A DNA stretch of 64,000 bases from Thiohalobacter sp. IOR34. Lineage in GTDB: Bacteria; Pseudomonadota; Gammaproteobacteria; Thiohalobacterales; Thiohalobacteraceae. The notes below the pieces were generated by a model. The model saw only the letters and a program-made list of their open reading frames with translations. It was not told the DNA's origin and searched no databases. The stretch spans positions 2,391,438 through 2,455,437 of the forward strand of contig NZ_CP128988.1 of NCBI RefSeq assembly GCF_030406045.1, written 5' to 3'. Shown in pieces: positions 1 to 64,000 of this stretch (positions within the stretch are counted from its first letter, which is position 1; each line of letters starts with the position of its first letter). Position numbers and translations under genes: made by a program.

Positions 1-61
1 GGCCGACACGCTTCGGCGCGGATTTGCTGCCAGCGGCAGGCTTGATGGTATTCAGGCGCAT
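1..61 (-). CDS. rplO: 50S ribosomal protein L15, N-terminal fragment
   Basis: Only the first 20 codons lie in the window. They read MRLNTIKPAAGSKSAPKRVG, the usual L15 start. L15 binds 23S rRNA late in assembly of the large subunit. The gene follows rpmD by two bases, the standard order at the end of the spc operon. The rest lies beyond the left edge. Confidence 0.9.
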   Translation of the reverse strand, partial: MRLNTIKPAAGSKSAPKRVG

Positions 62-63
62 AA

Positions 64-249
64 TCAGACTTCCTCGACCTGCAACATGTAGGAGACCTTG
101 TTGATCATGCCGCGGTTCTCCGGCGTATCGATCACCTCGACGGTGTGATGCATACGACGCAGACCGAGGCCGCGAACACAGGCCTTGTGGTTCTTCAGGC
201 GCCCGTTGACGCTCTTCACCAGGGTAACCTTGAGTTTCTTCTCAGCCAT
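64..249 (-). CDS. rpmD: 50S ribosomal protein L30
   Basis: A 61-residue protein, close to the 59 residues of the E. coli form. It is a small basic protein that contacts 23S rRNA on the large subunit. Residues such as [12 protein letters not shown] in the centre and the C-terminal [13 protein letters not shown] match the family. It lies three bases downstream of rpsE and two bases before rplO, so it is part of the spc operon. Confidence 0.95.
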
Positions 250-252
250 GAC

Positions 253-759
253 TTAGCCCAGGATCTCTTCAATCGTCTTTCCACGCTTGGCGGCCACTTC
301 TTCGGGAGAGGTCATCTCGACCAGACCGTTCATGGTGGCGCGCACGACATTGATCGGGTTGTTGCTGCCGATGCACTTGGCGAGCACGTCACGCACACCG
401 AGCACCTCGAACACGGCACGCATCGCGCCGCCGGCGATGATGCCGGTACCTTCGGAGGCCGGCTGCATGTAGACCTTGGCTGCGCCATGACGGCCGACCA
501 GCGGGTACTGCAGGGTACCATCCTTGAGGGCGACGCTCTGCATGTTGCGGCGCGCGGCCTCCATTGCCTTCTGGATGGCTACCGGCACCTCGCGTGCCTT
601 GCCGGTACCGAAGCCGACACGGCCATTGCCGTCGCCAACGACGGTCAAGGCGGTGAAGCCGAATACACGGCCACCCTTGACCACCTTGGCCACGCGGTTC
701 ACCGCTACCAGCTTCTCCTGGAGGCCATCGCCCTGCATCTGTGGATCAACATTTGCCAT
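253..759 (-). CDS. rpsE: 30S ribosomal protein S5
   Basis: This 168-residue protein is a small-subunit protein needed for decoding accuracy and helicase-like mRNA entry. The N-terminal double-stranded RNA-binding domain (about residues 10-75) carries [16 protein letters not shown], and the C-terminal domain has the usual [12 protein letters not shown] segment. Length is nearly that of E. coli S5 (167). It sits between rplR and rpmD in the spc operon. Confidence 0.97.
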
Positions 760-769
760 GATTCAACCC

Positions 770-1123
770 TTAAAACTCGAGGCCAGCTTCGCGTGCGGCA
801 TCGGCCAACGCCTTCACACGGCCATGATACTTGAAACCGGAACGGTCGAAGGCGACCTTGCTGATACCGGCAGCCTTGGCCTTTTCCGCGATCGCCTTGC
901 CGACTGCCGCCGCTGCATCCTGGTTGCCGGTGCCCTTCAGTTCGGCACGCAGCTGCTTGTCCAGGGTGGAAGCGGCCGCCACGACGGTATCACCCGAAGG
1001 TGCAAACACCTGGGCATAGATGTGCCGTGGCGTGCGGTGGATACTCAGCCGGTAGGTCGCCAGCTCGCGAATCTTGGCGCGGGTCCGGCGGGCACGGCGA
1101 ATACGTGCAGATTTCTTGTCCAT
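770..1123 (-). CDS. rplR: 50S ribosomal protein L18
   Basis: At 117 residues it equals the E. coli length. L18 binds 5S rRNA and attaches it to the large subunit. The basic N-terminus ([12 protein letters not shown]) and the C-terminal [24 protein letters not shown] segment with terminal EF are typical; the latter is the family hallmark around residues 94-117. It lies between rplF and rpsE. Confidence 0.97.
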
Positions 1124-1182
1124 TCCAGTTACCTTGTCTATACCCGGCAGCGATTTCTGACCGCTGGCCGCAGATCAAACGA

Positions 1183-1716
1183 TTATTTCTTCTTCGCTTC
1201 CTTGCGAATGATGGTCTCGTCTGCGTAGCGCACGCCCTTGCCCTTGTAGGGCTCCGGCGGGCGGAAGGCGCGGATCTCGGCCGCGACCTGACCGACCTTC
1301 TGTTTGTCGGCGCCCTTCACCACCACCTCGGTCTGACTCGGGGTCTCGACGGTGACGCCTTCCGGCACCTTGTAGTCCACCGGATGCGAGAAACCCAGGG
1401 TCAGATTGAGGGTCGAGCCCTGTGCCTGCGCGCGGTAGCCGACCCCGACCAGTTGCAGCTTCTTCTCGAAACCCTTGCTGACACCGGTGATCATGTTGTT
1501 CAGCAGCGCACGCGCAGTGCCGGAGTGCGCCCAGGCCGGCTTGGATTCCTCGCGCGGCAGGAAACTCAGCATGCTGCCGTCCTGCTTGATCTCGACGCTC
1601 GCGTGGAGTTCCTGCTCCAGGGCACCCTTCGGACCCTTGACCTTGACGATCTGACCGTCGATGCTGATTTCGACACCTGCCGGAATTTCAACCGGCTTCT
1701 TTGCTACTCGAGACAT
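1183..1716 (-). CDS. rplF: 50S ribosomal protein L6
   Basis: The protein has 177 residues, as in E. coli. L6 is built of two similar domains and binds 23S rRNA near the factor-binding site. The C-terminal [16 protein letters not shown] is the family signature. The gene follows rpsH by 15 bases within the spc operon. Confidence 0.97.
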
Positions 1717-1731
1717 GATTCAGGTCCTAAC

Positions 1732-2127
1732 TTAGCTGACGGTGCAGAGCACTTCGCCGCCTTCACCGGCCGCGCGCGCCTGGCGATCCGTCATCACGCC
1801 CTTGGACGTGGAAACGATGCAGATCCCGAGGCCGTTCTGCACCTTCGGCAGCTCGTCCTTACCCTTGTAGATCCGCAGACCGGGGCGGCTCACCCGCTTG
1901 ATACTGGAGATGACCGGACGACCCTGGTAGTACTTGAGTTCGATGGTCAGTTCCGGCTTGCCGCCGTGCTCGGCCACGCTGTAGTCAACGATATAACCTT
2001 CGTCCTTCAAGACCTTCGCAACCGCCTGCTTCTGCTTGGAAGCGGGCATGCTGACCTGCGTCTTTTCGGCCGCCTGGCCGTTGCGGATTCGGGTCAACAT
2101 ATCCGCGATGGGATCCGACATACTCAT
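1732..2127 (-). CDS. rpsH: 30S ribosomal protein S8
   Basis: This 131-residue protein binds 16S rRNA in the central domain and is the translational repressor of the spc operon in E. coli. The start [18 protein letters not shown] and the C-terminal [20 protein letters not shown] are diagnostic. The target of S8 feedback in E. coli is near the rplE start; I did not resolve an equivalent fold here. Confidence 0.97.
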
Positions 2128-2184
2128 TTGAATTCTCTACCTCAAGTCAGTGCGGGACTCACCGCAGCTCTGCCAATGCTTGGC

Positions 2185-2490
2185 TTACCAACTTGCCTTG
2201 ACAAGCCCCGGAACCTCGCCCTGCATGGCGTGTTCACGCAGCTTGTTGCGGCACAGACCGAACTTGCGATACACCGCATGCGGCCGGCCAGTGATACGGC
2301 AGCGACGCTGAACGCGCACCGGGCTGGCATTGCGCGGCAGCTTCTGCAACTGGGCAACGGCAGCGGCGACCTCCTCGGTGTCGCTGTTCGGGTTCTTGAT
2401 GATGGCCTTCAGCTCGGCACGCTTGGCGGCATACTTCTGCACCGCCTTGATGCGCTTGGCCTCACGAGCAATCATGGATTTCTTTGCCAT
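2185..2490 (-). CDS. rpsN: 30S ribosomal protein S14
   Basis: The protein has 101 residues, the long zinc-free C-minus type, since the paired CxxC motifs of the short form are absent. The C-terminus [20 protein letters not shown] is typical. S14 is a late-assembling head protein of the small subunit. It lies between rplE and rpsH, the normal place. Confidence 0.97.
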
Positions 2491-2503
2491 AGCTTTTCAG
2501 TCC

Positions 2504-3043
2504 TTAGCTGCGCAGCGGGAAGTTGAACGCAGACAACAGCGCCTTGGCTTCCTCGTCGGTCCTGGCGCTGGTGGTAATGGTGATATCCATACCGCGCAGC
2601 GCATCAACCTTGTCGTAATCGATTTCCGGGAAGATGATCTGCTCCCGTACACCCATGCTGTAGTTGCCACCACCATCGAACGACTTCGGGCTCAGGCCCC
2701 GGAAGTCGCGCACCCGGGGGATGGCAATGCTGATCAGGCGATCGAGGAACTCGTACATCCGCTCGCGGCGCAGGGTCACCTTGCAGCCGATGGGCCAGCC
2801 TTCACGGATCTTGAAGCCTGCAACCGATTTGCGGGCGCGGGTCATGATCGGCTTCTGACCGGCGATCTTTTCCATGTCGCTCATGGCGTGCTCGATGACC
2901 TTGCGATCACCCACCGCCTCACCGACCCCCATGTTCAGGGTAATCTTGGTGATCTTCGGCACCTCCATGATATTACGGTAATTGAACTGCTCCTGGAGCT
3001 GTTTGATTACCGTATCGCGGTAGTATTCTTGCAATCTCGCCAT
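2504..3043 (-). CDS. rplE: 50S ribosomal protein L5
   Basis: At 179 residues it equals the E. coli length. L5 binds 5S rRNA and contacts S13 and the P-site tRNA across the subunit interface. The segment [16 protein letters not shown] (about residues 28-43) is the family signature, and the C-terminal half has the [18 protein letters not shown] stretch. Part of the spc operon. Confidence 0.97.
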
Positions 3044-3061
3044 TGCTGCAACCTGCCTGAA

Positions 3062-3379
3062 TTACGCGTCCAACACTTCGTTGTTGGACTTGAAGTAACG
3101 TACCTTGCGACCGTCTTCCAGGGTGCGAAACCCGACCCGGTCGCCCTTGTTCGTCTGCGGGTTGTAGAGCATCACGTTGGAGACGTGAATGGCCGCCTCC
3201 TTCTCGATGATACCCCCCGCCACGCCGCGCGCCGGATTCGGCTTGGTGTGGCGCTTGACGAGATTGATGCCTTCCACGATCAGCCGCTCGTCATCCAGCA
3301 CCCGCAGCACGTTGCCGCGCTTGCCCTTGTCCCTGCCGGTAATGACGATGACATCGTCGCCTTTCTTGATTCTGCGCAT
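3062..3379 (-). CDS. rplX: 50S ribosomal protein L24
   Basis: A 105-residue KOW-domain protein (E. coli 104). It initiates large-subunit assembly by binding the 5' end of 23S rRNA. The KOW motif is visible at about residues 6-32 ([20 protein letters not shown]). It lies 18 bases after rplN. Confidence 0.97.
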
Positions 3380-3397
3380 GTCCTATTCCAACCCTGC

Positions 3398-3766
3398 TTA
3401 GAGCACTTCCGGAGCCAGCGAGACGATCTTCATGAAGCGCTCGCTGCGCAGTTCACGTGTCACCGGACCAAAGATACGCGTGCCGATCGGCTCAAGCTTG
3501 TTGTTGAGCAACACTGCGGCATTGCCGTCGAAACGCACCACAGAACCATCGGGGCGACGCACACCCTTTCGGGTGCGGACCACGACGGCATTGTACACCT
3601 CGCCCTTCTTGACCTTGCCGCGCGGAATCGCTTCCTTCACGCTGACCTTGATCACATCGCCGATGCCGGCATAACGGCGGTGAGAACCGCCCAGCACCTT
3701 AATGCACTGTACCTGGCGCGCTCCGCTGTTGTCGGCTGCCGCCAGCATGGTTTGCATCTGAATCAT
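3398..3766 (-). CDS. rplN: 50S ribosomal protein L14
   Basis: The 122-residue protein starts [18 protein letters not shown], the conserved L14 N-terminus, and ends in [10 protein letters not shown]14 contacts 16S rRNA in an intersubunit bridge and is the docking site for the silencing factor RsfS. First gene of the spc operon in the usual E. coli division; 36 bases separate it from rpsQ. Confidence 0.97.
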
Positions 3767-3802
3767 GTCTGCTTCCCGGATCCTGTTCGGCTCAACGCCG
3801 CT

Positions 3803-4063
3803 TTACTCTGCCCGTTCCAGTACAGAGACGAGTCGCCAAGACTTGGTCTTGGACATCGGTCGACACTGTTCGATCGAGACCAGATCACCCGCCTTGCATT
3901 CGTTGTTCTCATCGTGCACATGCAGCTTTGTGGAACGGCGAATGTACTTGCCGTACAGGGGATGACGCACGCGCCGCTCGATCATCACCGTGATCGACTT
4001 GTCCATCTTGTCGCTGACAACACGCCCGGTAAGGCTGCGCTGAACCTTGCTCTCTTCACTCAT
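3803..4063 (-). CDS. rpsQ: 30S ribosomal protein S17
   Basis: An 86-residue OB-fold protein that binds 16S rRNA early in assembly. The [18 protein letters not shown] start and the C-terminal [17 protein letters not shown] segment identify S17. Its start overlaps the end of rpmC by four bases, which suggests translational coupling. Last gene of the S10 operon. Confidence 0.97.
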
Positions 4064-4266
4064 GCCGCATCACCCGACTTTGCCTTTTCGTTCAGTACCG
4101 TCTTGATGCGCGCAATGTCCTTGCGCACACGATCAAACTGGTGGGGACGGGACAGCTGACCAGTGCCGCGCTGCATCCGCAGATTGAACTGCTCGCGCAG
4201 CAGCCCCATCAGCTCCTCGCGCAGCTCAGCTTCCGACTTGTTGCGTAGTTCACTCGCCTTCATCAC
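4060..4266 (-). CDS. rpmC: 50S ribosomal protein L29
   Basis: This 68-residue helical protein lies near the peptide exit tunnel, where it helps to bind trigger factor and SRP. The segment [16 protein letters not shown] is the family signature. It overlaps both neighbours by four bases (rplP upstream, rpsQ downstream), so three genes are translationally linked. Slightly longer than E. coli L29 (63). Confidence 0.96.
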
Positions 4267-4676
4267 ATTATCGCCCGACTAACGAAGGTGATCTTGACCG
4301 GCAGCTTGGCTGCAGCGCGGCGGAACGCCTCGCGCGCCACTTCCTCGGAGACACCCTCGATTTCATACAGAACCCGGCCCGGCTGAATCTTGGCCACCCA
4401 GTACTCGACATTGCCCTTGCCCTTACCCATCCGCACTTCGATCGGCTTCTTGGTAATCGGCACATCGGGGAACACGCGGATCCACAGCTTGCCACCACGC
4501 TTGACGTGACGGGTGATGGCGCGACGCGCGGCCTCGATCTGGCGAGCGGTAAGCTGACCACGGGACACGGCCTTGATGCCGAATTCGCCAAAGCTGACGC
4601 GGTTGCCGCTCAGGGCCAGGCCGCGGTTACGACCCTTTTGCTGCTTGCGGAACTTGGTACGTTTAGGCTGCAACAT
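4263..4676 (-). CDS. rplP: 50S ribosomal protein L16
   Basis: The 137-residue protein begins [21 protein letters not shown]16 organises the A-site region of the large subunit. The central segment [20 protein letters not shown] is the family signature; the arginine in the adjacent KLWIRVFPD segment region is well conserved. Member of the S10 operon. Confidence 0.97.
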
Positions 4677-4690
4677 CTCTCAGGACTCCG

Positions 4691-5371
4691 TTATTTGGCC
4701 GCGGCCTTCTTCGCGGGCGCCGCCTCGGTCGCAGTCTCCTGCTGGCCGATGATCTCGCCCTTGAAGATCCACACCTTGACACCGATGATGCCGTAGGTGG
4801 TGCGCGCTTCCGCAAATCCGTAATCGATATCCGCACGCAGGGTGTGCAGCGGCACACGACCTTCGCGGTACCACTCGGTGCGTGCAATCTCGGCGCCATT
4901 CAGGCGGCCAGCCACATTGATGCGGATGCCCTGGGCACCGAGGCGCATCGAGTTGGACACGGCACGCTTCATGGCGCGGCGGAACATGATGCGGCGCTCC
5001 AGCTGCTGCGCGACGCTCTCAGCCACCAGCTGCGCATCCAGTTCGGGCTTGCGCACCTCGGCGATGTTGATGTGCACCGGGATGCCCATCATCTGGCTGA
5101 CCTCACGGCGCAGCGCCTCGATATCCTCACCCTTCTTGCCGATCACGATACCGGGCCGTGCAGTATGGATGGTGATCATGGCATTCTTGGCCGGGCGCTC
5201 GATCTGGATACGGCTCACCGAGGCATGGGCCAGACGCTTCTTAAGATAGTCGCGGACCTGAATGTCGTTGTTCAGGTAGTCTGCAAAATTCTTCGAATCC
5301 GCATACCACTTGGAACTCCAGTCCTTGACGATCCCCAGGCGGATACCTATTGGATGTACTTTCTGACCCAT
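4691..5371 (-). CDS. rpsC: 30S ribosomal protein S3
   Basis: This 226-residue protein carries a KH domain (about residues 39-107, with [11 protein letters not shown]) and a C-terminal domain. S3 lines the mRNA entry channel of the small subunit. It starts [18 protein letters not shown], the invariant N-terminus. The C-terminal tail is alanine- and lysine-rich. It lies between rplV and rplP as usual. Confidence 0.97.
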
Positions 5372-5416
5372 TCCCTACTCTCTTGTCTCGTCTATGACCC
5401 GGAAAGCGCCCGGGCT

Positions 5417-5746
5417 TCAGTCACCGACCGTCACAGTGATGTGACTGGCCCGCTTCAGAATTCGATTGGCACGACCCTTGGCCCGCGCACGCCAGCGCTT
5501 CTGGGTCGGAGCCTCATCCACGTAGATCGCGGAAATCTTCAGCTCGTCGATGTCCGCACCCTCGTTGTGCTCGGCATTGGCAATCGCCGACTCCAGCACC
5601 TTGCGCACGATGCCAGCCCCCTTCTTGGGACTGAACATCAGGGTCTGCAGGGCATTCTCCACCGGCATGCCGCGAACCTGGTCGGCGATCAGCCGACACT
5701 TCTGGGGCGAGATGCGTGCGTAACGCAGTTTGGCGCTCACTTCCAT
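5417..5746 (-). CDS. rplV: 50S ribosomal protein L22
   Basis: A 109-residue protein whose beta hairpin lines the nascent peptide tunnel; mutations there give macrolide resistance in other bacteria. The hairpin tip (about residues 80-95, [13 protein letters not shown]) looks wild type. Gene order rpsS-rplV-rpsC is normal. Confidence 0.97.
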
Positions 5747-5758
5747 CTTTGACTCCCC

Positions 5759-6031
5759 TTAGCGCGACTTCTTGTCGGCCGCGTGTCCCCTGAAGGTACG
5801 CGTCACCGCAAATTCGCCCAGTTTGTGGCCGACCATGTTTTCGTTGATCAGCACCGGCACATGCTGGCGACCGTTGTGAATGGCAATGGTCAGACCGATC
5901 ATGTCGGGCAGCACCATGGAACGGCGCGACCAGGTCTTGATCGGCCTCTTGCTGTTGGAGGCAACCGCCTCGGACACCTTCTTCTCAAGATGGTGATCGA
6001 CGAACGGCCCTTTGTGTACTGAACGTGGCAC
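5759..6031 (-). CDS. rpsS: 30S ribosomal protein S19
   Basis: A 90-residue head protein of the small subunit which forms a complex with S13 near the A site. It starts [15 protein letters not shown] and has [16 protein letters not shown], both diagnostic. It lies 15 bases downstream of rplB. Confidence 0.97.
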
Positions 6032-6046
6032 TTTTCGACCTCTTCC

Positions 6047-6874
6047 TTACTTACGGTTGCGGCGCCGCACGATCATGCGGTCCGTACGCTTGTTCTTGCG
6101 TGTCTTGTAGCCCTTGGTCGGCATACCCCAGGGCGAAACCGGGTGACGGCCGCCGGAGGTGCGGCCCTCACCACCACCGTGCGGGTGGTCGACCGGGTTC
6201 ATGGCCACACCACGCACCGTCGGCCGCACGCCACGCCAGCGGGTGGCACCGGCCTTGCCCAGCGACCGCAGATTGTGCTCGGCATTGCCCACCTCGCCGA
6301 TGGTGGCACGGCAGTCGGCGTGGACCTTGCGCATCTCGCCGGAACGCAGACGCAGGGTTGCATAGTCGCCCTCGCGGGCCACCAGCTGGGCACTGGTCCC
6401 GGCGCTGCGGGCGATCTGTCCACCCTTGCCCGGCTTCATCTCGATGTTGTGCACCAGGGTACCGACCGGCATGTCGCGCAGCGACATGGCGCTGCCGGGT
6501 TTGATCGGCGCCTCGGCACCGGACATTACCGGCATGCCGGCCTGCAGACCCTTGGGAGCCAGGATGTAGCGCCGCTCGCCGTCCGCATACAGCAGCAAGG
6601 CGATATTGGCGCTGCGGTTCGGGTCGTACTCGATCCGCTCGACACGCGCCGGGATGCCGTCCTTGTTGCGCTTGAAATCGATGACGCGATAGCGCTGCTT
6701 GTGCCCACCACCGCGGTGCCGGGTCGTGATGCGGCCATAGTTGTTGCGGCCACCGGTCTTCGATTTCTTCTGCACCAGCGGCGCGTAGGGCTCGCCCTTG
6801 TGCAGATCGGTGGCCTGCACCTTGACCACGAAGCGGCGCCCCGGTGATGTCGGCTTTGTTTTAACGATTGCCAT
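6047..6874 (-). CDS. rplB: 50S ribosomal protein L2
   Basis: This 275-residue protein is among the most conserved proteins of the peptidyl transferase region and is needed for subunit joining. The C-terminal segment [16 protein letters not shown] carries the conserved histidine (VDHPHGGG) that is important for activity. OB and SH3-like domains occupy the middle. Normal place between rplW and rpsS. Confidence 0.98.
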
Positions 6875-6913
6875 CTTTACAACCCTAAAAATTCACGTCT
6901 GATCGGGTGCGCC

Positions 6914-7210
6914 TCACTCGGCTCCCGCGAAATCGATATCCTGCCCTTCGGCCAGGGTCACGTAGGCCTTCTTCCAGTCGGAGCGCTTGCCGATGGTCTG
7001 GCCAAAGCGCTTCAACTTGCCCTTCATCCGTGCGACCTGAACGTTGGTCACCTTGACGTCGAACAGCAGCTCGACTGCCTTGCGGATCTCGGGCTTGCTG
7101 GCATCGGTGCGCACCTTGAAGGCGAACTGGCGGTTCCTGTCCGCCAGGCGGGCGCTCTTCTCGGAAACCAGCGGCGCCAGCAGCACGTTCATCAAGCGTT
7201 CCTGATTCAT
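6914..7210 (-). CDS. rplW: 50S ribosomal protein L23
   Basis: A 98-residue protein at the tunnel exit, the docking point of trigger factor and SRP. The N-terminus [19 protein letters not shown] is typical, with the LVSEKS box. It overlaps rplD by four bases, indicating coupled translation. Confidence 0.97.
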
Positions 7211-7809
7211 GCCAGCCTCTCCTCGAACTTCTTCAGCGCATCGACCGTCATCAGCACCTTGCCGAAGCCGATCAGGCTGACCGGATCGACGGTCAGCGAA
7301 TCGCTCACCCCGACGTGGTAGAGGTTACGCGCCGCGAGGTACAGATTCTCGTCCGCCTCGTCGGTGACGATCAGCACGTCGTCGAGATCCATGTCCTTCA
7401 GCTTGGCGACCAGCTGTTTGGTCTTCGGCGCGTCAACCTTGAAATCGTCAACGACAACAAGGCGTTCCTGACGCAGCAGCTCCGACAGGATGGAAGCCAT
7501 CGCGCCGCGGTACATCTTCTTGTTGACCTTCTGGGAATAGTCACGTGGCCGTGCAGCGAAGGTCTTGCCACCCCCGCGCCACAGCGGGCTGCGAATTGTA
7601 CCAGAACGCGCACGCCCTGTCCCCTTCTGCCGCCAGGGCTTGGCGCCGCCACCGCTGACGTCGGATCGGGTCTTCTGCGCCTTGGTACCGGCACGGGCAC
7701 CGGCCAGCACGGCGGTGACCACCTGGTGAATCAGCGCCTCGTTGAAATCGCGTCCGAAAGCCTTGTCAGAGACGCTGATGGACGAACCGCCTTGAACCTG
7801 AATTTCCAT
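7207..7809 (-). CDS. rplD: 50S ribosomal protein L4
   Basis: At 200 residues it matches E. coli L4 (201). L4 has a globular domain and a tunnel loop (about residues 45-75, with [19 protein letters not shown]). In E. coli it also represses its own operon by acting on the S10 leader. The gene lies between rplC and rplW. Confidence 0.97.
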
Positions 7810-7821
7810 CTCGCCCCCCCC

Positions 7822-8460
7822 TTATGCCTTGACTGCCGGACGCACGATGACGTCACCGCCACGGGCACCGGGCACCGAGCCCTTGATCAACAGCAGGTTG
7901 CGCTCGGCATCGACGCGCACCACCTCCAGGGTCTGCTGGGTGCGGCGCACATTGCCCATGTGACCCGCCATCTTCTTGCCCTTGAACACCCGGCCCGGGG
8001 TCTGGTTCTGACCAATCGAACCCGGCGCACGATGCGACAGCGAGTTGCCGTGAGTGGCGTCCTGGGTGCGGAAGTGATGCCGCTTGACACCACCCTGGAA
8101 ACCCTTGCCGATGGTGGTACCGGTGACGTCGACCTTCTGGCCGGGCTCGAAGATGTCGACCTTGATCTCCGCACCGACCTCGAAGTCCTCGCCCTCGCCA
8201 TCGCCCAGGCGGAACTCCCACAGGCCGCGGCCCGGTTCGACACCGGCCTTGGCGTAGTGTCCGGCCAGCGGCTTGGTCACGCGCGAGGCACGACGCGAGC
8301 CGGTGGTCACCTGCAGCGCACGGTAACCGTCCTTCTCCAGCGTCCGCAGCTGCGTCACCCGGTTCGGCTCAACCTCGATGACCGTCACCGGAATCGAGGC
8401 GCCCTCTTCGGTGAAGATGCGCGTCATTCCCGCTTTTCGACCAACTAATCCGATCGTCAT
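7822..8460 (-). CDS. rplC: 50S ribosomal protein L3
   Basis: The 212-residue protein starts at the ATG giving [16 protein letters not shown], which is preceded at a good distance by an AGGGG ribosome-binding site; a further upstream in-frame ATG would add ten residues unlike the family. L3 starts large-subunit assembly. The glutamine-containing loop near [19 protein letters not shown], methylated by PrmB in E. coli, is present. Confidence 0.97.
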
Positions 8461-8525
8461 TTCTGCTACCCCTGTAGATTCAGGCCACACCGGCCAGCGC
8501 CGGCGCCACCGTCCCTACACCAAAA

Positions 8526-8837
8526 TCAATTCAGTTTAATCTGTACGTCGACACCGGCCGCCAGATCCAGCTTCATCAGCGCGTCGACGGTCTTGTCCGT
8601 CGGATCGACGATGTCCATCAGGCGCTTGTGCGTGCGGATCTCGTACTGATCGCGCGCGTCCTTGTTCACGTGCGGCGAGATCAGCACGGTGTAGCGCTCC
8701 TTCTTGGTCGGCAGCGGAATCGGTCCGCGCACCTGCGCACCCGTCCGCTTCGCCGTTTCCACAATTTCCCGCGCGGACTGATCGATCAAGCGATGATCAA
8801 ATGCCTTCAGACGGATACGAATTGTTTGGTTCGTCAT
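8526..8837 (-). CDS. rpsJ: 30S ribosomal protein S10 (NusE)
   Basis: With the start at [19 protein letters not shown] it has 103 residues, as in E. coli; an earlier in-frame ATG would add 15 unrelated residues. S10 is a head protein of the small subunit and, as NusE, binds NusB and NusG in antitermination. First gene of the S10 operon, 81 bases downstream of tufA. Confidence 0.97.
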
Positions 8838-8871
8838 TGCCAATCCCAGCTTCGAGTCTTTACTTGAGCAC

Positions 8872-8895
8872 CGCGCGGGCACAAAGGCCCGCGCG
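8872..8895 (-). promoter_or_regulatory. Strong hairpin in the tufA-rpsJ leader
   Basis: A perfect nine-pair stem (CGCGCGGGC paired with GCCCGCGCG) with a six-base loop lies between the tufA stop and the rpsJ start. No U-tract follows, so it is not a classical terminator. It may be a processing site or a remnant of the L4-controlled S10 leader known from E. coli; the spacer (81 bases) is too short for the full E. coli leader. Confidence 0.5.
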
Positions 8896-8918
8896 ACATA
8901 AGAACGTTACCTGCCTGC

Positions 8919-10109
8919 TTACTCGATGATCTTGGAGACCACGCCGGCGCCGACGGTGCGGCCACCCTCGCGGATCGCGAAACGCAGTCCTTCTTCCATC
9001 GCAATCGGCGCAATCAGCGTCACCGTCATCTTCACGTTGTCGCCCGGCATCACCATCTCCACGCCTTCCGGCAGATCGCAGGCGCCCGTCACGTCCGTCG
9101 TCCGGAAGTAAAACTGCGGACGATAGCCATTGAAGAACGGCGTATGACGGCCACCCTCGTCCTTCGACAGCACATACACCTCGGCCTCGAACTTGGTGTG
9201 CGGCGTGATCGAGCCCGGCTGGCACAGCACCTGGCCGCGCTCCACCTCGTCACGCTTGGTACCGCGCAGCAGCACGCCCACGTTGTCGCCCGCCTCGCCT
9301 TCGTCCAGCAGCTTGCGGAACATCTCCACACCCGTCACCGTGGTCTTGCTCGTCTCGCGGATACCCACGATCTCCACTTCGTCGCCCACGTGCACCTTGC
9401 CACGCTCGATGCGACCCGTCACCACCGTGCCTCGACCCGAAATCGAGAACACGTCCTCGATCGGCATCAGGAACGGCTGGTCCACCGGACGCTCCGGCAC
9501 CGGAATGTACTCGTCCATCGCATCCAGCAGCTTCTCGATCGACGGCACACCAATCTCCGAGGTGTCGCCTTCCAGCGCCTTCAGCGCCGAACCAATCACC
9601 ACCGGAATGTCGTCACCAGGAAACTCGTACGAGCTCAGCAGATCGCGGACTTCCATCTCCACCAGCTCCAGCAGCTCCTCGTCGTCCACCTGGTCGGCCT
9701 TGTTCATGTACACCACGATGTACGGCACACCCACCTGACGCGCCAGCAGAATGTGCTCACGGGTCTGCGGCATCGGACCGTCCGCCGCGCTCACCACCAG
9801 GATCGCACCGTCCATCTGCGCCGCACCCGTGATCATGTTCTTCACATAGTCCGCGTGCCCGGGGCAGTCCACGTGCGCGTAGTGACGGTTCTCCGTCTCG
9901 TACTCCACGTGCGCCGTCGCGATCGTGATACCGCGCGCACGCTCCTCCGGCGCATTGTCGATCTGGTCGTACGCCTTGAACTCACCGCCCTGCTTCTCCG
10001 CCGCCACCTTCGTCAGCGCCGCCGTCAGCGTCGTCTTGCCATGGTCCACGTGACCAATGGTCCCCACGTTTACATGCGGCTTCGTTCGTTCAAATTTTTC
10101 CTTGGACAC
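8919..10109 (-). CDS. tufA: Elongation factor Tu, copy A
   Basis: The 396-residue GTPase delivers aminoacyl-tRNA to the ribosome. G motifs are GHVDHGKT near residue 19, DCPGHAD near 81 and NKAD near 136; domains 2 and 3 follow. The start codon is GTG with a GAGGT site upstream, as in E. coli tufA, whereas copy B begins with ATG. The predicted protein is identical to copy B at 25580. It is the last gene of the str operon, after fusA. Confidence 0.98.
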
Positions 10110-10145
10110 GATTGCTACCTCGATACCGTACTAAGCACCAGACGC

Positions 10146-12245
<2,100 letters not shown>

Positions 12246-12295
12246 GGACTGAATTCCTATCTCAAATAAACCAAACTCGATTATCTGGCGGTCTG

Positions 12296-12766
12296 CTACC
12301 AGCGGTAATGCGCGAAGGCCTTGTTGGCCTCGGCCATGCGGTGCGTGTCCTCGCGCTTCTTCACGGCGGTGCCGCGGTTCTCGGCAGCATCCATGATCTC
12401 GCCAGCGAGCCGCTGGGCCATGGTCTTCTCGCTGCGCTTGCGGGCGGCGTCGATCATCCAGCGCATGGCCAGGGTCTGGCGGCGCACCGCGCGGACCTCG
12501 ATCGGCACCTGGTAGGTGGCACCACCGACCCGACGCGACTTGACCTCGACCATCGGGCTGACGTTGCTCAGCGCCTTGTCCAGGACCTCCATGACGTCAC
12601 CGCCGACCTTGTCGCCGATGTGATCCAGCGCACCGTAGACGATCTTCTCGGCAACCGGCTTCTTGCCGGAGACCATCACCATGTTCATGAACTTGGCGAG
12701 CATCAGGCTCCCGAACTTGGGGTCCGGCAGGATCTGTCTACGCTCTGCAGCTTTTCTTCTGGACAT
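12296..12766 (-). CDS. rpsG: 30S ribosomal protein S7
   Basis: A 156-residue protein that nucleates the head of the small subunit and, in E. coli, represses the str operon by binding the rpsL-rpsG spacer. Here that spacer is only 38 bases (12767-12804), much shorter than the E. coli target, so the same control is doubtful. Segments [16 protein letters not shown] and [17 protein letters not shown] are typical. Confidence 0.97.
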
Positions 12767-12804
12767 TGCAGTTAACCTATTCCTACGAGTTTTTGCTTGC
12801 TAGA

Positions 12805-13179
12805 TCAGGACTTGGGCCGCTTGGCGCCATACTTGGAACGCCCCTGGCGCCGCGACTCGACACCCGACGTGTCCAGGCTGCCGCGCACGGTGTGGTAGCG
12901 CACGCCCGGCAGATCCTTGACACGACCGCCACGGATCAGCACCACCGAGTGCTCCTGGAGGTTGTGCCCCTCACCGCCGATGTAGGTCGTCACCTCATAG
13001 CCGTTGGTCAGGCGCACACGGGCGACCTTGCGCAGCGCCGAGTTCGGCTTCTTCGGGGTGGTGGTGTAGACGCGGGTGCAGACACCACGCTTCTGCGGAC
13101 ATGCCTCCAGCGCCGGCACGTTGCTCTTCTCTGCCTTGCGCTTCCGCGGCTTACGCACTAACTGATTGATAGTTGCCAT
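12805..13179 (-). CDS. rpsL: 30S ribosomal protein S12
   Basis: The 124-residue protein monitors codon-anticodon pairing in the decoding centre. Lysines 43 (in [12 protein letters not shown]) and 88 (in [11 protein letters not shown]) are present, so the sequence is of the streptomycin-sensitive type. It is the first gene of the str operon, 93 bases downstream of a strong promoter. Confidence 0.98.
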
Positions 13180-13210
13180 GAAAAACTCGCTCTACCCAAA
13201 ATTTCGTCGG

Positions 13211-13266
13211 AAAAAAGGGCGACCTGAAAACAAACGACAGGCCGGTTGAAGTCGCCCGGCCTGTCG
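13211..13266 (-). promoter_or_regulatory. rpsL leader with two competing hairpins
   Basis: Between the str promoter and rpsL the RNA can form one hairpin of 11 pairs (CGACAGGCCGG with CCGGCCTGTCG, spanning 13235-13266) or a second one (GGGCGAC 13251-13257 with GTCGCCC 13217-13223) followed directly by six U residues. The two overlap and cannot coexist. This resembles an antiterminator/terminator pair. Alternatively the second hairpin ends transcripts from rpoBC. Confidence 0.5.
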
Positions 13267-13278
13267 GAAAGACGCGCA

Positions 13279-13307
13279 ATTGTAGAGAGGCCCCTATGCC
13301 CTGTCAA
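13279..13307 (-). promoter_or_regulatory. Strong sigma-70 promoter of the str operon
   Basis: On the minus strand TTGACA (13302-13307) and TACAAT (13279-13284) are separated by exactly 17 bases, and a GC-rich discriminator (TGCGCG) follows, as at stringently controlled ribosomal promoters. It lies between rpoC and rpsL and reads towards rpsL. Confidence 0.85.
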
Positions 13308-13348
13308 GCATTAATCTCAAGTTTGACAGGACAATGGCGCCTGCACCG

Positions 13349-17554
<4,206 letters not shown>

Positions 17555-17633
17555 CGTATCTCCCGTGTTGGCTGTCTGCCGTTGCGCAATCCCGCCTTGC
17601 GGGTCATGGCTTGCGCGGCGGATAGCTCAGTAT

Positions 17634-20600
17634 TCAGTCCTGCTCCAGTTCCAGATTGATGCCCAGCGAGCGGATCTCCTTGACCAGCACATTGAAGGAC
17701 TCCGGCATGCCGGCCTCCATGTGATGGTCGCCGTCGACGATGCTCTTGTACATCTTGGTGCGGCCGGTCACGTCATCGGATTTCACGGTCAGCATTTCCT
17801 GCAGGGTGTAGGCGGCACCATAGGCCTCCAGCGCCCAGACCTCCATCTCACCGAAGCGCTGACCACCGAACTGCGCCTTGCCACCCAGCGGCTGCTGGGT
17901 CACCAGGCTGTAGGGGCCGGTGGAACGGGCGTGCATCTTGTCGTCGACCAGATGGTTCAGCTTCAGCATGTACATGTAGCCGACCGTCACCGGGCGATCG
18001 AAGGGATCGCCGGTGCGCCCATCGTAGAGGATGGTCTGGCCGGACTCGGGCAGATCGGCCAGCTTGAGCATGGCCTTGATCTCGCTTTCGTGCGCACCGT
18101 CGAATACCGGCGTCGCCATCGGCACACCCGCTTTCAGGTTGGACGCCAGCTCGATGATCTCCTCGTCGCTGAGGGAGTCGAGATCCTCCTTCCTGCCGCT
18201 GGTGTTGTAGACCTTCTCCAGGTAGTCGCGCAGCTCGGCGACCTTGGCCTTCGCCTCGAGCATCTTGCCGATCTTGATGCCGACACCCTTGGCAGCCCAG
18301 CCGAGGTGGGTCTCCAACACCTGGCCGACGTTCATGCGCGAAGGCACGCCCAGCGGATTGAGCACCACGTCGGCGGGGGTGCCGTCAGCGGTATAGGGCA
18401 TGTCTTCCACCGGCACGATCATGGAAATCACGCCCTTGTTGCCGTGGCGGCCGGCCATCTTGTCGCCCGGCTGCACCCGCCGCTTGACGGCCAGGTAGAC
18501 CTTGACCATCTTCAGCACGCCCGGCGCCAGGTCGTCGCCGGCGGTGATCTTCATGCGCTTCTCTTCGAGACGCTTGTCGAAGTCGGCGCGGATCGCCTTG
18601 AGCTGCTCGGCAGCCTTCTCCAGCTGCTGGTTGGCCTCCTCGTTCTTGAGGCGGATCTCGAACCACTTGCTGCGATCCACAGCTTCCAGATAGCTCTTGG
18701 TGATCTTGGCCCCGCTCTTCAGCTTGTTGGGCCCGCCCTCGGCAGTCTTGCCGGTGAGCAGTTGTTCGACACGACGATAGACGTCCTCCTCCATGATCCG
18801 CATCTGGTCGGCCAGGTCCTTCTTCACACCGGCCAGCTGTTCCTCTTCGATCTCCAGCGCACGCTTGTCCTTCTCCACGCCGTCGCGGGTGAAGACCTGC
18901 ACGTCGATCACGGTACCGTCCATGCCGGAAGGCACGCGCAGCGAGGTGTCCTTCACGTCCGAGGCCTTCTCGCCGAAGATGGCACGCAGCAGCTTCTCCT
19001 CCGGGGTGAGCTGGGTCTCGCCCTTGGGCGTCACCTTGCCGACCAGGATGTCGCCCGGCTTGACCTCGGCACCGATATAGACGATGCCGGACTCGTCGAG
19101 CTTGGCCAGGGCGCCCTCACCGACGTTGGGGATGTCACCGGAGATCTCCTCCGAGCCCAGCTTGGTATCGCGCGCGACGCAGGTCAGCTCCTCGATGTGG
19201 ATGGTGGTGAAGCGGTCTTCCTGCACCACCCGCTCGGAGATGAGGATCGAGTCCTCGAAGTTGTAGCCGTTCCAGGGCATGAAGGCGACCAGCATGTTCT
19301 GGCCCAGGGCCAGCTCGCCCATGTCGGTGGAAGGACCATCGGCCAGCACGTCACCCTTGGCGATCACGTCACCCGGCCCGACCAGCGGCCGCTGGTTGAT
19401 GCAGGTGTTCTGGTTGGAGCGGGTGTACTTGATCAGGTTGTAGATATCGACACCGGGTTCGCCGGGGATGGTCTCCTCGTCATTGACCCGCACCACGATG
19501 CGGCCGGCGTCGACCGAGTCGACCACCCCGCCACGCCTGGCCACCACGGTCACGCCGGAGTCGACGGCCACCGCCCGCTCCATGCCGGTGCCCACCAGCG
19601 GCTTCTCGGCGCGCAGCGTCGGTACCGCCTGGCGCTGCATGTTGGAACCCATCAGCGCGCGGTTGGCGTCGTCGTGCTCCAGGAAGGGGATCAGCGAGGC
19701 AGCCACCGAGACGATCTGTTTCGGCGACACGTCCATGTAGTCCACCTTGTCCGGGGTGGTCATGGTGAACTCGTTCTGGTGCCGGCAGGAGACCAGATCC
19801 TCGACCAGGTTGCCCTTGTCGTCCAGCGCCGCATTGGCCTGGGCGATCATGTACTCGCCCTCCTCGATCGCCGACAGATACTCGATCTGGTCGGTGACAC
19901 GGCCGTCCTCCACCTTGCGGTAGGGGGTCTCCAGGAAGCCGTACTCGTTGGTCCGGGCATAGACCGCCAGCGAGTTGATCAGGCCGATGTTCGGACCTTC
20001 CGGGGTCTCGATCGGGCACAGCCGGCCGTAGTGGGTGGGATGCACATCGCGCACCTCGAAGCCGGCCCGCTCGCGGGTCAGGCCGCCGGGGCCAAGCGCC
20101 GAGACGCGCCGCTTGTGGGTCACCTCGGACAAGGGATTGTTCTGGTCCATGAACTGGGAGAGCTGGCTGGAGCCGAAGAACTCCTTGATCGCCGCTGCGA
20201 CCGGCTTGGCGTTGATCAGCTCCTGCGGCATCAGGCCCTCGCTCTCGGCCAGGGTCAGGCGCTCCTTGACGGCCCGCTCGACACGCACCAGGCCGATGCG
20301 GAACACGTTCTCCGCCATCTCGCCGACACAGCGGATGCGACGGTTACCGAGGTGATCGATGTCATCGACCACACCGATACCGTTGCGAATGTCGATCAGT
20401 GTGCGCAACACGGCAACGATGTCGGAACCCCAGTCACGCAGCACCGCCTTCAAATCGCCCCAGCCGATGCTCTCGTCGGCGTCACGGCCGACCAGCTCGA
20501 GCAACTGGCGGACCGGCGCTTCCAGCTCGGCGACCCGCAGGGTGTCGCTGTCGTCCTGCAGCTTGAAACGGCTGATCAGGTCCTGCTCGATGTACTTGTC

Positions 20601-21884
20601 GTCGATCAGGATGCCCGGCCCCCTGACCGTGTCCCGGCCGACCCGGCGATTGAACTTCATGCGGCCGACGGCAGACAGATCGTAGCGGTCCTCGGTGAAG
20701 AACAGGTTCTTGAACAGGTTCTGTGCGGCCTCCTTGGTCGGCGGCTCGCCCGGGCGCATCATGCGGTAGATCTCGACCTGTGCCTCCAGGGCATTGGTGG
20801 CCGGATCGATACGCAGGGTCTGGGAGACGTAGGGACCACGGTCCAGATCGTTGGTGAACAGGGTCTCGATATCCCTGATCCCCGCCTCGCGCAGCTTGGC
20901 GATCAGCTCCTCGGTGAGCTCATCGTTGGCGTTGGCGATCAGTTCCCCGGTTTCGGTATCGATGATGTTCTTCGCCAGCACCTTGCCGAGCAGATAGTCC
21001 TCCGGCACCTCGAGGGTCTTGACCCCGGCCTTGTCCAGCTCGCGGATGTGGCGCGCAGTGATGCGCCGTCCTTCCTCGACGATGACCTTGTCACCCACCT
21101 TGATCGGGAAGGTCGCGGTCTCGCCGCGCAGCCGCTCGGGCACCAGGTCCAGGGTCACCCCGTCCTTGTCCAGGTGGAAGCTGTTGGTCTCGAAGAACAT
21201 GTCGAGGATTTCCTCGACCTCGTAGCCCAGGGCGCGCAGCAGGATGGTCGCCGGCAGCTTGCGGCGACGGTCGATGCGCACGAAGACGTTGTCCTTGGGG
21301 TCGAACTCGAAGTCCAGCCAGGAGCCGCGGTAGGGAATCACCCGCGCGGAATACAGCACCTTGCCGGATGAATGGGTCTTGCCCTTGTCGTGATCGAAGA
21401 ACACGCCGGGCGAACGGTGCAGCTGGGAGACGATGACCCGCTCGGTGCCGTTGATGACGAAGGTGCCGGTGTCGGTCATCAGGGGCAGTTCGCCCATGTA
21501 GACCTCCTGCTCCTTGATGTCCTTGATGGTCGGCGAGCTGCTGTCGGAATCCTTGTCGTAGATCACCAGACGGACCAGGGCACGCAGCGGTGCCGCATAG
21601 GTCATGCCCCGCAGCTGACACTCCTTGACGTCGAAGGTCGGCTCACCCAGGCGATAGCTGACGTATTCCAGCCGTGCGTTGCCGGAATAGCTCTCGATCG
21701 GGAACACCGAGGAGAATGCGGCATGCAGCCCCTTGTCACCGCGATGACCCGGCTGCCTGTCGGTCTGCAGGAAATCCCGGTATGACTCGATCTGGGTCGC
21801 CAGCAGGTACGGGACCTTCAGGATACTGGGACGCTTGCCGAAATCCTTGCGAATGCGTTTTTTCTCGGTAAAGCTGTAGCCCAT
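17634..21884 (-). CDS. rpoB: RNA polymerase beta subunit
   Basis: The 1416-residue subunit forms the other half of the catalytic cleft. The rifampicin region is wild type: [20 protein letters not shown] is intact (Asp, His and Ser of the classic resistance positions). C-terminal [18 protein letters not shown] is the conserved clamp-facing segment. E. coli RpoB has 1342 residues; the extra length is spread over lineage-specific insertions. It follows rplL after a 216-base spacer with an attenuator. Confidence 0.98.
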
Positions 21885-22050
21885 CGGTGTTCCTCACTCA
21901 AAGTTGGCGGCCGCGCCTGTGTCACCCGGCCTGAAAATCTGATATCCATCGATTTCACGTACTGCGCACCCGGCGGCTCGATGGCCGACCGCCAGAAACG
22001 GGAAAAGGCCGGCAGCGAAAACTCGCCGCCAGCCGATCACTTCGCCGAAA

Positions 22051-22077
22051 CCGCGGGGCCGTGAGACGACCCCGCGG
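22051..22077 (-). promoter_or_regulatory. rplL-rpoB attenuator hairpin
   Basis: A perfect eight-pair stem (CCGCGGGG with CCCCGCGG) and an 11-base loop lie 23 bases after the rplL stop and are followed by UUUC. In E. coli a partial terminator at this place sets the ratio of L7/L12 to RNA polymerase. The position and form agree; strength is not known. Confidence 0.65.
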
Positions 22078-22100
22078 GCACTGCGAACGCCGCTGCGATC

Positions 22101-22481
22101 TTACTTCACCTCGACGCTGGCACCAGCCTCTTCGAGCTGCTTCTTGATCTCTTCGGCCTCGTCCTTGCTCACCCCTTCCTTGACGGTGACCGGAGCGCCC
22201 TCGACCATTTCCTTTGCTTCCTTCAGGCCCAGGCCGGTGATGGCGCGAACAGCCTTGATGGCAGCAACCTTGTTGGAACCGAAACTGCTCATGACCACAT
22301 CGAACTCGGTCTTCTCTTCGGCAGCGGCACCAGCCTCACCACCGGCGGCAGCCGGAACGGCGGCGACGGCAGCCGCGGCGGACACACCGAACTTCTCTTC
22401 CATGGCCTCGATCAGCTCGACGACATCCATCACGCTCATATTGGCGATGGTTTCCAGAATATCTTCTTTAGAGACAGACAT
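22101..22481 (-). CDS. rplL: 50S ribosomal protein L7/L12
   Basis: The 126-residue stalk protein recruits translational GTPases. The N-terminal dimerisation domain, an alanine-rich hinge (about residues 35-55) and the C-terminal domain with [13 protein letters not shown] are all seen. It is present in four or six copies on L10. It lies 66 bases after rplJ. Confidence 0.98.
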
Positions 22482-22547
22482 GTTGATTTAACTCCTGTGT
22501 TCCTGACCCGCGGACCAGTCTCGCCGGGTCGCTTGATTTCAAACCAG

Positions 22548-23078
22548 TTACGCCGCGCTTTCCTTCTGATCGCGGATGGCAGCCACGGTACGGACCAGCT
22601 TGCCAGGCACCTCGTTGAGGGTGCGGGCCAGCTTCTCCACCGGAGCCTTCATCACGGCCATCAGCATGGACAGGGCCTGATCCCGGGTCGGCAGACTCGC
22701 CAGTCGTTCGATGTCGTTGGCCGGCAGCAGCTCACCGCCCACCGCCACGAAACGAACCTGGAGCAGGTCGTGCTCCTTGGCGAAGTCCTTGATCACTCGA
22801 GCGGCACAACCGGGGTCTTCCTGCGAGAACGCCAGCAACAGCGGCCCCACCAGACTCTCGGAAATGCACTCGAACTCGGTACCCTGAACGGCACGTCGGG
22901 CCAAAGTGTTTTTGATGACACGCAGATAGACACCACCATCCCGCGCCTTCTTGCGCAGTTCGGTCAGCTCGTCCACGGTCAGTCCGCGGTATTCCGCGGC
23001 CACAGCGGATAGTGCGCTCGATGCGACTTCCGCCACCTCGGCAACGACGGACTTCTTCTCTTCGAGAGTCAGCGCCAT
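22548..23078 (-). CDS. rplJ: 50S ribosomal protein L10
   Basis: A 176-residue protein starting [15 protein letters not shown] (a second ATG lies directly before it). L10 anchors L7/L12 dimers through its C-terminal helix and represses its own operon by binding the leader. A GGAGG site lies upstream. It is longer than E. coli L10 (165). Confidence 0.97.
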
Positions 23079-23084
23079 CAATTA

Positions 23085-23200
23085 CCTCCAGCTTCCTGAG
23101 TACACGGAACCGCCGGTGTGACGGTCCCCCCATACGGTGGCCACGGACATGTCCGTCTTGGCAACACCGTCTGCGCAGGCCGGTTGCCCATTAAGCCGCG
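23085..23200 (-). promoter_or_regulatory. L10 leader (autoregulatory RNA of rplJL)
   Basis: The 203-base spacer before rplJ contains GCGCAGACGGUG, followed by an internal stem (GACGGACAUGUCCGU) and CACCGUAU. The E. coli L10 leader has UGCGUAGACGGUG and CUCACCGUAU in the same order. This is the binding site of the L10(L12)4 complex, which represses translation of rplJ and rplL. Recognition is by memory of the E. coli leader, not by covariance search. Confidence 0.75.
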
Positions 23201-23281
23201 AATTCACATCCCCGGCACCTGCGGTCTTTGACGGCCACCGGGCGGAGCACTCCGCCACGGCGCCACAAAGTCTGTCGTCGA

Positions 23282-23974
23282 TCAGCCCAGCGAGGCCTGA
23301 TCGACCTGGATGCCCGGCCCCATGGTGGTGGAGACGGTCACCTTCTTCATATACACGCCCTTGGCAGCTGCCGGCTTGGCCTTGTTCAGGTCGGCCAACA
23401 GCGCCTCCAGGTTCTCCTTCAGGGCGCCATTGTCGAAATCCACCTTGCCGATCGAGCAGTGGATGATGCCGGCCTTGTCGGTCCGGTAGCGCACCTGACC
23501 GGCCTTGGCGTTCTTCACCGCCGCGGTCACGTCCGGGGTGACGGTGCCGACCTTGGGGTTCGGCATCAGGCCGCGCGGGCCGAGGATCTGACCGAGCTGG
23601 CCGACCACGCGCATGGCGTCCGGGGTGGCGATCACCACGTCGAAGTCCAGATTGCCGCCCTTGATGCTCTCCGCCAGGTCCTCGAAGCCGACGATATCGG
23701 CCCCGGCCTCCTTGGCGGCCTCGGCGTTGGCACCCTGGGCGAAGACCGCCACCCGCACCTCCTTGCCGGTGCCGTTGGGCAGCACCGTTGAACCCCGCAC
23801 CACCTGGTCGGACTTGCGCGGATCGACGCCAAGATTCACTGCCACGTCGACGGATTCCTTGAACTTGGCCCCCGGCAACTCCTTCAGCAGACTGAAGGCC
23901 TCGTCGGCCGGATACAGCTTGCCCGGCTCGATCTTCTCACGAATGGCTTTCATGCGTTTGCTCAGCTTTGCCAT
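23282..23974 (-). CDS. rplA: 50S ribosomal protein L1
   Basis: The 230-residue protein forms the mobile L1 stalk that guides deacylated tRNA out of the E site, and in E. coli represses the rplKA operon. [18 protein letters not shown] is the family signature. It follows rplK by four bases. Confidence 0.98.
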
Positions 23975-23978
23975 GACT

Positions 23979-24410
23979 TCAGACCCCCTCTACGTCCAGA
24001 CCCATGCTACGTGCGGTACCGGCGATGGTACGTACCGCGGCATCCATGTCAGCAGCCGTGAGGTCGGGTTCCTTGGTCTTGGCGATCTCTTCCATCTGCG
24101 CGCGGGTTACCGTACCCACCTTCTTGGTGTTCGGTTCGCCGCTGCCCTTGGCGATGCCTGCCGCCTTCTTCAACAGAATGGAGGCCGGCGGGGTCTTCAT
24201 GATGAAGGTGAAACTGCGGTCGTTGTAGACCGTGATCACCACCGGCACCGGCATACCCTTCTCGAGGTTCTGCGTCTGGGCGTTGAATGCCTTGCAGAAC
24301 TCCATGATGTTCACGCCGTGCTGGCCCAACGCCGGACCGACCGGCGGACTCGGATTGGCCTCCTGCGCCGGCACCTGCAGCTTGATGTACGCTTCGACTT
24401 TCTTTGCCAT
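23979..24410 (-). CDS. rplK: 50S ribosomal protein L11
   Basis: A 143-residue protein of the GTPase-associated centre, needed for RelA activation during the stringent response. The N-terminal domain has the proline-rich [20 protein letters not shown]; the C-terminal domain binds 23S rRNA. First gene of the rplKAJL-rpoBC series. Confidence 0.98.
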
Positions 24411-24495
24411 GACTTACTCCAGTTGGGTACGAACGCCTTGCGGCTCCCCGCTACGAGGGGGAACGGCACCGGCCGCCCCCGCTGCTATCAAATCC

Positions 24496-25029
24496 TCAGG
24501 CCTTTTCGACCTGACTGAACTCCAGCTCGACCGGTGTGGAACGGCCAAAGATCAGCACCGCGACCCGCAGGCGGTTCTTCTCGTAGTTGACCTCTTCCAC
24601 CACGCCGTTGAAATCGTTGAATGGGCCGTCGGTGACGCGCACCACCTCGCCGACCTCGAACAGCACCTTGGGCCGCGGCTTCTCCACGCCCTCCTGGATG
24701 CGCTGCAGGATCTGCTCGGCCTCCTTGTCGGAGATCGGCGCCGGCTTGTCGCTGGTGCCACCGATGAAACCCATCACCTTGGGCACATCCTTGACCAGGT
24801 GCCAGGTCTCGTCGTCCATCTCCATCTGCACCAGCACGTAGCCGGGGAAGAACTTGCGCTCGCTCTTGCGCTTCTGTCCCTCGCGCATCTCCACCACCTC
24901 TTCGGTGGGCACCAGGATCTCACCGAACTTGTCTTCAAGTCCGGCACGCGCAATACGCTCCTCCAGGGAGCGCTTGACCTGATTCTCGAAGCCCGAGTAG
25001 GCGTGAACAACATACCAGCGTTTCGCCAT
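24496..25029 (-). CDS. nusG: Transcription elongation/antitermination factor NusG
   Basis: This 177-residue protein has the NGN domain ([19 protein letters not shown]) and a C-terminal KOW domain ([19 protein letters not shown], about residues 125-145). It binds RNA polymerase through NGN and either Rho or S10 through KOW. It lies six bases after secE. Confidence 0.98.
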
Positions 25030-25035
25030 CTTCCC

Positions 25036-25413
25036 TCAGCCCGCCTGACCGGTCAGCAAGCGGACCGCCCAGAGCAAAAACATGTCCAATAACCAGAGCA
25101 GGATACCCATCACGATGACCATCGCGAACACGATCAGCGTGGTCTGAATGGTCTCCTGCCGCGTCGGCCAGACGACCTTGCGGACCTCGGTCCGGGTCTC
25201 GACCAGATACCCCAGCAGCCGCCTGCCGACGGCGGTCTGCGCCATGATCGCCAGGGCCACACCGGCGGTGGCCAGCAGACCCAGCACTCGCAGCAGCAAC
25301 GACGCCTCGGCGAAGTAATAGAAGGCCCCGACCGCACCGAGCAACAGCGCGATCGCCAGCGTCAACTTCACGGAGTCGAGTCTGGAACCCTGGGTTTCAG
25401 CCTTTGCGTTCAT
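25036..25413 (-). CDS. secE: Preprotein translocase subunit SecE
   Basis: With the start at MNAKAETQGSRLDSV it has 125 residues, as in E. coli (127), and three membrane segments (about residues 15-37, 40-60 and 90-115). Before the third segment is the conserved amphipathic part EVRKVVWPTRQETIQTT. An earlier in-frame ATG would run into the tRNA-Trp gene and is rejected. It forms the SecYEG channel. Confidence 0.96.
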   Translation of the reverse strand: MNAKAETQGSRLDSVKLTLAIALLLGAVGAFYYFAEASLLLRVLGLLATAGVALAIMAQTAVGRRLLGYLVETRTEVRKVVWPTRQETIQTTLIVFAMVIVMGILLWLLDMFLLWAVRLLTGQAG

Positions 25414-25461
25414 GCAATCCTGCCGCCGACAGCGGAGCCTTGCCCGCCAGCCGCGAAATAA

Positions 25462-25537
25462 TGGCAGGCCAGGAGGGAATCGAACCCCCAACCTGCGGTT
25501 TTGGAGACCGCCGCTCTGCCAATTGAGCTACTGGCCT
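25462..25537 (-). tRNA. tRNA-Trp (anticodon CCA)
   Basis: A 76-base cloverleaf with encoded CCA. The acceptor strands AGGCCAG and CTGGCCT pair fully, the anticodon loop is CUCCAAA, and the T-arm has GGUUCGAUUCC. It lies between tufB and secE, the usual gammaproteobacterial position. Confidence 0.97.
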
Positions 25538-25566
25538 AAAACAAGGGGGCAGGCTGCCCTGCCCCC
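25538..25566 (-). terminator. Terminator-like hairpin after tufB
   Basis: Stem GGGGGCAG with CTGCCCCC and a six-base loop, followed by UUGUUUU, lies between the tufB stop and tRNA-Trp. It would end or attenuate transcripts from tufB before trpT-secE-nusG. Confidence 0.6.
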
Positions 25567-25579
25567 GCGTAACACCTGC

Positions 25580-26770
25580 TTACTCGATGATCTTGGAGAC
25601 CACGCCGGCGCCGACGGTGCGGCCACCCTCGCGGATCGCGAAACGCAGTCCTTCTTCCATCGCAATCGGCGCAATCAGCGTCACCGTCATCTTCACGTTG
25701 TCGCCCGGCATCACCATCTCCACGCCTTCCGGCAGATCGCAGGCGCCCGTCACGTCCGTCGTCCGGAAGTAAAACTGCGGACGATAGCCATTGAAGAACG
25801 GCGTATGACGGCCACCCTCGTCCTTCGACAGCACATACACCTCGGCCTCGAACTTGGTGTGCGGCGTGATCGAGCCCGGCTGGCACAGCACCTGGCCGCG
25901 CTCCACCTCGTCACGCTTGGTACCGCGCAGCAGCACGCCCACGTTGTCGCCCGCCTCGCCTTCGTCCAGCAGCTTGCGGAACATCTCCACACCCGTCACC
26001 GTGGTCTTGCTCGTCTCGCGGATACCCACGATCTCCACTTCGTCGCCCACGTGCACCTTGCCACGCTCGATGCGACCCGTCACCACCGTGCCTCGACCCG
26101 AAATCGAGAACACGTCCTCGATCGGCATCAGGAACGGCTGGTCCACCGGACGCTCCGGCACCGGAATGTACTCGTCCATCGCATCCAGCAGCTTCTCGAT
26201 CGACGGCACACCAATCTCCGAGGTGTCGCCTTCCAGCGCCTTCAGCGCCGAACCAATCACCACCGGAATGTCGTCACCAGGAAACTCGTACGAGCTCAGC
26301 AGATCGCGGACTTCCATCTCCACCAGCTCCAGCAGCTCCTCGTCGTCCACCTGGTCGGCCTTGTTCATGTACACCACGATGTACGGCACACCCACCTGAC
26401 GCGCCAGCAGAATGTGCTCACGGGTCTGCGGCATCGGACCGTCCGCCGCGCTCACCACCAGGATCGCACCGTCCATCTGCGCCGCACCCGTGATCATGTT
26501 CTTCACATAGTCCGCGTGCCCGGGGCAGTCCACGTGCGCGTAGTGACGGTTCTCCGTCTCGTACTCCACGTGCGCCGTCGCGATCGTGATACCGCGCGCA
26601 CGCTCCTCCGGCGCATTGTCGATCTGGTCGTACGCCTTGAACTCACCGCCCTGCTTCTCCGCCGCCACCTTCGTCAGCGCCGCCGTCAGCGTCGTCTTGC
26701 CATGGTCCACGTGACCAATGGTCCCCACGTTTACATGCGGCTTCGTTCGTTCAAATTTTTCCTTGGACAT
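25580..26770 (-). CDS. tufB: Elongation factor Tu, copy B
   Basis: A second 396-residue EF-Tu identical in protein to copy A at 8919, and as far as I can read identical in DNA through the coding region. It begins with ATG rather than GTG, and its flanks are unrelated to those of copy A. It stands after tRNA-Tyr, tRNA-Gly and tRNA-Thr, exactly like the E. coli tufB operon. Identity points to gene conversion. Confidence 0.98.
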
Positions 26771-26833
26771 GGATGTTCTCCCCAGTCAGGTTTTCATCGA
26801 CAATGCTGTTGAGCGCTACCACCAATAATCAAA

Positions 26834-26867
26834 GACAGGCGCCCCTTCCAACCCGGGGACGCCTGCC
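26834..26867 (-). promoter_or_regulatory. Hairpin between tRNA-Thr and tufB
   Basis: GGCAGGCGUCCCC can pair with GGGGCGCCUGUC across a short loop, just after the 3' end of tRNA-Thr, and is followed by UUUG. It may help separate the tRNAs from the tufB message, as a processing or weak termination signal. Confidence 0.4.
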
Positions 26868-26874
26868 TCGCATA

Positions 26875-26950
<76 letters not shown>

Positions 26951-26976
26951 CAGCAAAACCGTTCGGCTCGTAAATT

Positions 26977-27050
26977 TGGAGCGGGTGATGGGAATCGAAC
27001 CCACGTATTCAGCTTGGAAGGCTGAAGTTCTACCATTGAACTACACCCGC
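26977..27050 (-). tRNA. tRNA-Gly (anticodon UCC)
   Basis: A 74-base cloverleaf with encoded CCA. Acceptor GCGGGUG pairs with CACCCGC, the anticodon loop reads CUUCCAA and the T-arm has GGUUCGAUUCC. It lies between the tRNA-Tyr repeat array and tRNA-Thr. Confidence 0.97.
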
Positions 27051-27195
27051 CGAAAACACCGCCATTCCGCCCGGCCCCTCCGTCACCGGAGCCTGTCGCC
27101 GGCCGCCCGCCGCCATCGGCCAACGCCGAATCTCGTATCGAGCCGGCGGACCGCGGCATCCGCGCCGTCCGCCACCTTAATCTATAGTCGGCACC

Positions 27196-27713
27196 GCGCC
27201 CTGCGCGACGTTCAAAACCGCTCCCGCGGTTTTGTCGAACCTCTGATCGGCTCGAACCCTCCCCCCTGATTCAGAGCGGAGGCCCCTGGGTACCGTCACT
27301 GACAACGCGGTCCCGTTCCAACTTTGGTGGAGGGGGGAGGATGACTCCGGGCCTTACGCCCCTCCGCCCTCCGGGCCGTCGCGCCCTGCGCGACGTTCAA
27401 AACCGCTCCCGCGGTTTTGTCGAACCTCTGATCGGCTCGAACCCTCCCCCCTGATTCAGAGCGGAGGCCCCTGGGTACCGTCACTGACAACGCGGTCCCG
27501 TTCCAACTTTGGTGGAGGGGGGAGGATGACTCCGGGCCTTACGCCCCTCCGCCCTCCGGGCCGTCGCGCCTTGCGCGACGTTCAAAACCGCTCCCGCGGT
27601 TTTGTCGAACCTCTGATCGGTTCGAACCCTCCCCCCCTGATTCAGAGCGGAGGCCCCTGGGTACCGTCACTGACAACGCGGTCCCGTTCCAACTTTGGTG
27701 GAGGGGGGAGGAT
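27196..27713 (-). repeat. Tandem 185-bp repeats carrying the tRNA-Tyr 3' end
   Basis: Nearly three copies of a 185/186-bp unit start at 27196, 27381 and 27566 (same motif GCGCCCTGCGCGACG). Each unit includes an 18-base copy of the 3' terminus of tRNA-Tyr with CCA (at 27325, 27510 and, as the true tRNA end, 27696). Each unit also has a hairpin of eight pairs (AAAACCGC with GCGGTTTT) that looks like a two-way terminator, and a second one (GTCGCG with CGCGAC). The array lies directly downstream of tRNA-Tyr. E. coli tyrT has a similar arrangement of 178-bp repeats with 19 bases of tRNA-Tyr. The unit length is not a multiple of three. Confidence 0.95.
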
Positions 27714-27780
27714 TCGAACCTCCGAAGGCGGAGCCAGCAGATTTACAGTCTGCCCCCTTTGGCCACTCGGGAACCCCTCC
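27696..27780 (-). tRNA. tRNA-Tyr (anticodon GUA)
   Basis: An 85-base class II tRNA with a long variable arm and encoded CCA. Acceptor GGAGGGG pairs with CCCCUCC, the anticodon loop reads CUGUAAA. It is the first gene of the tRNA-tufB cluster, and its 3' end is duplicated in the downstream tandem repeats. Confidence 0.97.
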
Positions 27781-27833
27781 TCGTCGCCCCTGACCGCACT
27801 CCCCGAAGGAATGCCGGCCGAGCGAAGCAGCGT

Positions 27834-27862
27834 ATTTTGGGTGAGGACCCGGCCACTGTCAA
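27834..27862 (-). promoter_or_regulatory. Promoter of the tRNA-Tyr/tufB operon
   Basis: TTGACA (27857-27862) and CAAAAT (27834-27839) on the minus strand are 17 bases apart. The -10 is about 50 bases before tRNA-Tyr and is followed by a GC-rich stretch, as at stable RNA promoters. Confidence 0.7.
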
Positions 27863-28062
27863 CTCCCGCAAGGCTTTTTGCCGCAACCCCGGCCGGCGCC
27901 GTGACCGGGAACCGCGGGTCTGCTAGCATGCGCGCGTTCCCTGACCGGCCCCGGCATGCCGACCGCCACGCCGGGCGCGGCTTAGCAGCGGATTGCAAAG
28001 GACTTTTTCGGGGACACACGGCAGCACCGCGCTGCCGCCGCTTTTTTGAGGAGAACACAGCG

Positions 28063-29403
28063 ATGAAGGTCACCATCTACGGTTCCGGCTACGTCGGTCT
28101 GGTCACCGGCGCCTGCCTCGCCGAGGTCGGCAACGAGGTGCTGTGCGTCGACGTCGATCCGCGCAAGATCGAGATGCTCAAGCGCGGCGAGGTACCGATC
28201 TATGAGCCGGGGCTCGACCGCCTGGTCACCGACAATGCCCGGGCCGGCCGCCTGGCCTTCACCCTCGATCCGGCCGAGGGCGTGGCCCACGGCCTGTTCC
28301 AGTTCATCGCCGTCGGCACTCCCCCGGACGAGGACGGCTCCGCCGACCTGCAGCACGTGCTGGCCGTGGCCCGCAGCATCGGCGAGCACATGGACGATTA
28401 CCGGGTCATCGTCAACAAGTCGACGGTGCCCGTGGGCACGGCCGACCGGGTCCGCAGCCAGGTCGCCCAGAGCCTGGCGGCGCGCGGCACGGCCTGCGAG
28501 TTCGACGTGGTGTCCAACCCGGAATTCCTCAAGGAGGGCGCGGCCATCGACGACTTCATGCGCCCCGACCGGATCATCATCGGCACCGACAACCCCCGCA
28601 CCACCGAGCTGCTGCGCGCCCTCTACGCCCCCTTCAACCGCAATCACGACCGGCTGCTGGCCATGGACATCCGCTCCGCGGAGCTGACCAAGTACGCGGC
28701 CAACGCCATGCTGGCCACCAAGATCAGCTTCATGAACGAGCTGTCCAACCTGGCCGAGCGGCTCGGCGCCGACATCGAGAACGTGCGCCTCGGCATCGGC
28801 TCCGACCCGCGCATCGGCTACCAGTTCATCTACCCCGGCGCCGGCTATGGCGGCTCCTGTTTTCCCAAGGACGTCAAGGCGCTGGAGCGCACTGCCGGCG
28901 AGATCGGCTACCAGGCGGAACTGCTGAGCGCGGTCGAACAGGTCAACGAGCGCCAGAAGCGGGTGCTGTTCGAGAAGATCCGCCACCATTTCGACGGGCA
29001 GCTGGAGGGGCGCAGCTTCGCCCTCTGGGGTCTGGCCTTCAAGCCCAACACGGACGACATGCGCGAGGCCTCCAGCCGGGTGCTGATGGAGGCCCTGTGG
29101 GCAGCCGGTGCCCGGGTGCGCGCCTATGACCCGGTGGCCGCCGAGGAATGCCGCCGTCTGTACGGGGAGCGCGATGACCTGGTGCTCTGCGAGTCCGCCA
29201 ACCAGGCCCTGGAGGGCGCCGATGCCCTGGTGGTCATCACCGAGTGGACCGAGTTCCGCAGCCCGGATTTCGAACAGCTGCGCCAGACCCTGGGCGCTCC
29301 GCTGATCTTCGACGGACGCAATCTCTACGACCCCGCGCGACTCGCCGAGCTCGGCTTCCGCTACTATTCGATCGGCCGCCAGCCCAGCGGCCCCGCCGAC
29401 TGA
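28063..29403 (+). CDS. ugd: UDP-glucose 6-dehydrogenase
   Basis: This 446-residue enzyme oxidises UDP-glucose to UDP-glucuronate with two NAD+, giving a precursor of capsule and other surface sugars. The N-terminal Rossmann motif is [17 protein letters not shown]; the catalytic cysteine is in [16 protein letters not shown] (about residue 265). The start is chosen because GAGGAGA lies eight bases upstream and the family begins [12 protein letters not shown]; the open frame reaches further up through the tRNA region. Its 3' end overlaps the convergent Nudix gene by 40 bases. Confidence 0.95.
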
Positions 29404-29987
29404 GGCCCGCTCCCGCCTTCCAGCAGCCGCATCCGGTAGGCGGGGGGCTCGCCCGCCCGGCGCTGGATCTCGCCCAGGCGGAGGCGGAAGGCGCCTGCCG
29501 CGCGGTCGGCGAAGTACAGCCGCAGGGTCGCCTTCACCACCGGGAAGGCCAGGCTGTCCCAGGGGATCTCCTCCTCGGCGAACAGGCCGACCTCCAGGCT
29601 CTCGCTGCCGGCCGAGAAGCCGCTCACCTCGAAGCGGGCCCGGAACAGCATGTACACCTGGTTGATGTGCGGCAGGTCGAAGAGCGTGTACAGATCCTCC
29701 ACCCGGACCCGGGCATTGGCCTCCTCGCGTGTCTCGCGCTCCGCCGCCTGGCTGCTGGTCTCGCCGTTCTCCATGAACCCGGCGGGCAGCGTCCACAGGC
29801 CATGACGCGGCTCGATGGCCCGCCTGCAGAGCAGGATACGCCCCTGCTCCTCGACGATGCAGCCGGCGACGATGTTGGGATTCTGGTAGTGGATGGTGCG
29901 ACAGCTGTCGCAGACATACCTGGGCCGGCTATCGCCGGCCGGCACCTGCAGGCTGACCGGTGCGGCACATTCGCTACAGTATTTCAT
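29364..29987 (-). CDS. Nudix hydrolase with N-terminal zinc ribbon
   Basis: The 207-residue protein has a zinc ribbon (CSEC at residues 4-7, CDSC at 26-29) and a complete Nudix box, [21 protein letters not shown], written here as G-x5-E-x7-RE-x2-EE around residues 70-91. Such proteins hydrolyse nucleoside diphosphates linked to another group, for example ADP-ribose or NADH; the substrate cannot be told. The last 40 bases overlap the end of ugd on the other strand. A repeat element (29998) lies just before its start. Confidence 0.85.
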
Positions 29988-29997
29988 GAGTCAGTCA

Positions 29998-30250
29998 TAA
30001 CCCGCATATTGCATGAAGGATTCGAGTTTCAGGGCGAATCTGGCCAAGCAGTTTGTTCGATCGACCGCCGAAGCATAGCCGTAGCTAGGGTTCAAGGGCG
30101 ATCGGGCGAAATGCGACGCCAGATTTGGTCTGAACTCGAACAGGCACAAACTGTAGCAGGGCACAATTGCTCGCATAGGGAATCACTGCCTTGATATATA
30201 CCGGAAAAATTACGCTTTCAAGGCCGCCTTCGTGCAATATGCGGGATAAC
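29998..30250 (+). repeat. Dispersed 250-bp structured repeat, copy 1 (subfamily A)
   Basis: Termini are inverted: TAACCCGCATATTGCATGAAGG at left (22 bases) corresponds to the reverse of the right end at 30228-30250 with two mismatches. Inside lies the family core, with ATTCGAGTTTCAGGGCGAAT, CATAGCCGTAGCTAG and a matching inverted arm. It fills the space between the divergent Nudix and metallopeptidase genes. It belongs with copy 4 at 41996, sharing a right part that other copies lack. Confidence 0.9.
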
Positions 30251-30295
30251 CCCTTTCTGCGGGCGATGCAAAGTCCGGCAGCGTACAATGACCTC

Positions 30296-30970
30296 ATGCC
30301 GTTCCTCCTGCTGTTGCTGTTGCTGCTGTTGCTACTGTTCGGCCCCCAACTCTGGGTGCGTGCCGTGCTGCGCCGCCATGGCGGCGAGCGGCCGGATTTC
30401 CCGGGGAGTGGCGGCGAATTCGCCCGCCATCTGCTCGACCGGCTGGGACTGGAAGGGGTGGCTGTCGAGCGCACGGAGCAGGGCGACCACTACGACCCTC
30501 GGCAGAAGGCGGTACGACTCAGCCCGGGGCACCACGACGGCCGTTCGCTGACCGCCGTGGTGATCGCCGCCCACGAGGTCGGCCACGCCCTGCAGGACGC
30601 CCAGGGTGATCCCCTGTTGCGCCTCCGCCAGCGGTTGATCGGACTGGCCCAGGCCGCCCAGCTGGCCGGCAACACCCTGCTGATCGGCATGCCCCTGGTG
30701 GCGGCGCTCGCCCAGACCCCTGCGGCCGGGACGCTGATGCTGCTGGCCGGGCTGGCCAGCCTCGGCTCCGCCGCCCTGGTGCATCTGGTCACCCTGCCGG
30801 TGGAGCTGGACGCCAGCTTCAACCGCGCCCTGCCCTTGCTGGAGGCGGGCCGTTACCTGCCGCCAGCCGACCGGCCGGCGGCGCGGCGCATCCTGCGCGC
30901 CGCGGCCCTCACCTATGTCGCGGCCTCACTGGCCGGGCTGCTCAACCTCTGGCGCTGGCTGCGGCGCTGA
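30296..30970 (+). CDS. Membrane zinc metallopeptidase, YugP-like
   Basis: With the start at MPFLLLLLLL it has 224 residues: a leucine-rich N-terminal membrane segment, the zinc-binding motif AAHEVGHALQ (HExxH, about residues 97-106), and two hydrophobic segments (about residues 125-175). This fits the Zn_peptidase_2 (YugP) family, whose role is little known. In-frame starts further upstream lie in the repeat element. It is co-directional with nothing nearby; phoU converges from the right. Confidence 0.85.
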   Translation: MPFLLLLLLLLLLLFGPQLWVRAVLRRHGGERPDFPGSGGEFARHLLDRLGLEGVAVERTEQGDHYDPRQKAVRLSPGHHDGRSLTAVVIAAHEVGHALQDAQGDPLLRLRQRLIGLAQAAQLAGNTLLIGMPLVAALAQTPAAGTLMLLAGLASLGSAALVHLVTLPVELDASFNRALPLLEAGRYLPPADRPAARRILRAAALTYVAASLAGLLNLWRWLRR

Positions 30971-30982
30971 CTCCGCCGCCGC

Positions 30983-31738
30983 TCAGTCTCCGGTGGCCGG
31001 CGTCTGCCGGCCCTCGCCGCGGTCCCGCTGCTGCAGCTCCGTCTCCAGGTCGGCCAGGCTGGTGTGACGCACATCCTTGCCCTTGACCAGATAGATGACG
31101 TATTCGCAGATGTTGCTGGCCCGGTCGCCGACCCGCTCCAGGGCGCGGGCCGCCCAGATGGCGTCCAGCACCCAGGGGATGCTGCGCGCGTCCTCCATCA
31201 TCAGGGTGATCAGTTGACGCATCACGCCCTCGTATTCCCGGTCCACCTTGCGGTCGTCATGCCACACCCGCACCGCCAGCTCGGCATCCATGCGGGCAAA
31301 GGCATCCAGGGCCCCGTGCAGCATGTGCCGCACCAGCTCACCGAGATGTTCGATACGGCCGTGGAAGCGGTCGGCGATCTGACGGTCGCCGATGTGCTGG
31401 GCCATGCGGGCGATGCGTTCCGCCTCGTCGCCGATGCGTTCCAGGTCGGTGATGGTCTTGATCACCGCCATCACCAGGCGCAAATCGCTGGCCGCGGGCT
31501 GGCGGCGGGCCAGCACATAGTTGCACTCCTCGTCGATCTGCACCTCCAGGGCGTTGACCTTGTAGTCGTTGTTGACCACCACCTCGGCCAGCTGCTCGTC
31601 GCCCTCGACCAGCGCCTTGACCGCGTCGCTGACCTGCTGTTCGACCAGGCCGCCCATGGCCATGACCCGGTTGCGGATGTCCTCCAGCTCCTCGTTGTAC
31701 TGGCGGGAGATGTGCTGCCCGATACTGGTGTTGTCCAT
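30983..31738 (-). CDS. phoU: Phosphate signalling protein PhoU
   Basis: A 251-residue protein of two three-helix bundles that links the Pst transporter to PhoR and damps signalling when phosphate is plentiful. Each bundle has the metal-binding E/D-xxx-D type motif: DLERIGDEAERIA near residue 97 and ALERVGDRASNICEYV near residue 202. It is the last gene of pstC-pstA-pstB-phoU, 31 bases after pstB. Confidence 0.96.
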   Translation of the reverse strand: MDNTSIGQHISRQYNEELEDIRNRVMAMGGLVEQQVSDAVKALVEGDEQLAEVVVNNDYKVNALEVQIDEECNYVLARRQPAASDLRLVMAVIKTITDLERIGDEAERIARMAQHIGDRQIADRFHGRIEHLGELVRHMLHGALDAFARMDAELAVRVWHDDRKVDREYEGVMRQLITLMMEDARSIPWVLDAIWAARALERVGDRASNICEYVIYLVKGKDVRHTSLADLETELQQRDRGEGRQTPATGD

Positions 31739-31769
31739 TGCTGTTGTCCCTCGTGCCGCCCGCGCCGGC

Positions 31770-32609
31770 TCAGCCGTAGCGACCGGTGATGTAGTCTTCC
31801 GTCATCTTCTCGGCCGGATTGGTGAAGATGGTGTTGGTGTCCCCGAACTCGATCACCTCACCGATATACATGAAGGCAGTATAGTCCGAGACGCGCGCCG
31901 CCTGCTGCATATTGTGGGTGACGATGACGATGGTGTACTTCTCCTTCAGTTCGTAGATCAGCTCCTCGATCTTCAGCGTCGAGATCGGATCCAGCGCCGA
32001 GGCCGGCTCGTCGAGCAGCAGCACCTCGGGCTCGATGGCGATGGCACGGGCAATCACCAGTCGCTGCTGCTGGCCACCGGACAGGCCCATGGCGCTCTCG
32101 TGCAGCCGATCCTTGACCTCGTCCCACAGCGCCGCCCCGCGCAGCGACTTCTCCACCACCTCGTCCAGCACCCGTCGCTTGTTGATGCCCTGCAGGCGCA
32201 GGCCGTAGGCGACGTTCTCGTAGATGCTCTTGGGGAAGGGGTTTGGCTTCTGGAACACCATGCCCACACGGCGCCGCAGATCGGCCACGTCGACACGCTT
32301 GTCGAAGATGTTCTCCCCATCCAGCTCCACCCGACCCTCGATACGGCAGCCGTCGATCAGATCGTTCATGCGGTTGAAGCAGCGCAGCAGGGTCGACTTG
32401 CCACAGCCACTGGGACCGATGTAGGCCGTGACCCGCTGTCGCGGGATGCGCATGTTGATGTCCTTCAGCGCCTGTTTCTCGCCATAGAAGAGGCGCAGCC
32501 CCTTGACCTCGATACAGATATCCTCCTCTTCCAGGCTGAGGGTCTTCAGGCCGCCTTCGGCGAGGATGTCCGGATCCAGTGCGTGGGTCGCCACATGCTT
32601 GTCATTCAT
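31770..32609 (-). CDS. pstB: Phosphate ABC transporter ATP-binding protein
   Basis: The 279-residue ATPase has Walker [13 protein letters not shown] (about residues 64-75), the signature LSGGQQQRL (about 175), and Walker [13 protein letters not shown] (about 195). It powers phosphate import by PstCA. An N-terminal extension of about 30 residues precedes the core. It follows pstA by 31 bases. Confidence 0.97.
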
Positions 32610-32640
32610 AAGATGTCACCATCGGCCGCGGCTGCGGCCA

Positions 32641-34308
32641 TCAACCCTGGTCGAATGCCTTGTATTGTTCACGCAGGCGGTTGCGGATGGCAATGGCCGC
32701 CAGATTGAGCACCAGGATCACCAGTACCAGCAGCAGGGCCGTGGCGAAGACCAGCGGCCGGGCCGCCTCGACGTTGGGGCTCTGGAAGCCGACGTCGTAG
32801 ATGTGGAAGCCAAGGTGCATGAACTTGCGTTCCAGGTGCAGGAAGGGATAGTTGCCGTCCAGCGGCAGGGAGGGGGCCAGCTTGACCACGCCGACCAGCA
32901 TCAGCGGCGCCACCTCGCCGGCGGCGCGCGCCACGGCCAGGATCAGGCCGGTCATCATCGCCGGGCTGGCCATCGGCAGCACGGTGCGCCAGAGGGTCTC
33001 CGCCTTGGTGGCGCCCAGCGCCAGGCTGCCCTCGCGGATCGAGCGCGGAATCCGTGCCAGTCCCTCCTCGGTGGCGACGATCACTACCGGCAGGGTCAGC
33101 AGCGCCAGGGTCAGCGAGGCCCAGAACAGCCCGGGGGTGCCGAAGGTCGGCGCTGGCAGCGCCTCGGGGAAGAACAGCTGGTCGATGTTGCCACCGAGAA
33201 AATAGACGAAGAAGCCAAGGCCGAACACACCGTAGACGATGGAGGGCACGCCGGCGAGGTTGTTGACGGCGATACGCACCAGCCGGGTCAGCGGCCCCTG
33301 CTTGGCGTATTCACGCAGATAGACGGCGGCGATCACCCCCAGCGGGGTCACGAACACCGACATCAGCATCACCATCAGCACGGTGCCGAAGATCGCCGGA
33401 AAGATGCCGCCCTCGGTGTTGGCCTCGCGCGGCTCGTCGCTGACGAATTCCCACAGCTTGGCGATATAGTGGCCGATCTTGTCCAGCGGCCCCATGGCGT
33501 TCGGCCGGTAGACCCGCACCACCTTGGCCAGCGGCACCTCGACCAGCTCGCCGGTCATGATCTCGGCCCGGAAGCTGTCCCGTCCGATCTGCCGATACAG
33601 CTCGTTGAGCCTGTCCTGCAGCACCTGGTAGCGCTGTTCCAGGCGGGCCCGTTCAGCGGCGATCTGCTGGCGGTGCCGGGGGGTGTCCTCACCGTCCAGC
33701 TGATACCTGCGGGCCCGCAGTCGCAGCCGCTCCAGGCCATGGTTGATGACCCCGATGTCGTCCTTCTCGATGCGGCGGATCTGCTCGTGCAGCGCACGGA
33801 CCACCTGCAAGCGCTCGTTCAGCGCCTCCCAGGCGGCCTCGCCCTCGGCCACCAGCTTGCCGGCCTCGCGCACTTCCTTCAGATAGCCGTAGAAATTGCC
33901 CCATTCGCGGCGCTCCACGGCCATCAGCGTCGGCGGCGTCCTGCGGGATTCGATGCGCGGCACCAGCACCCAGCGGAAGTCGAGACCGGTGAAGTCCCGA
34001 TTGCCGATCTTCATCAGGATCCGCTCGACCAGCTCCGAATCACCGGCCAGCTGCACGCCGGCAGCCTCCAGATGAGCACGGGTGACCTCCTCCCGTTCGC
34101 TGAATTCGCCGATCAGCCGCACCAGACTGCCGTCGGCCTCACGGTACTGCAGCTCATGAAGATCGGCCGGCCAGAAATGACCCATGCCGCGCAGCATGAT
34201 CAGGCCGAGCAAGCCGACGACCATGATCAGGCTGGCCGCCACCGCCGCCGCATTCAGCCAGATCCAGGGCGAACCGCTCGCAAACCACTTGCCGATCTCA
34301 TGCTTCAC
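32641..34308 (-). CDS. pstA: Phosphate ABC transporter permease PstA, long form
   Basis: At 555 residues this is far longer than E. coli PstA (296). After the first membrane segment (about residues 17-40) there is a periplasmic coiled region of about 200 residues rich in Arg and Glu; the permease domain with six segments lies in the C-terminal half, with the EAA-like loop ALGATKAETLWRTVLPMA. The long type is known from Pseudomonas. The start is GTG, with AGGAG directly at the edge of the repeat element (copy 2) that separates it from pstC. Confidence 0.93.
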   Translation of the reverse strand: MKHEIGKWFASGSPWIWLNAAAVAASLIMVVGLLGLIMLRGMGHFWPADLHELQYREADGSLVRLIGEFSEREEVTRAHLEAAGVQLAGDSELVERILMKIGNRDFTGLDFRWVLVPRIESRRTPPTLMAVERREWGNFYGYLKEVREAGKLVAEGEAAWEALNERLQVVRALHEQIRRIEKDDIGVINHGLERLRLRARRYQLDGEDTPRHRQQIAAERARLEQRYQVLQDRLNELYRQIGRDSFRAEIMTGELVEVPLAKVVRVYRPNAMGPLDKIGHYIAKLWEFVSDEPREANTEGGIFPAIFGTVLMVMLMSVFVTPLGVIAAVYLREYAKQGPLTRLVRIAVNNLAGVPSIVYGVFGLGFFVYFLGGNIDQLFFPEALPAPTFGTPGLFWASLTLALLTLPVVIVATEEGLARIPRSIREGSLALGATKAETLWRTVLPMASPAMMTGLILAVARAAGEVAPLMLVGVVKLAPSLPLDGNYPFLHLERKFMHLGFHIYDVGFQSPNVEAARPLVFATALLLVLVILVLNLAAIAIRNRLREQYKAFDQG

Positions 34309-34320
34309 TCGAACAGACTC

Positions 34321-34573
34321 CTAGCCCGGATATTGCGCCAAGGATTCGATTCTCAGGCCGGAGCTGGCAAAGCAGCTTGGCCGATCGCCCGCAGAAGCAT
34401 AGCTGTAGCTATGGTTCAAGGGGGATCGACCAGGATGCGCAGCCAGATGCGTCCTGAAATCGAATAGGCACAACCTGTACCCCGCCAGGAGGGCCCATTT
34501 ACGAGCCTCCCGACCTTGTATACCAGCCTGTACTCCAATCATACGGACCTCCTTGGTGCACTATCCGGGCTAG
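34321..34573 (+). repeat. Dispersed 250-bp structured repeat, copy 2, inside the pst operon
   Basis: Full-length copy with ends CTAGCCCGGATATTGCGCC and its inverse at the right (CACTATCCGGGCTAG). It fills the spacer between pstC and pstA; the pstC stop codon TAG (34570-34572) lies inside its right terminus, while the pstA ribosome-binding site touches its left terminus. The core hairpin GGCCGATC/GATCGACC and CATAGC/GCTATG is seen. Confidence 0.93.
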
Positions 34574-36846
34574 AGGCTGGCGTACTTGCCGCGCAGCCGC
34601 TGGCGCACCAGCTCGGCCAGGGTGTTGAACAGGAAGGTGAACAGGAACAGCACCAGGGCGGCCAGGAACAGCACCCGGAAGTGGGTGCTGGCCACCTCGG
34701 CCTCCGGCAGCTCGACGGCGATGTTGGCCGACAGGGTGCGCATGCCCTGGAAGATGCTCATGTCCATCACCGGCGTGTTGCCGGTGGCCATCAGCACGAT
34801 CATGGTCTCCCCCACCGCGCGGCCGAGGCCGATCATCATCGCCGAAAAGATGCCGGGGCTGGCGGTGAGGATCACCACCCGGGTCAGGGTCTGCCAGGGC
34901 GTGGCGCCCAGCGCCAGCGAACCGCTGGTCAGGTGCTTGGGCACGTTGAAGATGGCATCCTCGGCGATGGAAAAGATGGTCGGGATCACGGCGAAGCCCA
35001 TCGCCAGGCCGACCACGATGGAGTTGCGCTGATCGAAATCGATGCCGATCGACTTCAGCCACATACGCATGTCGCCGTCGAACAGCAGCAGTTCCAGCGG
35101 GTGGCTGAGGGCAAAGGAGGCCCAGCCCAGCAGGGCGACCACCGGAATCATCGGCAGGGCTTCCCAGCCGGCAGGGATGCGGTGGCGCAGCCGGTCCGGC
35201 AACCGGCTCCAGAGGAAACCGAACAGCAGCACACCCAGCGGCATGACCAGCAACAGGGCAAAGATACCCGGCAGGTAGTTCTCGATCAGCGGCGCCAGCC
35301 AGAGACCGGCCAGGAAACCGAGGATCACCGTCGGCAGGGCCTCCATGATCTCGATGGTCGGCTTGACCTTGCTGCGCATCCGCGGAGCCATGAAGTAGGC
35401 GGTATAGATGGCGCCGAGAATGGCCAGCGGGGCGCCGATCAACATGGCATAGAAGGCCGCCTTGAAGGTGCCGAAGGCCAGCGGGGTGAGGCTGAGCTTG
35501 GGCTCGAAGTCGTTACTGGCCGATGACGACTGCCAGATATAGGCCGGTTCCGGGTAGCTCTCGTACCACACCTTGCCCCACAGCGACGACCAGGACACCT
35601 CCGGGTACTCGTTGTCGACCCGCCACAGCTGCAGGCGCCCCGTGCCGTCCTCGGCCAGCAGGGCGTCGGCGCGCGGAGCGATGGCCAGCTGACGCAGCGC
35701 ACCCTTGGCCAGCGGCACGCTGAACAGGGTGTTGTGGGCCGTGGTGTGATAGGCGGTGACCCGGCCCTCGGCATCGCCGGCGAGAAAGCCCTTGCGCGCA
35801 TATTCCGGCGTGAGGTTGAGCACTGCGGCGCCGCTGCCGGCGAAGGAACGGATGCGCTGCAGCCGCTCCTGGTTCTGCGCATCGCGCACCGTGAACCACT
35901 GGTCGATGCGACCGCTGGAGGTACCGACCAGCAGGGAGATCCCCCCTGCCAGCAGCCGCAGCGCGGTCAGCTGCTCGCCGCCCTCGACCACCGGCAGCTG
36001 CTCGAGCAGCCGCGGCGCCTCCTTGTCACTGAGATCGAAACGGGCCAGCTCCCCGCTGCGGCGGGCGAGATAGAGCTGTGACTGTTCCGGATCCAGGAGC
36101 AGATAGTCCGACCGACCGATGGTGGCAGGGATCTCGCTGTGCGCCTCCACCAGTTCCATCTCTTCGCCGAGGAAGGACTCTTCCTGGCGCAGGTTGCTGA
36201 GCACGGTGCGCCCGTCGGCGGTCACCGCCACCAGGGTGGTGCCCTCCTCGCCCACCTGCACGGCCAGCCGCTGCAGGGGCTGGCCCTGGGGGTCGACCAC
36301 CAGCGGGGTCTCGCCCAGCGGATACTGCAGCTCGGGGGTGATCAGCCGCCGGTCGTTGGGGAAGGTCACCCGATAGTCATGCCTGACCACCAGGGCACGG
36401 CCGTCCGCCAGGCCGTAGGCCAGGGTTCGGGTCGAGGGCTCGGCGACCGCGAAGCTGGTCACCGCCACGCCGGGCGGCAGAGGCAGCCGTTGGCTGGAGA
36501 GCAGCTGGCCGTCGGCCAGGCGCAGGAAGTCGACCTCGCCGTCGGCGCTGAAACGCACACCGATCTCGGCCTGCTCTTCCATGGCCAGCAGCAGAGTCGG
36601 GCGCTCGCTGCCCGGGACCGGGTAACTGGCCAGCGGCTCGGCGGTGGCGGGCCGCAGCAGGGGCACCACGACGTAGAGGAGATAGAAGAAGATCAGGGTG
36701 ATGGCGATGATCACGCTCATCCCGCCGAGGCTCACGCTGCGCCGGGCCAGCACATCCTTGAGGCGACGCAGACGACGGCGGCGCAGACGAGTGGCTTCGG
36801 GGATCCGCTCCAGGATCGAGCCGGACTTGTCAGGCGGGCTGTTCAT
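34570..36846 (-). CDS. pstC: Phosphate ABC transporter permease PstC, long form
   Basis: This 758-residue protein is over twice as long as E. coli PstC (319). After a basic N-terminus and a membrane segment (about residues 43-68) there is a periplasmic domain of about 370 residues with beta-propeller-like repeats, then the permease domain with the loop ALGATPWQTLTRVVILTA. It pairs with the long PstA. Its promoter carries a Pho box 26 bases before the start. The stop codon is supplied by repeat copy 2. Confidence 0.93.
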   Translation of the reverse strand: MNSPPDKSGSILERIPEATRLRRRRLRRLKDVLARRSVSLGGMSVIIAITLIFFYLLYVVVPLLRPATAEPLASYPVPGSERPTLLLAMEEQAEIGVRFSADGEVDFLRLADGQLLSSQRLPLPPGVAVTSFAVAEPSTRTLAYGLADGRALVVRHDYRVTFPNDRRLITPELQYPLGETPLVVDPQGQPLQRLAVQVGEEGTTLVAVTADGRTVLSNLRQEESFLGEEMELVEAHSEIPATIGRSDYLLLDPEQSQLYLARRSGELARFDLSDKEAPRLLEQLPVVEGGEQLTALRLLAGGISLLVGTSSGRIDQWFTVRDAQNQERLQRIRSFAGSGAAVLNLTPEYARKGFLAGDAEGRVTAYHTTAHNTLFSVPLAKGALRQLAIAPRADALLAEDGTGRLQLWRVDNEYPEVSWSSLWGKVWYESYPEPAYIWQSSSASNDFEPKLSLTPLAFGTFKAAFYAMLIGAPLAILGAIYTAYFMAPRMRSKVKPTIEIMEALPTVILGFLAGLWLAPLIENYLPGIFALLLVMPLGVLLFGFLWSRLPDRLRHRIPAGWEALPMIPVVALLGWASFALSHPLELLLFDGDMRMWLKSIGIDFDQRNSIVVGLAMGFAVIPTIFSIAEDAIFNVPKHLTSGSLALGATPWQTLTRVVILTASPGIFSAMMIGLGRAVGETMIVLMATGNTPVMDMSIFQGMRTLSANIAVELPEAEVASTHFRVLFLAALVLFLFTFLFNTLAELVRQRLRGKYASL

Positions 36847-36871
36847 GGGCCGACAAGGATAAACATGGCAT

Positions 36872-36889
36872 GTGACAGAATTGTTACAA
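36872..36889 (-). promoter_or_regulatory. Pho box of the pstCAB-phoU operon
   Basis: On the minus strand TTGTAAC and CTGTCAC are separated by AATT, the 7-4-7 form of the PhoB site (consensus CTGTCAT twice). It lies 26 bases before pstC, so the start of transcription would be very close to the gene. Confidence 0.75.
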
Positions 36890-36935
36890 ACGCACCCTCG
36901 GCCTCGTTTTGTGGGGCGATCCGCCCCCTTTGCGG

Positions 36936-37008
36936 GATCACAGCCTGGAGGCCGCTCCTACAAGAGATTCCGCCTTGCCCCGCAGGAGCGGCGTCCACGC
37001 CGTGATTG
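36936..37008. repeat. REP pair (imperfect)
   Basis: Two inverted REP-like units, CAGCCTGGAGGCCGCTCCTAC and its inverse with mismatches (GCAGGAGCGGCGTCCACGCC), face each other across about 20 bases. The type with the GTAGGAGCGGCC head is common in Pseudomonas and its relatives and is linked to RAYT transposases elsewhere in genomes. Confidence 0.75.
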
Positions 37009-37068
37009 CCGTCATGGCGGCAGAGAATCTTCTCTAGAAGCTACAGCCCGCACCGGTCAGGGAAGCTT

Positions 37069-37138
37069 CCGTGTCTTTCCGTGGCCATCGATATTTTCGT
37101 GGGTTTCGCGGGTTTCGTGGCCATCGTAGGTTCCACCT
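37069..37138. repeat. Short repeat tract with GTGGCCATCG and TTTCGTGGG-type units
   Basis: GTGGCCATCG occurs twice (about 37081 and 37119), bracketing three near-copies of TTCGTGGG/TTTCGCGGG. No gene is seen. With the two REP pairs it fills the 400-base gap between pstC and ppk. Confidence 0.55.
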
Positions 37139-37161
37139 GACGACGGCGGGTGATGCCATCC

Positions 37162-37234
37162 CCGATCGCGGCCTGGAGGCCGCTCCCACGGGTCACGGCG
37201 GCACCATGGTAGGAGCGGCCTCCAGGCCGCGATT
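37162..37234. repeat. REP pair (near-perfect inverted units)
   Basis: ATCGCGGCCTGGAGGCCGCT followed by CCCAC and, after about 20 bases, its exact inverse ending CAGGCCGCGAT. The same pair recurs at 41705 and 55929. It lies just before the ppk promoter. Confidence 0.9.
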
Positions 37235-37241
37235 GGCGTGG

Positions 37242-37250
37242 TGTTATAAT
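37242..37250 (+). promoter_or_regulatory. Extended -10 promoter of ppk
   Basis: TGT followed by TATAAT gives a perfect -10 with the TGn extension; no good -35 is seen. The predicted start of transcription (about 37257) favours the ppk start at 37325 over the ATG at 37253. Confidence 0.6.
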
Positions 37251-37324
37251 GGATGATCGACATCCACCACCACACCGGCCCCACGCCGACCCCAAACGGG
37301 ACGCCGCCACAGAACAGCCACCCC

Positions 37325-39415
37325 ATGGACACCACCGAACAACAAGACCTGAGCCGCCCCGAGCTCTACCTCAACCGGGAGCTGAGCCTGCTGCAGTTCA
37401 ACCGACGCGTCCTGGAGCAGGCCCGCGACGACCGCACCCCGCTCCTCGAACGCCTCAAGTTCCTCTGCATCTCCAGCACCAACCTCGACGAATTCTTCGA
37501 GATCCGCGTCGCCGGCCTGAAACAGCAGGTCGCGCTGGGCACAGTGCCCAGTGGTTCCGACAACCTCACCCCGCAGCAGATCCTCGACCAGATCAGCCAG
37601 CAGGCGCACCAGCTGGTCGACGAGCAGTACCGGGTGCTGAACGCCGAGCTGATCCCGGCCCTGGAAGAGGAGAGCATCCGTTTCCTGCGCCGCGGCCAGT
37701 GGAGCGAGGCCCAGGCACAGTGGATCCGCGACTTCTTCGAGCGTGAGCTGTTGCCGGTGCTGAGCCCACTGGGACTGGACCCGGCCCACCCCTTCCCGCG
37801 GATCCTCAACAAGAGCCTGAACTTCATCGTCTCGCTGGAAGGCAAGGACGCCTTCGGCCGTTCCAGCGGCATCGCCATCGTTCAGGCACCGCGTTCGCTG
37901 CCACGGCTGATCCGGCTGCCGGCAGAGGAAACCGGCGCCGGCCCCTACGATTTCGTGTTTCTCTCGTCCGTCATCCACGCCTACGTCGACGACCTGTTTC
38001 CGGGCATGACCGTCACCGGCTGCTACCAGTTCCGGGTGACGCGCAACAGCGACCTGTTCGTCGACGAGGAGGAGATCGACGACCTGATGCGGGCCATGGA
38101 GGGCGAACTGCTATCGCGCCGCTACGGTGACGCGGTACGCCTGGAGGTGGCCGACAACTGTACGCCGGAGATGGCCAATTTCCTGCTCGACCAGTTCAAC
38201 CTCGGCCAGGACGACCTCTACCAGGTCAACGGCCCGGTCAACCTCAACCGGCTGTTCGCCATCGCCGACCTGGTGGAACGCCCGGATCTCAAATACCCAC
38301 CGTTCAAGCCGGCGCGCCCGCCGCAGCTGGCCCCGGAGGTCAACATCTTCGAGGCCATCCAGGCCCAGGAGATACTGCTCCATCACCCCTTCGAGTCCTT
38401 CGCCCCGGTGATCGACTTCGTACGCCAAGCCGCCAGCGACCCGCAGGTGCTGGCCATCAAGCAGACCCTCTACCGCACCGGCCCCGACTCGGCCATTGTC
38501 AACGCCCTGGTCGAGGCCGCCCGGGCCGGCAAGGAGGTGACGGTGGTGGTGGAACTGCGCGCCCGCTTCGACGAGGAGGCCAACATCCAGCTGGCCAACC
38601 GCCTGCAGGAGGCCGGCGCCCACGTGGTGTACGGCGTGGTCGGCTACAAGACCCACGCCAAGATGATCCTCATCACCCGCCGCGAGGGCCGCCGGCTGCG
38701 CCACTACGTGCACCTCGGCACCGGCAACTACCATGCGCGCACCGCCCGCCTCTACACCGACTACGGTTTCCTGACCTGCGACAAGGCGATCGGCGAGGAC
38801 GTGCACCGCATCTTCCAGCAGCTCACCAGCCTGGGCAAGGTGAAGTCGCTGCGCAAGCTGCTGCAGTCGCCCTTCACCCTGCACAAGGCCCTGTTGAAGA
38901 AGATCGCCCGCGAGGCCGAGCACGCCCGGGCCGGCCGCCGGGCGCGGATCATCGCCAAGATGAACGCCCTGATCGAGCCGCAGGTGATCCGCGCCCTGTA
39001 TGCCGCCTCCCAGGCCGGAGTGAAGATCGACCTCATCATCCGCGGCATCTGCTGTCTGCGCCCCGGCATCGCCGGGGTCTCGGACAACATCCAGGTGCGC
39101 TCGGTCGTCGGCCGCTTCCTGGAGCACACCCGGGTGTTCTACTTCCGCAACGGCGGCGAGGAGGAGATCTACCTGTCCAGCGCCGACTGGATGGACCGCA
39201 ACTTCTTCCGCCGGGTGGAGACCGCCTTCCCCGTCGGGAATCCCAAGCTGCGTCGGCGGATCGTCAAGGAGGGGCTGGAACTCTATCTGCAGGACAACAC
39301 CCAGGCCTGGCTGCTGAAGGCGGACGGCAGTTACCGCCGGCTGCACCCGACCCGCCGCCAGCCGCCCCGTTCGGCCCAGGCGACGCTGCTGGAACTGCGC
39401 GCCCATCCGGCCTGA
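37325..39415 (+). CDS. ppk: Polyphosphate kinase 1
   Basis: The enzyme (696 residues from the chosen ATG) makes polyphosphate from ATP. The family core begins RPELYLNRELSLLQFNRRVL. The catalytic histidine that is phosphorylated lies in YKTHAKMILI (about residue 440) and is followed by the HLGTGNYHARTARLYTD segment; the second phospholipase-D-like half follows. An in-frame ATG at 37253 would add 24 residues but lies at the promoter. The gene is convergent with ppx. Confidence 0.95.
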   Translation: MDTTEQQDLSRPELYLNRELSLLQFNRRVLEQARDDRTPLLERLKFLCISSTNLDEFFEIRVAGLKQQVALGTVPSGSDNLTPQQILDQISQQAHQLVDEQYRVLNAELIPALEEESIRFLRRGQWSEAQAQWIRDFFERELLPVLSPLGLDPAHPFPRILNKSLNFIVSLEGKDAFGRSSGIAIVQAPRSLPRLIRLPAEETGAGPYDFVFLSSVIHAYVDDLFPGMTVTGCYQFRVTRNSDLFVDEEEIDDLMRAMEGELLSRRYGDAVRLEVADNCTPEMANFLLDQFNLGQDDLYQVNGPVNLNRLFAIADLVERPDLKYPPFKPARPPQLAPEVNIFEAIQAQEILLHHPFESFAPVIDFVRQAASDPQVLAIKQTLYRTGPDSAIVNALVEAARAGKEVTVVVELRARFDEEANIQLANRLQEAGAHVVYGVVGYKTHAKMILITRREGRRLRHYVHLGTGNYHARTARLYTDYGFLTCDKAIGEDVHRIFQQLTSLGKVKSLRKLLQSPFTLHKALLKKIAREAEHARAGRRARIIAKMNALIEPQVIRALYAASQAGVKIDLIIRGICCLRPGIAGVSDNIQVRSVVGRFLEHTRVFYFRNGGEEEIYLSSADWMDRNFFRRVETAFPVGNPKLRRRIVKEGLELYLQDNTQAWLLKADGSYRRLHPTRRQPPRSAQATLLELRAHPA

Positions 39416-39426
39416 GGCGGAACCGC

Positions 39427-40935
39427 TCAGCGGTAGTCGAGACGGAAGTCGATGCCCGCCAGGCGCTTGCGTTCCTGCTTGAGGTCGGCCCGGGTCAGGG
39501 GATGGGCATCGAGGTAACCCGGGGGGAATTCCAGCCATAGCCGCCCTGCCTCGGCCCGCACCCGGGGCCGCGGCGGCTCGTCCTCTGGCCGACCGCGCAG
39601 CAGCAGCACCGCCAGGCGCAGCAGGATGCACAGCCGGCGCGGCGCCTCCGCCCGGGGATCGGCCAGCGCCGGGCACTCGTCGCGGGGAAACTTGCGTCGG
39701 TGACCGCGCACCAGGGCTGCCAGCAGCGCCTGCTCGCTCATCGAGAAGCCGGGCATGTCCGAGTAGGCCACCAGATAGGCGCCATGCTTGTGGTACTGGC
39801 TGTGCGCCACCACCAGCCCCACCTCGTGCAGCTGCGCGGCCCAGTGCAGCCAGTGCCGCCACTGCAGCGGATCCAGCCCCCAGTCCCCGGCCAGGGCATC
39901 GAACAGGGCCAGCGCCAGGGCCTCGACCCGGCCGGCATGCGCCTGGTCCACCTGGAAACGCCGCGCCATGGCGAGGACGGTCGCCTCGCGGATGTCGCTG
40001 TGTTCGATCCGGCCCAGCAGGTCGTAGAGCAGCCCCTCGCGCAGGGCGCCGGGAGAGACCAGCATGCGCTCGATGCCCAGCGACTCGAAGGCGGCAAGCA
40101 GGATCGCCACCCCGCCGGGCAGAACCTGGCGCCGGTCCTCGACCAGGCCGGCCAGCCGCAGCGCATCGACATGGCCGGCCGCCAGCAGCGCCTTGCGCAG
40201 GTGCTTCAGACCCTCGGCGCTGATGCCGTCGTCCCAGCCCTCGGCACGGATGATCTCGCGCACCGCCTTGATGGTGCCGGAAGCGCCGATGGCCTTCGAC
40301 CAGCCGAGGCGGCGGAAGCGGCGGCGCACCGTCTTCAGCTCCAGCTGGGCGGCCAGCACGGCCTCGCGCATCCGTTCCTTGCTGATCAGGCCATCGTCGA
40401 AGAAGCGCCGGCTCATGCCCACGCAGCCCATGTACAGACTCTCCAGATCCAGCGCCCGGAAGCCCTCGCCGACGATCAGTTCGGTACTGCCGCCGCCGAT
40501 GTCCATCACCAGACGCTGCTCACCGTCGTCGGCGGCGATGCCGTGCGCCACCCCCTGGTAGATGAGGCGCGCCTCCTCGACGCCGGAGATGACCTCGATG
40601 GGATGCCCCAGCGCAGCCTGTGCCTCTTCCAGAAAGGCACCGTCACGGTTGGCGCGGCGCAGGGTGTTGGTACCGACGGCCCGCACGTTGGCCGAGGGCA
40701 GTTCGCGCAGCCTCTGGCCGAATCGCTCCAGGCAGGCCAGGGCCCGCTCCCGGGCAGCCGCGTCCAGGCGATGCTCGGCGTTCAGGCCGGCGGCCAGGCG
40801 CACCGGCTCCCGCAGCCGGTCGAGCACCTGCAACCGGCCGTCCTGGCGCTGGGCCACGATCATGTGGAAGCTGTTGGAGCCGAGATCGACGGCGGCGACG
40901 AACTGGGATGTGGCGGATTCTGGCACCGGCGGCAC
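39427..40935 (-). CDS. ppx: Exopolyphosphatase / pppGpp phosphohydrolase
   Basis: The 502-residue protein has the ASKHA phosphatase fold: phosphate loop DLGSNSFHMIVAQ near the N-terminus, GVEEARLIYQGVAHG with the catalytic glutamate near residue 118, DIGGGSTELIVG near 146, and a C-terminal HD-like domain. It releases phosphate from polyphosphate ends. The start is GTG. Its stop is 11 bases from that of ppk, tail to tail. Confidence 0.94.
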   Translation of the reverse strand: MPPVPESATSQFVAAVDLGSNSFHMIVAQRQDGRLQVLDRLREPVRLAAGLNAEHRLDAAARERALACLERFGQRLRELPSANVRAVGTNTLRRANRDGAFLEEAQAALGHPIEVISGVEEARLIYQGVAHGIAADDGEQRLVMDIGGGSTELIVGEGFRALDLESLYMGCVGMSRRFFDDGLISKERMREAVLAAQLELKTVRRRFRRLGWSKAIGASGTIKAVREIIRAEGWDDGISAEGLKHLRKALLAAGHVDALRLAGLVEDRRQVLPGGVAILLAAFESLGIERMLVSPGALREGLLYDLLGRIEHSDIREATVLAMARRFQVDQAHAGRVEALALALFDALAGDWGLDPLQWRHWLHWAAQLHEVGLVVAHSQYHKHGAYLVAYSDMPGFSMSEQALLAALVRGHRRKFPRDECPALADPRAEAPRRLCILLRLAVLLLRGRPEDEPPRPRVRAEAGRLWLEFPPGYLDAHPLTRADLKQERKRLAGIDFRLDYR

Positions 40936-41128
40936 TTCGGATGGGCATGACTCGTGGCGAGATTCTGCCCCGGACTATACCAAGGCTGGAAGGTGACGCA
41001 ACACGGGCGGCGTCTCCCCCGTGGCAGCAGCCGAAGAACTGGCTATCCTTAGTGGGACAGTGGAACGCGCAACCTGCTATAGCTGCGCGGGCTGCCGCGC
41101 GGTGGCGGGCCTCGCCCCACCCTGCTGA

Positions 41129-41145
41129 TTGGCATCCAATTTGCT
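41129..41145 (+). promoter_or_regulatory. Candidate sigma-54 promoter before the PilZ gene
   Basis: TTGGCATCCAATTTGCT has the GG and GC dinucleotides exactly ten bases apart, as required at -24/-12 (consensus TGGCAC-N5-TTGC). The start of transcription would be about 41157, some 50 bases before the PilZ gene. No enhancer-binding site was identified. Confidence 0.5.
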
Positions 41146-41208
41146 TGATTCAAGACGGCGCCCTGCGCCGACAATTTTCCAGCAGACGGAACTGCCAAGG
41201 AGGACACC

Positions 41209-41529
41209 ATGGCTGTTGAACATCGATGGAGTGAACGCAAGCCGATCCAGATGGAGGTGGCCCTGCACTACCCGCCGGTCGGTACCCTGCGCTGCACCAC
41301 CCGTGACGTCAGCCTGGAGGGCATGTTCGTCGCCACCGATGGCGTCGAACTGCCTCCGCAGGCCGAACTCGAGATCAGCTTCGTCACCGAGGACGCCGGC
41401 CACCGCCACGAACACCGCATGCCGGCCTACGTGGTGCACGGCAACGGCGACGGCGTCGGCCTGATGCTGCGTCACGTCGACTACCACGACTTCTACGCCC
41501 TGCGCCACCTGCTGTCATCGGCGGCCTGA
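41209..41529 (+). CDS. PilZ domain protein
   Basis: A 106-residue single PilZ domain. The motif ERKPIQMEVAL is near the start (the first c-di-GMP motif is RxxxR; here only HRWSERK is available) and TRDVSLEGMFVAT matches the D/NxSxxG motif. Such proteins sense cyclic di-GMP or work in pilus assembly. GGAGG lies seven bases upstream. A GGDEF enzyme is coded at 54633. Confidence 0.85.
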   Translation: MAVEHRWSERKPIQMEVALHYPPVGTLRCTTRDVSLEGMFVATDGVELPPQAELEISFVTEDAGHRHEHRMPAYVVHGNGDGVGLMLRHVDYHDFYALRHLLSSAA

Positions 41530-41536
41530 GGCGGAC

Positions 41537-41577
41537 ATGAAAAGGCCCCGCTGCTGCGCAGCGGGGCCCGGACTTTT
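41537..41577 (+). terminator. Rho-independent terminator of the PilZ gene
   Basis: Stem GCCCCGCTGC with GCAGCGGGGC and a two- to four-base loop lies eight bases after the stop codon and is followed a little later by TTTT; the A-rich left flank pairs with it. Confidence 0.75.
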
Positions 41578-41586
41578 CCCTCGGCA

Positions 41587-41647
41587 GGCCAGGCTGCTTT
41601 GCCAGCTCCGCCCTGAGCATCGAATCCTTGGTGCAATAGCCGGGCTA
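41587..41647 (-). repeat. Fragment of the dispersed structured repeat (copy 3)
   Basis: Only the terminal quarter remains: CTGCTTTGCCAGCTCCGCCC and then ATCGAATCCTTGGTGCAATAG up to CCGGGCTAG. It is in the reversed orientation compared with copies 1 and 2. A second scrap of the terminus (GCAATATCCGGGCTAG) lies at 41815-41830. Confidence 0.85.
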
Positions 41648-41704
41648 GCCAGTCCCGCAGGCGTGGGCAGCCGGCCGCGGCAAATGGGGCGGGCGATGCC
41701 CGCC

Positions 41705-41775
41705 CGATCGCGGCCTGGAGGCCGCTCCTACCAGAGTGCCGCCATGCCCCGTAGGAGCGGCCTCCAGGCCGCGAT
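41705..41775. repeat. REP pair
   Basis: Two exact inverted units, GATCGCGGCCTGGAGGCCGC and its reverse, with TCCTAC heads facing each other over about 20 bases. It lies between two fragments of the dispersed repeat. Confidence 0.9.
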
Positions 41776-41830
41776 CCCCGGCGGGTCCAGCCACGCCATC
41801 ATCCGGGGCCGGATGCAATATCCGGGCTAG

Positions 41831-41991
41831 CAGCCTGTCGGACTTAGGCGATCGTAGCGAGCAGGGTGGGAGAACGAGAACGAATCTTCACGATTTCGAG
41901 GCGCATAGTGAGCACTACGCAACGAGAAATCGGGGAGATTCGGGCCGCTCTCCCACCCGCGCAGTAGATCAGTCCTGAGTCCGACAGGCTG
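41831..41991. mobile_element. 161-bp MITE flanked by CTAG
   Basis: Inverted ends CAGCCTGTCGGACT (14 bases exact, 17 of 18 overall) bound a 161-bp non-coding element, and CTAG stands on both sides (41827-41830 and 41992-41995), consistent with a 4-bp target duplication of the YTAR kind used by IS5-type elements. The inside has further symmetry (GGTGGGAGA with CTCTCCCACC). It is inserted exactly between two copies of the dispersed repeat. Confidence 0.85.
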
Positions 41992-41995
41992 CTAG

Positions 41996-42235
41996 CTAGC
42001 CCGCACATAGCACGAAGGCGGCCTTGCATGCGTAATTTTTCCGGTATTCATCAAGGCAGTAATTCCCTGTGCCCTGTTACGGTTTGTGCCCATTCGAGTT
42101 CAGACCAAATCTGGCGTCGCATTCTGCCCGATCGCCCTTGAACCCTAGCTACGGCGATGCTTCGGCGGGCGATCGAACAGACTGCTTGGCCAGATTCGCC
42201 CTGAAACTCGAATCCTTCGCGCAATATGCAGGCTA
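41996..42235 (-). repeat. Dispersed structured repeat, copy 4 (subfamily A)
   Basis: A full copy, inverted relative to copy 1, which it resembles throughout, including TAATTTTTCCGGTAT and CAAGGCAGTAATTCCCT. The end GCAATATGCAGGCTAG supplies the stop codon TAG (42233-42235) of the porin gene. Confidence 0.9.
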
Positions 42236-43393
42236 GAACACGTACTGCCCCTGGATGAACAGTTCATCCTCGTCACTGCCCTTGACGCCCTTCAGGTTCT
42301 CACCCATGCGATAGCTGATCTGCAGCTTGACGTCATGCTTGTGCAGGAACCAGTTGGCACCGATCGAGCTGCGGGTCCAGGCATCGGCATAGTTGTCTGC
42401 ATCCTGCGACTGGTAGCCTGCAACCAGCTCGACCCCGATGGGCATGAACAGGTAACCGCCCTCGATGGACCAATTCTCCAGGTCGGTGCTGCCGTTGCGG
42501 AACATGCCGCCGGTGAAGGCCGCATCCACGGTATCCACGCTGAACCTGTTGTACTCGGCATCGACCGAGAAGCCCTGGCTGCGGAAGGCGGCACTGATCT
42601 CAAAGCCGGTGACACGGTCGATGTCCGCCTTGCTGGTGCTGGTGGAACTGCCGGCCGTGGTGTAGCTGTTGTTGTCGTCGTCGTTGTTCCAGACAAAGGC
42701 AGCCACACCGATGGTTGCCTTTGTCTCGCCCTTGAAGTCACCCTGGGAGAACTTGGTGTAACCGAAGGGATGGAAGTCGACCCGGCCGCCGTAGATCCAG
42801 CCCTCGTTGAAATCGCTGTTGCGATTGACCGGCGTGTCGAAGTCCAGCTTGCCGGCATCGGGATCGATGGCGGCAGAGGCAAAGGATGCGCCCCAGGTCA
42901 GGGTCTTGTCCGCATTATGACCCGTGAGGTGCACACCGACGTTGCGGTCCGGCGTGCCGTAGTCATGGTCACCCACGAAGCTGCGTTCGACCAGCTGCTG
43001 GTATTTGGACGAGGTCAGGAACTCGCGGGAGAAGGGGAAGTTGGCATTGCCCAGCGTCAGCTTCATGTTGTCGAAGCCCTTGTACTGAAAATAGGCATCC
43101 TTGATGGCGACCTCGTTGTCGTCCACGGCCTTGCCCAGATCGAACTGGAACTTGCCCTTCCAGTCCTTGTGCAGGCTGCCCTCGATATAGGGACGCAGGC
43201 GACGGAAGAACACCTCGTCGGTTGTGCTACCGCTGTCGGGATCGGCCTGATGGTACTGCAACTGGATGCGGCCGCCCAGCTTCACGTACTTCTCGTCCTT
43301 CTTGTAGACGGTGATGCCACCGGCTGCAGCCGAACCCGCCAGGGTTCCGGCCAGGATGACAGAAATGCACTGGGCAAGGGTGTGCGTGCGCAT
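42233..43393 (-). CDS. Phosphate/polyphosphate-selective porin, OprP/OprO family
   Basis: This 386-residue outer membrane protein has a signal peptide (residues 1-24, AGTLAGSAAAGG) and ends in phenylalanine (QGQYVF), the BAM signal. The start of the barrel, KYVKLGGRIQLQYHQADPD, and DEVFFRRLRPYIEG are typical of OprP/OprO. With six phased Pho half-sites upstream and pstS as neighbour it most likely imports phosphate or polyphosphate. The terminal TAG belongs to repeat copy 4. Confidence 0.9.
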   Translation of the reverse strand: MRTHTLAQCISVILAGTLAGSAAAGGITVYKKDEKYVKLGGRIQLQYHQADPDSGSTTDEVFFRRLRPYIEGSLHKDWKGKFQFDLGKAVDDNEVAIKDAYFQYKGFDNMKLTLGNANFPFSREFLTSSKYQQLVERSFVGDHDYGTPDRNVGVHLTGHNADKTLTWGASFASAAIDPDAGKLDFDTPVNRNSDFNEGWIYGGRVDFHPFGYTKFSQGDFKGETKATIGVAAFVWNNDDDNNSYTTAGSSTSTSKADIDRVTGFEISAAFRSQGFSVDAEYNRFSVDTVDAAFTGGMFRNGSTDLENWSIEGGYLFMPIGVELVAGYQSQDADNYADAWTRSSIGANWFLHKHDVKLQISYRMGENLKGVKGSDEDELFIQGQYVF

Positions 43394-43450
43394 GCGTCGA
43401 TCTCCTCTCGTGTAGTCAGCATGTAAGACAGGAGCAGTCTAGGCAGTGCA

Positions 43451-43512
43451 GGTGACGCCCTGGTGACGATCGCATGAAGCCGCGGTGACGTTATGATGAA
43501 GACTGGATGACA
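43451..43512 (-). promoter_or_regulatory. Array of six Pho half-sites before the porin gene
   Basis: Six 7-base units, each separated by four bases, run on the minus strand: TGTCATC (43506-43512), CTTCATC (43495-43501), CGTCACC (43484-43490), CTTCATG (43473-43479), CGTCACC (43462-43468) and CGTCACC (43451-43457). This is three PhoB boxes in exact 11-bp phase, 58 bases before the start codon. Confidence 0.85.
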
Positions 43513-43532
43513 AACCGCCGCTGTCGCACGAA

Positions 43533-43558
43533 CAAAAAACCCCCGCCGGGGCGGGGGT
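43533..43558 (-). terminator. Rho-independent terminator of pstS
   Basis: On the minus strand a stem of CCCCCGCC with GGCGGGGG and a tight loop is followed by TTTTTTG. It lies about 45 bases after the pstS stop and separates pstS from the porin promoter. Confidence 0.9.
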
Positions 43559-43603
43559 CCGATGCGCGCCGTCTGAGCAGCGACGATCCGTCGGGCGGAC
43601 AGC

Positions 43604-44584
43604 TTACTGCAGCTTGGCCAGTTCCTTCCTGGCCACAGTGGCAGGCAGGGGAATGTAGCCGTCCTTGACCACCACCCGCTGACCGATCTTCGACAGCACC
43701 AGCTTGAGGAACTCGCGCTCCAGCGGCGGCAGCGGCCTGTTCGGGTGCTTGTTGACATAGATGTAGAGGAAGCGTGCCAGCGGGTATTTTCCCTTGATGG
43801 CATTGTCCGGGGTGGCCTCGACGAGGGGCTGACCGGCCTTCTTGGCCAGCGGCACGGCACGCACGCCGGAGGTCTTGTAACCGATGCCGGAATAGCCGAT
43901 GCCGTTCAGGGAGGAGGACACCGACTGGACCACGGAGGCCGAACCCGGCTGCTCGTTGACGTTGTTCTTGTAGTCACCCTTGCACAGCGCCTTCTTCTTG
44001 AAGTAGCCATAGGTGCCGGACACCGAGTTGCGGCCATAGAGCTGGATCGGCCGTGCCGCCCAGGAGCCGCCCAGGCCGACCTGGCCCCAGGTGGTGATGT
44101 CTTGCGGATAACCGCACTTGCGAGTCGAGGAGAAGATGGCATCGACCTGGGGGATGGTCAGCCCCTTGACCGGGTTGTCCTTGTGCACGAATACCGCCAG
44201 GGCATCGATGGCGACCCGGATCGGGGTCGGCTTGTAACCGTACTTGCGCTCGAAGGCCGCAACCTCCTTGTCCTTCATCTTGCGGCTCATCGGCCCCAGA
44301 TTGGAGGTACCCTCGGTCAGCGCCGGCGGCGCGGTGGAGGAACCGGCCGCCTGGATCTGGATGTTGACGTTCGGGTAGACACGCTTGAACTCCTCTGCCC
44401 AGAGCGTCATCAGATTGGCCAGGGTATCGGAACCCACGCTGGACAGGTTGCCGGACACGCCGCTGCTGCGCGTGTAGTCCGGAAGACTGGCGTCCACCGC
44501 GGCGGCTGCCATTGCCGGCTGGGTGGCCAGCAGGCCGGCGCCGGCCAGGCCCAGGGCGGCGATCAATGTCTTGCTCGGTGTCAT
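43604..44584 (-). CDS. pstS: Phosphate-binding periplasmic protein PstS
   Basis: The 326-residue protein has a signal peptide (ending about residue 26, QPAMAAAA) and phosphate-binding loops: [26 protein letters not shown] and [13 protein letters not shown]. It delivers phosphate to the PstCA permease, whose genes lie 7 kb away. Four Pho half-sites precede it. GAGGAG lies before the ATG. Confidence 0.95.
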
Positions 44585-44652
44585 CGAGTCGTCTCCTCTC
44601 TATCGAATCGTGTTTGCAAATGTCATCACGGCGCCGATTCTGCACGCCACCA

Positions 44653-44692
44653 ATGACAGGAACATGAAGCAAAGATTACAGTTGTATGACAG
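44653..44692 (-). promoter_or_regulatory. Double Pho box before pstS
   Basis: Four 7-base units with four-base spacers on the minus strand: CTGTCAT (44686-44692), CTGTAAT (44675-44681), GCTTCAT (44664-44670) and CTGTCAT (44653-44659). Two are perfect matches to the consensus. The array is about 70 bases before pstS. Confidence 0.9.
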
Positions 44693-44713
44693 GCCGCCGC
44701 CGCGGGGCAGCGG

Positions 44714-46033
44714 CTACTCGGCCGCGCGCGCCTGACCGGCGACGCGCACCACCCGGCCGGCCGGGAAGCGGGCACTGAAGGTGCTGCCCTTCCCCGGCTC
44801 ACTCTGGATGCCCAGCTCGCCCTGGTGGCGCAGCAGCACGTGCTTGACGATCGCCAACCCCAGGCCGGTGCCGCCGCTCTGCCGCGAGCGGCCGACGTCG
44901 ATGCGGTAGAAGCGCTCGGTGAGACGCGGGATGTGCTGCGGGGCGATGCCGATGCCGGTGTCGCTCACCGCGCACACCGCCTGGCCCCCTTCCTGGTACC
45001 AGCGCACCCGGATGCGGCCGCCGGCCGGGGTGTAGCGCACCGCATTGAAGATCAGGTTGGAGAACAGGCTGCGCAGCTCGTGGTCGTTGCCGCGCAGCCA
45101 CAGCTCGGGGTCCGCCTCCAGCAGCACCTCATGCCGCTTGTCGTCACTGAGGCGGCGGGCATCGTCGCAGATCACCGCCAGCATGGCCGGCACGCTGACC
45201 GGCTCCTGCCCGCCCTGGCCGCTGTCGGTCTCCAGGCGCGACAGCATCAACAGATCCTCCACGATGCGCTGCATGCGCTCGGTCTGCTGACGGAGCACCG
45301 GCAGGGCATGCCGCCAGTCGCCGTCCGCCTCCTCCGCGTCGCCGTCGAGCGTCTCCAGGTAGCCGGCCAGCACGGTCAGCGGGGTACGCAGCTCGTGGGA
45401 GACATTGGCGACGAAGTCCCGTCGCATCTGCTCCAGGCGCTGGATGCGGCTGATGTCGCGCGCGATCAGCAACCGCTGGTTGTTGCCGTAGGGCACGATG
45501 CGTATCGAGAGACCGACATGCTCGTCGGCCGGCGAGGGCATCTCCAGGGGCTGGGCATAGTCACCACGGGCGAGGTATTCGACGAAGGCGGGATGGCGCA
45601 GCAGGTTGCTGATCCGCTGTCCGGTGTCACGCGGGTAACTGAGGCCGAGCAGCCGTTCCGCCGCCTGGTTCCACCACTCGATCTCGTCACCCGGGGTCAG
45701 CACCACGGTGGCGTCAGGCATGGCGGCGGTCGCCTGCTGGAAGCGGTTCAGCATGCTACCCAGCTTGCGCTTGCGCTGGCGGTTGCGCTGCTGGAGACGG
45801 TAGATCTGCTGGAAGACCTCATCCCAGATGCCGGAGGATTCCGGGGGATGAAAGCGCCGTCCGACGCGCAGCCACTCGACCAGCCGGGCCAGGTTGCGCA
45901 GATGCCAGCCAAGGTAAGCGGAAACGGCCAGCAGCAGCCACAGCCAGGGCTGGCCGAACACCAGCCCCAGCAGCAGGGCGACAGCAGCGATGATGCCCGC
46001 GCGCCACAGCTCGTCAATCCAGGGATTGGACAA
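44714..46033 (-). CDS. phoR: Phosphate regulon sensor histidine kinase PhoR
   Basis: A 439-residue kinase with two membrane segments (about residues 10-42), a PAS domain (about 95-200), the phospho-histidine in VSHELRTPLTVL (about residue 213) and an ATPase domain with NLIFNAVRYTP, DTGIGI and GGTGLGLAIV. It phosphorylates PhoB. The start appears to be TTG, since a stop codon lies two codons before and no ATG follows in the membrane part. A repeat copy separates it from phoB. Confidence 0.94.
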   Translation of the reverse strand: MSNPWIDELWRAGIIAAVALLLGLVFGQPWLWLLLAVSAYLGWHLRNLARLVEWLRVGRRFHPPESSGIWDEVFQQIYRLQQRNRQRKRKLGSMLNRFQQATAAMPDATVVLTPGDEIEWWNQAAERLLGLSYPRDTGQRISNLLRHPAFVEYLARGDYAQPLEMPSPADEHVGLSIRIVPYGNNQRLLIARDISRIQRLEQMRRDFVANVSHELRTPLTVLAGYLETLDGDAEEADGDWRHALPVLRQQTERMQRIVEDLLMLSRLETDSGQGGQEPVSVPAMLAVICDDARRLSDDKRHEVLLEADPELWLRGNDHELRSLFSNLIFNAVRYTPAGGRIRVRWYQEGGQAVCAVSDTGIGIAPQHIPRLTERFYRIDVGRSRQSGGTGLGLAIVKHVLLRHQGELGIQSEPGKGSTFSARFPAGRVVRVAGQARAAE

Positions 46034-46103
46034 GTTTCAGACCCTATGTTGCCTGGAGGATTCAGCGCCGGGGAAGCTCCCGCTCCTTGGCGCCGGCAGC
46101 CTG

Positions 46104-46356
46104 CTAACCCGGATATTGCACCAAGGCGGCCCGCATGATCGGAGTGCGGACTGACATACAAGGCCGGGAGGCTCGCAAATGGTTCCTCACTGCGGGATAC
46201 AGTTTGTGCCTATTCGATCTCAGAACGCATCTGGCTGCGCATCCTGGCCGATCGCCCTTGAACCATAGCTACGGCTATGCTTCCGCGGACGATCGGCCAA
46301 CCTGCTTTGCCAGCTCCGCCCTGAGAATCGAATCCTTGGTGCAATATCCGGGCTAG
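46104..46356 (-). repeat. Dispersed structured repeat, copy 5, inside the phoB-phoR operon
   Basis: Full-length copy between phoB and phoR. Ends are TAACCCGGATATTGCACC and its inverse. Stems: TGGCCGATCG with CGATCGGCCA, CATAGC with GCTATG, ATTCGAT with ATCGAAT and TCTGGC with GCCAG(C). The phoB stop codon TAG (46353-46355) is part of its terminus. Confidence 0.93.
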
Positions 46357-47045
46357 TCCCGGGTCGAGAAACGGTAGCCGGCACCACGCACGGTCTGGAT
46401 CAGACGGTCATGGCCCTCGGCCTGCAGCGCCTTGCGCAACCTGCGGATATGGACATCCACGGTCCGTTCCTCGACGTAAACGTTACGCCCCCAGACACTG
46501 TCGAGCAAGCGGCTGCGGCTGAACACCCGCTCCGGATGGGTCATGAAGAAGTGCAGCAGGCGGAACTCGGTGGGCCCCATCTCCAGCGGCTTGCCGTGGG
46601 CGCTCACCCGATGGCCGAGCGGGTCCAGTACCAGGCCCTCGAACTCGATCGGCTGCTCGCCGGCCTCCCCGGCCACGCGGCGCAGCACCGCCTTGATGCG
46701 GGCCACCAGTTCACGCGGCGAGAAGGGCTTGGTCACATAGTCGTCGGCGCCCGCCTCCAGACCACGGACCTTGTCCTCCTCCTCGCCGCGCGCGGTGAGC
46801 ATGATGATCGGCACGCCGGCGGTCAGCTCGTCCTTCTTCAAGCGCCGCGCCAGCTCGATGCCGCTCATGTCGGGCAACATCCAGTCGAGCAGCACCAGAT
46901 CGGGCTGGCGGTCGGCCACCGCCACCTGCGCCTCGCTGGCGTTCTCCGCCTCGAGATGCGCAAAACCGGCGCGGTCCAGCGCGAAGCCGACCATCTCGCG
47001 GATGGCCGGCTCGTCCTCGACGATCAATATGGTTGTCTCGCTCAT
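46353..47045 (-). CDS. phoB: Phosphate regulon response regulator PhoB
   Basis: The 230-residue regulator has a receiver domain (acceptor aspartate in [10 protein letters not shown], lysine in [11 protein letters not shown]) and a C-terminal winged helix ([16 protein letters not shown]). It binds Pho boxes upstream of pst, porin and its own gene. Two starts are possible: 47045 ([13 protein letters not shown]) or 47054; I prefer the first. A Pho box lies about 47 bases upstream, so it is autoregulated. Confidence 0.96.
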
Positions 47046-47075
47046 GGCTATCATGGTCCTGTCATAGACCCCGCC

Positions 47076-47109
47076 ATTAGATCGCGCCAATATTACAGCG
47101 TCATGACAG
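47076..47109 (-). promoter_or_regulatory. Pho box and -10 of the phoBR promoter
   Basis: On the minus strand CTGTCAT (47103-47109), four bases, CTGTAAT (47092-47098), then ten bases to TCTAAT (47076-47081), a fair -10. This is the standard PhoB-activated layout, in which the Pho box takes the place of the -35. Confidence 0.85.
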
Positions 47110-47154
47110 CGGACCCCGGACATGCCAGGCGCTCGCCCCCGCAACCCGTTGACA

Positions 47155-47568
47155 CTACCCCTGGTCGATATTCCGGCACAGCCCCCGCAGCACCATGTCG
47201 GTGAAGCTGACGATGCCGATCACCCGCCCCTGCTCCAGCACCGGCGCCCGGGACAGCTCGAAACGCTCGAACAGCCGCGCACAGTAACGGATGTCCATCT
47301 CCGGGTCGACCGAGATCACCGGCTTGGCCATGATCTCGTAGACGTTGACCCGCTCCGGAGCCCGGTCCTTGGCCAGCACGTGGCGGGCGATGTCGGAGAT
47401 CAGCACCATGCCGTACTCGTCGTTCTCGTGCCGCTTGTCGACAATCAGCGCCTTGGTCTCGACATGCTGCATGGTGCGCAACGCATCGGCCACCGTGGTC
47501 ATGCCGTCGATCAGATCGAACTGCGGCTTCATCACCTCGCGTACCCGTATCAATTGCCGCTGGCTCAT
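47155..47568 (-). CDS. Two-CBS-domain protein
   Basis: A 137-residue protein made of a CBS pair (about residues 10-65 and 78-132), with [12 protein letters not shown] and [15 protein letters not shown] as the two typical second strands. Such modules bind adenine nucleotides and control transporters or enzymes. It overlaps the P-II-like gene by four bases (ATGA) and so belongs to the DUF1538 cluster, probably as an energy sensor. No other domain is attached. Confidence 0.85.
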
Positions 47569-47915
47569 AGCTTCTCCTCCACGACCTCGGTCAGACTGCG
47601 TATCTGATGTGACACCCCGACGGCGTCCTCCACGTCGAGCTGGAAGGCGATACCGGTGCCGGGCTTCTGGTCGAACTCGCCGACCCGGGCGACCTTTTCC
47701 AGGATGCTGCGGCTGAGGTGTTCCTCGACCAGAAACAGCAACACGTCACGCTGGGTCTCCAGGCTGAGCCCGAGGAAGGTGCGCGGCTTCTCCAGGCCCT
47801 CGCCGCGGGCATTGCTGATCACCGTGGCTCCGGTGGCGCCCGCCTGGCGCGCCGCGTCCAGTACCGCATCGGTCTTGTGATCCTCGACCAGGCTGATTAT
47901 CAGTTTGAAGTGCAT
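47565..47915 (-). CDS. P-II-like regulatory protein of the DUF1538 cluster
   Basis: With the start at MHFKLIISLVEDHKTDAVLD it has 116 residues, the size of GlnB. GATGATVISNARGEGLE recalls the first strand and T-loop stem of P-II, and PGTGIAFQLDVEDAVGV the C-terminal strand. The T-loop tyrosine of GlnB is absent, so it is not a classical uridylylated P-II. GAGGA lies eight bases upstream. The gene now stands behind an insertion sequence. Confidence 0.8.
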   Translation of the reverse strand: MHFKLIISLVEDHKTDAVLDAARQAGATGATVISNARGEGLEKPRTFLGLSLETQRDVLLFLVEEHLSRSILEKVARVGEFDQKPGTGIAFQLDVEDAVGVSHQIRSLTEVVEEKL

Positions 47916-47978
47916 ATCGGCATCCTCGCAAGGAGGCCGGGGCAACCCGGCCGTTTATTATTAACCCGGCATCACTAG

Positions 47979-49299
47979 TGTCCGGAAAAACCGTTCTTCT
48001 TTGTCGCTAACTCATTGTTAATACGAGAGTAATATGCCATTTTCGCCTGTCACCGACTTGAACTGGCCATTGGGCCAGGGGCACGCTTTAGCCCGGTATC
48101 CCGGGTCGGAGCGGTCAAGTCATGTACACAGGCAAACTCGTGTTCGCACAGGCGATGGATCATCTGCCTTTGCACACCCTTCGGCGCTGCATCCAGCGCT
48201 ACAACGGCAACCGCCACGTAAAACGCTTCAGCTGCCAGGATCAGTACCGGTGCATGGCCTTCGCACAACTCACCTACCGGGAGAGCCTGCGCGATATAGA
48301 GGCCTGCCTCAATGCCCAAAGCAACAAGCTCTACCACATGGGTATTCGCTCTCGCGTAGCCCGCAGTACCCTGGCCGAGGCCAACGAAAAACGCGACTGG
48401 CGGATCTACGCAGACTTTGCCCAGTCGCTGATCCAAATCGCACGACGGCTTTATGCCGACGAGGAACTCGGGCTCGAACTCGACAACACGGTCTACGCGC
48501 TCGACGCCACCACCATCGACCTTTGCCTGTCGGTCTTTCCCTGGGCTCGCTTCCGGCGAACCAGGGCGGCTGTCAAGCTGCATACCCTGCTCGATCTACG
48601 AGGCAATATCCCCTCGTTTATCCATATCTCCGATGGAAAACTCCACGATGTCAACGTGTTCGACCTGCTATTGCCAGAGCCCGGAGCCTTCTACGTCATG
48701 GACCGCGGCTATACAGACTTCGAGCGTCTCCATCAGCTCCACCATGCGTCGGCTTTTTTCGTCATTCGCGCCAAGTCCAACCTGAAATTCCGTCGGATCT
48801 ACTCTCATCCCGTGGACAAGAACTCCGGCCTGCGTTGCGACCAAACCGTAGCGCTGACCGGGTTCTATACCGCCCAGTACTATCCCGACCGACTACGCCG
48901 GATCAAATATTACGATGCCGAGACCGACAAGCGGTTGGTCTTTCTGACCAACAACTTCAGCATTCCGGCGATCACTATCACCGAGCTTTATCGCTATCGC
49001 TGGCAGGTGGAGCTGTTCTTCAAATGGATCAAGCAGCACCTGCGAATCAAGTCGTTTTTCGGTACCTCGGAGAATGCCGTCAAGACTCAGGTCTGGATCG
49101 CCGTCTCCGTCTATGTGCTGGTCGCCATCATCAAGAAGCGTCTCAATATCCAGGCCAGCCTCTACTCGATACTACAGATTCTGAGTGTGACCGCTTTCGA
49201 AACAACATCAATAGATCAACTACTTACAAGATGCGACCAAGCAATAAGCGATGCAAATTTCAGTAACCAGTTGAATCTATTTGACTAATATTCCGGACA
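47979..49299 (+). mobile_element. IS4-family insertion sequence (1321 bp)
   Basis: Ends are TGTCCGGAA, inverted at the right (TTCCGGACA), and CTAG flanks both ends (47975-47978 and 49300-49303). It carries one intact transposase gene. The target was the centre of a palindrome, TCACTAGTGA, in the spacer between the second DUF1538 gene and the P-II-like gene. Because CTAG is its own complement, the boundary could also be placed two bases further out. Confidence 0.9.
48122..49288 (+). CDS. IS4-family transposase
   Basis: The 388-residue DDE transposase has an N-terminal DUF4372-type region (about 1-75), first aspartate in VYALDATTIDLCLS, second in YVMDRGYTDFERL, and the Y-x2-R-x3-E-x6-K signature in YRYRWQVELFFKWIKQHL. 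All catalytic residues are present and the frame is open, so it may be active. GC content seems lower towards the 3' end than in the host genes. Confidence 0.93.
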   Translation: MYTGKLVFAQAMDHLPLHTLRRCIQRYNGNRHVKRFSCQDQYRCMAFAQLTYRESLRDIEACLNAQSNKLYHMGIRSRVARSTLAEANEKRDWRIYADFAQSLIQIARRLYADEELGLELDNTVYALDATTIDLCLSVFPWARFRRTRAAVKLHTLLDLRGNIPSFIHISDGKLHDVNVFDLLLPEPGAFYVMDRGYTDFERLHQLHHASAFFVIRAKSNLKFRRIYSHPVDKNSGLRCDQTVALTGFYTAQYYPDRLRRIKYYDAETDKRLVFLTNNFSIPAITITELYRYRWQVELFFKWIKQHLRIKSFFGTSENAVKTQVWIAVSVYVLVAIIKKRLNIQASLYSILQILSVTAFETTSIDQLLTRCDQAISDANFSNQLNLFD

Positions 49300-49333
49300 C
49301 TAGTGACCCGGCATATTTGGTTGCCGGGTTAAT

Positions 49334-50125
49334 TTAATAATCCTCGTCCCGCTGACGGTGATTGCGCCGCGCCCACCAGCTGCTCGCCTGGGCATAGCCC
49401 ATGACGCTCATGATCGGGAACAGGCTGGCGAATGCGATCAACCCGAAGCCATCCAGCATCGGACTGCGGCCGGGCACCGAGCCGGCCAGGCCCAGGCCCA
49501 GGGCCGCGACCAGGGGCACGGTCACCGTGGAGGTGGTAACCCCACCGGAATCGTAGGCCAGGGGCACGATCATCCGCGGCGCGTAGGCGGTCTGGACGAT
49601 CACCACCACGTAGCCGGCGATGATGAAGTAGTGCAGCGGCAGACCGGTGACGATGCGGAAGGTGCCGAGCGAGATGCCCACCGCCACCCCCAGTGCCACC
49701 GCCACCCGCAGACCCCAGACGCTGATCGAGCCGGCCGAGACCTCGCTGGCCTTCATCGCCACGGCGATCAACGATGGCTCGGCGATGGTGGTGGAGAAGC
49801 CGATGGCGAAGGCGAAGGCATAGGTCCAGGCATAGTCCTGCCAGGCGACACCCTCCGCCAGCCGCGCCCCGTCGGCGAACAGGAAGGTCGGGTGAGCGAG
49901 CTGTTCGGCCATCAGCCTGCCGATCGGGAACAGGGCCTGCTCCAGGCCTTCGAGAAACAGGGCCAGCCCCAGCAACACATAGACGAAGCCGAGCAGCACC
50001 CGCCGCAGGTGGGGAATCGGCCGGCGCAGCACCAGCAGCTGGAAACCGAACAGCACCACCGCGATCGGCAGCACATCACGCAGCGTCTGCAGCAGCACCC
50101 CCAGCAGGCCGTGGACTTCCATCAT
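49334..50125 (-). CDS. DUF1538 membrane protein, second of a pair
   Basis: A 263-residue protein with about seven membrane segments. Two motifs are shared with its neighbour: [19 protein letters not shown] (about residues 85-105) and [20 protein letters not shown] (about 185-205). The tail is hydrophilic ([11 protein letters not shown]). Its start overlaps the first DUF1538 gene by four bases. The family is of unknown function but looks like a transporter. The IS lies 34 bases after its stop. Confidence 0.85.
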
Positions 50126-50859
50126 CCGATCAGCATCCCGTAGGCCATGACAAAGATCATCGGAGTCAGCGAGGCGAAGGCGATCAACCCGAAACCGTCG
50201 ATCATCGGATTGCGTCCCTTGATCGACATCGCCAGCCCCACGCCCAGCGCGGTGACCAGGGGCACGGTGATGGTCGAGGTGGTCACCCCGCCCGAATCAT
50301 AGGCAATGCCGATGATCGACTTCGGCGCAAAGGCAGTCATCAGCACCACCCCCGCATAGCCGCCCATGATCAGATAGTGCAACGGCCAGCCACGCACGAT
50401 GCGCAACACGCCGAGCAGGATGGCCACGCCGACCGATACCGCCACCGTCAGCCGCAGGCCGAGCGCATAGTCGTGGCGGGCCTGCGGCAGGTCCTCGATC
50501 ATGCCGCCCTCGGCGGCCACCACCGCCGCCTCCTCGGCCACCGCGATCAGCGCCGGCTCTGCCACCGTGGTGCCGAACCCCAGGGCAAAGGCGAACAGCA
50601 GCAGCCAACCGAGACTCCCCTTGCGGGCGAAGGCATAGGCCATGCTCTCGCCGATCGGAAACAGCCCCAGATCCAGGCCGCGGATGAACAGGGTCAGGCC
50701 GATCAGCACCAGCAGCGCCCCGCCCAGCAGCCGCCCCAGATCGGGGATCGGCTGCTGCAGCACCACCAGCTGAAAGAAGGCAATGACCAGAAAGATGGGG
50801 GCCAGGTCCCGCAGGCTGTCGCCCATGACCCGCACGAAGGCCAGCAGCTGCTTCCTCAT
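50122..50859 (-). CDS. DUF1538 membrane protein, first of a pair
   Basis: With the start at [19 protein letters not shown] (AAGAGG six bases before) it has 245 residues and about seven membrane segments. [20 protein letters not shown] and [20 protein letters not shown] repeat the motifs of the next gene. The acidic E and D and the Thr/Ser runs within hydrophobic segments suggest a substrate path. The two half-size proteins probably form a heterodimer; in many genomes DUF1538 occurs as one long protein. Confidence 0.85.
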
Positions 50860-51005
50860 CATCACCCTCTTGCCAGGGAACCGGTCGCTGGCGCCTACCA
50901 TACCGTGCCACGCTGCGCGGATACAATCCCGGGCGGACCTGACGCCCCCGGGCAAAGCGGGTATCCTGTCGGCCCGTCTGCCCCTGATGACAGCGAGGCC
51001 CCTTG

Positions 51006-52385
51006 ATGGACAGCTATTCCGCCCTGCTCGGCCGCCTGAGCGAGATCGTCTGGGGCCCGCCCATGCTGATCCTGCTCGCCGGCACCGGCCTGTACCTGAT
51101 GCTCGGGCTGCGGCTGCTGCCGCTGCGCCACATCGGCACCGCCTTCCGGCTGCTCTGGGCGGGCCGCCGGGCGGGCGACGCCAGCGGTGACATCAGCCCC
51201 TTCAACGCCCTGATGACCGCCCTGGCCGCCACCGTCGGCACCGGCAACATCGCCGGCGTGGCCACTGCCATCGCCCTCGGCGGACCGGGCGCGGTGTTCT
51301 GGATGTGGGTCACGGCACTGATCGGCATGGCCACCAAGTACGGCGAGGCGGTGCTGGCGGTGCGCTACCGCGAGACCGACAGCCGCGGCCGCCAGCAGGG
51401 CGGCCCGATGTACTACATCCGCAACGGGCTCGGCGAGCGCTGGCGCTGGCTGGCCTTCCTGTTCGCCCTGTTCGGCACCGTCGCCGCCTTCGGCATCGGC
51501 AACACCATCCAGGCCAACTCGGTGGCCCATGCGGTGAGCAGCAACTTCGAACTGCCGCGCTGGCTGACCGGCGGCCTGCTCGCGCTGCTCACCTTCCTGG
51601 TGCTGATCGGCGGCGTGACCCGTATCGGTCAGGTCGCCGGGCGACTGGTGCCGCTGATGGCCGCGGCCTATGTCGGCGGCGCCCTGCTCATCATCCTCGG
51701 CCAGATCGAACGGGTGCCCGAGGCCTTCGGCGTGATCCTCGACGGCGCCTTCAACGGCAGTTCGGCGGCCGGCGGCTTTGCCGGTGCCTCGCTGATGATG
51801 GCGATCCGCTTCGGCGTGGCGCGGGGCGTGTTCTCCAACGAAGCCGGACTGGGCACCGCGCCCATCGCCCATGCCGCAGCCCGCACCCGCGACCCGGTGC
51901 GCCAGGGGATGATCGCCATGCTCGGCACCTTCATCGACACCCTGGTGATCTGCACCATGACCGCCCTGGTGATCGTGCTCAGCGGCGGCTGGACCGAGCT
52001 GGAGACCCCCGGCGGTGCCCCGCTGTCGGGCGCGGCCCTTACCTCCCATGCCTTCAGCGCCGGCCTGCCGCAGGCCGGTGAGTACATCGTCACCCTGGGG
52101 CTGATGCTGTTCGCCTACACCACCCTGCTCGGCTGGAGCTACTATGGCGAGCGCTGCGCCGAATATCTGTTCGGGGTGCGCGTCATCCTGCCCTACCGGG
52201 CGCTGTGGATCGCCCTCATTCCGGTCGGCGCCATGGCCGAGCTGAACCCCCTGTGGCTGCTGGCGGATGTCATGAACGGCCTGATGGCCATCCCCAACCT
52301 GATCGCCCTCTTGCTGCTCAGCCCGGTGATCTTTACCATCACCCGGCGCTCGCTCAGCAGCAACCCACCCAACCCATCACCCTGA
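51006..52385 (+). CDS. Sodium:alanine/glycine symporter (AGCS family)
   Basis: The 459-residue protein has about eleven membrane segments and the AGCS signature [20 protein letters not shown] (about residues 95-114) after [18 protein letters not shown]. The conserved [18 protein letters not shown] lies near residue 278. It imports alanine or glycine with Na+. The start is ATG with GAGG upstream, divergent from the DUF1538 genes. Confidence 0.93.
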
Positions 52386-52401
52386 ACCGGGAGAACCGAC
52401 C

Positions 52402-52752
52402 ATGGCTGAACAGACCACCGATTCCGGCCTGCGCTACGAGGACCTGCAGACCGGCAGCGGCCCGGCCGTCACCGGCCGCGGCCAGACCGTGCGCGTCCAC
52501 TACACCGGCTGGCTGGAGGACGGCACCAAGTTCGACTCCAGCCTGGACCGCGGCGAACCCTTCAGCTTTCCGGTCGACTGCCGTTACGTGATCCCTGGCT
52601 GGGACGAGGGGGTCAAGGGGATGCAGGTCGGCGGCCGCCGCCGGCTGGTGGTGCCGCCGCAGCTGGCCTACGGCGAGCAGGGGGCTGGCGGGGTCATCCC
52701 GCCCAATGCCACCCTGATCTTCGAGATCGAGCTGCTGGACATCTCGGAGTAG
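52402..52752 (+). CDS. FKBP-type peptidyl-prolyl cis-trans isomerase
   Basis: A 116-residue single FKBP domain with [20 protein letters not shown] and the C-terminal [18 protein letters not shown]. No signal peptide, so it acts in the cytoplasm as a folding helper. Active-site residues of the family (Tyr, Asp, Phe in YTGW, KFDSS, FSFP) are kept. It lies between the symporter and nadC, all in one direction. Confidence 0.94.
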
Positions 52753-52760
52753 GGCCGGGC

Positions 52761-53597
52761 ATGCGCCTCGAGGCCATCGAGCAGCAGATCCAGGCCCTGG
52801 TCCGGCGTACCCTGGAGGAGGACATCGGCGGCGGCGACCTCACCGCCGGCCTGATCCCGGAGGACGCCCTGGCCGAGGCCCGGGTGCTGTGCCGCGAGTC
52901 GGCCGTACTCTGCGGCCGCGCCTGGTTCGATGCCGTGTTCGCCGAGCTCGACCCGCGCATCCAGATCCACTGGCAGGCCGCCGACGGCGACGCCGTCCAG
53001 CCCGGCCAGACCCTGTGCCGACTGCAGGGCCCGGCCCGGCCGCTGCTCTCCGGCGAGCGCAGCGCGCTCAACCTGCTGCAGACCCTGAGCGGCACCGCCA
53101 CCCTGGCCCGGCGCTACGCCGAGCGGGTCGCCGACCTGCCGGTGCGCATCCTCGACACCCGCAAGACCCTCCCCGGCCTGCGCCATGCCCAGAAGTACGC
53201 GGTCCGCACCGGCGGCTGCCACAACCACCGGCTGGGGCTCTATGACGGTATCCTCATCAAGGAAAACCACATCCTGGCCGCCGGTTCCATCGCCGCCGCC
53301 GTGGCGGCCGCCCGCCGCCTGGGCAGCGACCTGCCCGTCGAGGTGGAAGTCGAGGACCTGGACGAGGCCCGCGAGGCGCTGGACGCCGGCGCCGACATCC
53401 TGCTGCTCGACAACTTCGACCTCTCCCGACTGCGCGAGGCGGTGCGTCTCAACGCCGGCCGCGCCAAGCTGGAGGCCTCCGGCGGCGTCACCCTCGACAA
53501 CCTGCGCGCCATCGCCGAGACCGGCGTGGATTTCATCTCCACCGGCGCCCTGACCAAGGACGTCCGCGCCATCGACCTCTCCATGCGCTTCGCCTGA
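52761..53597 (+). CDS. nadC: Nicotinate-nucleotide diphosphorylase (carboxylating)
   Basis: The 278-residue enzyme makes nicotinate mononucleotide from quinolinate and PRPP in NAD synthesis. [17 protein letters not shown] with [14 protein letters not shown] (about residues 133-163) forms the active site; [14 protein letters not shown] and [17 protein letters not shown] complete the barrel. It follows the FKBP gene by eight bases. Confidence 0.96.
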
Positions 53598-53758
53598 GAC
53601 GTCCATCCGTATTTCCGTATTAAAGCATTTGTTAATATCGTCGACACAGAGACTGGGGGGAGGCATCAGACCTCCAGTGAAATCAGCGGATTAATCAGCG
53701 CAGCAACATGCGTCCAGCGCAGCGAGACAGCGGAATCCCGGCGCCCGGCAGCCTATCC

Positions 53759-54640
53759 ATGGACACAGACGCACAGCATCGCCTGCAGGAGATCCTGCAC
53801 CTGCCACCCTTGCCCGGGGTGGCCTGCGAGCTGCTGCAGGTGCTGGGCGAGGAGGAGATCGACATCGATCGGCTGGGCCGCCTCATCGAGCAGGACCCGG
53901 GCCTGGCTGCCCGCATCATCGGCATCGCCAACTCCGCCTACTTCGCCCGTCCCCACCCGGTCTGCAGCGTGACCGAGGCCATCGTCCGGGTGCTGGGCCT
54001 GAACCTGGTCCGCGCCCTGGCCATCGGCATCGCGCTGAGCAAGCCCTTCGATGTCGGCGCCTGCCCCAGCTTCGAGTTCGAAGGCTACTGGTACCGGGCC
54101 TTCGTGACCGCCACCCTGGCCGGCAGGCTGGCACCGGAGCTGGCCCTCGACGAGGTACAGCGCGACTGCCTGTTCCTGGCCGGTCTGCTGCACAACCTCG
54201 GCCAGCTGGTCCTGGTGCATGCCTTCCCCGGACGCATGGCCGATGTCTTCCAGCGCCTGCACGAACACCCGGAGCAGGACCTGCTGAACCTGGAGACCGA
54301 GCTGCTGGCCGTGGACGAGGCGGAGGCCGGCGCGGTGATCGCCCGCAGCTGGCACCTGCCGGCCTGTGTCGGCGACTGCATCCGTTTCTGTCACGACCCC
54401 CACCACGCCAGCCGCAACCAGGCAATGGTTCAGGTGGTCGCCTACTGTTCGGGCCTCGCCTCGGCGTTGTATGCTGATCCTGGGGTAGAACCGCCACCGC
54501 TCGGCGCCGCCGGCCCGGCCGCGACAGGCATTGCCGAGAGCCGGATCCAGGCCCTGATCGAATGGCTGCGCGCCAGCGACGAACGCACCCGCGCCCTGGC
54601 CGCCACCCTGGCCAGCCCCAATGGAGACTGTCATGGATAG
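53759..54640 (+). CDS. HDOD domain signalling protein
   Basis: With the start at MDTDAQHRLQEILHLPPLPG it has 293 residues; an ATG at 53708 would add 17. The HDOD domain (about residues 8-205) has IEQDPGLAARIIGIANSAYF and the degenerate HD in FLAGLLHNLGQLVL. Such proteins act in motility and c-di-GMP signalling. Its end overlaps the GGDEF gene by eight bases, so the two are coupled. The 110-base spacer before it holds an AT-rich promoter-like stretch and a CTGG/CCAG hairpin. Confidence 0.85.
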   Translation: MDTDAQHRLQEILHLPPLPGVACELLQVLGEEEIDIDRLGRLIEQDPGLAARIIGIANSAYFARPHPVCSVTEAIVRVLGLNLVRALAIGIALSKPFDVGACPSFEFEGYWYRAFVTATLAGRLAPELALDEVQRDCLFLAGLLHNLGQLVLVHAFPGRMADVFQRLHEHPEQDLLNLETELLAVDEAEAGAVIARSWHLPACVGDCIRFCHDPHHASRNQAMVQVVAYCSGLASALYADPGVEPPPLGAAGPAATGIAESRIQALIEWLRASDERTRALAATLASPNGDCHG

Positions 54641-55799
54641 CGCCCTCTTCGCCGACAGCTTTCAGGAGATCAACCAGCGGCTGATCAAGCTGGTGGGGGA
54701 TCTCTCCGCGCTGCGCGCCCTGTCGGACCTCGATCTACAGGCCCCGGACGAGGCATGCTTGCTGCATGATGCCCTGCGGGTGCTGATGGAGAACAACTGC
54801 TTCGATCGCTGCTCGGTGTTTCTGCTGGAGGACGACAGCCTGCACTGCGTCGCCGGCCTGGCCTGGGCGGAACTGGCGGAGGGCAAGCCTGCACGGCCGC
54901 CGCACAGCCGCCGCTTCCGTCTCGGTGAGGGCATCATCGGCATGGCCGCGGAGACCGGCCACCTGCAACACTGCCGGGACACCCGCCAGGCACCCCGTTT
55001 CGTGGCCGACGATTCCGGCACCGGTGCCCTGATCTGCTCCCCCATCACCCACAATGGCCAGGTACTGGGGGTGCTCAACGTATCCCATGGCCAGCCCGGA
55101 TTCTTTCAAGGCCAGCACGAACAGTTGCTGCAGGCCTTCGCCAATTTCCTGGGGCAGATCCTCAGCAACTGGCGCTACACCCACCGCATGGAGGCAGAGA
55201 TCCGCCGCCGCACCCGCGAACTGGAGGCGGCGCTGGGCGAGGCCGAGGAGCTGCGGCGCCGCTACCAGCACCTGTCGATCATCGATGAGCTGACCGGCAT
55301 CCATAACCGGCGTTTCTTCTTTCCCGAGGCCCAGGCGGCCCTGGCCAACGCGGTGCGCCACCGCCATCCCTTCACCATCATGATGGTCGACCTCGACCAC
55401 TTCAAGAAGATCAACGACGTCCATGGCCATGCCATGGGCGACAAGGTGCTGCAGGTGGCCGCCGCCCTGCTCAAGGGCCAGACCCGCGGCGGCGACATCA
55501 TCGCCCGCTTCGGCGGCGAGGAATTCATCCTCGCCCTGCCCAATACCGACCTGGAGGGCGCCCGCCAGCTGGCCGACCGCATCCTGCAGTCGCTGCGCGG
55601 CATCGCCTTCAGCGCCGGCCACGAGGCATTGCGCGTCACCGCCTCCATCGGCCTGTCCGAACTCGATGCCACGGTCTCACCGGATCAGCCGGACCTGCTC
55701 GAGACGCTGCTGCGCCAGGCCGACCAGGCGCTCTACTTCGGCAAGGCCCACGGCCGCGACCAGACCCGCAGCTACCCGGAGATCTGCCGGCTCAGCTAG
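54633..55799 (+). CDS. GAF-GGDEF diguanylate cyclase
   Basis: A 388-residue protein: GAF domain (about 45-185), a short coiled coil (about 190-215) and GGDEF domain (about 220-383). The active site is RFGGEEFIL and an inhibitory I-site RxxD (RGGD) stands five residues before it, so it should make c-di-GMP under feedback. Start at MDSALFAD with GGAG six bases before. The stop TAG (55797-55799) coincides with the end of a repeat fragment. Confidence 0.93.
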   Translation: MDSALFADSFQEINQRLIKLVGDLSALRALSDLDLQAPDEACLLHDALRVLMENNCFDRCSVFLLEDDSLHCVAGLAWAELAEGKPARPPHSRRFRLGEGIIGMAAETGHLQHCRDTRQAPRFVADDSGTGALICSPITHNGQVLGVLNVSHGQPGFFQGQHEQLLQAFANFLGQILSNWRYTHRMEAEIRRRTRELEAALGEAEELRRRYQHLSIIDELTGIHNRRFFFPEAQAALANAVRHRHPFTIMMVDLDHFKKINDVHGHAMGDKVLQVAAALLKGQTRGGDIIARFGGEEFILALPNTDLEGARQLADRILQSLRGIAFSAGHEALRVTASIGLSELDATVSPDQPDLLETLLRQADQALYFGKAHGRDQTRSYPEICRLS

Positions 55800-55905
55800 C
55801 CCGCCTATTGCGCCAAGGCGGCGCGCATGATCGCAGTGCCGGCTGGTAGAGGTCGCGAGTTCGTAACCAGAGCTACACCTTGTACCTGTGCGATTGACTG
55901 CGGGT
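55797..55905 (-). repeat. Fragment of the dispersed structured repeat (copy 6)
   Basis: The terminus TAGCCCGCCTATTGCGCC and about 90 further bases, with CGCGCATGATCGCAGTG, match copy 5; the core hairpin is missing and a REP pair follows. It supplies the stop codon of the GGDEF gene. Confidence 0.8.
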
Positions 55906-55928
55906 ATCGCCCGCCGTGGATCCCGCCC

Positions 55929-55998
55929 AATCGCGGCCTGGAGGCCGCTCCTACCATGTGCCGCCATGTCTCGTAGGAGCGGCCTCCAGGCCGCGATT
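55929..55998. repeat. REP pair
   Basis: AATCGCGGCCTGGAGGCCGC and its exact inverse with facing CTCCTAC heads, about 20 bases apart. Same type as at 37162 and 41705. Confidence 0.9.
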
Positions 55999-56033
55999 GG
56001 CGTGGCGTTAACAGACCCTAGTAAGCAGGCTAG

Positions 56034-56230
56034 CTAGCCCGGATATTGCACCAGGGCGGCGCGCATGAATGGGGGTCGTGCTGTAATACAGGGACGATAG
56101 GCCATGAAAGGCACCCTGGGCGGGTTACGGTTTGTGCCTGTTCGATGTCAGGCCGACTCTGGCTGCGCATCTTGGGGGAGACGCCAAGACCCGCTACTCA
56201 GCGGGCCTTGGCGATGCGTCTCGGGATGGG
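56034..56230 (-). repeat. Dispersed structured repeat, copy 7 (diverged, truncated)
   Basis: Starts TAGCCCGGATATTGCACC and keeps GGTTTGTGCCTGTTCGATG and CTGGCTGCGCATC of the family. In place of the usual hairpin it has another one of unlike sequence: GAGACG with CGTCTC, CCAAG with CTTGG and CCCGCT with AGCGGG. It ends at the tRNA-Thr gene, where it may serve as the downstream hairpin. Confidence 0.8.
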
Positions 56231-56306
56231 TGGTGCCGGAGAGAGGAATTGAACCCCCGACCTTCTCATTACGAGTGAGCTGCTCTACCGACTGAGCTAC
56301 TCCGGC
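56231..56306 (-). tRNA. tRNA-Thr (anticodon CGU)
   Basis: A 76-base cloverleaf with encoded CCA. Acceptor GCCGGAG pairs with CUCCGGC, the anticodon loop reads CUCGUAA and the T-arm has GGUUCAAUUCC. It stands alone between a repeat fragment and the Fur-family gene. Confidence 0.96.
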
Positions 56307-56386
56307 AAAAGAGCGTGGAAGTATAAAAGAAAGGCCGGCGCAGCGACAACAGCCGCCCCAGCCGTCGGCCAGCGTACGGGACGCAC

Positions 56387-56815
56387 TCAGGCGTTGCGCA
56401 CGCGGACGATGATGTCGATGCCCTCGGCGACCATGCCTTCGGGCGCCTGGGGCAGAGCCTGGAGGACGAATTCGTCGGCATCGATGTCCATCAGGGTGCC
56501 GGTGTCGACGTTGTAGAAGTGATGATGCTCATCGGTATTGGGGTCGTAGAAGACCCGGCTGGGATCGACGATCACCTCACGGATCAACCCCTTGCGGGCG
56601 AAGAGGCCGAGGGTGTTGTAGACCGTCGCCTTGGAGACCCGCGTCGAGCCGGCGTTGACCTGGCTCATGACGTCGTCAGCAGACAGGTGCTGGTCGCGCG
56701 CGAACAGCACCTGGGCGATCTGCACCCGCTGCTGAGTCGGCTGGATATGGTGTGCCTCCAGCAGCTCGACCACCTGGGAAGGGTCGAGAGGCTGGCGTGG
56801 GGGACGTTTCGACAT
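56387..56815 (-). CDS. Fur-family transcriptional regulator
   Basis: The 142-residue protein has the winged helix of Fur (QPTQQRVQIAQVLFARDQHL, SKATVYNTLGLFARKG) and a metal site DEHHHFYNVDTG. The two C-terminal CxxC zinc motifs of Fur/PerR are absent, which is closer to Irr-like members. It may sense haem, iron or peroxide; the target is unknown. Divergent neighbour none; thiO follows in the same sense on the right. Confidence 0.85.
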   Translation of the reverse strand: MSKRPPRQPLDPSQVVELLEAHHIQPTQQRVQIAQVLFARDQHLSADDVMSQVNAGSTRVSKATVYNTLGLFARKGLIREVIVDPSRVFYDPNTDEHHHFYNVDTGTLMDIDADEFVLQALPQAPEGMVAEGIDIIVRVRNA

Positions 56816-56861
56816 CTTGTCAGTATACGTCGCGGCTCATGACGAAGTCCATGCGGACACC

Positions 56862-57959
56862 CTAACCCCCTATGTTTTCAGGGTAATAGGCCTCGGCTTC
56901 GACGATCGGCTCGCGGCCGAGAAGCAGGTCGGCCAGCAGGCGTGCCGAGGCCGGCCCCAGCACCACCCCGTTACGGAAATGCCCCGCGTTGATGTACAGG
57001 TTCTCCAGCTCGGGGTGGGGGCCGATGGCCGGCACCCCCCGGGGCGAGCCGGGCCGCAGGCCGGCCCAGTGATGCTCGATGGGCAACTCGGCCAGCGCGG
57101 GCACCAGATGCAGGGCCGCGGTGCGCAGTGTCTGCAGGGCGGCCTCGGTGGTGACCTTCTCGAAGCCGCGGTACTCCAGGGTGCTGCCCATCAGGATCCG
57201 GCCGTCGCGGCGCGGGATGAGATAGCGCCCCTCGGAGAGCACGATGCGCTGCAGCAGCCCTTCCGGCCCGCGGAACAGGATCATCTGCCCCCGCACCGGC
57301 TGCACCGGCAGCTGTAGACCGGTCTTCCTCAGCAGCTCGCCGCTCCAGGCACCGCTGGCGATCACCACCCGTTCCGCCTCCAGCACGCCGGCGTCGGTCT
57401 CCACGCCGGTCACCCGCCCTCCCGCCTGGCGGAAACCGGTCACCGTGCAGTATTCGCGGAATTCCACCCCGGCATTCTCCAGCGCCTGGCGCAGGGCGCG
57501 AACCAGGCAGGGGTTGCGCACCTGCGCGACCTCTGGCATCCAGAGGGCCTCGGCCGGCACCGCACCCAGGGCCGGCTCGATGGCCGCGGTCTCTGCCGCC
57601 GCGAGCCGTTCCAGATGCGCGCCGAAACGCCCGGCCCAGGCCTCGGCGGCAGCGTGCTCCCCACTATCGAGGATCAACAGGCCGCTGGGGGTCAGCTCCG
57701 GGTCGATACCGGTCTCTTCGTGCAGGGCCGCGGCCAGGCGCGGATAGGCAGCCTGGCTCCAGCGGGCCAGGACATTGACCACATCCGGGTAACGCCAGGG
57801 ATAGAGGGGCGAGAGAATGCCACCACCCGCCCAGCTCGATTCACGGCCGCTGGAACCGCGCTCGACCAGGCACACGGACAACCCCGCGGCCCGCAGCTCG
57901 CGGGCGCTGAGCATGCCGATGATCCCGGCACCGACTATGATGCAATCCGTCACCTTCAC
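56862..57959 (-). CDS. thiO: Glycine oxidase ThiO
   Basis: The 365-residue FAD enzyme oxidises glycine to iminoglycine for thiazole synthesis in the thiamine pathway. The FAD motif is DCIIVGAGIIGMLSARELR at the N-terminus, and C-terminal HHWAGLRPGSPRGVPAIGPH and YINAGHFRNGVVLGP are typical of ThiO. No other thi gene is in the window. D-amino-acid oxidase relatives are a less likely alternative. Confidence 0.9.
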   Translation of the reverse strand: MKVTDCIIVGAGIIGMLSARELRAAGLSVCLVERGSSGRESSWAGGGILSPLYPWRYPDVVNVLARWSQAAYPRLAAALHEETGIDPELTPSGLLILDSGEHAAAEAWAGRFGAHLERLAAAETAAIEPALGAVPAEALWMPEVAQVRNPCLVRALRQALENAGVEFREYCTVTGFRQAGGRVTGVETDAGVLEAERVVIASGAWSGELLRKTGLQLPVQPVRGQMILFRGPEGLLQRIVLSEGRYLIPRRDGRILMGSTLEYRGFEKVTTEAALQTLRTAALHLVPALAELPIEHHWAGLRPGSPRGVPAIGPHPELENLYINAGHFRNGVVLGPASARLLADLLLGREPIVEAEAYYPENIGG

Positions 57960-57987
57960 CCCGACAATTGGTTGGCAAACATCCGGG

Positions 57988-58241
57988 CTAGCCCGAATAT
58001 GGCAGCAAGGATTCGATTCTCAGGGCGGAGCTGGCAAAGCAACTTGGCCGATCGCCCGCAGAAGCATAGCCGTCGCTATGGTTCAAGGGGGATCGGCCGA
58101 GATGCGCAGCCAGATACGTTCTGAAATCGAATAGGCACAAAGTGTACTCCACCACGAGGGCCCATTTGCGAGCCACCCGGCCTTGTATAACCAGCCTGCA
58201 CTCCGATCATGCGCGCCGCCTTGGTGCAATATCCGGGCTAG
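57988..58241 (+). repeat. Dispersed structured repeat, copy 8
   Basis: Full copy in the orientation of copy 2: ATTCGATTCTCAGGGCGGAG, GGCCGATC, CATAGC/GCTATG, GATCGGCC and AAATCGAATAGG follow in order. A scrap of another terminus (CATCCGGGCTAG) precedes it, and copy 9 follows directly, joined at GCTAGCTAGC. Confidence 0.93.
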
Positions 58242-58494
58242 CTAGCCCGGATATTACACCAAGGATTCGATGCTCAGGGCGAGGCTGGCAAAGCAGCTTG
58301 GGTGATCGTCCGAAAAGTCATAGCCGTTGCTATGGCTTGAGGAGGATCACCCAGGATGCGCAGCCAGAGTCGGCCTGACATCGAATAGGCACAAACTGTA
58401 ACCCGCCGTGAGGAACCATTTGCGAGCCTCCACGCCTTGTATGTCAGTCTGCACTCCGATCATGCGCGCCGCCTTGGTGCAATATCCGGGCTAG
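58242..58494 (+). repeat. Dispersed structured repeat, copy 9
   Basis: Full copy, head to tail with copy 8. The core stem is GGGTGATC with GATCACCC where copy 8 has GGCCGATC with GATCGGCC, that is two compensated pairs. A third is GATG/CATC in place of GATT/AATC in the outer stem. The right end supplies the pilE stop codon. Confidence 0.93.
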
Positions 58495-58898
58495 TGCTGC
58501 CAGCAGCCCGCATCCGCATAGCCCGGCGCCAGATGCGGCCCCTCCTCATTGAGGGCGAAACGGCCGCAACGGTCGCCTGCCTGTGCACCACCCGGCCGCG
58601 GCGTGGCGGTTATCAGGTAGCCCGCCGCCGAACGCCGTTCCAGCCGCAGGTGGTAATGGCCGTCGAGTGAGAGCGAACCCGGCCAGCCCAGTTCCTGCAG
58701 GGTCGCGTAGTCGACGTCCCCCGCCCGCCAGGCCTCCTGGGCGAGCTGCAGCCTCAACAGGCTGGCGATGGCATCGCCCCGCCGGCTGCGCATCCTCGCC
58801 TCCTGGTAGGTGGGTATGGCGAGCCCGGCGAGGATGGCGAGCACCGCCACCGTCACCAGCAGCTCGAGCAGACTGAAACCCCGCGCCCTGTCTCGCAT
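58491..58898 (-). CDS. pilE: Type IV minor pilin PilE
   Basis: A 135-residue prepilin with leader MRDRARG and mature start FSLLELLVTVAVLAILAGLA (Glu at position 5). The C-terminal disulphide pair C...C and final GCWQH are typical of PilE. GGGAGG lies before the chosen ATG; an ATG six codons earlier is possible. It is divergent from the fimT-pilWXV genes. Its TAG stop lies in repeat copy 9. Confidence 0.88.
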   Translation of the reverse strand: MRDRARGFSLLELLVTVAVLAILAGLAIPTYQEARMRSRRGDAIASLLRLQLAQEAWRAGDVDYATLQELGWPGSLSLDGHYHLRLERRSAAGYLITATPRPGGAQAGDRCGRFALNEEGPHLAPGYADAGCWQH

Positions 58899-58944
58899 GC
58901 GCCCCTCCCTGGCCATGCCACCCGGACAAATCCCTGTCGCGGCT

Positions 58945-58971
58945 AGTATACGCCGCCAGACGGACTATAAT
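58945..58971. promoter_or_regulatory. Divergent promoter region between pilE and fimT
   Basis: TATAAT (58966-58971) faces the fimT gene and, on the other strand, TATACT (58945-58950) faces pilE. Good -35 boxes are not seen, so an activator is likely, as for AlgR-controlled minor pilins in Pseudomonas. Confidence 0.45.
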
Positions 58972-59002
58972 CATCCGCACGGCGATACGGACAGGACTCC
59001 TG

Positions 59003-59563
59003 ATGATCAGGGACGATCGGGGAGCGGCCGGGTTCACGCTGGTGGAGCTGATGCTGACGGTGGCGGTGCTCGCCATCCTGCTCGGCATCGCAGTGCCCGG
59101 CCTGCGCCATTTCATCGACAGCCACCGACTGCGCGCCGCGGCCGAGACCCTGGCCGCCGATCTGCAGTATGCACGCACTGCGGCCCTGCGCCGCGGCGGC
59201 CAGAGCGACGTCTACGTCAGCTTCCTGGCCGGCAGCCGCTGGTGCTACGGCCTCGGCGAGAGCCCCTGCGACTGCCGCCAGCCCCCGTCCGCCCCGGGTG
59301 CCTGTCGGCTGCAGCTGGGTGGGCAGACGCTCGACCGCCGGCTGGACCATCGCCGTTTTCCCGGCATCCGGCTCGACCATGCCCGCTTCGGCAACAGCAG
59401 CAGCACCCGCTTCGAGGCCCTGCGTGGCATCGCCCGACCCGGTCGCCTGCGCCTGCAGGGCGCCTCCCGGCAACAGCTCGAGATCCGCCTCAGCCTGCTG
59501 GGGCGGGTCCGCCTCTGCCACCCGCGCGGCCAGCCCGCGCCGGCCGGCTATTCCCCATGCTGA
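59003..59563 (+). CDS. Type IV minor pilin FimT/GspH family
   Basis: The 186-residue prepilin has a leader ending in G with mature FTLVELMLTVAVLAILLGIA, and the GspH/FimT pattern RLRAAAETLAADLQYARTAALRRG. Several cysteines (CDCRQP, CRL, LCHP) lie in the C-terminal part. First gene of the fimT-pilW-pilX-pilV series. Minor pilins of this kind prime pilus assembly and FimT-like ones can bind DNA. Confidence 0.87.
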   Translation: MIRDDRGAAGFTLVELMLTVAVLAILLGIAVPGLRHFIDSHRLRAAAETLAADLQYARTAALRRGGQSDVYVSFLAGSRWCYGLGESPCDCRQPPSAPGACRLQLGGQTLDRRLDHRRFPGIRLDHARFGNSSSTRFEALRGIARPGRLRLQGASRQQLEIRLSLLGRVRLCHPRGQPAPAGYSPC

Positions 59564-60270
59564 GGGCAGCCGGACAAGACGGCTTCAGCCTCACCGAGCT
59601 GCTGATCGGCAGCACCCTCGGCCTGCTGGTCCTCGGCGGCGGGCTGCAGATGTACCTCGCCAACCTCCAGGCCAGCCATGACTGCCTGTCCCATGCCCGC
59701 CTCAGCCACGAGCTGCAGACCGCCCTCGAACTGATGACCGCGGAACTGCGCCGCAGCGGCTACTGGGCCGGTCAGCCGGGGATCGACCCCCGCAGCGCCA
59801 ACCCCTTCCTGCAAACCGAGCAGCAGCTGCGCATCGGCCAGGCGGCGGGCGAGTCCCGGGACAGCTGCGTGCTCTACAGCTACGACCGCAACCAGGACAA
59901 GCGGCTGGGCGTCGGCCATGGCGCCAGCGGAGCGTTGCAGTCCGCAGCCAATGTCGAACGCTTCGGTTTCCGCCTCTACCGGCAACGCCTGCAGATGCGC
60001 CTCGGGGGACGCGGCTTCGATTGCGACCACGGCCAGTGGCAGTCGCTCACCAGCGACGACACCGAGGTGACGCGGCTGCGCTTCACCCGTCTCGAGCGGT
60101 GCCTCAATGCCGTGAACCCGGGCCACCCCTGCACCCAGGGGCACCCGGCCCAGTTCCTGCAGCAGGTGGACATCGAACTGCATGGACGCTCCCGCAGCCG
60201 CGGCGCACCCCAGCAGCTCACCAATCGGGTTCGGCTGCGCAACAACCGCCATGTGGCCCGTCTGCCCTGA
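59557..60270 (+). CDS. pilW: Type IV minor pilin PilW
   Basis: The 237-residue prepilin has mature FSLTELLIGSTLGLLVLGGG and then QTALELMTAELRRSGYWAGQ, the PilW pattern. The ATG overlaps the fimT stop by seven bases; the open frame reaches further back but no better start exists. It ends 20 bases after the start of pilX. Confidence 0.88.
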   Translation: MLRAAGQDGFSLTELLIGSTLGLLVLGGGLQMYLANLQASHDCLSHARLSHELQTALELMTAELRRSGYWAGQPGIDPRSANPFLQTEQQLRIGQAAGESRDSCVLYSYDRNQDKRLGVGHGASGALQSAANVERFGFRLYRQRLQMRLGGRGFDCDHGQWQSLTSDDTEVTRLRFTRLERCLNAVNPGHPCTQGHPAQFLQQVDIELHGRSRSRGAPQQLTNRVRLRNNRHVARLP

Positions 60271-61324
60271 AGCGCGCGGAGCGGCGACCCTGGTGATGGC
60301 CCTGGGCCTGATCCTGGCCGTCGGCATCCTGGCCTTCGCCGTGGCCCATACCGGCGTCACCGAGCAGCGCATGGCCGACAACCGGCTGCGGGCTGCCGAG
60401 GCCCTGCAGGCCGCCGAGGCGGGACTGGACTTCGGCCGCAACTGGCTGCGCCGCGGACGTCCGCGCTGGCTGCCTGCCGGCGGCACCCAGGAGATCGCCG
60501 CCCCCGGCCGCAACCCGCCCCGGCTGCAGGCCGGCAACGGCGACAGCTTCGGCGTCAACCTCGGCTTCCGCCGCGACCGGCGCCAGCCCCACTACATCCG
60601 GATCCTGAGCTCGGCCCAGGCGGCCCACGCCCCTGAGGTGCGGGCCCGGGTCCGGCAGACGGTGCGCCTGTTCTCGGTCCTGACCCCGGCCGGGGAACAG
60701 GCGCCGCCCCTGATCACCGGCAACTGTCCGCAACCGGCAAGCGGACCGCTGCACATCTTCCCCCGGAATGCCGACCGGCCCGCTGCCGGACCGGCCCTCG
60801 CCAGTGCGGCCAGCGGCCCCTGCCCGCGGCAGGGCTTGCGCCTGCACGGCGGCGGCCTCCTCCCGGCCGCCTTCCCGAGGGGCCGGCTCTGGCAGCATCT
60901 GTTCGCCATCGACCGTGCCGCCCTCCGCGCGCTGGCCGAGACAGAACGTCGCCGCGGCCTGGCCGACAACAGGCGGCGCTACTGGTGGGCTCGACCGGGC
61001 GATCTCGCCGGCGGCATCTGGCGCAGAAACCTGGGCAGTCCGCAACAGCCCGTGGTGCTGGTCTTCCCCGCCCGTCTCGGCTGCCCGCGGCTGGCCGCCG
61101 GGGTGGTCATCCACGGCCTGGTATTCGTCGACGGCGACTGTCCGCCGGGTGCGCCCTGGGGACCGGCACGTATCTACGGCACCCTGGCCGTAGCCGGCAA
61201 CATGGCCCGTCTCGGCCGCGACCTGCGGCTGCTGCACATCGAGCAGGCGAGCGGGCGTCCAGCCGCCCTGGCCCTGCCGGTACTGGAGGTGGCTCCGGTG
61301 CCGGGCAGCTGGAGCGACCTGTGA
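60251..61324 (+). CDS. pilX: Type IV minor pilin PilX
   Basis: The 357-residue protein starts MWPVCPEARGAATLVMALGL and has EQRMADNRLRAAEALQAAEA, the hallmark of PilX. There is no Glu at mature position 5, as is usual for PilX-type members. It is longer than common PilX (about 200 residues). It overlaps pilW by 20 bases and pilV by four. Confidence 0.82.
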   Translation: MWPVCPEARGAATLVMALGLILAVGILAFAVAHTGVTEQRMADNRLRAAEALQAAEAGLDFGRNWLRRGRPRWLPAGGTQEIAAPGRNPPRLQAGNGDSFGVNLGFRRDRRQPHYIRILSSAQAAHAPEVRARVRQTVRLFSVLTPAGEQAPPLITGNCPQPASGPLHIFPRNADRPAAGPALASAASGPCPRQGLRLHGGGLLPAAFPRGRLWQHLFAIDRAALRALAETERRRGLADNRRRYWWARPGDLAGGIWRRNLGSPQQPVVLVFPARLGCPRLAAGVVIHGLVFVDGDCPPGAPWGPARIYGTLAVAGNMARLGRDLRLLHIEQASGRPAALALPVLEVAPVPGSWSDL

Positions 61325-61776
61325 CAGCGCGCCACCCGGCACGCTCGGGCTCCTGCCGGATGGCCGGCTTCACCCTCATCGAGGCCCTGCTGGCCATGGC
61401 CCTGCTCGCCGTGGGCCTGGTCGGCGCCGCCCGTTTCCAGGCCCTGGCGTTGCGCAGCGGGGCCGAGGCCCGCGCCCGTACCGAGGCCCTGGCACTGGCC
61501 CAGCGACAGATCGAGACCCTGCGCGGCTTCACCCGTCATGGCCGTTTCCTCACCCAGCCCACCAGCGGCCGGCGACAGCTGCAGGGGGTTCATCGCCGTT
61601 ACCGGCTGTCCTGGCGCTCGACACCGATGCCGGATCCCGAGTTGCGCCGCGTCGAAGTCCGGGTCGACTGGCGAGGGCCGGGGGGCGGTAACGAACTTCG
61701 GCTGATCACCCTGATCGCCGGCCACGACCCCCAGCGCAGCGCCTGGCGGCTCCAGCAAGACCCGATTTTCAAGTAA
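61321..61776 (+). CDS. pilV: Type IV minor pilin PilV
   Basis: A 151-residue prepilin if the GTG at 61321 (overlapping the pilX stop as GTGA) is used; an ATG at 61360 would leave just MAG before FTLIEALLAMALLAVGLVGA. EALALAQRQIETLRGF agrees with PilV. It is the last gene of the first minor pilin cluster. Confidence 0.82.
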   Translation: MTARHPARSGSCRMAGFTLIEALLAMALLAVGLVGAARFQALALRSGAEARARTEALALAQRQIETLRGFTRHGRFLTQPTSGRRQLQGVHRRYRLSWRSTPMPDPELRRVEVRVDWRGPGGGNELRLITLIAGHDPQRSAWRLQQDPIFK

Positions 61777-61793
61777 AGAACCCCTCCCGCCGC

Positions 61794-61907
61794 TAACCCG
61801 CATATTGCATCAGGACCCCGGATGACGGCGTGGCAGGACCCGCCGGGGATCGCGCCATCCTGCCACCCCGGCCCACGGAGCCTGCCTTGGTGCAATATCC
61901 GGGTTAA
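61794..61907 (+). repeat. Short derivative of the dispersed repeat (copy 10)
   Basis: 114 bases with the family ends (TAACCCGCATATTGCATC and CCTTGGTGCAATATCCGGGTTA) but with a different inside, GGCGTGGCAGGACCCGCC and a partly inverse arm. It lies between the two pilin clusters. Confidence 0.85.
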
Positions 61908-62017
61908 TAATCTCCAATGGACAACGGCAAGGCGCCCTGTGCCATTCGTCGGCGATTAAGGACAATCCATCGGTCATTGGCTGACAGCCTCATCGCCCCT
62001 GAGCTACAAGGATACTC

Positions 62018-62524
62018 ATGAACAGCAGACGCGGATTCACGTTGATCGAACTGATGATCACGATCGCCATTGCGGCGATCCTTTTGACCGTGGGCGTTCC
62101 CAGCTTCCGCAGCATCATCCAGAACAACCGCATCACCGCACAGGCGAACGAACTGGTGACCGCCCTCAACCTCGGGCGCAGTGAAGCGGTCAAACGAGGC
62201 CAGACGATTACGGTCTGCGCCAGCAGCACCGGCAGCGCTTGTACCGGCGGCTGGCCCGACGGTTGGCTGGTAATGACCGACGCCAACGGCAACGCGGCCC
62301 TGGACGGCACTGATGCCGTGCTGCGCGTCTGGGAAGGCCTCACCGGCGGCACCACGGTCAGCGCCAGCGACACCGCGCTGCAGTTCGACCGCCTCGGCGC
62401 CTTGATCGGTGGCAACCCGGTGACCATCAATATCAGCATCCCCGACTGCACCGGCACCGAACTCCGCAATATCACGATCAGTAACACCGGGCGTGTCTCG
62501 GTTCAACGCACCACCTGCCCCTAG
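62018..62524 (+). CDS. Type IV minor pilin FimT/GspH family, second cluster
   Basis: A 168-residue prepilin with leader MNSRRG and mature FTLIELMITIAIAAILLTVG, then ANELVTALNLGRSEAVKRG, the FimT/FimU pattern. CASSTGSACTGGWPDGWLV carries two cysteines and a third lies at the C-terminus. It opens a second minor pilin operon. Codon use is less GC-extreme than in the first cluster. Confidence 0.88.
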   Translation: MNSRRGFTLIELMITIAIAAILLTVGVPSFRSIIQNNRITAQANELVTALNLGRSEAVKRGQTITVCASSTGSACTGGWPDGWLVMTDANGNAALDGTDAVLRVWEGLTGGTTVSASDTALQFDRLGALIGGNPVTINISIPDCTGTELRNITISNTGRVSVQRTTCP

Positions 62525-62539
62525 CGAGGAAGCCCAGCC

Positions 62540-62989
62540 ATGCAACCAACCAGCGGCTCCATGCAACCGGCTTGTCATTGGCAACGCGGCATCACCATGA
62601 TCGAGGTCCTGGTGACGGTCATCGTACTCTCCATCGGCCTGCTCGGCCTGGCCAGTCTGCAGGCCAATGGCATGCGTTTCAATCACAGCGCGCACCTGCG
62701 CTCCCAGGCCACCTTCCTCGCTTATGACATCGCTGACGCCATGCGTGCCAACCGCGACAATGCACTCAACGGCGCCTACAACGCAGCCAGTGGCGCCTAC
62801 TCGGGCTCAGGCAGCCAGGCGGCGCTGGATGTCGCCAACTGGAAAACCAATCTCGCCAGCCTGCTGCCATCGGGTGACGGCTCCATCAGCCAACAAAACG
62901 GCAACGAGTTCACCATTACCGTGACCTGGCGTGACGACAAGGATCTCTCCAAGCCGGCAACCGGCCTGGCCGTGAAGGTGGCGCTATGA
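62540..62989 (+). CDS. pilV: Type IV minor pilin PilV, second cluster
   Basis: The 149-residue prepilin has a longer leader (MQPTSGSMQPACHWQRG) and mature ITMIEVLVTVIVLSIGLLGL, then HLRSQATFLAYDIADAMRAN, the PilV signature. It overlaps the next gene by four bases. Confidence 0.9.
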   Translation: MQPTSGSMQPACHWQRGITMIEVLVTVIVLSIGLLGLASLQANGMRFNHSAHLRSQATFLAYDIADAMRANRDNALNGAYNAASGAYSGSGSQAALDVANWKTNLASLLPSGDGSISQQNGNEFTITVTWRDDKDLSKPATGLAVKVAL

Positions 62990-64000
62990 ACAGAAACCGG
63001 CACACGGCCGATCCACGCCAGCAGGGCCTGACCCTGGTCGAACTGATGATCGCCATGACCATCAGCCTGTTGCTCCTGGGTGGCGTCATCCAGATCTTCC
63101 TCAGCAACAAGCAGACCTACCGCGTCCAGGAAGGGCTATCCCGGGTCCAGGAGAACACCCGCTTCGCCTTCAGCCGCATCAGCCGCGACATCCGCATGGT
63201 CGGCTTCCAGGGCTGCAGCAACCTGGAACAGATCACCCCGAACATCATCGCCAGCCCGCCGATCACGCTCAACCTGAGCACCATCGTCAATGGCTTGGAC
63301 AACGTCGGCAGCGGTAACGCCTTCGGTGCACTTGCCGGCACCGACACCATCACCCTGCGCAGCGGTTCGCCGAGCACGGTGCAACTAACGGGCAACATGA
63401 CTGCCGACAACGCCAACATCCAGATCAGCTCGAACCCGGACAACTTTGCTGCTGGCGACTATCTGTTCATCACCGACTGCGCCCAGGCCGACCTGTTCCG
63501 GGCCACCAGCGTCTCCAGCGGTTCGGGCATGGTCACCATAGCCCACGCCAACAACATGAACACGACCAACCGCCTGTCCAAGCCCTACCAGACCGATGCC
63601 ATGCTCATGCGACTCAACGAAACCAGCTATTTCGTGCGCGACACCGGCGCGACAGACCAGAGCGGCAATCCCATCTATGGCCTCTACCTGCGCAGTGGCA
63701 TAGGCGCCGCCGCCACCGACTTCCTGCTGGTCGACGGCATCCAGGACCTGCAAATCACCTATGGCGTCAACTCCGACGACAGCGATGACTACAGCGTCGA
63801 TTCCTATGAGTCAGCGGCCACCCTCAACACCAACTCGGCCGTGGCTCCAAACACCGACCGCCTCGGCATCGCCGACTGGAGCGACGTGGTCAGCGTGCGG
63901 CTGTCGATTCTGGCCCACACCCTTGAAGACGTCAGCCCCCAGACGCAGCCCTACAGCTTCAACGGCACCACGGTCAACAACCCCGGCGACCGCCGCCTGC
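62986..64000 (+). CDS. pilW: Type IV minor pilin PilW, partial
   Basis: 338 codons lie in the window, without a stop. The start reads MNRNRHTADPRQQG, then LTLVELMIAMTISLLLLGGV and ENTRFAFSRISRDIRMVGFQ, the PilW pattern; GC follows with Cys pairs. Longer than PilW of the first cluster. pilX and pilY1 would be expected beyond the right edge. Confidence 0.9.
   Translation, partial: MNRNRHTADPRQQGLTLVELMIAMTISLLLLGGVIQIFLSNKQTYRVQEGLSRVQENTRFAFSRISRDIRMVGFQGCSNLEQITPNIIASPPITLNLSTIVNGLDNVGSGNAFGALAGTDTITLRSGSPSTVQLTGNMTADNANIQISSNPDNFAAGDYLFITDCAQADLFRATSVSSGSGMVTIAHANNMNTTNRLSKPYQTDAMLMRLNETSYFVRDTGATDQSGNPIYGLYLRSGIGAAATDFLLVDGIQDLQITYGVNSDDSDDYSVDSYESAATLNTNSAVAPNTDRLGIADWSDVVSVRLSILAHTLEDVSPQTQPYSFNGTTVNNPGDRRL

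Follow-up and report, generated by a model that had tools for sequence, protein, structure and literature searches.

The interval at positions 41808-42236 of the window (the whole 64,000-bp stretch of DNA analysed, 2391438-2455437 of the single-contig, 2,961,281-bp genome of Thiohalobacter sp. IOR34) is best explained as two hairpin transposons, both non-autonomous, one nested at the edge of the other. According to this explanation, which is built on sequence comparison and to which we assign as a whole a probability of roughly 0.68, the 161-bp MITE of this nest would have been moved by an IS1182-family transposase, and its folded strand would probably have been kept because folding lineages go on spreading.

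From left to right, the interval contains a degraded terminus of an R-type element (41808-41826, minus strand, four mismatches to CCCGSATATTGCACSAAGG; R-type is our name for a class of 250-bp repeats), a CTAG that is both the edge of this terminus and the left target-site duplication of the MITE (41827-41830), the 161-bp hairpin MITE with ends CAGCCTGTCGGACT (41831-41991, plus strand, that of our covariance model R1) and its right duplication (CTAG, 41992-41995). There follow another CTAG, the left duplication of R-type copy 4 (41996-41999), copy 4 itself, a member of a second class of structured MITEs (42000-42232, plus strand), and the right duplication of that copy (CTAG, 42233-42236). The nested insertion proposed in a first-pass annotation of this DNA, with a CTAG-flanked MITE at the junction of a repeat scrap and copy 4, is thereby borne out.

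The MITE, its target site and its probable parent

The 14-bp end of the MITE occurs 26+23 = 49 times in its own genome, while the reversed pattern used as a control gave 0+0 matches, so the end is not a product of chance. A DNA search of the same genome, with 40 of 66 candidates scored, yielded at least 42 copies in matching sense, of which 18 reach ≥98% identity. The element encodes no transposase: it is 161 bp long and the longest overlapping ORF, of 80 aa, starts outside it. Well-preserved copies (19) are flanked by CTAG/CTAG in 16 cases and by TTAG/TTAG, TTAA/TTAA and CTGG/CTAG in one case each, and these 4-bp flanks are a true target duplication. None of the 19 lies inside a called ORF, and the copies show no preferred orientation towards the genes beside them (6/4/4/4, one undetermined; n is small). 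Looking for a target palindrome beyond CTAG, we found the first outer position complementary in 10/15 own sites and 13/36 sites of other genomes, and no clear signal further out. At three loci (L098 3542-3577, L099 3000-3035 and L100 2964-2980) the MITE is reduced to its first 13-17 bp (CAGCCTGTCGGAC followed by TTAG), and these remnants directly abut an R-type start or its remnant; it looks as if the hairpin had been deleted between an internal TTAG and the flanking YTAR repeat.

CTAG is rare in this genome, as the first-pass annotation had stated. An even-step sample of 400 kb contains 132 CTAGs, 0.317 of the number expected from a maximal-order Markov model and the lowest ratio among the 16 palindromic tetramers; the window contains 26, against a shuffle mean of 98.65. 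The accompanying idea that these sites are concentrated at element edges was overstated. Among the sampled CTAGs, 29 stand at R-type edges and 11 at MITE edges, with five shared, which gives 35/132 at edges and leaves 97/132 at no recognised element edge. In the window, 13 coincide with R-type edges (one of these with a MITE edge as well), one is a MITE-only edge, two fall within the terminal inverted repeats (TIR) of an IS4-family element, and ten lie elsewhere, two of these within R-type copies. Coding DNA has 0.123 CTAG per kb and non-coding DNA 1.115, a density 9-fold higher outside called genes, with calls from a rough, home-made gene caller that placed six R-type and two MITE edges in coding DNA. 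An IS5-family element is a further user of CTAG in this genome, its flanks being CTAG in two copies and CTAA in one (L140, L141, L142).

The IS4-family element just mentioned (47973-49305, plus strand, 1333 bp) is a different case. Its ends are CACTAGTGTCCGG...CCGGACACTAGTG, all four copies in the genome start with CACTAGTGTCCGG and finish with its reverse complement, and each is bordered on its outer sides by an exact 9-bp duplication (ACCCGGCAT for the window copy; AAGCAGTAT, ATCGTTCTT and GCTTTTATA for the others). Its transposase scores 282 bits with NF033592 (cut-off 115). With CTAG inside the terminal repeat and a 9-bp duplication in 4/4 copies, we rejected this element as a user of CTAG targets; the earlier description of an IS4 element at 47979 flanked by a CTAG target did not hold.

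The parent of the MITE was sought by its ends, as had been suggested. A pattern scan of named genomes gave at least 117 stretches with CTAG plus the 14-bp end. Among the matches listed there are three full elements of 1527-1544 bp, in Thiocystis, Thauera sp. 28 and Zoogloea oleivorans, with CTAG duplicated in 3/3; the scan pattern included CTAG, so that the far side alone is an unbiased test of the duplication. CTAG was not part of the pattern in the own-genome searches or in the search for end pairs 143-173 bp apart. All 14 end positions are common to the MITE and the elements at L182 and L231, and one Zoogloea end has one mismatch. The two transposases tested, from Thiocystis and Thauera, belong to the IS1182 family (NF033551, 373 and 356 bits, cut-off 270), and that from Thauera is 86.5% identical to ISAzo1 of Aromatoleum. 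In the three elements compared, MITE and full parent are alike over about 14-16 bp only. Relatives are carried by 2665 plasmid records; in nine examined out of the 18 best, 8/9 have ends with CTAG on both sides. The Methylobacter plasmid relative has the variant end GAGTCTGTCGGAC, found also on many hairpin MITEs, and a search for element ends around the Simplicispira plasmid relative found none. Viral contigs contain IS1182 relatives at one locus. ISAzo1-like IS1182-family elements thus share both the 14-bp ends and the CTAG target with the MITE, and IS1182-type transposases probably move the hairpin family.

No IS1182 transposase was found among the 13 PF01609 matches of the own genome: none reaches the IS1182 cut-off, the representatives are of the IS5 or IS4 family, and the remaining matches are near-identical copies of these. 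The IS5-family elements of this genome were rejected as parents on account of their different ends. Other end pairs above 1 kb were also discarded, two (L210, 1100 bp; L214, 1686 bp) for lack of equal flanks and one (L221, 2987 bp) as it spans two MITEs.

The hairpin class and its possible link to the R-type elements

The 161-bp MITE is a member of a class with near-fixed length, covarying stems and kept internal-loop letters. Pairs of its ends 143-173 bp apart occur in 9/369 genomes of the taxonomic class, own included, and 16 of the 18 listed elements from other genomes measure exactly 160 bp, although 143-173 bp was permitted. When no length condition was imposed, 19 of the 40 unique end pairs of 100-260 bp among the matches listed were of 159-161 bp; other lengths include families of 114-117 bp and 191-241 bp. 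The 32 members collected are 52-99% alike and align nearly free of gaps, and 23 were kept after removal of close relatives. On these 23, RNAalifold draws 56 pairs, 35 of which have changed on both sides. Paired cells amount to 91.8%, against 74.1% in shuffles and 33-44% (maximum 43.7%) when the alignment is slid, and the covariation score is 0.469 against 0.161. By eye, three internal loops keep their letters, around TCGTAGCGAG/CGCAGTAGAT, GCGAGG.CAG/ATGG.CCGC and TTTGAGGCG/AACGAAA. The window copy folds as RNA at -98.8 kcal/mol (z -11.7) and scores 151.4 bits with R1, the covariance model built from the 23 sequences, this copy being one of them.

R1 finds matches (E ≤0.001) in 52/398 genomes of the phylum, own included, 42 of them from one family and the other ten from eight families, in 19/213 genera. 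The model also matches 13 of 25 named genomes that had been selected for having the MITE end, one of them weakly (Zoogloea, E 1.6e-4). Copies are most abundant in Endozoicomonas sp. ISHI1 (at least 118), Extensimonas vulgaris (at least 116) and Extensimonas perlucida (at least 115), followed by Deltaproteobacteria bacterium IMCC39146 (77), Marinobacterium rhizophilum (61), Nitrotoga sp. M5 (55), Thiohalomonas denitrificans (53), a Neptunomonas MAG (50), Endozoicomonas arenosclerae (38), two Halothiobacillus MAGs (29 and 11) and Modicisalibacter (3). R1 gave no match in the other 12 of the 25, including Thauera sp. 28, Geminisphaera, Prosthecobacter and Lamprocystis. Rfam has no match within the MITE at E ≤1, and a scan of eight loci at gathering thresholds returned three tRNAs only. 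The R-type ends and the 160-bp pattern gave 0 matches in viral contigs, and blastn with three MITE members gave 0 matches in plasmids.

R-type elements are themselves MITEs. Their inverted ends CCCGSATATTGCACSAAGG match 228+230 times in the own genome with up to three mismatches (control 0+0). Equal 4-bp flanks border 22 of the 30 best copies (CTAG 15, TTAG 3, and ATAA, CTAA, TGAA and TTAA one each; the flanks of the remaining eight are unequal), so we regard the R-type as a MITE whose target is YTAR-like and not confined to CTAG. The statement that the 250-bp repeats end in CTAG is thus right in that they duplicate CTAG and too narrow in that they also duplicate TTAG, TTAA, CTAA, ATAA and TGAA. 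Besides copy 4, the window holds R-type MITEs at 30001-30245 (minus strand, flanks ATAA/ATAA, locus L083), 34325-34569 (minus, CTAG/CTAG) and 46108-46352 (plus, right-hand CTAG), and a tandem pair at 57992-58237 and 58246-58490 (both minus, each with CTAG on both sides). The terminus occurs in 17/369 genomes of the taxonomic class, own included; of 20 elements from other genomes, 14 measure 238-256 bp, and in 12 the two flanks are identical (CTAG, CTAA or TTAA). In an alignment of 12 members, six of them own, paired cells reach 94.1% against 82.9% in shuffles, and 34/62 pairs are doubly changed. No transposase-bearing copy was seen among the R-type loci looked at. An IS1380 parent was rejected, as PF13701 gave just four sub-cut-off matches, all to the IS4-family element.

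Head-to-tail R-type copies or termini occur in the own genome at 662274-663006 (in L101) and at 584398-584800 (in L102), spaced by about 247-257 bp and by 128 bp. A second R-type subgroup, found in relatives (L303, L307, L312, L319, L324, L388, L401), has a more GC-rich hairpin with strand-unbiased wobble pairs. A long inverted repeat (GATCGCGGCCTGGAGGCCGCTCCTAC and its complement), which we take to be REP-like, occupies positions 41703-41779 of the window; it is present also in L095, L096, L097, L099 and L100, and at some loci is located within R-type elements.

The hairpin cores of the two classes may have a common origin. On R-type loci, R1 matches the core in 2/16 (E 1.4e-5 and 6.3e-5), the window's own R-type copies giving no match at E ≤1. 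The reciprocal model R2, made from the R-type core, matches 7/35 hairpin-MITE loci at E <0.01 (best 4.7e-10), 5/6 loci of the other R-type subgroup and 0/6 other palindromic MITEs at E ≤1. All nine cross-matches between R1 and R2 are on the same relative strand (p 0.004). Shared ancestry of the cores is therefore plausible on these models and stops short of proof, since most loci do not cross-match and hairpin models can match unrelated hairpins. The first-pass annotation had spoken of three unrelated users of CTAG: the MITE and the R-type are indeed users, the IS4-family element is not, and whether the two MITE classes are 'unrelated' is questionable, because some of their hairpin cores match each other.

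Nesting at R-type edges and probable selection on the fold

Eighteen of the 19 well-preserved MITE copies adjoin an R-type terminus (≤5 mismatches) at a common tetranucleotide, the TTAG and TTAA cases included. The exception is a 91% copy (L053), and all 18 copies at ≥98% are nested. At the window copy, the R-type terminus is directly to the left, and on the right side a second CTAG intervenes. R-type edges make up 23/89 non-coding CTAG sites of the sample, against 18/19 MITE insertions (Fisher p about 2e-8; four MITE-only edges were left out of the 89, and the gene calls are rough). In this genome the MITE targets R-type termini and not CTAG sites in general, a preference that could partly reflect the survival of insertions. 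As the MITE copies are 98-100% alike and 7/18 of their partners lack a second R-type end within 420 bp, the MITE would have arrived after the R-type. Older MITE copies (L056, L057, L060, L097) abut another repeat that ends in ...GGTGTCAACAGGCCCCAGG or similar, which may be a third class of element offering targets to the MITE.

Two other accounts of the CTAG sites have to be considered. The tetranucleotide could belong to the TIR, like that of the IS4-family element, in which case nothing would be duplicated; most copies are flanked by CTAG, and the IS4-family element proves that the pitfall is real. We consider this extremely improbable: matched direct pairs other than CTAG exist (TTAG, TTAA, CTGG, CCAG, CAAG, CGAG, CTAT), and the tetranucleotide is common to the MITE and the R-type duplication. 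The nesting could also follow from plain scarcity, if the MITE inserted at any YTAR/CTAG and mainly the intergenic sites at R-type edges survived selection. The higher density of CTAG outside called genes fits such an account, as does the outcome in other genomes, where a search beside the ends at 80 loci found no R-type neighbour (two spurious string matches). This second account is possible, if somewhat improbable in our judgement, given that R-type edges are a minor part of the pre-existing non-coding CTAG sites sampled (23/89) and nearly all of the insertions (18/19), and that insertions use TTAG and TTAA at R-type copies bordered by these tetranucleotides.

The reason why the fold is kept can be approached through its wobble pairs. 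For this strand test, pairs were redefined from Watson-Crick states only, which favours neither strand. G.T exceeds A.C by 182 to 80 over 61 members, by 79 to 42 over the 32 members chosen by their ends and by 61 to 34 over the 23 kept members (66 to 29 with pairs redrawn on those 23), whereas departures from their own consensus in 23 decayed own copies stand at 61 to 62. The difference is significant and, in the least biased sets, modest (Fisher p 0.014 for 32 members, 0.039 for the 23 kept and 0.0003 for all 61); related sequences are not independent, and the contrast sets pair states in members against departures from consensus in decayed copies. Counts guided by R1 (A1 84:21, A2 135:16, own decayed copies 65:54) agree in direction and lean to the modelled strand by construction. 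In E. vulgaris the ratio is 18 to 2, a biased figure since it comes from the best 60 of 116 copies; of these 60, 41 have equal flanks, CTAG in 36. The R-type alignment A4 has A.C 43 and G.T 21 as drawn, which is the same bias on the homologous strand, and the R-type subgroup A5 has no strand bias (16:11). Wobble pairs that are one-sided in members and unbiased in decayed copies suggest that the fold is selected in spreading lineages, and not in each resident copy or for use by the host.

Inverted repeats can self-correct, and template switching homogenises their arms without selection. The hairpin might accordingly be a neutral palindrome, derived from an ancestral inverted repeat and functionless, and the strand-unbiased decay of the own-genome copies would agree with that. 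We find it unlikely, because the same mismatched loops keep their letters (by eye) across sequences 52-99% alike, where arm-to-arm correction would erase them, because length stays near 160 bp, and because wobble pairs favour one strand, the homologous one being favoured in A4. More unlikely still, in our opinion, is that the element serves its host as RNA, with transcribed copies tuning mRNA stability and selection maintaining each fold. Such roles have been proposed for ERIC and NEMIS (PMC2229807, in the part of that article available to us), covariation is strand-specific here, and called ORFs contain 0/19 copies; against this, the 23 decayed copies show no strand bias and the orientation of this small set of copies to neighbouring genes is even. 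Selection through spreading thus remains the reading that we prefer.

Proposed mechanism and relation to known elements

We hypothesize that an IS1182-family transposase, not found now in the own genome, moved the MITE into palindromic YTAR sites, in most cases CTAG, which it cut and which became duplicated. Each insertion at an element edge remakes the CTAG target, as the first-pass annotation had pointed out; element edges would thereby become favoured intergenic targets, and here the feet of R-type hairpins would be preferred. The folded strand would probably be kept by selection because folding lineages go on spreading, the element being recognised or protected during mobility by virtue of its fold, and probably not for any service of each copy to the host. 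That the fold serves mobility would fit these observations. It is tempting to go further and propose that a hairpin core folded on one strand, with its covarying stems and conserved internal loops, is a module of at least two MITE classes (ends CAGCCTGTCGGACT and CCCGSATATTGCAC) needed for mobility, with an IS1182-type transposase acting on, or helped by, the folded strand and inserting at hairpin feet in CTAG-like sites, but we consider this extension doubtful.

Bacterial MITEs are commonly seen as reduced insertion sequences that depend mainly on their ends; the hairpin class keeps length, stems and loops as well. The modest contrast between a fold kept in the class and single copies that decay without strand bias leads to a testable claim, namely that the fold is selected for spreading and not for the host. 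The nesting connects a preference for stem-loops or palindromes, reported for some IS1182-family members, with the arrangement of elements in a genome. In practice, the covariance model enables annotation of an abundant unlabelled repeat, with at least 115 and at least 116 copies in the two Extensimonas genomes. Searches of open-access text found no publication on IS1182, MITE and CTAG together, and searches with the terminal and loop strings, in open-access text, titles and abstract starts, found none on the element among the papers listed; the MITEs in the portions available of PMC6053426 (102 bp, unlike the present one) and PMC4853749 are others. Within these open-access searches, what appears to be new is the breadth of the class, its covariation and conserved loops, the contrast in strand bias between members and decayed copies, a possible connection of the two classes and the nesting at edges.

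ERIC stems show compensated changes. ERIC, NEMIS/Correia and other structured MITEs resemble the hairpin class in their size of about 100-200 bp, their lack of protein and their long stem-loop transcripts; in the part of the survey available to us, most structured bacterial MITEs have TA ends and each comes from one or few genera (PMC2229807). The hairpin class differs in its CTAG sites, its IS1182-type ends, its three conserved internal loops and its distribution over nine families of one phylum sample.

ISAzo1 and related IS1182-family elements have CTAG on both sides and ends that differ from those of the MITE at 0-3 of 14 positions; unlike the MITE they are autonomous, about 1.45-1.60 kb long as found here, and their inside is unlike that of the MITE beyond about 16 bp (three elements). 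For IS1272, of the same family, the section available to us proposes recognition of stem-loop targets, and insertions at R-type hairpin feet are in line with this; IS1272 however replaces the stem-loop without target-site duplication, whereas the present MITE duplicates CTAG and leaves the R-type element in place (PMC5678879). MITEPye1 of Paracoccus yeei has 159 bp, 4-bp direct repeats and 18-bp ends like those of the IS1182-family element ISPye18; it shares with the hairpin class the length, the 4-bp repeats, the IS1182-like ends, the intergenic location, the long stem-loop and the absence of an ORF, and differs in having one to three copies per chromosome and, in the part of the report available, in being described without covariation, wide family or conserved loops (PMC11578231). 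Compared by length, size of the target-site duplication and parent family only, MITEPye1 is probably a member of the hairpin class, so at least one member of this class would already be known.
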